From positions 1-24,335 of the IMG/VR virus record IMGVR_UViG_3300048925_000682: a DNA stretch of 24,335 bases, one strand, 5' to 3'. The translations under genes and the position numbers were made by a program. The stretch's first letter is position 1. Every line of letters begins with the position of its first letter. The stretch is from a virus. Shown here piece by piece: positions 1-24,335 of the stretch. Below the pieces are notes generated by a model. It saw only the letters and a program-made list of their open reading frames with translations, made no database searches and had not been told where the DNA came from.

Positions 1-819
1 TACAGCCTTAACTCGACCGACGTGGTGCTGCCGCAGCGCCTGACCGACTACTTCAACGAGTTGTTCGCCAAGCATGGTATCGACACCAGCCCGGGCCAGC
101 GCGCCTGGTATGCGGCCAAGGAGAAGACACTCGGCGACGACATGAAGCGGGAGTACCCGTCGATCCCCGTCGAAGCCTTCCAGCAGTCGGTCGAGGGTGC
201 TTACTACGCCCAGCAGTTCACCAAGCTGTATGCCGCTCAGCGCATCGGCACTCTGCCCGACAACAGCCACCTGCCGGTGATGACCATTTGGGACATCGGC
301 GTGAGCGACTCCACCGCCATTTGGTTCGTGCGCCAGGTTGGCGAGCAGTACCACGTCATCGATTACTACGAGAACTCAGGCGAAGGCCTGCGGCATTACA
401 TGAAGGTGCTCAAGGACAAGGGTTACACCTATTCCGAGCACTGGGGGCCGCACGACATCGAGAACCGTGAGTTCGGCAGTGATGCGAAGACGCGCAAGGA
501 CATTGCCCGAGAAGGTTACGAAATCGACGGGCAGGTTTATCGGATGACGTTCCAGGTCGTCCCGAAAATCGGGGTGGACGACGGCATCGAGCAGGCTCGG
601 GAAATTCTATCCAAGTGCGCCTTCGACGAATCGAAGTGCGAAGAGGGCATTGCCTGCCTCGAGAACTATCGCAAGGAGTGGGACGACAAGAAGGGCTGCT
701 GGAAAGACAAGCCGCTGCATGACTGGACGTCTCACGGCTCCGACGCATTCCGGTACTTCGCTGTCGCCAAGAGCGCGAAGAAGCCGGTCAAATCAATCAA
801 AATGGGATTCGCACGCTAA
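1..819 (+). CDS. terL: Terminase large subunit, 5'-truncated by window edge
   Basis: This is the C-terminal part of the packaging motor, including the RNase H-like nuclease that cuts concatemeric DNA; the ATPase domain lies upstream of the window. The frame is open from base 1, so the GTG at 22 is not a real start. Visible landmarks are YPSIPVEAF before the nuclease domain, the first acidic strand WDIGVSDSTAIWF (Asp at about codon 98 of the visible part), a middle acidic region around GPHDIENRE, and the closing SHGSDAFRY, a common end to this fold in phage terminases. The stop overlaps the portal start (taATG), indicating translational coupling. Family is confident; the packaging strategy (cos or pac) cannot be judged from this part. 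Confidence 0.93.
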   Translation, partial: YSLNSTDVVLPQRLTDYFNELFAKHGIDTSPGQRAWYAAKEKTLGDDMKREYPSIPVEAFQQSVEGAYYAQQFTKLYAAQRIGTLPDNSHLPVMTIWDIGVSDSTAIWFVRQVGEQYHVIDYYENSGEGLRHYMKVLKDKGYTYSEHWGPHDIENREFGSDAKTRKDIAREGYEIDGQVYRMTFQVVPKIGVDDGIEQAREILSKCAFDESKCEEGIACLENYRKEWDDKKGCWKDKPLHDWTSHGSDAFRYFAVAKSAKKPVKSIKMGFAR

Positions 820-2279
820 TGGCAGACGTCACATACACCCGCCCGGAGTACGACGCGGCACAGTCCCGTTGGCGGCTGGTGCGCGACGTGTGCAAGGGCT
901 CCGAGACGGTAAAGGGGCGCGGCGATGTTTATCTGCCCAGGCCCAACAAGCACGACACCAGCCCTGAGAATCTTGAACGGTACAAGTCGTACAAGCAGCG
1001 GGCCGTGTACTACAACGCCACGGGGCGCACGAAACACAGCCTGGTTGGTGCGGTGTTTCGTACCTGGCCAACGCTGACGGTCCCCGGTGCACTGGATTAC
1101 GTCGCCACGGACATCGACGGGCAGGGCGTGAGCGTTTATCAGCAGTCGCAGTCGGTCATCGGGCATCTGCTTGAGGTTGGTCGGCACGGCTTGCTGGTGG
1201 ACTACGCCGCGGTGCAGGCCGGTACGGTGAGCAAGGCTGACGAACAGGCCGGTCGCGCCCGTGCGAGTGTTGCGAGCTATCCAGCTGAGGCGATCAGGAA
1301 CTGGAAGACGCGCAAGGTTGGTGGTCAGCACCTGCTGAGCCTGGTGGTGCTGCAGGAATCGGTGGACGTTGATACCGATGACGGTTTCGGTAGCGAAAAG
1401 GTGGTGCAATACCGTGTGCTGCGTCTAGACCCAGCCGGTGTGTACACCCAAGAGGTGTGGCAGGAGAGCTCTAGCGAAACGACGATGGTTATCCCGCCCT
1501 TCACGCCGCTGAACGGGCTGGGCCAGCCCTGGCGCGTGATCCCTTTCCAGTTTCTCGGCAGCGAGAACAACGACACCAGCATCGACGACGCGCCGCTGTA
1601 CGACATGGCGGTGCTGAACATCGGTCATTACTGCAACAGTGCGGACTACGAAGACTCGGTCTGGTTTTCAGGACAGCCACAATTCTGGATCTCCGGCCTG
1701 GACGAAGCGTGGCGCGACCACCTTGAAGCCAATGGCATCTATGTTGGCTCCAGGGCGCCGCTGACGCTTCCTGCCAACGGATCGTGCGGCTTCGCCCAGC
1801 CTGAGCCGAACACGCTGGTGAAAGAGGCCATGGACGCCAAGAAGGAAGACATGGTGTCCCTCGGTGCCCGGTTGATCGAGCGCGGTAGCGCGGTAAAGAC
1901 CGCAACCCAGGCTGACAACGACAGCGCAGCCGAACACAGCGTGCTCTCCCTGGTGGTGAGCAACGTCAGCGAGGCGTATAGCCAGTGCCTGGCCTGGATG
2001 GCCGAGTTCGTGAACGCCACCGGTGAAGCGGTCTACAAACTCAACCAAGACTTCAGCCAAATCACTTTGGACCCAACGGTTCTGGTTGCACTGTTCAACG
2101 CAGTGCAGGGCGGCAAGCTGCCGGCGGGTGACTTCTGGCAGTACCTGCGTGACCGTGGGGTGATTGACCCGGAGAAGACCGACGACCAGATCCGCGACGA
2201 ACTGGAAACGGAGAATCCCGGCCCCGACCTGGATGACGACGAGGCGAACCTGAATGGCGGCAAACCAAGCAATCCTTGA
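819..2279 (+). CDS. Portal protein (DUF4055-like)
   Basis: The 486-residue product should form the dodecameric ring at the capsid vertex through which DNA enters and leaves and on which the connector assembles. The N-terminal region matches the DUF4055 portal-like family as I know it: the stretch YLPRPNKHD, then RYKSYKQRAVYYNATGRT, a VFR segment, and GRHGLLVDY around residue 125. The C-terminus is acidic (PGPDLDDDEAN). It lies directly after the terminase and overlaps the minor head protein gene by 26 bases, the usual terminase-portal-gpF order. The start is the ATG that overlaps the terminase stop. Length is normal for a portal. Family recognition comes from motif memory, not a search. Confidence 0.88.
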   Translation: MADVTYTRPEYDAAQSRWRLVRDVCKGSETVKGRGDVYLPRPNKHDTSPENLERYKSYKQRAVYYNATGRTKHSLVGAVFRTWPTLTVPGALDYVATDIDGQGVSVYQQSQSVIGHLLEVGRHGLLVDYAAVQAGTVSKADEQAGRARASVASYPAEAIRNWKTRKVGGQHLLSLVVLQESVDVDTDDGFGSEKVVQYRVLRLDPAGVYTQEVWQESSSETTMVIPPFTPLNGLGQPWRVIPFQFLGSENNDTSIDDAPLYDMAVLNIGHYCNSADYEDSVWFSGQPQFWISGLDEAWRDHLEANGIYVGSRAPLTLPANGSCGFAQPEPNTLVKEAMDAKKEDMVSLGARLIERGSAVKTATQADNDSAAEHSVLSLVVSNVSEAYSQCLAWMAEFVNATGEAVYKLNQDFSQITLDPTVLVALFNAVQGGKLPAGDFWQYLRDRGVIDPEKTDDQIRDELETENPGPDLDDDEANLNGGKPSNP

Positions 2280-3339
2280 CGCCACCATCCGGCACGCTGT
2301 GTTTCTGGAGCAGTTGAAGTCGGGCGAGGTGGCCAAGTTCGCCCCTTTTCTCAAGGAGATTGACCGCTCGATCCGTGAGCGGCTGACCCGCGCGGACCTG
2401 ACGGATTACACCGTCGCCCGCCTGGAGCGGCTGCTGAGTGAGGTCGATAGCCTGCTGCTTGGTATCTTCGACCGTTACAGCGAGAAGCTGAACCTCGACC
2501 TGGTGGACATCGCCAACTACGAGGCCGAGTTTGAAGCGACCAGCCTGACCCGGGCGGCGCCGGTGGGCGTCACCTTCGATGCGGCAGTGCCAGGTGCGGC
2601 GGCAATCAGGGCAGCAATCCTCACCAATCCGCTCAGCGTGCGCGGTGCGGATGGCGGCAAGCTGCTCAAGTCGTTCATTGATGGCTTCACCGCCACGGAG
2701 CGGCAGCGCCTCACTGGCGCGATCAGGCAGGGCTTCTTCGAGGGCCAGACGAACTTCCAGATCATCAAGAACATTCGCGGTACCAAGGCGCTCCAGTACA
2801 ACGACGGCATCCTGGCCACTACCAACCGCAACGCCGGCGCCATTGTGCGGACGGCAGTGCAGCACGTCGCCACCCAAGCGCGCATGGAGACGCTCAAGGA
2901 AAACAGCGACGTCGTGCAGTCGGTGGAGTGGGTCAGCACCCTGGATTCAAAGACCACCAGCCAGTGCCGGACGCTGGATAAGCAACGGTTCAGGCTGACT
3001 GAGGGGCCCAGGCCACCGATCCATATCAACTGTCGCTCCACAGTGGTGGCGGTGACTCGCTTCAGCGCCTTGTTCGCCAAGGACGCCACGCGGGCATCCA
3101 TAGGTGAAGGCGGTGCCCAGCAGGTTAGGGCTGACCTCAGCTATTACGACTGGCTCAAGCAGCAGCCTGCGGCATTTCAGGACAAGGCCATTGGCCCGGT
3201 CCGTGCGAAACTTTTCCGTGAAGGCGGTCTGAGCATCGAGCGATTCTCTGAGTTGCAGCTAGATCGCAACTTTGCTCCTCTGACACTTGCTCAAATGAAA
3301 GTTATCGAACCTCTGGCATTTCAATCTGCGGGTCTTTAG
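2254..3339 (+). CDS. Minor head / head morphogenesis protein (Mu gpF / SPP1 gp7 type)
   Basis: The 361-residue protein is a virion head component thought to sit near the portal and help procapsid assembly or DNA ejection. The diagnostic region lies near residues 220-270: WVSTLDSKTTSQCRTLDKQRF followed by GPRPPIHINCRSTVV, the Cys/His pattern of the Mu-F-like family. The N-terminal third is helical and charged. The ATG at 2254 lies inside the portal gene (26-base overlap). The last ~100 bases become AT-richer than the rest of the gene, running into the AT-rich gene that follows, as if a recombination joint lay inside this 3' end. Confidence 0.88.
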   Translation: MAANQAILDATIRHAVFLEQLKSGEVAKFAPFLKEIDRSIRERLTRADLTDYTVARLERLLSEVDSLLLGIFDRYSEKLNLDLVDIANYEAEFEATSLTRAAPVGVTFDAAVPGAAAIRAAILTNPLSVRGADGGKLLKSFIDGFTATERQRLTGAIRQGFFEGQTNFQIIKNIRGTKALQYNDGILATTNRNAGAIVRTAVQHVATQARMETLKENSDVVQSVEWVSTLDSKTTSQCRTLDKQRFRLTEGPRPPIHINCRSTVVAVTRFSALFAKDATRASIGEGGAQQVRADLSYYDWLKQQPAAFQDKAIGPVRAKLFREGGLSIERFSELQLDRNFAPLTLAQMKVIEPLAFQSAGL

Positions 3340-3342
3340 TAT
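3313..3342 (+). promoter_or_regulatory. Possible moron promoter (weak σ70-like)
   Basis: CTGGCA (3313-3318) and TAGTAT (3337-3342) are separated by 18 bases, each matching four of six σ70 consensus positions. The pair overlaps the end of the minor head gene and lies just upstream of an AT-rich small gene that has its own terminator, the promoter-gene-terminator layout of a phage moron. The match is weak and could be chance in AT-rich DNA. Confidence 0.25.
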
Positions 3343-3366
3343 TTTGGTAATTGCTAAGGATTGCAG

Positions 3367-3714
3367 ATGACAAAATTATTTAAGCTTCCACCAGAAAAAA
3401 TATCGAAATTGTTACATTCGTATTGGGCGATTTTGAAGGCAAACAGAAGAACCAAACCAGATGTAATACTCACTCATAAGGGACTTATCGAGGCTTTTGT
3501 TGCAGATCAACTTAATCGCGAGAACCTAGATGATGAGGATTTAAAGGAAATTGTTTGGTTTATCGCCGGTTCCACCGACCTGCTAAAAACATTGGATACG
3601 CGGCAATTTCTTACGCCAATGATTGCTGATATTCACCGGGAGGTCAGAGCTGCTTATCCCAATAATCTTTACGATCCCGCCACAGCCAGCGCAGTTGACA
3701 TACTAATTTATTAA
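3367..3714 (+). CDS. AT-rich small protein of unknown function, moron candidate
   Basis: I do not recognise this 115-residue protein. It is mostly helical in appearance, Lys-rich at the N-terminus (LFKLPPEKISKLLHSYW), acidic in the middle (RENLDDEDLKEIVWF), and has no signal peptide, membrane segment or metal-binding Cys pattern. The ATG at 3367 is preferred over a TTG at 3361 because AAGGA (3356-3360) sits six bases upstream. Composition and codon use (AAA, ATT, TTT, TTA) are clearly more AT-rich than the flanking head genes, which points to separate acquisition. A strong intrinsic terminator follows within ten bases. It lies between the minor head and scaffold genes, so a head function is possible, but composition and terminator favour an accessory gene. 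Confidence 0.8.
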   Translation: MTKLFKLPPEKISKLLHSYWAILKANRRTKPDVILTHKGLIEAFVADQLNRENLDDEDLKEIVWFIAGSTDLLKTLDTRQFLTPMIADIHREVRAAYPNNLYDPATASAVDILIY

Positions 3715-3722
3715 GCAATCCG

Positions 3723-3744
3723 ACCCGCTAGCGCGGGTTTTTTT
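3723..3744 (+). terminator. Intrinsic terminator before the scaffold gene
   Basis: Stem ACCCGC/GCGGGT with a TAGC loop is followed by seven T. It closes the AT-rich gene at 3367-3714. The bases just after it (ATGCCCG) match those after the terminator at 11408-11429, so it belongs to the repeated hairpin cassette of this window. Confidence 0.85.
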
Positions 3745-3750
3745 ATGCCC

Positions 3751-3784
3751 GCAGGCAGGGCCTGCATCAACGTCTCTGGGAGAC
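3751..3784 (+). promoter_or_regulatory. Two small hairpins in the scaffold gene leader, one holding the RBS
   Basis: GCAGGC (3751-3756) pairs with GCCTGC (3760-3765) across a 3-base loop. GTCTC (3772-3776) pairs with GAGAC (3780-3784). The second stem contains the GGGAGA ribosome-binding site (3778-3783) of the scaffold start at 3790, so translation may depend on opening it. Both stems are short; no regulator is known. Confidence 0.4.
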
Positions 3785-3789
3785 AAACA

Positions 3790-4497
3790 ATGCTGAAATT
3801 CCAACTGGATACCCTGGAAGGGGTAGATGAAGCCGTGCGCGCTCTTTACACCGAGAAGGACGGCAAGTTCGTACTCGGCATTGAAGGTCTGCCGCAACAA
3901 GAAGATGTATCCGGCCTGAAGGCCAAGGTTGATGAACTGCTCGGCGAGAAGAAAGCCGCCGAGAAGGCCCGCAAGGATGCAGAAGAGCAGGCCCGACTGG
4001 AGCGTGAAGAAGCCGCTCGCAAGTCAGGCAACGTCGAAGAGCTCGAGAAGTCCTGGTCTGAAAAGTACAACCGCCGCGAAGCTGAGCTGAACGGCATGCT
4101 GGAACAGGAGCGTGGAACGCTGAGCACTCAGATCCGGGATCTGACCGTTGGCCGTACCGCTACTGACATCGCGTCTGCCCTGGCAATTCCAGGCAGCGCC
4201 AAAGCCCTGTTGCCGCACATCGAACGCCGTCTGAGCGTCGAGCAGCGCGACGGGAAGCCTGTTGTCGTCGTTCTCGATCAGCAGGGCAAGCTCTCGGCGG
4301 CAACGCTGGACGAGCTGAAAGCAGAATTCGCAAACGACACGGCCTTCGCGCCGTTGATCGCGGGTAGCAAGGCATCTGGCGGCGGGGCCGCTGGTGCTGG
4401 AGGTGGCGGCGGGGCCGCAAAAGGAAAAATCGGCGGCACCAAAGAGGAACGACAGGCCGCTATCGCGAGCCGGTTCCCGGATCTCCCTCAATCGTAA
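3790..4497 (+). CDS. Capsid scaffold protein
   Basis: The 235-residue internal scaffold is expected to direct procapsid assembly and then leave the shell. The N-terminus (MLKFQLDTLEGVDEAVRALY) is typical of phage scaffolds placed before the capsid gene. Residues about 50-115 are a long, highly charged Lys/Glu/Ala coiled coil. After a globular section comes a Gly/Ala-rich linker (residues ~195-215) and a basic tail (GTKEERQAAIASRFPDL), the usual capsid-binding end. The start at 3790 is chosen over an upstream in-frame ATG at 3745, which lies immediately after the terminator T-run, because GGGAGA precedes 3790 and the family N-terminus begins there. It sits 11 bases before the capsid gene. Confidence 0.86.
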   Translation: MLKFQLDTLEGVDEAVRALYTEKDGKFVLGIEGLPQQEDVSGLKAKVDELLGEKKAAEKARKDAEEQARLEREEAARKSGNVEELEKSWSEKYNRREAELNGMLEQERGTLSTQIRDLTVGRTATDIASALAIPGSAKALLPHIERRLSVEQRDGKPVVVVLDQQGKLSAATLDELKAEFANDTAFAPLIAGSKASGGGAAGAGGGGGAAKGKIGGTKEERQAAIASRFPDLPQS

Positions 4498-4508
4498 GGA
4501 AATAACTC

Positions 4509-5477
4509 ATGTCCCTGTCGCAAATGCAGGTCTTCAACCAGTACATCATGCCTGCGACTCTCGAGACGCTGGATCAGTACCTGGCCGCATTCAACGCCGC
4601 AAGCCGTGGCGCAATCGTGCTGTCCCCGGACGGCTTCACTGGTGACTTCCTGCAAGAGTCGTTCTTCCAGACCCTGGCGGCTGCTCAGCGCCGCGTTGAT
4701 CGTTACAGCGCCAACGCAGCTGTCGCTGCCACCGACCTGACCGAACTGAAGAACACTTCGGTGAAGGTAGCCGGCGGCTTCGGCCCGATCCGCTACGAGC
4801 CATCGCAGATGACCTGGCTGGAGCGCCCAACCGCGCAAGGCATCGAGGTCGCGAGCCGTGCGTTCGCTGAAATCCTGCTGAAGGATCAGCTGAACACCGC
4901 GATCGCCGCCCTGGTTGCTGCAATCACTGCCCAGGCCGCCGCGGTCAACGATGTGTCGGCTACCGCTGGCATCACCTACGCCGGCCTGAACAACGCACAT
5001 GCGAAGTTCGGCGACGCAAGCCAGAACCTTGTCACCCAGGTGATGCAGGGCACCAGCTACCACAAACTGGTCGGCCAGAACCTGGCGAACCAGCAGCAGC
5101 TGTTCCAGGCGGGCAACGTCCGTGTGGTGGACATCCTCGGCAAGATCTCCGTCGTGACGGATGCACCGGCGTTGATGCAGGCCGGCACCCCGAACAAGGA
5201 AATTATCCTGTCCCTGGTGCAAGGCGCTGCGCTGGTCCACGACGGCCGCGACATCATCAGCAACGTCCAGACCACCAACGGCAAGGAGCGTATCGAAACC
5301 ACGCTCCAAACCGACTACACCTTCGGTCTGGGCCTGAAGGGCTACACCTGGGACACCACCACCGGCGGCAAGTCGCCAACCGACGCCGAACTGGCGACCG
5401 GTACCAACTGGGACAAGACCGCCACCAGCATCAAGCACACCGCTGGTGTGGCTCTGATCGGTGACGCCTCCAAGTAA
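4509..5477 (+). CDS. Major capsid protein
   Basis: The 322-residue shell subunit is presumably of HK97 fold. Evidence is position (directly after the scaffold), size, and a typical N-terminus (MSLSQMQVFNQYIMPATLET) followed by the Ala-rich helical sections and FGPIRYEP region seen in this capsid group. AAGGAAATAA provides the ribosome-binding site. It has strong, uniform GC-ending codon use, as expected for the most abundant product. No N-terminal pro-domain and no separate protease gene are visible, so maturation probably relies on the separate scaffold. The fold assignment is inference. Confidence 0.88.
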   Translation: MSLSQMQVFNQYIMPATLETLDQYLAAFNAASRGAIVLSPDGFTGDFLQESFFQTLAAAQRRVDRYSANAAVAATDLTELKNTSVKVAGGFGPIRYEPSQMTWLERPTAQGIEVASRAFAEILLKDQLNTAIAALVAAITAQAAAVNDVSATAGITYAGLNNAHAKFGDASQNLVTQVMQGTSYHKLVGQNLANQQQLFQAGNVRVVDILGKISVVTDAPALMQAGTPNKEIILSLVQGAALVHDGRDIISNVQTTNGKERIETTLQTDYTFGLGLKGYTWDTTTGGKSPTDAELATGTNWDKTATSIKHTAGVALIGDASK

Positions 5478-5490
5478 CCCTGACAGCTGA

Positions 5491-5509
5491 GTCGGGCCCA
5501 GCGCCCGGC
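5491..5509 (+). other. GC-rich stem-loop after the capsid gene
   Basis: GTCGGGC pairs with GCCCGGC (one G-U pair) around a 5-base loop, 13 bases after the capsid stop. There is no T-run, so a true terminator is unlikely. A role in protecting the 3' end of capsid mRNA or as a gene boundary is possible. Confidence 0.45.
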
Positions 5510-5526
5510 TTGGCGAGGACACGATC

Positions 5527-6102
5527 ATGAGTAACAAAAACATCTGGTATCTGCCTGGTCCGTTCCACCAGTACCAGGAAGACGTGAAGGCACTCGCCAA
5601 AGCAAGCGGCCTGCGTATCGTCGACGCAAGCGTTACCGAAAGTCGTGAAGATGCCGCCGACGAAGTGCCGGAAGTGACGATCAAGGAGCAGCCGACGGTA
5701 CTGCTGATCGATGGTGGCAACTCCAGCATCAACATCGATGCCTTTCGTGCGGAACTTGAATCTGTCGGCCTGATCGTCGAGTCATTCGCTGATCAAGCGC
5801 TGGTGCGCCCCGAGGGCGATCTCGGCCCGATCGCTGATCGCCTGTTTCAGGTTTTCGAGGCGGTAAACACCGGTGTTGAAAGTCTCATTCGCGAGCGTGA
5901 CGGTGAAGTCGAGAAGGTGAAAACTCTGCAACTGCAGGTAGATGATCTTCTCCAGCGGGCCGACAAAGCCGGTCAGGTGGATACCGAAGCGAAGGAAATC
6001 GCGGACCTGAAGGCCAAGCTCGACGACGCGAAGGTGCCATACCGGGCCAACGCCTCGAAAGAATCCTTGGGAAAGCTCGTCGCTGATCTGCCCAAGGCCT
6101 GA
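5527..6102 (+). CDS. Head-region protein with C-terminal HeH/LEM-like motif
   Basis: The 191-residue protein has no firm functional assignment. Residues 1-~50 (IWYLPGPFHQYQED) and a β-rich stretch (PTVLLIDGGNSSINIDAF) are followed by a coiled coil at about 120-160 (EVEKVKTLQLQVDDLLQ). The last ~30 residues (LDDAKVPYRANASKESLGKL) resemble the helix-extended-loop-helix (HeH/LEM/SAP-like) motif often found at the C-terminus of phage capsid-associated or neck proteins. GAGGAC precedes the start. The gene follows the capsid gene and is bracketed by two stable hairpins. A virion accessory or decoration role is inferred from position. Confidence 0.78.
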   Translation: MSNKNIWYLPGPFHQYQEDVKALAKASGLRIVDASVTESREDAADEVPEVTIKEQPTVLLIDGGNSSINIDAFRAELESVGLIVESFADQALVRPEGDLGPIADRLFQVFEAVNTGVESLIRERDGEVEKVKTLQLQVDDLLQRADKAGQVDTEAKEIADLKAKLDDAKVPYRANASKESLGKLVADLPKA

Positions 6103-6108
6103 TAATGC

Positions 6109-6132
6109 TGGCTGCCGGTGACCCGGCGGCCA
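6109..6132 (+). other. Strong 10-bp stem-loop between head genes
   Basis: TGGCTGCCGG pairs with CCGGCGGCCA (one G-U pair) around the loop TGAC, starting six bases after the stop of the HeH-like gene. No T-run follows. With the hairpin at 5491-5509 it brackets that gene. Confidence 0.5.
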
Positions 6133-6161
6133 ATCTTCAAACCATTCCAGCGAGTTAACGC

Positions 6162-6665
6162 ATGACACTCATCATCGAGGACGGCACCGGCAAGCCTGAC
6201 GCCGAAAGCTACGCGAGCGCCGATGACCTGGCCCTGTATGCCGTGAAGTTCGGCGCAGTTATCCCGGCGGGCGTCCCCGAGCAGGAAGCTCTGCTACGCC
6301 GGGCCGCGTTGGCGATGGATGGCAAGACCTGGAAAGGCCGCAAGATGAGCAGCGAGCAGGCGCTGGCCTGGCCGCGTCGGGGTATTGAGTTGGACTGCCA
6401 GATCAAGCCAGACAACTACCTGCCAGCGCGGATCCAGTACGGACAGATGGCCTTGGCCACCGAGATCCATCAGGACGACATTGACCCGGTGGAGAAGCGC
6501 AAGGGTGCTGTGACTCTGGAGCGTGTCGAAGGCGCGGTAACACGCGAGTACGCCACGATTTCCAACGCCAGCGGCCGGTTGTTGCCGGCGGCGCCGGATC
6601 GACCGAGCGCTACGCAGTTTGCCGACTACCTACAAAAGCGCGGGCTGTTCGCAGTGCGCGCATAG
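6162..6665 (+). CDS. Head-tail adaptor, 'DnaT-like' family
   Basis: The 167-residue protein belongs by its N-terminus (MTLIIEDGTGKPDAESYAS) to the group often labelled 'DnaT-like ssDNA-binding' in phage genomes. The mid region AAlAMDGKTWKGRKMSSEQAL and then AWPRRGIEL is the usual core of that family. Placement two genes after the capsid gene, before the connector genes, fits a gp6-type adaptor ring that docks below the portal and not a replication role; the DnaT label is probably misleading. It is helical with a flexible C-terminus. No strong ribosome-binding site is visible upstream of the ATG. Confidence 0.8.
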   Translation: MTLIIEDGTGKPDAESYASADDLALYAVKFGAVIPAGVPEQEALLRRAALAMDGKTWKGRKMSSEQALAWPRRGIELDCQIKPDNYLPARIQYGQMALATEIHQDDIDPVEKRKGAVTLERVEGAVTREYATISNASGRLLPAAPDRPSATQFADYLQKRGLFAVRA

Positions 6666-6682
6666 CTGTAATGGAGACCATC

Positions 6683-7051
6683 ATGGCCTTTTACGATGAA
6701 ATGGCCGTGATGGCTCTGGAGATGATCACAGAGTTCGGCCAGCCCGTGACCATCAGCAAGACTGAGCCCGGCGAGTACGACCCGAATATTGGTGGCGAAG
6801 CGCCAGGCGCCACTGTTGAGCAAATCGCCCAGGGCATCCTGCTCGACTTCACCGGCCTCGAATTCCAGAACAACAGCCTCATCAGGCAGGGCGACAAGAA
6901 GCTCAAGATCGCCGCGCAGGGATTGGCCTGGGTGCCTGGTCTTCTCGACAAAGTCGTGGCCCAAGGCCGAACCTGGTCAGTCGTCCCGCCACTCAAAGAG
7001 GTCAACCCCGCCGGTACGCCGATCCTGTATGAGCTGCAGGTGCGGTCATGA
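6683..7051 (+). CDS. Head-closure (stopper) candidate
   Basis: The 122-residue protein is β-rich in appearance (GQPVTISKTEPGEYDP, GILLDFTGLEFQ, QGRTWSVVPP), the composition expected of the small head-closure protein that binds the adaptor ring and plugs the channel. The assignment rests on size and on position between the adaptor and the HK97 gp10-like gene. The ATG at 6683 is preferred over 6671 because GGAGA lies six bases upstream of it and would be inside the coding sequence of the longer form. Its stop overlaps the next start (ATGA). Confidence 0.7.
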   Translation: MAFYDEMAVMALEMITEFGQPVTISKTEPGEYDPNIGGEAPGATVEQIAQGILLDFTGLEFQNNSLIRQGDKKLKIAAQGLAWVPGLLDKVVAQGRTWSVVPPLKEVNPAGTPILYELQVRS

Positions 7052-7704
7052 CGAACAAATACGCGAGCATGAACGGCAGTTTTGCCGAGAGCATTCGCGA
7101 CTTTGCTAAGAGAGCGAAGGGCGGAATCGACGCAACCATCCGAGAGATCGTCATCGAAATCGGTAGCAGCGTCATCCGCATGTCGCCGGTGGGCAACCCC
7201 GAGATCTGGGCAGCGAACGTCATTCACCGCCAGGCGAACAAGCGAGCCGCCGATGACTACGACTTCAAGGTCGCAGTGCGCAACACGATCATCAACCTCA
7301 ACGAATCGAACTTCACCAAGGCCGGCAAGCTGCGGCGAGGAGTGAAGTACGCAAAGCCCCTGACAAAGACAGAGCGCGATCAAAACTTCAATGTGAACGG
7401 TCTGGTTGCAGGTAAGGGCTACGTCGGCGGGCGGTTTCGCGGGAACTGGCAGTTTTCGATTGATACGCCGGCCGAGGGAGTGCTTGATCAGATCGATGTC
7501 AGCGGTAACGTCAGCATCGCTGTGCTCAAAGCGCAGGTTCAATCCCTGACAGCGGGGCAGACAGCGTACATCGTGAACAACCTGCCGTACGCAATCCCGC
7601 TTGAGTATGGGCACAGCAAACAAGCACCGCACGGGATGGTTCGAGTCACCTTGGCCAACTTCCAAAAGACTGTCGACGATGCAATCAGGAAAAACCAGGT
7701 ATGA
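7048..7704 (+). CDS. HK97 gp10-like neck / tail completion protein
   Basis: The 218-residue protein carries hallmarks of the HK97 gp10 / λ gpZ-like group: a helical N-terminus, a SPVG site after the first helices, GGRFRGNWQFSID, and near the C-terminus YAIPLEYGHSKQAPHGMVRV, where the Y-x-x-x-x-E-x-G and APxGM pattern is typical. Members join the finished tail to the head or complete the tail top. Start and stop codons overlap its neighbours as ATGA on both sides, so the connector genes form a coupled block. Confidence 0.83.
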   Translation: MTNKYASMNGSFAESIRDFAKRAKGGIDATIREIVIEIGSSVIRMSPVGNPEIWAANVIHRQANKRAADDYDFKVAVRNTIINLNESNFTKAGKLRRGVKYAKPLTKTERDQNFNVNGLVAGKGYVGGRFRGNWQFSIDTPAEGVLDQIDVSGNVSIAVLKAQVQSLTAGQTAYIVNNLPYAIPLEYGHSKQAPHGMVRVTLANFQKTVDDAIRKNQV

Positions 7705-8117
7705 GCCACGCCATCATTGCGTCCATTTACGAGGCCAAGCTGATTGCCTGGAGCAAGGCCCGGGCTGAGCCGATCAAGGTTGTGTTCGAGAATGTCCAGT
7801 ACGACCCGGCAGACGGCGAGACCTATCTTCGGGCGTTCTTGCTCCCGGGCGATACCGCGAGCAGCACGCTCGCTGGCGACCACCGAGCATTCATCGGCGT
7901 CTACCAGGTCAGCATTGTGGCCCCGGCCAATACCGGCAAGACCAAGACGAACCCGCTTGTGGCTGAACTGACCGCGCTATTCCCGCTGTATGCGCGGGAT
8001 ACAAAGGCCGGCCTCACCGTAGTTACGATGTCGCCAGTAGATCCTGGACCGGGCATGTCTGATCCACCGACATACACTGTGCCGGTGTCGTTTGAATATC
8101 GAGCCGACACCGCCTGA
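7701..8117 (+). CDS. Tail terminator (DUF4128-like)
   Basis: The 138-residue protein is expected to cap the growing tail tube and stop polymerisation, like λ gpU. Position between the gp10-like gene and the major tail protein and size are as usual. The arrangement of an N-terminal helix (IIASIYEAKLIAWSKA), a β-sheet core with FIGVYQVSIVAP, a helix (NPLVAELTALFP) and a final strand PVSFEY follows the DUF4128/tail-terminator layout. The ATG overlaps the preceding stop. A hairpin follows the gene. Confidence 0.8.
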   Translation: MSHAIIASIYEAKLIAWSKARAEPIKVVFENVQYDPADGETYLRAFLLPGDTASSTLAGDHRAFIGVYQVSIVAPANTGKTKTNPLVAELTALFPLYARDTKAGLTVVTMSPVDPGPGMSDPPTYTVPVSFEYRADTA

Positions 8118-8140
8118 TTCCGCCCATTGGGCAAACCAAG

Positions 8141-8162
8141 AACCCGCCATTGAGCGGGTTTT
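8141..8162 (+). terminator. Hairpin with short T-run before the major tail gene
   Basis: AACCCGC (8141-8147) pairs with GCGGGTT (8154-8160) around CATTGA, but the T-run is only four long before a G, so termination may be partial. The downstream leader (AGAGGAAACACCA-ATG) gives the major tail gene a strong ribosome-binding site. Confidence 0.65.
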
Positions 8163-8188
8163 GTCATTTCTGAAAAGAGGAAACACCA

Positions 8189-8836
8189 ATGGCCGTTTTT
8201 CTACCCAATGGCTCGACTGCCGCTATCGCCGCCTCGTATGACGCGCCGATCATTTTTACCGCGATCACCAACGCAACGGAAGCCGTTGTTTCGTCGGCCG
8301 GCCACGACCTAGAGGTCGGCGATTTTGTCGAAGTCACCTCTGGCTGGGCGCGCCTGAACAATCGGGTTGTTCGCATCAAGACCGTGACCGCTGACTCGTT
8401 CGTGCTTGAGTCGATCAACACGGCCAATGCGGCGCGGTTCATCGCCGGCGCAGGCGGCGGTTCGGTGCGCAAGATTCTGACCTGGGTGCCTGTGAGCCAG
8501 GTCACGGAATCGAACAAGTCCGGCGGCGAGCAACAAAACGTCACGTACTCGTTTCTCGAGGAAGACGACGAGCACCAAATCCCGACGTCGAAATCCTCGC
8601 TTTCGTTCACGCTGACCATGGCGGATGATCCGGCGCTACCTCACAACGAGGTACTGCTGGAAGCTGACGACGACAAGAAGCCGCGCGCAGTGCGCATCAA
8701 CCTCGCCTCGGGTGGAGTCATTGTCTATAACGCTTACGCCTCGTTCGACAACGTGCCGTCGCTGACCAAGAACAACATCATGGCGGTGACCGCCGTTTTC
8801 GCTGTGGTCGCTAAATTCATTCGCTACGCTGCGTAA
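8189..8836 (+). CDS. Major tail tube protein
   Basis: The 215-residue subunit should stack as hexameric rings to form the tail tube around the tape measure. It has a β-rich sequence with a conserved layout: an N-terminal arm (MAVFLPNGSTAAIAASYDAP), a VGDFVEVTSGW section and a C-terminal stretch ending NNIMAVTAVFAVVAKFIRY, typical of λ gpV-like tubes. No extra Ig-like domain is present. It has its own strong ribosome-binding site after a terminator-like hairpin, consistent with high independent expression. The chaperone gene follows 11 bases later. Confidence 0.85.
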   Translation: MAVFLPNGSTAAIAASYDAPIIFTAITNATEAVVSSAGHDLEVGDFVEVTSGWARLNNRVVRIKTVTADSFVLESINTANAARFIAGAGGGSVRKILTWVPVSQVTESNKSGGEQQNVTYSFLEEDDEHQIPTSKSSLSFTLTMADDPALPHNEVLLEADDDKKPRAVRINLASGGVIVYNAYASFDNVPSLTKNNIMAVTAVFAVVAKFIRYAA

Positions 8837-8847
8837 TAGGAAGGCTC

Positions 8848-9228
8848 ATGGCCAAGTTCAAATTGATCCAGAAGCCTACCTTCAAGGCACCGGTGATGAT
8901 CCAGCGTGCCGGTTATAGCGCCGAGAAGGTGGAGTTCGAGTTCAAGTACCTGGACCGCACAGCGCTCGCCGAGCTGTACACCGGCTGGAACGAGCGGCAC
9001 GACGAGTTGAGCAAACAGGTAGGGGGCATGGACCTCAAGGCATTCACCGCTGCTCAGATCGATCTGCAGGCGGACCAGCTGCTTGACGTCGTCGTTGGCT
9101 GGGATATCGAGGAAAAGTTTACGCCTGAAAATGTGCGAATCCTCGTCAACTCGATCAACTCAGCGCCGAAGGCCGTGCTGAATGCCTACGCCGAAGCTTT
9201 CAATGAGGCCCGCCTGGGAAACTCCTAA
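8848..9228 (+). CDS. Tail assembly chaperone, short form (λ gpG-like)
   Basis: The 126-residue product of normal termination should bind the tape measure and help load tail tube subunits without being retained in the virion. It sits directly after the major tail protein. Features include a β-rich start (FKLIQKPTFKAPVMI), a helical middle and a C-terminal helix (SAPKAVLNAYAEAFNEARLG). Just before its stop is the heptamer G GGA AAC in the correct phase for -1 slippage. AGGAAGG upstream of the ATG is a strong ribosome-binding site. Confidence 0.87.
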   Translation: MAKFKLIQKPTFKAPVMIQRAGYSAEKVEFEFKYLDRTALAELYTGWNERHDELSKQVGGMDLKAFTAAQIDLQADQLLDVVVGWDIEEKFTPENVRILVNSINSAPKAVLNAYAEAFNEARLGNS

Positions 9229-9545
9229 GCGCTGCACGCGCGCTCTATGAGCCAACGCTAGAGGGCACGGATGCCTTCGGCTTCACCGCGGACGACTACG
9301 TCGCGGAGGTTGGCATCTGGCCGGACAACTGGGAGGCCTTCAAAGTCTTCGAGGCCATGAGCACCCAGTGGCGCACAGGCGCGTGCGGCGCAACAGGCAT
9401 GGACTACAGCGTTCTCTCCGGTGTGATTCGGATGTGTGGCGTACCGATCAGCCAGCGACAAACCATTTTCAGCGACTTCCGCCGTATGGAGGCTGAAGCC
9501 CTGCAGGTGATGGCGGAACAGAGGGAGAGCGCGAGGGGCGCCTGA
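8848..9545 (+). CDS. Tail assembly chaperone, -1 frameshift form (λ gpGT-like, DUF1799-like extension)
   Basis: Slippage at 9216-9222 would join 8848..9222 to 9222..9545, giving about 232 residues. The second part, read from 9222, begins LLSAARALYEP and contains ADDYVAEVGIWPDNWEAF, STQWRTGACG and TGMDYSVLSGV, matching the DUF1799 family that supplies the T part in many λ-like phages. This frame has no start codon until 9357, inside the conserved block, and no stop between 9222 and 9543, so frameshifting is the only sensible way to make the whole domain. In λ the G:GT ratio controls tail assembly around the tape measure. Confidence 0.85.
9216..9222 (+). promoter_or_regulatory. Programmed -1 ribosomal frameshift site (GGGAAAC)
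   Basis: The heptamer GGGAAAC lies in the zero frame as G GGA AAC, an ideal X XXY YYZ site, two codons before the stop of the short chaperone. λ uses GGGAAAG at the same place. A possible stimulatory hairpin, AGCGC (9228-9232) with GCGCT (9240-9244), starts five bases downstream. Confidence 0.88.
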
Positions 9546-9605
9546 TCCTCAGGCACAACGACGCAAAATATCCAACGTGACGCGGCAAAGCCGTAGAGGT
9601 GCATC

Positions 9606-9758
9606 ATGCAAAAGAAAAATGATTTGAGCTCGGAGGTTCAGCTGGGCATTTCAGTCTTGGCACTCCGTGAAGTGCTAAGCAACGATTGGAGGGTGCTGAT
9701 GACCAAGCACCCTCAAACCGGTGTTTATTACGCAGCCGGAATTAAGCTCGTCCGGTAA
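9606..9758 (+). CDS. 50-residue protein of unknown function
   Basis: This short gene starts at ATG 9606 with GAGGT (9596-9600) five bases upstream. The product begins MQKKNDLSSEVQLGI and ends TGVYYAAGIKLVR; it has no signal peptide or Cys, and I do not recognise it. It is the first gene of the accessory island between the chaperone and the tape measure. Its last 17 bases overlap, tail to tail, the 3' end of the opposite-strand gene 9742-9990. Being short it could be spurious, but the ribosome-binding site and placement 60 bases after the chaperone stop support it. Confidence 0.6.
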   Translation: MQKKNDLSSEVQLGISVLALREVLSNDWRVLMTKHPQTGVYYAAGIKLVR

Positions 9759-9990
9759 TCGCCTGAGACAAACTGTCGAGATAGCTGTCATGTAGCGCTT
9801 TATCGATGCCGTCGTAGTTTTCTGCCTTCAGATTGTTGAGGTCTTGGGAAATGACGTTTGCTATTGCATCATTTCCAAAAGCAAGACGTCGTCCCAATAC
9901 CGCCGCCGCATTCATGTTGAAAACGATTGACGTTTTAAGGGCTAACTCTAGATCAGCGATACGCTGGTCTACTGTCTTCTGTTCACTCAC
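9742..9990 (-). CDS. 82-residue unknown protein on the opposite strand
   Basis: The product is a small, probably all-helical protein: the first 20 residues (SEQKTVDQRIADLELALKT) look like a short coiled coil, followed by an Ala/Asn-rich section and an acidic C-terminal helix (GIDKALHDSYLDSLSQAI). It starts at GTG with GGAGGT four bases upstream; an overlapping ATG is out of frame and stops at once. It runs against late transcription, downstream of the other reverse gene (10072-10332), so the two may form an operon. The function is unknown; it is not an expected virion component. Confidence 0.72.
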   Translation of the reverse strand: MSEQKTVDQRIADLELALKTSIVFNMNAAAVLGRRLAFGNDAIANVISQDLNNLKAENYDGIDKALHDSYLDSLSQAITGRA

Positions 9991-9992
9991 AT

Positions 9993-10063
9993 TGACCTCC
10001 AGGTCATTAACGCGCCGATATTGGCGCTATCCCAGTCCTTGGGCTTGCAGGCGAAGGACTGGG
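9993..10063 (-). repeat. Cluster of inverted repeats between the two reverse-strand genes
   Basis: Three inverted repeats are stacked here. TGACCT-CC-AGGTCA (9993-10006) is a 14-base palindrome that includes the ribosome-binding site of the gene at 9742-9990. GCGCC/GGCGC lies at 10012-10027. A perfect 10-base repeat, CCCAGTCCTT (10031-10040) with AAGGACTGGG (10054-10063), stands just after the stop of the gene at 10072-10332. The 10-base stem could end transcription or stabilise mRNA; it lacks a T-run in either direction. Confidence 0.5.
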
Positions 10064-10071
10064 GGAATCCT

Positions 10072-10332
10072 TTAGCCTCTTGTTTGAGTCTTGACGATCA
10101 ATTGCCACTGTACTTCGATCTTCGGGTCGGCGTGCTGGTGTCGGTTTTGAGGAGGGAAGTGATCGTCTTTATTGGAGGTGATTTCGTGACCGCAGCCTGT
10201 GCATCGGTAGATGCCGGAGGCTGGGACGACACTCCCGACGCGGTAAACGTACTTCCAGTCCTCTGATCCGGTAAGGACTGTCGGCATGACTTGCTTGATG
10301 TAGTTGGCGGTATTAGCGATAACCTCTGCCAT
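10072..10332 (-). CDS. 86-residue protein with zinc-ribbon-like Cys/His cluster, opposite strand
   Basis: The conserved-looking core is YRVGSVVPASGIYRCTGCGH (residues 30-49), continuing to FPPQNRHQH. Cys44, Cys47, His49, His58, His65 and His67 are possible metal ligands. The sequence 'G..aP.SGiY.C..CG' recurs in small bacterial and phage proteins that I cannot assign to a function. The ATG at 10332 is chosen over an adjacent ATG at 10338 because GAGGGA ends directly at 10338, leaving six bases to 10332. A longer frame running back to 10518 has no upstream support. Transcribed away from the lipoprotein gene, it is an accessory gene and not a tail component. Confidence 0.68.
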   Translation of the reverse strand: MAEVIANTANYIKQVMPTVLTGSEDWKYVYRVGSVVPASGIYRCTGCGHEITSNKDDHFPPQNRHQHADPKIEVQWQLIVKTQTRG

Positions 10333-10455
10333 ATTCATTCCCTCGAATGGCTCTGTAGGAGGCACAAAGCTACTACGGAGAACCTCGCTCCAGTTACTGG
10401 CATTCCATCCACGCTGGATGCCTGGACAGCTGCCAACCCCCGCCAGCCCGAAGAA

Positions 10456-10475
10456 CCCCGGCCATGCGGGGCTTT
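10456..10475 (+). terminator. Weak terminator-like hairpin
   Basis: CCCCG (10456-10460) pairs with CGGGG (10467-10471), followed by CTTT. The T-run is short. It could limit read-through of late transcripts into the lipoprotein gene. Confidence 0.35.
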
Positions 10476-10486
10476 CGTGTTGCTCT

Positions 10487-10522
10487 CTCGTTGATGATAA
10501 AGTCCCGCAATATCTCAACGAG
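10487..10522 (+). repeat. Perfect inverted repeat in the lipoprotein leader
   Basis: CTCGTTGA (10487-10494) and TCAACGAG (10515-10522) are exact inverted copies 20 bases apart, ending in the ribosome-binding region (GAGGGA, 10520-10525) of the lipoprotein gene. This could be an operator or a leader stem that hides the ribosome-binding site. Confidence 0.55.
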
Positions 10523-10530
10523 GGAACGAC

Positions 10531-10953
10531 ATGAAATTATTCGTAGGTGCTCTGGCGGTAGCGTTGCTGGCTGGTTGTGCGACTTCACCAGTTCCGTCCG
10601 ACAAGGCTCGCCCAGCGCCATCCGAAAGGGTAAGCGGCTACCAAAAGCCAGTTTCTGGTGGTAGTTCGCTAATCGTGACGAGAGACACAGGTTTTCTCGG
10701 CGGCGGCTGCTTCGCGACCATCTTCCTAAATGGTGCTCCCGTGGCAAAGCTGGACACCGGCGAGAAGGCTGTCTTCCAGGTGCCTTCCGGTGAGTGGTTG
10801 TTAGGCGCCGCATTGGATGGTTCGGCACTTTGCGCAGCGAACCCCGAGCGAATGGAAACGTCAGTAGTTTTGAAGCAGGGCCAGCAAAAGAAATTCAGGG
10901 TTTTCCTCCCTGCTGGCGGCGGGTCCATAGCCGTGCAGCCGAGCAGCTTCTAA
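10531..10953 (+). CDS. Small lipoprotein, moron / exclusion candidate
   Basis: The 140-residue protein has a lipoprotein signal peptide: a short basic start (MK), hydrophobic residues 4-14, and the lipobox LLAGC with Cys16. Ala at +2 predicts outer-membrane sorting. The mature part is a Ser/Pro linker followed by a β-rich domain (SSLIVTRDTGFLGGGCFATI; GEKAVFQVPSGEWLLGAAL) with two further Cys. Similar small lipoproteins are common in Pseudomonas prophages. Phage lipoproteins at such sites can block receptors or otherwise exclude other phages, but that role here is inference. GAGGGA precedes the ATG. It is transcribed with the late genes but divergently from the reverse pair. Confidence 0.82.
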   Translation: MKLFVGALAVALLAGCATSPVPSDKARPAPSERVSGYQKPVSGGSSLIVTRDTGFLGGGCFATIFLNGAPVAKLDTGEKAVFQVPSGEWLLGAALDGSALCAANPERMETSVVLKQGQQKKFRVFLPAGGGSIAVQPSSF

Positions 10954-11051
10954 GCGAATCGTCGAAGGCGCCATAGCAAGTTGTTCGTGGTGGATATGGC
11001 GGTTCCTGCGGGAAATGGTAGATTGCTTTCCTTGATCAAGAGGATGGGTCT

Positions 11052-11390
11052 ATGGGCAGTGAATCGGGAATGGTTGGCGCTGTGATGCTGTTTTTTATTG
11101 GCGCAGTGCTTTATTTCTTGCCAACTATTAACGGCAAAAGCAGAAAGCATCCAAATATTGACTCCATATTTCTCCTTAACTTGTTTTTAGGGTGGACCCT
11201 CATCGGCTGGGTGGCAGCGCTGGTCTGGTCAGCATCCGCCATAAGCAAGCCTGTGGAAGCGAAGAACAGCCCCACCGCTCCAGAAATCGACAGATACGAA
11301 GCCCTTGAAAAGCTTGTGTCCATGAAGGAGCGCGGATTTATTTCGGAAGATGAGTTCCAAGCCGAAAAAGCAAGACTGCTTCGAAGCTGA
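11052..11390 (+). CDS. Imm-type superinfection immunity membrane protein with SHOCT tail
   Basis: This 112-residue inner-membrane protein has two transmembrane segments, about residues 7-25 (MVGAVMLFFIGAVLYFLPTI) and 38-62. The second contains LNLFLGWTLIGWVAALVWS, the signature of the superinfection-immunity family named after T4 Imm, whose members hinder DNA entry of incoming phages. A polar linker leads to a C-terminal SHOCT motif (YEALEKLVSMKERGFISEDE, then FQAEKARLL), a short helical domain often found at protein ends. AAGAGGA precedes the ATG and a strong terminator follows the stop. The AT-rich N-terminal half suggests acquisition. The immunity role is family-based inference. Confidence 0.85.
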   Translation: MGSESGMVGAVMLFFIGAVLYFLPTINGKSRKHPNIDSIFLLNLFLGWTLIGWVAALVWSASAISKPVEAKNSPTAPEIDRYEALEKLVSMKERGFISEDEFQAEKARLLRS

Positions 11391-11407
11391 ACATCAGTAC
11401 AACCACT

Positions 11408-11429
11408 ACCCGCTACGGCGGGTTTTTTT
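11408..11429 (+). terminator. Intrinsic terminator before the tape measure gene
   Basis: ACCCGC/GCGGGT with loop TACG is followed by seven T, then ATGCCCGGAGAAAAATA and the tape measure ATG. It closes the accessory island and is a strong member of the repeated terminator/RBS cassette. Confidence 0.87.
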
Positions 11430-11446
11430 ATGCCCGGAGAAAAATA

Positions 11447-14400
11447 ATGAGCACCAACTTCGCCTCCCTGGGCATTGCCGTTGAGTCCTCGCAAGCAGCA
11501 AAGGCCGCTGACGACCTGGATAAATTGGTCGACTCGGCAGAAGGTGCACAGAAGGCGATCGACGACCTAGGCAAGACTGGTGAAGGCTTGGCCAACACGG
11601 GCAAGAAGATCACTCAGGCAGAAAATGGGGTAGCCCAGGGCGTCGAGAAGTCCACTGCCGCGATAGATCGCAGGTCCGGTGCAAGCCGCAAAGCGACTGA
11701 AAGCGCCGCCGCAGAGATCACCGTTATCAGCCAACTCGACAAGGCGATGACGGGCAATATCGACAGCATTGAATCCTTAGTGCGGGCAGAGGGTTTGTTG
11801 GAGCGCGCTCGCAAAGGCGGCTTGGTCACTATCGAAGATCAGGCAAAGTATCAAGATCAGCTGGGCAAGGCCTACGACAAAATCGAGAAGGCCGAAGCCA
11901 AGGAGTTGGCGCAGAAACAGAAGCTGATTGACGCCGAAAACCGCCAGATTGAGGCGCTGAAACGCACCGTCAACGGGATTGACCCGGTGACCGCCAAGCT
12001 GGCGAAGTTGGAGGCCCAAGAGAAAGCGCTAAACGACCTGCACAAAACAGGTCAGATAGATGCCGAACGATACCAGGATGCCCTTGCCAAGATCGGTAAG
12101 GACCGTGCCGGGCTGACCGCGACGGAGACTGCGTTCGACAAATTGAAGCTCGGCACTCGCCAAGCCCAAGAGAACGTAATGCAGCTTGCCAACGCCCTGC
12201 AGTCGGGCGATCTGGGGAGCGGTGCGCGAGCCATTGCACAATTGGGTGCTGGTGCCGGCGAATCAGCGCGAAGTCTGGCGGGGATGATAATTCCAGCCGG
12301 TCTGCTGGTGACCGTTCTTGGGTCGCTTGGCTACGCCTATTTTGATGCAATGAAACAGGCGCGCGAGTTCAATGCCGCAATTAATGGCGGAACCAATGGC
12401 GCCGGCCAGACAATTGCCAGCTTGAAGGATATGGCCGACGGCGCCGGGCGAATCACTGGAAATCTATCCGGCGCGCGTGAAGCGGTTGTGTCGCTTGCGT
12501 CGGGCGCCGCAACAAGCGGCACGCAGATGCGCAACCTGGCTGAGGCTGCGGCAGCGATCAGCGAAATCACGGGGCAGGGCGCTGGCGAACTCGCGAAGTC
12601 TTTCGCCACTGCCGGTGATACAGCGACAGAGGCTGCAGGAAAAATCAGCAGCCAGTATGGGTTGCTTACCCTAGATCAGTACCAAGTGATCAAGGGGATT
12701 GATGACCAAGGCGATCATCAGCGCGCGCTTGATGTCCTGAGTGGAAACTTGAATGAGGCGGCTCTAGAGCGCCTCAAGGCTTATCGAGGCTCGCTCTCCG
12801 ATATTGAGCGAGATTGGGATGACATCGGAAACGCGACAAAACGCGCATATTCCTACATTCGGTCGGAAGCGTTTCCAGACCTCGCGAAGCAGATAGAGCT
12901 AACCCAGCGCGTGCTTGATACACGCAAGGCGGGCGGAGTATCGGGGGCTATATCTGCAGGGCTGGGCAAGGCAAGCACAGCATTTGACTCGATGCTAGGA
13001 CTGGAGGACACCGACTCAACCGAAGCGCTGGAGAAGAAACTCGCAAGCCTCAAGGCCAGGCAAGCAGCCAATGCCAATCTGGCAATCATCACTGGCGAGA
13101 ACACCGACGCAAACCAGAAAGCTATCAAGGTCCAAAAAGAACTGGATGCGCAGCTCGATGAGATTAACCCTCTAAACAAGCGCGCTGCGGGGCTGGACAA
13201 GCTCAACGATAAATTCAGAACGCTTTACGAGAACTCTGAGAGGACGGGCCAAAAGTCCAAGCTTCTGGATGGCGTCGATTTTGACGGTAAAAAGTTCTCA
13301 GGGGGTGCTTACGACACCTTGCTGAAAGGGCTCAACGACAAAAACAAAGACCCCAAGGCCGCTAGCTCTCAAGTCGACCTGACCAGCTTCAACAACGCCA
13401 AGAACAACCTGTCCGACATCGTCAATGAATACAAAAATGCCCAGAAGGAACTGGAGGCTGAACAGAAGCGCGGTGTGGTATCGCTGTCGGACTATGCCAA
13501 GCAACGGTCGGCCCTGATCAACCAGGAAAAGGACGATGTTACCGCAGCGTACCAGGCCGAGATTGATGCCCTGGAGGCGGCGAAAGGTAAGAAGTCCACC
13601 ACAGCGGCGCAAAGTATCCAGCTTGACCAGAAGATCGCCGACGCTCGCACCGGAATGGTCAAAGCTCAAAAGGATTCCGACAGTCAGCTGACGATCATCG
13701 CCACAAGCGAGAAGGGGCGGCTGGAGCAGCTGAAGGCCGCCTCGGCGGCGTATGTCAATCAGCTAGAGCGTCAGCGTGCCGCACTGGAAGCTGCTGGCTC
13801 CCGCGCAGCAAACGGACTGGGCTTGGGAGATCGTCAGGCGGCACTGCAAGCGAGCCTGGACGCAACCACAGACAAGTTCAACGACGAGCGCGCCAAGCTT
13901 CTGGATCGCCGCAAGACAGCGCCTGACAAGTACAGCCAGGAAGACTACATGCGGGACCTGGCCAGCCTGGAAGATGCGGAAAGGAAGTACCGCGACACCG
14001 TGGTCGACAACTACGACAAGATGTCGGAGGCGCAGGGTGACTGGCGTAGCGGAGCCTCTTCGGCCTTCCAGAACTACCTGCAATCTGCCAACGATGTGGC
14101 GGGACAGACCAAGAGCCTGTTCACCAATGCCTTCAGCTCCATGGAGGACGCAGTCGCGAATTTTGCTGTCACTGGCAAACTTTCGTTCTCGGACTTCACC
14201 AAGTCGATCATCGCCGATATGGCCCGTATCGCCACTCGGCAAGCAGCGTCTGGCTTGCTTTCGAGCCTGGCCGGTACCGCTATTGGCGCGTACTTCGGTG
14301 GCGGTGCGGCTGCTGGCGCTACCAGCTTCGGGTCTGACATTGGTGGTGCCATCACAGCGAACGCCAAGGGCGGTGTGTACGACTCCCCAAGCCTTTCGAG

Positions 14401-14752
14401 CTTCAGCAACCAGGTGCACGACAAGCCGCAGATGTTTGCGTTCGCCAAGGGCGCGGGCATCTTCGCCGAGGCCGGCCCGGAGGCAATCATGCCGCTGACC
14501 AGGACCGCCGGCGGCGAGCTTGGTGTCCGTGCGCTGGGTGGCGGTGGTGGCGGGGCGGGCGGTGGCAATACCTTCAACTTCCCAGTATCGGTTTCCGTGC
14601 AAACGGCTGGTGACGGCAGCGCACCGACGCAGGAAGACACCACTCAGCTGGGCAAGGGCATCCAGCAGGCAGCCAAAACCGAGGCAGAAACTGCTATCGC
14701 CAAAGGCTTACAACCTGGCGGATCAATCTGGCGCGTCATCAACGGGAGGTAA
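11447..14752 (+). CDS. Tail tape measure protein
   Basis: At 1101 residues this protein sets tail length and is ejected with the DNA. The N-terminal half is Lys/Glu/Ala-rich and helical. A hydrophobic stretch at about 280-302 (MIIPAGLLVTVLGSLGYAYF) is the probable membrane-insertion segment. The C-terminal region has the λ-family tape measure end: DWRSGASSAFQNYLQSAND, SLFTNAFSSMEDAVANFAV, LSFSDFTKSIIADMARI, then a Gly/Ala-rich section and GIFAEAGPEAIMPL, followed by a poly-Gly stretch. By analogy with λ, roughly 1.5 Å per residue would predict a tail of the common siphovirus size. CGGAGA lies upstream of the ATG in the repeated leader. gpM follows two bases after the stop. Confidence 0.93.
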   Translation: MSTNFASLGIAVESSQAAKAADDLDKLVDSAEGAQKAIDDLGKTGEGLANTGKKITQAENGVAQGVEKSTAAIDRRSGASRKATESAAAEITVISQLDKAMTGNIDSIESLVRAEGLLERARKGGLVTIEDQAKYQDQLGKAYDKIEKAEAKELAQKQKLIDAENRQIEALKRTVNGIDPVTAKLAKLEAQEKALNDLHKTGQIDAERYQDALAKIGKDRAGLTATETAFDKLKLGTRQAQENVMQLANALQSGDLGSGARAIAQLGAGAGESARSLAGMIIPAGLLVTVLGSLGYAYFDAMKQAREFNAAINGGTNGAGQTIASLKDMADGAGRITGNLSGAREAVVSLASGAATSGTQMRNLAEAAAAISEITGQGAGELAKSFATAGDTATEAAGKISSQYGLLTLDQYQVIKGIDDQGDHQRALDVLSGNLNEAALERLKAYRGSLSDIERDWDDIGNATKRAYSYIRSEAFPDLAKQIELTQRVLDTRKAGGVSGAISAGLGKASTAFDSMLGLEDTDSTEALEKKLASLKARQAANANLAIITGENTDANQKAIKVQKELDAQLDEINPLNKRAAGLDKLNDKFRTLYENSERTGQKSKLLDGVDFDGKKFSGGAYDTLLKGLNDKNKDPKAASSQVDLTSFNNAKNNLSDIVNEYKNAQKELEAEQKRGVVSLSDYAKQRSALINQEKDDVTAAYQAEIDALEAAKGKKSTTAAQSIQLDQKIADARTGMVKAQKDSDSQLTIIATSEKGRLEQLKAASAAYVNQLERQRAALEAAGSRAANGLGLGDRQAALQASLDATTDKFNDERAKLLDRRKTAPDKYSQEDYMRDLASLEDAERKYRDTVVDNYDKMSEAQGDWRSGASSAFQNYLQSANDVAGQTKSLFTNAFSSMEDAVANFAVTGKLSFSDFTKSIIADMARIATRQAASGLLSSLAGTAIGAYFGGGAAAGATSFGSDIGGAITANAKGGVYDSPSLSSFSNQVHDKPQMFAFAKGAGIFAEAGPEAIMPLTRTAGGELGVRALGGGGGGAGGGNTFNFPVSVSVQTAGDGSAPTQEDTTQLGKGIQQAAKTEAETAIAKGLQPGGSIWRVINGR

Positions 14753-14754
14753 CC

Positions 14755-15093
14755 ATGGCGATTGAAACGTTCACCTGGGCCACCCAGCACGGGGAGGCGC
14801 CGACTCTTGAATATAGGACCAGGGAATCGCGCTTTGGCGGGGGCTATAAGCAAGTTGTCGGCGACGGGCCAAACAATAAAGAAGATGCATACCCGATAAC
14901 CCACACCGGAAGTACCTCGGCAGCAACGGCAATGATGGCCTTCTTCGATCGGCACAAAGGCGCAAAGGCCTTTCTCTGGACTACGCCGCTGGGGGAGTTG
15001 GGCCTATTCACCTGCAAGAACCCAACCCCCACCCCTATGGGCGGGGGCGTATTCAAAGTGACGGCGACGTTCGAGCGCGCCTTTCACCCATAA
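14755..15093 (+). CDS. Minor tail protein (λ gpM-like)
   Basis: The 112-residue distal tail protein starts MAIETFTWATQHGEAPTLEY and contains RFGGGYKQVVGDGPN and AFFDRHKGAKAFLWTTP, the core of the λ gpM family (phage minor tail protein). The C-terminus FKVTATFERAF is the usual last strand. GGGAGG lies just before the start. It probably forms the distal tail ring joining the tip to the tube. Order tape measure-M-L-K-I-J is exactly that of λ. Confidence 0.92.
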   Translation: MAIETFTWATQHGEAPTLEYRTRESRFGGGYKQVVGDGPNNKEDAYPITHTGSTSAATAMMAFFDRHKGAKAFLWTTPLGELGLFTCKNPTPTPMGGGVFKVTATFERAFHP

Positions 15094-15103
15094 AGGTCTA
15101 TCC

Positions 15104-15853
15104 ATGTCGCTGATCAATGCTCTCCAGACTCTTGAGCCTGGCAACGAAGTCATGCTGTTTGAACTGGACGGCAGCGATTACGGCGCCGACGTGCTGCGCT
15201 TCCACGGGCATGCCGTACCGCACACGCCCGCCGAACTGCTGGCCGCCGGCCCGAACGCTGACCAGCTGCCGGCCAAGTCGATCTGGTGGAAGGGCGAAGA
15301 GTACGGCGCGTGGCCCATGCACTATGAAGGCAGCGAAGCAAACGGCGACGGCACCGCGGTAAGGCCCAAGCTTTCGGTTGGCAACGTGAACGGGAGGATC
15401 ACCGCGCTGTGCCTGGCCTTCGAGGATCTGCTGGAGTTCAAGCTGACCATTCGCAACACCCTGGCCGAATTCCTCGATGCGGTGAACTTCGAAGACGGCA
15501 ACCCGACGGCAGATCCAACTCAGGAGTCGATCGAAGTCTGGTACGTCGACCAGAAGACCAACGAAGACGGCGAGACGGTCAGTTGGGACTTGGCCAGCCC
15601 GGGCGACGTCGGCGGCGAAACGATTGGGCGGCAGATGACCACCCTGTGCCACTGGTGCCTCACAGGTGGCTACCGAGGTCCAAACTGTGGCTACACCGGC
15701 CCCTACGTCACAAAGGACGGGGTTGTCACAGATGACCCGGAACTCGACGAGTGCGACGGAACGCTCGGCAAAGGCTGCGACCCGCGCTTCGGCGTAGGAA
15801 ACCCCGCCTCATTCGGTGGATTTCCAGCTGTGTCACTTATTGCTCGGAGCTGA
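15104..15853 (+). CDS. Minor tail protein (λ gpL-like), iron-sulfur type
   Basis: The 249-residue tail tip component begins with a typical SLINALQTLEPGNEVMLFEL. The N-terminal domain runs to about residue 165; the C-terminal part holds five Cys: Cys182 and Cys185 (CHWC), Cys195, Cys217 and Cys225. λ gpL is known to bind a [4Fe-4S] cluster through four Cys in this region, and this protein keeps a matching set. The fifth Cys leaves open which four are ligands. The stop lies three bases before the gpK start. Confidence 0.92.
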   Translation: MSLINALQTLEPGNEVMLFELDGSDYGADVLRFHGHAVPHTPAELLAAGPNADQLPAKSIWWKGEEYGAWPMHYEGSEANGDGTAVRPKLSVGNVNGRITALCLAFEDLLEFKLTIRNTLAEFLDAVNFEDGNPTADPTQESIEVWYVDQKTNEDGETVSWDLASPGDVGGETIGRQMTTLCHWCLTGGYRGPNCGYTGPYVTKDGVVTDDPELDECDGTLGKGCDPRFGVGNPASFGGFPAVSLIARS

Positions 15854-15856
15854 AAA

Positions 15857-16612
15857 ATGCGCAAACACATCATTGCGGCCATCCAGTCGCATGCAGCGGC
15901 CGAGTACCCGAAAGAGTGCTGCGGGCTGGTACTTGCCGTGGGCCGGGCGCAGAAGTATTTTCCGTGCCGGAATATCGCCACGGAGCCGAGCGAAGAGTTC
16001 CGGCTCGATCCCGAGGACTACGCCGCGGCGGAAGACCTGGGCGAGGTGATCGGCATTGTCCATTCACACCCGGACGCAACCAGCAGGCCTTCACCGCACG
16101 ATCTGGCCATGTGCGAGGCGACGGCGCTGCCCTGGCATATCCTGTCCTGGCCCGAGGGCGACATGCGCACGATTACGCCCTCTGGCGCCGTGCCGCTGCT
16201 CAAGCGACCATTTGTTCATGGTGTGTGGGACTGTTGGGCTGTATGCGAAGAGTGGTACCAGCGCGAGTGGGGCCTTAAGTTCGAGAACTTCAAGCGGGCT
16301 GATGGCTGGTGGGAGAGCGCAGACAGCGCCAGCTTGTATGAGGCGAACTACGCCGCCGCTGGTTTCGAGCAAGTGGATAGTCCGCGACGTGGCGACATGC
16401 TTGTGATGGAGGTAGGCCGCACGGCGCATCCAAACCATGCAGGGATATACCTGGGCACTGACGCAACACTGCCAGGCGAAGATTCAGGCGTGTTCGGTCC
16501 TGGACCCTTCGTCCTGCATCACCTGTACGGCCGGCCATCAGAAGTAATCGTCTATGGCGGCCCGTGGCTTCAGCGAACCCGCTTAATTCTTCGACACAAG
16601 GAGGCCCGATGA
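15857..16612 (+). CDS. Tail tip peptidase (λ gpK-like): JAMM + NlpC/P60
   Basis: The 251-residue protein has two enzyme domains. Residues 1-~110 form a JAB/MPN domain with a full JAMM motif: Glu20 and His69-x-His71-x7-Ser79-xx-Asp82. Residues ~115-251 are an NlpC/P60 peptidase with Cys126 in GVWDCW, His194 in PNHAGIYLG and His221/222 in LHHLYGR. In λ-type phages gpK acts in tail tip assembly and may cut peptidoglycan stems during DNA entry. All expected catalytic residues are present. GGAG lies upstream; the stop overlaps the gpI start (ATGA). Confidence 0.93.
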   Translation: MRKHIIAAIQSHAAAEYPKECCGLVLAVGRAQKYFPCRNIATEPSEEFRLDPEDYAAAEDLGEVIGIVHSHPDATSRPSPHDLAMCEATALPWHILSWPEGDMRTITPSGAVPLLKRPFVHGVWDCWAVCEEWYQREWGLKFENFKRADGWWESADSASLYEANYAAAGFEQVDSPRRGDMLVMEVGRTAHPNHAGIYLGTDATLPGEDSGVFGPGPFVLHHLYGRPSEVIVYGGPWLQRTRLILRHKEAR

Positions 16613-17187
16613 GTGCCATCGCCTATTCGCCGATGACCACCATCAAACTGTCCGGCTCGCTGGCCCAGAAGTTCGGCCGGCTGCATCGGCGCCAGGTCGC
16701 ATCGGGCGACACGTGGGAAGTTTTCCGGGCGCTGAAGGCCACCATTGACGGATTTGAGGCCGAGATCCGCCGTCTTGATCGCCTGGGCCTTCGCTTCGCC
16801 ATCTTCCGCAACCGAAAAAACGTCGGAGCGGACGAGTTTGGCATGGGCGGGGCCAGGGAGATAAGGATCGTTCCAGTGATCGAGGGCAGCAAGCGCGGCG
16901 GCATTTTGCAGATTGTTTTGGGCGTGGTGCTGATCGCAGCGAGCTACTTCGGCGCACCGACGGCGCCTGCGGGTATCGCGCTGCTGGCCGGCGGCGTTAT
17001 CCAGATGCTCAGCCCACAGGCCGCTGGCCTCAAGCAGAGCGCATCCCCAGAAAACATGCCCAGCTACGCATTCGGCAGCGCAAAGAACACCACGGCCAGC
17101 GGCAACCCTGTCCCTATCTGCATCGGGGAGCGCCGGTGGGGCGGGGCGATTATCTCGGCATCGATCTACGCCGAAGACAAGACATAA
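16609..17187 (+). CDS. Tail assembly protein (λ gpI-like)
   Basis: The 192-residue tail tip protein has an N-terminal ubiquitin-like/β-grasp region (TIKLSGSLAQKFGRLHRRQV), then the conserved REIRIVPVIEGSKRGG, a long Gly/Ala-rich hydrophobic hairpin at about 97-134 (ILQIVLGVVLIAASYFGAP), and a C-terminal part ending PVPICIGERRWGGAIISASI. In λ it is needed for tip assembly with J. The ATG at 16609 is chosen over an in-frame ATG at 16564 because AAGGAGG lies directly upstream and the K stop overlaps it. Confidence 0.92.
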   Translation: MSAIAYSPMTTIKLSGSLAQKFGRLHRRQVASGDTWEVFRALKATIDGFEAEIRRLDRLGLRFAIFRNRKNVGADEFGMGGAREIRIVPVIEGSKRGGILQIVLGVVLIAASYFGAPTAPAGIALLAGGVIQMLSPQAAGLKQSASPENMPSYAFGSAKNTTASGNPVPICIGERRWGGAIISASIYAEDKT

Positions 17188-17206
17188 CCGCGACGCATCG
17201 AGCAAG

Positions 17207-17227
17207 CCGCCCAAGAGGCGGTTTTTT
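17207..17227 (+). terminator. Intrinsic terminator before the J gene
   Basis: CCGCC (17207-17211) pairs with GGCGG (17217-17221) across CAAGA, followed by six T, then ATTGCCTGGAGGAAAGC and the J start. Confidence 0.85.
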
Positions 17228-17244
17228 ATTGCCTGGAGGAAAGC

Positions 17245-20200
17245 ATGGGCGCAACACAGAAGCTGGATATTCACGGCGCTAAAGGTGGCGAGAGTAAGCC
17301 AAAGTCTCCAGTAGAGGCGCCTGACAGCCTGCGCTCAACCAACGTGGCCAAGATCCTGATCGCCGTGGGCGAGGGCGAATTCGACGGCACGCCCACCGCG
17401 CGCGACATCTTCCTCGACAACACCCCAATCCAAGATGCCAGCGGCAACTACAACTTCACCAACGTGAAGTGGGACTGGCGCCCAGGCTCTGTTGACCAGA
17501 CTTACATCCCTGGAATCCCGTCTGTCGACAATGAGACTTCGCTGAACATTGAGCTGCGCAGCGGTACGCCTTGGGTCCAGTCGCTGACCAACCTGCAACT
17601 GTCGGCGGCGCGAATTCGGCTGGCTACGCCTCGACTGGCGAGCCAGGACGGCGAAGGGAACATCGGTGGTTACAGCATCCAATACGCGGTCGATGTGGCT
17701 ACCGACGGAGGGGCGTATCAGGAGGTTTTGGTTGGAGCCATTACAGGCAAGGCTACCACTCGCTACGAAAAGTCCATGCGTATCGATCTCCCGCCGGCCA
17801 ACAGTGGCTGGCTGATTCGGGTTCGCCGCATCACCCCAAACCAGAACACCGACAAGATCGCCGACAGCCTGTTCATCGCCGGCTACACCCAGGTTATCGA
17901 CGCAAAGCTGCGCTACCCGAACACGGCGCTGCTTTTCATCGAATTCGATGCCGAGCAGTTCACCAACATTCCGGCCGCGACCGTGAAGTGCAAGGCCCGC
18001 CGCTGGCAGGTTCCGAGCAACTACGATCCGTTGGCCAGGACGTACACCGGTGCTTGGGACGGGACCATGAAGGATGCCTGGACCAATAACCCGGCCTGGA
18101 TCACGTACGGCATCTGCACCCAGGACCGTTTTGGGCTGGGCCGCCGGATCAAGCCTTGGATGGTGGACAAGTGGGAGCTTTACCGCATCGCGCAGTACTG
18201 CGACAAGTTGGTGCCGGATGGCGCCGGCGGCACTGAGCCACGCTTCCTGTGCGACATGAACCTCCAGGGCAAGGCTGATGCATGGTCCCTGCTACGCGAC
18301 ATTGCCGGCATTTACCGCGGCATGACGTATTGGGCCCAGGGCCAGTTGGTCATGCAAGCTGATATGCCTCGGTCGCAGGACATCGACTACGTCTTCACCA
18401 GGTCCAACGTCATTGACGGAAAAATCTCGTACGGCAGCGCATCGGCGAAGACTCGCTTCACGCGCTGCCTGGTCAGCTACGATAACCCGCTGAATAACTA
18501 CGATACCGATGTTACCGTCTATGCAGACCTGCCGCTGCAGCGCCGCCTTGGCGACAAGCCGACTGAAATCAGTGCGATCGGTTGCACCCGGGCATCTGAA
18601 GCCCAGCGCCGCGCTAAATGGTTGGTGCTGAGCAACAACCAGGACCGCACCGTCAGCTTCAGGACCGGCATGGAAGGCCGTATTCCGATGCCTGGGTTCA
18701 TTATCCCCGTTGCTGACTCGCTGCTGGCGGGCCGTGAGATCGGCGGGCGCATTGCGGCGGCGGCGGGGAAGGTCGTCACCTTGGACCGCGACACCCTGGC
18801 AAAGCCCGGCGACCGGCTGGTGGTTAACCTTCCCGGAGGACGCGCAGAGGGGCGAACCGTGGAGAGCGTGAGCGGCCGCAACGTAACCGTGACTGTTGCC
18901 TACAGCGAGGCGCCGGCTGCACAACTTCAGTGGGCAATTGATGCTGACGACCTTGCGATCCCTCTCTATAGAGTAATGAGAACTGCGCGGACGCCTGAGG
19001 GCGATTACGACATCAGCGCCTTGCAATACGAGCCGAGCAAATTTGCCAGCATTGACACCGGCGCACGCCTGGAAGAGCGCCCGATCAGTGTTATACCGAT
19101 CACCGTGGTGCCAGCGCCGAACAGTGTCACGATCACGTCGAACGTATCAATTGACCAAGGCCTGGCAATCAGCACCATGAACATCTCGTGGCCTGCCGTC
19201 CCTGGCGCGGTCGCGTACGACGTGGAGTGGCGTAAGGACAGCGGCAACTGGATCAAGCTGCAGCGCACGGGCGCGACAAGCGTGGATGTCACTGGCATCT
19301 ACTCGGGCGCCTATCTGGCTCGTGTTCGCTCGGTGAGTGCCTTTGAAATCTCGTCGATCTGGAAGAGCTCCAACCTGACCAACCTGGAAGGCAAAGTCGG
19401 CCTGCCGCCGGCGGTAGCGCTCTTGACCACCACCAGCGAACTGTTCGGCATCGGCATCCGCTGGGCTTTCCCGCCCGGCGCCGAGGACACTCAGCGCACC
19501 GAGCTGTGGTATGGCCCAGCCAATGACCTGTCGGCGGCTACCAAGCTTGCCGACTTGGCGTATCCCCAGGCGAATTACAGCATGCAGGCCCTCAAGGCCG
19601 GCGCGCAGTTCTTCTTCTGGGCGCGCCTGGTGGACCGCACCGGCAACGTCGGTCCGTTCTATCCGGTGGTCAATGGCGTGTTGGGGCAGGCCAGCTCAAG
19701 CGCCAGTCCAATCCTGGAGCTGATCGCCGGCCAGGTGGGCGAGTCCGAACTGGCCAAAGAGATCCTTGACGAGATCGATCTGATTTCCGGGTCCGGACCC
19801 GGCTCGGTCAATGATCGTTTGGAGCAGACCAAGCAGGAACTGGAGGCTCTGATCGACCAGGTAACGGACGCCCTTGTCTACGACCCGGCCAAGACCTACA
19901 GCGCCGGGCAGATTGTTCGCACCGGGCAGAACCTGTGGCAGGCGCTCAAGACGGTGCCGGTGGATACCCCGCCGCCCGCTGTCGAGTTCTGGTTCAACAT
20001 GGGCACCATTGCCCAAACAACCCAGGCCATGGCGCTCCAGATCCAGCAGAACAAGACCTCTATCGAGGCTGTGGACGGCAAGGTCACGGCGAACGCTTCG
20101 GCGCTGCAATCGCTCCAGGCAAGCTGGCGCGAGGATGACGGGGAGGGTGATCTTGCCGGCGCCCTGCAAAACTGGGATGCCGCCGCGAAGTTTGCACAGC

Positions 20201-21012
20201 AGGTGAAGTTGCAGGCTTCCGATAACCTGGCAATGGTTGAACGCACTACGTCGCTGGATGCGGCGGTGGGGGCGAACAAGGCGGCATTGACCACGCTTGA
20301 GCAGGTGGTGGCCACCGACAAGCTGGCAACCGCTGAGCGTATCGACCAGCTGAAAAGCAGCGTAGATACCAATACTGCTGCCGTGCAGACCGTCACGCAG
20401 TCACTTGCGGATACCAACAACTCGGTTGCATCCCAGTCCACCACGCTCGAAGCCATCGCTGGCGGTGCTCGCGACGGCACTGATGAGGGGGATCTGGCCA
20501 GCGCAGTCAACGAGTGGAAAAACAAGGCGTCAATCCAAGTCACCGCCAGGGCTCAAGCCGACACCGACGGCAAGTTGTCCACGATGTGGGCAGTGAAGAT
20601 GCAGGTCAACGCCAACGGCCAGTACGTGGCGGCCGGGATCGGCCTGGGCATCGAGCAGAACGCCGACGGCTTGTTGCAAAGCCAGTTTCTGGTCAGCGCT
20701 GATCGATTTGCAGTGGTGAACACGCTTGCTGGTGGAGCAATCACCACGCCTTTTGTGGTGCAGGGCGGTCAGGTCTTCATGAACTCGGTGCTCATCCAGG
20801 ACGGCACGATCACCAACGCCAAGATCGGCAGCTACATCCAGTCGAACAACTATGTGGCGGGGCAGAGTGGCTGGAAGCTGTTCTTCGACGGAACCTTCGA
20901 AATCAACAGTGCTTTCGGTGGGCAGGCGCGGCAGGTCATTAACAATGCCGGCGGCAAAGTGTTCGATGAAAACGGAGTGAAGCGGTATCAGTGGGGGGAT
21001 CTTTCCGCATGA
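17245..21012 (+). CDS. Tail tip attachment protein (λ gpJ-like)
   Basis: This 1255-residue protein is the central tip / host-recognition protein that triggers DNA release. The N-terminal 600 residues are the conserved J body (KSPVEAPDSLRSTNVAKIL, GEGEFDG, NPAWITYGICTQDRFGLGRR, SALQYEPSKFA). Two fibronectin type III-like domains follow at about 622-712 and 715-810. A coiled-coil region (~840-1105) carries an internal repeat near 963 and 1076. The C-terminal ~130 residues (YVAAGIGLGIEQNADG, FLVSADRFAVVN) resemble DUF1983, common at the end of J proteins. CTGGAGG lies upstream of the ATG. The stop overlaps the next start (ATGA). Confidence 0.94.
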   Translation: MGATQKLDIHGAKGGESKPKSPVEAPDSLRSTNVAKILIAVGEGEFDGTPTARDIFLDNTPIQDASGNYNFTNVKWDWRPGSVDQTYIPGIPSVDNETSLNIELRSGTPWVQSLTNLQLSAARIRLATPRLASQDGEGNIGGYSIQYAVDVATDGGAYQEVLVGAITGKATTRYEKSMRIDLPPANSGWLIRVRRITPNQNTDKIADSLFIAGYTQVIDAKLRYPNTALLFIEFDAEQFTNIPAATVKCKARRWQVPSNYDPLARTYTGAWDGTMKDAWTNNPAWITYGICTQDRFGLGRRIKPWMVDKWELYRIAQYCDKLVPDGAGGTEPRFLCDMNLQGKADAWSLLRDIAGIYRGMTYWAQGQLVMQADMPRSQDIDYVFTRSNVIDGKISYGSASAKTRFTRCLVSYDNPLNNYDTDVTVYADLPLQRRLGDKPTEISAIGCTRASEAQRRAKWLVLSNNQDRTVSFRTGMEGRIPMPGFIIPVADSLLAGREIGGRIAAAAGKVVTLDRDTLAKPGDRLVVNLPGGRAEGRTVESVSGRNVTVTVAYSEAPAAQLQWAIDADDLAIPLYRVMRTARTPEGDYDISALQYEPSKFASIDTGARLEERPISVIPITVVPAPNSVTITSNVSIDQGLAISTMNISWPAVPGAVAYDVEWRKDSGNWIKLQRTGATSVDVTGIYSGAYLARVRSVSAFEISSIWKSSNLTNLEGKVGLPPAVALLTTTSELFGIGIRWAFPPGAEDTQRTELWYGPANDLSAATKLADLAYPQANYSMQALKAGAQFFFWARLVDRTGNVGPFYPVVNGVLGQASSSASPILELIAGQVGESELAKEILDEIDLISGSGPGSVNDRLEQTKQELEALIDQVTDALVYDPAKTYSAGQIVRTGQNLWQALKTVPVDTPPPAVEFWFNMGTIAQTTQAMALQIQQNKTSIEAVDGKVTANASALQSLQASWREDDGEGDLAGALQNWDAAAKFAQQVKLQASDNLAMVERTTSLDAAVGANKAALTTLEQVVATDKLATAERIDQLKSSVDTNTAAVQTVTQSLADTNNSVASQSTTLEAIAGGARDGTDEGDLASAVNEWKNKASIQVTARAQADTDGKLSTMWAVKMQVNANGQYVAAGIGLGIEQNADGLLQSQFLVSADRFAVVNTLAGGAITTPFVVQGGQVFMNSVLIQDGTITNAKIGSYIQSNNYVAGQSGWKLFFDGTFEINSAFGGQARQVINNAGGKVFDENGVKRYQWGDLSA

Positions 21013-21359
21013 CCTATGGAGTGAGAGCTTGGGGGCCGACCGGCCTCCTTGAGCTGGATGAAAGCTCCTTTACTGTCAGGGTTATTCATTCCTCGATAGT
21101 TACAAGAGGGCCGCCGATTTCATCCGGCCCAAGGAATGTATATATAGCTATTCCTGGTATCGAGCCAAGCACCCATTCAGCAATATGCATACCTTCCGGC
21201 GCTTACCCGAAGGACCCAAATGCACAGAATCCATATGCTGCTCAATTTGAGCCCCAAGTTGTTTCGGGTGGGGTTTATGTTTGGTTTGGTAATAGGTATT
21301 TCACCGACTCAGATATGGCTCTCGGCTCCCAAAGGCTGCTGGTTATGAGGTATAGGTAA
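21009..21359 (+). CDS. Small J-distal tail protein, paralogue-like 1
   Basis: This 116-residue protein starts at the ATG overlapping the J stop; GGGGGGA lies about 11 bases upstream. The N-terminus MTYGVRAWGPTGLLELDESS is a pattern common in small proteins encoded after J in Pseudomonas phages. The rest is β-strand-like with aromatic residues (GGVYVWFGNRYF). It is likely a tail tip or fibre accessory. Base composition is AT-richer than J. The next gene has a related N-terminus and begins one base after this stop. Confidence 0.8.
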   Translation: MTYGVRAWGPTGLLELDESSFTVRVIHSSIVTRGPPISSGPRNVYIAIPGIEPSTHSAICIPSGAYPKDPNAQNPYAAQFEPQVVSGGVYVWFGNRYFTDSDMALGSQRLLVMRYR

Positions 21360-21989
21360 ATGTCCTATGGCATTGAGTTTAGGAACAGCAACGATGTGGT
21401 GACTCTTGATTCTGAATTTTCAAGATTGGTTGTTTTGCAGAGAGGAAGATACTCTGGCGGTGCTACTTTTTCACCACCAATCACCACCGATGAACCTCCG
21501 CTGGTTTTTGTAAGGCCCGATGCATCATCCACTTTTCAGTATGCAACTATCAGCGGGACGCCTGGGAACTGGACGGGATTCACCTTTATAGGGAATGTGC
21601 CGGGGAATTTTTTTGTTGCGGCATTTCAGTCGCGTGAAGTTTCCGGTTATGGTTTTCGGATCTGGGATGGACAGTCGAAACTTCTTTTTGATAGTGGCAC
21701 GCCCTGTGCCCAATTCACTAGAACGATAACGCAATGGACGTATCTTGGCTCAAGCAACACCTCGCAAGGACAGACGAAAAGTAGTTGGACGGCTTATTCG
21801 CCCGTTGATACTGGTGACTATATGCTGATAAACAATATTGGTATGGATGTTTGTGGGTCTTCCTCGGGGTATGCAAAGCTCTACTGTACTTGGGAGTATG
21901 AGAATAATCGAATTGTTCCTTTTATAGTTGGCGTATCAAACTCTGTGCATTTTTATATTCCAATATCTTTCGCCAAGCCAATGTCCTAA
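21360..21989 (+). CDS. Small J-distal tail protein, paralogue-like 2
   Basis: The 209-residue protein starts at the ATG immediately after the preceding stop. The N-terminus MSYGIEFRNSNDVVTLDSEF mirrors the preceding protein (MxYG, LD, F, VV spacing), suggesting tandem duplication and divergence. The body is β-rich, Ser/Thr/Tyr/Trp-rich (FGFRIW-type segments, WTYLGSSNTSQG) and Cys-containing near the C-terminus. Codon use is clearly AT-rich compared with the structural genes. A surface or receptor-contact role is inferred from position and composition; no enzyme motif is visible. Confidence 0.8.
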   Translation: MSYGIEFRNSNDVVTLDSEFSRLVVLQRGRYSGGATFSPPITTDEPPLVFVRPDASSTFQYATISGTPGNWTGFTFIGNVPGNFFVAAFQSREVSGYGFRIWDGQSKLLFDSGTPCAQFTRTITQWTYLGSSNTSQGQTKSSWTAYSPVDTGDYMLINNIGMDVCGSSSGYAKLYCTWEYENNRIVPFIVGVSNSVHFYIPISFAKPMS

Positions 21990-22004
21990 GTAAGGTGGCT
22001 TGTT

Positions 22005-22035
22005 GATATTCAATATCCGCCAAGTGCGGTTTTTT
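22005..22035 (+). terminator. Palindrome plus intrinsic terminator before the fibre gene
   Basis: CCGC (22017-22020) pairs with GCGG (22026-22029) around CAAGT, followed by six T, ATTGTCTGGAGAAAAAC and ATG. Immediately upstream and overlapping is the perfect palindrome GATATT-C-AATATC (22005-22017). GGTGG at 21994-21998 could pair with CCGCC at 22017-22021 as an alternative structure. Confidence 0.75.
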
Positions 22036-22052
22036 ATTGTCTGGAGAAAAAC

Positions 22053-22817
22053 ATGCCATGGTATAGAACCGGCACCGTTGCTGTAACTTTGAATTCCAAT
22101 ACTGTTACAGGCACCGGCACATCCTTTGTCGCCAACTGCCGAGTAGGTGATGCGTTTCTCGGTCCTGATGGCGGCTGGTACGAGGTCACCAACGTTGTCA
22201 GCAACACGGTGCTTTCGATCTCACCGAATTATCGTGGAGCGACGAACGCGGCGGGGGGCTACTCCCTCACGCCTGTGCAGGGGTACACCAAGGACCTGGC
22301 AGATCAGGCCCGGGCGATGATTCAGCAGTGGGGCAGTACTCTGGCTGGTCTGGGCTCGGTGTCCACCGAGAATGTTGTGCCCGTCACAAAGGGGGGTACT
22401 GGATCAACGACAGCTGCAGGCGCCGGCGCCGCGCTCGGCCTGAAAACTGGTGCATATGCTGATCTGGTCGGCATCGTGACGTCTGGCGCGATATTCGAAA
22501 CAGGTACAAACGCAAACGGTACCTACATCCGATTCGCAGATGGCACGCAGATCTGCTTTGGATTGGTTACGCGCACCTGTGCTGTAACGAACGTAACCGG
22601 GTCGCTTTTCTACGGTTACGCGGCGACGATTACCTTCCCATCTGCCTTTATCGCTGCGCCGACATTTATGTGCCAGTCCTACAGTTCAGGGGTTCTAACA
22701 TGGGACGGTAATGGTGGCAGTACGACAAGCCTTGGCGTGCCTATGATGCTTTCGTCTGCCTCCGTGGCCTCTCGCAATTTCAGCTGCAATTACTTGGCGA
22801 TAGGTAAATGGAAATGA
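22053..22817 (+). CDS. Tail fibre protein
   Basis: The 254-residue fibre has an N-terminal domain common in Pseudomonas phages (MPWYRTGTVAVTLNSNTVTG, then GPDGGWYEVTNV and LSISPNYRG), a helical segment (KDLADQARAMIQQWG), the repeat-type fibre motif TKGGTGSTTAAGAGAALGL, and a C-terminal receptor-type domain starting NGTYIRFADGTQICFG, which ends with a Cys/Ser-rich β region. It likely trimerises and contacts the host surface. The leader is the conserved TGTCTGGAGAAAAAC. The stop overlaps the next gene. Confidence 0.87.
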   Translation: MPWYRTGTVAVTLNSNTVTGTGTSFVANCRVGDAFLGPDGGWYEVTNVVSNTVLSISPNYRGATNAAGGYSLTPVQGYTKDLADQARAMIQQWGSTLAGLGSVSTENVVPVTKGGTGSTTAAGAGAALGLKTGAYADLVGIVTSGAIFETGTNANGTYIRFADGTQICFGLVTRTCAVTNVTGSLFYGYAATITFPSAFIAAPTFMCQSYSSGVLTWDGNGGSTTSLGVPMMLSSASVASRNFSCNYLAIGKWK

Positions 22818-23143
22818 TCATTAACCTGGTATCAACCCGTTCCGATGCGAGTCTGGAAATCTTCAAGCGCGGCGATTCGCTGACCATCAATGGTGTTGCT
22901 CTTGATTTCGGCCCCCTGCCGGACGGGGCAACGCTTCCTGCCGAAGCCGTGGATTGTGAATGGATCAACGACGCCGTCGAGCGTGTGAATGGGAACCTGA
23001 TCGTAACGATCACCATGCCCGTCGGCCCGTGCGGAGGCCAGGCCTCATGGTACCCGGCCAGTATCACGAACCCGCCGGAAGGGCGCGTTTCGCTCCCAAC
23101 AGACTTTGATCAGAAACCAGCACTCCAGGAGATCGCGCAATGA
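22814..23143 (+). CDS. Fibre-adjacent small protein
   Basis: The 109-residue protein begins MIINLVSTRSDASLEIFKRG at ATG 22814, which overlaps the fibre stop as ATGA. An alternative ATG at 22808 adds two residues and is nearer to the weak AGG. The sequence is acidic and β-rich with GPLPDGATLPAEA and a later PVGPCGGQASWYP. Such proteins regularly follow this fibre type in Pseudomonas phages. A role as a fibre chaperone or virion accessory is inferred from position only. Confidence 0.75.
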   Translation: MIINLVSTRSDASLEIFKRGDSLTINGVALDFGPLPDGATLPAEAVDCEWINDAVERVNGNLIVTITMPVGPCGGQASWYPASITNPPEGRVSLPTDFDQKPALQEIAQ

Positions 23144-23379
23144 TCGACTTCAGCCAGGCAGTGACCGCCGAACAGAAGCGCGCTGTCGAATATCAGTCCT
23201 CCCTTGCAACCGCCCACTCTCAGCGCCGCGCAGCCTATCAGCAAGAGTCTGATCCACTGAGACTTGAGATCGCCTACGACGCGCTTGTTCAAGGTGCTGT
23301 GCCGGACTTTTCCGCCTGGGTTGAGTTGGTGACGACAATCAAGGCGCGCTACCCGCTCCCGGCCCCGATTGAAGCTTGA
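23140..23379 (+). CDS. Small protein, possible fibre-assembly partner
   Basis: The 79-residue protein has a helical N-terminus (IDFSQAVTAEQKRAVEYQSS) followed by YQQESDPLRLEIAYDALVQG, then PDFSAWVELVTTIKARYP. The ESDPL...W...V..IK..YP pattern is shared by small proteins and C-terminal domains near phage fibres. The start overlaps the preceding stop (ATGA). No membrane segment is present, so it is not a holin. Function not established. Confidence 0.75.
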   Translation: MIDFSQAVTAEQKRAVEYQSSLATAHSQRRAAYQQESDPLRLEIAYDALVQGAVPDFSAWVELVTTIKARYPLPAPIEA

Positions 23380-23397
23380 CGCTCAAACCGCATCCAC

Positions 23398-23422
23398 ACC
23401 CGCCATGAGCGGGTATTTTTTT
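23398..23422 (+). terminator. Intrinsic terminator before the lysis genes
   Basis: ACCCGC (23398-23403) pairs with GCGGGT (23409-23414) around CATGA, then A and seven T, leading into GTCTGGAGAAAAGC and the endolysin ATG. It separates tail and lysis modules. Confidence 0.85.
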
Positions 23423-23436
23423 GTCTGGAGAAAAGC

Positions 23437-23862
23437 ATGCCGACCACCGAAACCCGTGGGGTGCGCAACCGCAACCCCGGCAACATCGACTACAACCCCG
23501 TCAACCAATGGCAGGGCCAACTCAAGCCAGACCCAGCCATCGAGAAGCGCTTCGCCCGGTTCGACACTGCCGAGAACGGTATCCGCGCCCTGGGCAAGTT
23601 GCTGCTGACCTATCAGCGCAAGCACGGACTGAAGACGGTGAAGGCCATCATCAGTCGCTGGGCACCGGCGGTGGAGAACGATACCGCTGCCTACGTGCGC
23701 GCCGTGGAGGCGAACACCGGCACCCGGCCTGGGGCGGATGTCGACCTGACCCAGGCGCTGGTGATGGCTGGCTTCGTCAAGGCGATCATCCATCACGAGA
23801 ACGCCGGGTATGCCTATCCCGACGCGGTGCTGGCGGAAGGCGTGCGGCGGGCGTTGGCATGA
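23437..23862 (+). CDS. Endolysin (P5-like lytic muramidase/transglycosylase type)
   Basis: The 141-residue protein begins RGVRNRNPGNIDYNPVNQWQG and continues RFARFDTAENGIRALGKLLLTYQRKHG, TVKAIISRWAP and ENDTAAYVRAV, the full pattern of the small 'structural protein P5'-like hydrolases used as endolysins by many Pseudomonas phages. It should cleave peptidoglycan glycan strands at the end of infection. No signal peptide or SAR anchor is visible, so release needs a holin. CTGGAGA precedes the ATG and the stop overlaps Rz (ATGA). Confidence 0.87.
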   Translation: MPTTETRGVRNRNPGNIDYNPVNQWQGQLKPDPAIEKRFARFDTAENGIRALGKLLLTYQRKHGLKTVKAIISRWAPAVENDTAAYVRAVEANTGTRPGADVDLTQALVMAGFVKAIIHHENAGYAYPDAVLAEGVRRALA

Positions 23863-24335
23863 CGTCCTGGCAGATCTTGGTCGCGATCCTGCTGGCGATG
23901 GTGATCAGCGCTGGCGGCACCTGGCAGGTGCAGGACTGGCGCTACGGCGAACAGTTGGCAGAGATCGAGCGGGACCATGCCGTCGCACTCAAAGGCGCCG
24001 GCGACGAGGCCAGGAAAGAAGAACAACGCCGCCAGGCGTCAGTGAACAAGGAGGCAAGCAATGCGCGAGAACAGAACAAGGCTGCAGCTGTGGATGCTGG
24101 CACCGCTGATGCTGCTGGTGACCGGCTGCATGTCGAAGCCACCCAGTTTGCCGCCACTGCCTGCGGCGATTCCGGAGCTGCCCAGCGAGGCGCGTCAGCC
24201 ACCCGCGCCGCAATGGTGCTCTCCGACCTGCTCCAACGGGCTGACAAAAGAGCGGGAGAGTTGGCGGTCGCGTATGACCGCGCCAGAATAGCTGGACTTG
24301 CTTGTGAGCGAAGCTTTGATTCGATGCGTCAATAA
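23859..24335 (+). CDS. Rz: Rz inner-membrane spanin (DUF2514-like)
   Basis: The 158-residue i-spanin spans the periplasm with Rz1 and fuses inner and outer membranes at lysis. It has one N-terminal membrane anchor (residues ~4-22, WQILVAILLAMVISAGGTW), then a long charged helical stretch (EQLAEIERDHAVALKGAG; ARKEEQRRQASVNKEA) and a C-terminal helix with LSDLLQRADKRAGELA and YDRARIAGLACE. The ATG overlapping the endolysin stop is chosen. The gene ends exactly at the window edge with TAA. Confidence 0.9.
   Translation: MTSWQILVAILLAMVISAGGTWQVQDWRYGEQLAEIERDHAVALKGAGDEARKEEQRRQASVNKEASNAREQNKAAAVDAGTADAAGDRLHVEATQFAATACGDSGAAQRGASATRAAMVLSDLLQRADKRAGELAVAYDRARIAGLACERSFDSMRQ
24061..24291 (+). 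CDS. Rz1: Rz1 outer-membrane spanin lipoprotein, nested in Rz
   Basis: The 76-residue lipoprotein is read in a different frame wholly inside Rz. It has a basic N-terminus, hydrophobic core (LWMLAPLMLLV) and lipobox LVTGC with Cys23; the mature part starts with the Pro-rich stretch KPPSLPPLPAAIPELP typical of o-spanins. GGAGG lies about ten bases before the ATG. The nested layout is that of λ Rz/Rz1. Confidence 0.88.
   Translation: MRENRTRLQLWMLAPLMLLVTGCMSKPPSLPPLPAAIPELPSEARQPPAPQWCSPTCSNGLTKERESWRSRMTAPE

Follow-up and report, generated by a model that had tools for sequence, protein, structure and literature searches.

The five small genes that separate the G-T tail assembly chaperone gene from the tape measure gene (TMP) in the window (by which the whole analyzed stretch of 24,335 nucleotides is meant) make up a cargo island, in which it is the linkers, rather than the genes, that recur from phage to phage. 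An insertion site along with its empty form, a terminator, constant elements following each other in a set order, genes differing from one relative to another, and two alternative tail-operon junctions are all directly visible in the sequences compared. The explanation that we favor, and to which, taken as a whole, a probability of roughly 0.7 might be assigned, is that of a prophage cargo (moron) cassette array, the genes of which are exchanged at their leaders, expressed in the lysogen, and serve to exclude other phages.

As a linear virus record of 24.3 kb, the window covers the head and tail operon of a siphophage that is lambda-like and of the Pseudomonas type; the genes read portal, head morphogenesis, scaffold, major head, connectors, major tail protein, G/GT, tape measure, M, L, K, I, J, and tail fibre. 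On the left, the array is flanked by the G and G-T chaperone (8848-9545, plus strand; G alone at 8848-9228), with G being a Phage_TAC_4 protein (PF08748, E 2e-40); the slippery heptamer GGGAAAC at 9216-9222, read in the register G GGA AAC, fits the X XXY YYZ pattern, and the −1 frame T extension following it is open up to a stop at 9545, as is typical of a lambda-type G/GT pair. The right flank is TMP (11447-14752, plus strand; PF09718, PF06791, and phrog_24). A five-gene accessory island between these two had been proposed in the first-pass annotation, and all five ORFs, at the positions it gave, as well as their flanks and strands, are indeed as claimed; as each of the ORFs belongs to a protein family present in other arrays, they are not chance ORFs. 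The terminator in which the island was said to end exists as well, albeit at 11408-11423, just past the proposed end at 11390, and the true unit is the entire GT-TMP interval (9546-11446; 1,901 bp, five genes, both strands). With its G+C content of 52.4%, compared to 58-60% in the flanks, its position as extra DNA between genes adjacent in relatives, and a terminator of its own, the interval has three hallmarks of a moron in the HK97 sense. An Rfam search of the 24.3-kb stretch gave no match, and a tRNA/tmRNA search found none.

Relatives were collected on the basis of their TMP and their G, both among viral contigs and among Pseudomonas genomes, and in most of them the site is empty, with the T stop either overlapping the TMP start or lying within a few tens of bases of it (GAACAGAGAGAAAACAAATGAGC), which bears out the earlier statement that GT normally abuts TMP. 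The remaining relatives have inserts of about 0.5-9 kb between GT and TMP, and nearly all of the occupied sites feature a single terminator patterned as CCCGCnnnnGCGGGTTTTTT, after which come GCCCGGAGAAAA and the start of TMP; the small GT inserts of two loci in the 95-array set (L081 and L167) were dismissed as artefacts of a divergent TMP start. This site is not new, since the HK97 record already has gp15, located between H and the frameshifted tail gene, annotated as a moron, with a terminator after it; going by the title of Cumby et al. 2012 as it appears in the reference given by PMC10884400, the gp15 protein acts in superinfection exclusion. Another putative terminator is found right before I in the HK97 record, as are gp22 and the reverse-strand gp23 between I and J. 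HK97 is, hence, like the window in having a moron gene and a terminator at the GT-TMP (GT-H) junction, ahead of the tape measure gene, yet it harbors a single small gene there, whereas the arrays described here reach up to about 9 kb and possess several slots, constant leaders, and a second site. The junctions are thus known as moron sites, while their organization into an array of cassettes behind constant leaders would, as far as the open-access literature goes, be new.

When 22 other GT-TMP inserts were mapped on the window, the matches peaked in the intergenic DNA and vanished in several of the genes, which reverses the usual profile: linkers are constant and genes are variable. Five such constant elements, LE1 to LE5, were delineated, and their frequencies are given below both for these 22 inserts and for 69 arrays at a second tail-operon junction, that between K and I; the K-I arrays were partly collected through LE2, which biases the LE2 frequency at K-I upward. 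LE1 (9546-9596, plus strand) consists of a small GC hairpin and then a Shine-Dalgarno sequence ahead of the first cargo gene, and its DNA is matched in up to 9/22 GT-TMP inserts and in 40/69 K-I arrays. LE2 (9986-10073, minus strand) is a constant leader with inverted repeats (CCCAGTCCTT..AAGGACTGGG, GCGCC..GGCGC, and GACC..GGTC around the Shine-Dalgarno), matched in 13 of the 22 inserts, with its exact 32-bp core present in 55 viral stretches; the element was also found, mostly as a single copy, in 56 of 399 sampled Pseudomonas genomes (14%). LE3 (10366-10429, minus strand; 10/22 and 44/69) is a constant linker about 35 bp upstream of the slot B gene start, and LE4 (10447-10556, plus strand; up to 15/22 and 29/69) is a constant leader with a GC hairpin at 10456-10471 and a Shine-Dalgarno, which extends into the signal-peptide codons of the lipoprotein gene and is also found ahead of unrelated lipoproteins. 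LE5 (11408-11446, plus strand; up to 19/22) is the intrinsic terminator (stem at 11408-11423) fused to the TMP ribosome-binding site. Each of LE1 to LE4 sits at a gene start or shortly ahead of one; in LE1, LE2, and LE4, a Shine-Dalgarno is combined, next to that start, with an inverted repeat rich in GC; and the LE1-LE2-LE3-LE4 order is identical at the GT-TMP and K-I sites in dozens of relatives. As for what LE2 might be, its stems and loop are about equally invariant and arm changes are seldom compensated when inspected by eye, which leaves RNA pairing as such unsupported, and both spacing and conservation, likewise judged by eye, do not fit a sigma-54 or sigma-70 promoter.

The inverted repeats of LE2, a core that is almost invariant, loop included, over some 50 bp, and the free change of genes on both of its sides might bring to mind integron attC, i.e., linkers acting as recognition sites of a dedicated exchange system, with the genes entering by site-specific recombination. 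LE1, LE2, LE3, and LE4 are, however, different sequences in a fixed order, not one repeated site, no integrase gene was noticed within the arrays, and empty sites retain no attachment sequence, and we regard such a system as very improbable. The nearest analogue of the leaders is provided by the SAS/ESAS elements of cluster K mycobacteriophages, a conserved inverted-repeat sequence located immediately upstream of the starts of unrelated genes, the SAS being a 13-bp GGGATAGGAGCCC present in 11-19 copies per genome in non-structural genes (PMC3203893). Both have inverted repeats at the starts of unrelated genes, but SAS is one repeated sequence, whereas LE1-LE4 are four different, ordered sequences lying inside the tail operon, usually in one copy each, and in a single copy in the array of the window.

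The cargo itself begins with two genes in slot A. The A1 gene (9606-9758, plus strand) encodes 50 aa without a significant Pfam or PHROG match, and its family occurs mostly at K-I (8 to 10 K-I arrays and 1 GT array); the A2 gene (9742-9990, minus strand; 82 aa), whose GTG start is fed by LE2, belongs to a family of 10 K-I and 1 GT arrays and found no match in 50,697 phage records. In three other loci (L009, L033, and L138), the A1 proteins contain short motifs (e.g., GxxFISEAEILKGQ) that, by eye, look like the C-terminal part of the tail tip protein J. The slot B gene (10072-10332, minus strand; 86 aa), with an ATG start inside a longer TTG ORF, encodes a phrog_15514 protein (E 5e-42), the family of which is present in 13 arrays; its CxxC/HxxQH residues (CxxC...HQH), invariant in 12 sequences, point to a putative zinc-binding protein, and its predicted structure (pLDDT 74.5, i.e., of lower confidence) had no match at E <= 0.001.

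Slot C, between LE3 and LE4, is empty in the window, while in relatives as much as 7 kb can be found there, including genes for Bro-N antirepressors and, judging by eye, for Arc-like repressors. This is what could make one suspect that the island is the shrunken remnant of a regulatory module like immI of P22, kept by inertia; the five ORFs are, however, all intact, as are their families elsewhere, and most K-I arrays are short and bear no trace of a former immI-like module, so that we give this origin hardly any credence. Among the relatives, the GT-TMP inserts of L136/L006 and L127/L047 (about 9 kb, with Bro-N-type antirepressors and, by eye, Arc-like repressors in slot C) resemble the P22 immI region placed inside a tail operon. 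P22 immI comprises sieA, mnt, arc, and ant in the late region, and its likeness to slots C and D of such relatives lies in an exclusion membrane gene, Arc-type repressors, and an antirepressor found between late structural genes. The window, in contrast, has no immI-type genes, and differs from P22 immI in its other genes, constant linkers, and two-site habit. Other cargo seen in relatives includes a glyoxalase-fold protein, a HEPN AbiU2-like protein (L165 and others), and, in K-I arrays such as L226 and L174, a HigB-like toxin paired with an antitoxin-like HTH partner.

Slot D holds the two genes that had been proposed to be membrane-targeted, and sequence-based predictions support this for both. 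The first (10531-10953, plus strand; 140 aa) encodes a predicted lipoprotein with the lipobox LAGC (phrog_890, E 7e-43), whose family was found in 42 arrays (35 K-I and 7 GT); its model is a predicted beta sandwich (pLDDT 84), for which the structure search returned no informative relative (best Z 8.6, to unrelated proteins). The second (11052-11390, plus strand; 112 aa) encodes an Imm_superinfect (PF14373, E 1.7e-17) and SHOCT (PF09851, E 5.7e-8) membrane protein, scoring 63.5 bits against PF14373, for which the curated cut-off is 27.9, and also matching phrog_1039, immunity to superinfection. Over residues 9-109, nearly its whole length, it shares about 35% identity with the annotated Imm of T4-like phages, and an Imm-like ORF directly precedes the tape measure gene in P. 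aeruginosa phage YMC11/02/R656 too. No match to a known defence system was returned by PADLOC for any of the five genes. Since one Imm_superinfect/SHOCT membrane protein and one lipoprotein are encoded, superinfection exclusion is plausible, judging from these domain matches, for Imm, and less surely so for the lipoprotein; the Imm_superinfect/SHOCT protein is the best functional lead among the five. Similar signal peptides are seen on unrelated lipoproteins, with the LE4 matches extending into the codons of several of them (window positions 10531-10580), as if mature domains had been swapped behind a fixed leader and signal peptide.

At the second junction, the window phage has no cargo, with K (15857-16612) overlapping I (16564-17187) at 16564-16612 on the plus strand. 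Beside recognized tail genes, LE2 was encountered at one of two junctions, GT-TMP or K-I, the exception being L179, which is distant and could not be placed; the orientation of LE2 never varied. Most of the loci from the LE2-positive Pseudomonas genomes have it after K; several have it before TMP, and two of these possess chaperone-like ORFs that, by eye, are unlike G of the window; in L243 and L254, LE2 lies beside host-like genes with no recognized tail genes within 1.5 kb, and these are probably prophage remnants, judging by the neighbors. Where both junctions could be read (66 loci, some overlapping records included), cargo was present at K-I only in 54, at GT-TMP only in 11, at both in 0, and at neither in 1 (L171). 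A strict rule of one array per phage is not absolute, though, as neither site is filled in L171 and apparently both are in L157 (P. fuscovaginae), where, assuming that the hits are on one contig, K-I holds cargo and G/T is separated from TMP by about 6.5 kb; the L157 prophage appears to carry cargo at GT-TMP, M-L, and K-I together. Just as at TMP, a terminator is found just before I in nearly every K-I array.

Comparing the interval across relatives supports the proposed gene turnover, as occupied sites hold different genes. The opposite case, with the same five genes fixed in all relatives, was not encountered: none of the relatives examined has all five, because the slot A genes of the window are absent from the other GT-TMP inserts examined, and its Imm gene is absent from K-I arrays. 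Nineteen families were counted at the A1 position (44 arrays), and 19 as well at A2 (65 arrays). Across 42 arrays, the median DNA identity of slot A is 0.57 vs 0.55 for shuffled sequence, with 73% of the pairs at or below the 95th percentile of the shuffles, compared to 0.85 for LE2. Most of the multi-member A1/A2 families occur at both sites, and slot A pairs are up to 97% identical across the two. Upstream of both sites, the major tail protein and G are mixed between the site types (cross-type identity up to 99%), while TMP, M, L, K, and I for the most part sort according to which site is used. The simplest history that could be read from this pattern would be a rare relocation linked to the TMP-I block, after which cassettes and flanks were swapped. 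Of the two sites, K-I seems the older, given that phrog_890 is found between K and I in other phages (coliphage mEp390, P. aeruginosa phage 5400, and the Antarctic Pseudomonas phage phiAH14a) and that PseuP_222 has a putative lipoprotein after K.

That phages of several hosts have the lipoprotein at K-I, or directly behind K, could, alternatively, mean a routine late-gene role, in which case the array, or at least the lipoprotein, would be a normal component of the late tail operon (produced late in the lytic cycle and functioning in assembly, lysis, or release) and the other genes would be hitch-hikers. All 69 K-I arrays do contain a lipoprotein ORF, but these ORFs fall into two main unrelated families with similar signal peptides, so two unrelated mature domains substitute for each other there; moreover, several GT-TMP arrays have Imm only, without the lipoprotein, and two of the five genes oppose the direction of the late operon. 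We consider this alternative rather unlikely.

Junctions other than these two are also occupied in places. A third cargo site lies between the head morphogenesis and scaffold genes of the window (3340-3744), which has a low-G+C gene there (3361-3714), and the terminator after this gene matches LE5 in 25/27 bases; 66 of 74 relatives hold 277-802 bp at this site and the other 8 are empty, and none of the 74 has a homologue of the window gene. Small inserts (about 0.3-2.2 kb) were also seen at L-K (L025, L036, and L044), M-L (L053 and L157), TMP-M (L006 and L008), and, in several loci, I-J.

In the cargo cassette array model that we favor, the genes would be swapped when phages undergo homologous recombination within the constant leaders, the terminator, or the tail genes on either side, as the mosaic pattern suggests, so that a leader already in place would serve each newly captured coding sequence. 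The lysogen would express both the genes that point rightward (A1, the lipoprotein, and Imm) and the two that point leftward (slot B followed by A2), with the terminator shielding TMP from such transcription of the island, and late antiterminated transcription would read through it. At the inner membrane, Imm might then block the entry of superinfecting phage DNA, like T4 Imm and HK97 gp15, the lipoprotein might alter or mask some component of the envelope, and further functions in defence, counter-defence, or host modification might fall to the small proteins of slots A and B. Expression in the lysogen is the weakest step of this model, as no sigma-70-like promoter was found between positions 9000 and 12000 (1.4 would be expected by chance) in a scan confined to that promoter type. 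That the leaders, LE2 above all, go further and constitute an active platform for the capture and expression of interchangeable small genes, anti-phage or counter-defence in nature, under one regulatory signal, a phage counterpart of the integron that would use homology and be mobile between two tail-operon sites, is a bolder thought, and a doubtful one.

As far as other phages are concerned, tested defence systems are known from the anti-phage hotspots of P2/P4, each a small locus between two conserved phage genes (PMC9122126). The high turnover of accessory genes there is like that of the island, while the phages and the junction differ, and the genes of the island encode small proteins. We know of no constant internal leaders in the P2/P4 hotspots. 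Prophage 06 of P. fluorescens Pf-5 is described, in the passages of PMC2647930 dealing with it, as having four extra genes that interrupt its tail module and as harboring two antirepressors among the tail genes; from its gene order, the insert is probably a K-I array, and no description of linkers, cassette exchange, or an alternative site was found in those same passages. The Tab moron of P. aeruginosa phage JBD26 is a small prophage defence gene inside a late operon as well, but, going by the sections of PMC10884400 on this moron, JBD26 is Mu-like, and Tab lies elsewhere in the late operon and acts on the tail assembly of invading phages, unlike the island. The open-access literature, to which the search was limited, yielded no account of a cassette array that is defined by its linkers and sits at either of two sites in the tail operon.

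Prophage cargo sites are a main source of new anti-phage and counter-defence genes, and constant leaders provide a simple DNA tag for finding such cargo: the genes adjacent to LE2 amount to about 19 families per slot in two slots, almost all of them without an assigned function. The array also lends itself naturally to asking how phage mosaics can swap individual genes in the middle of an essential operon and leave it working, and why two sites almost never carry cargo at once.
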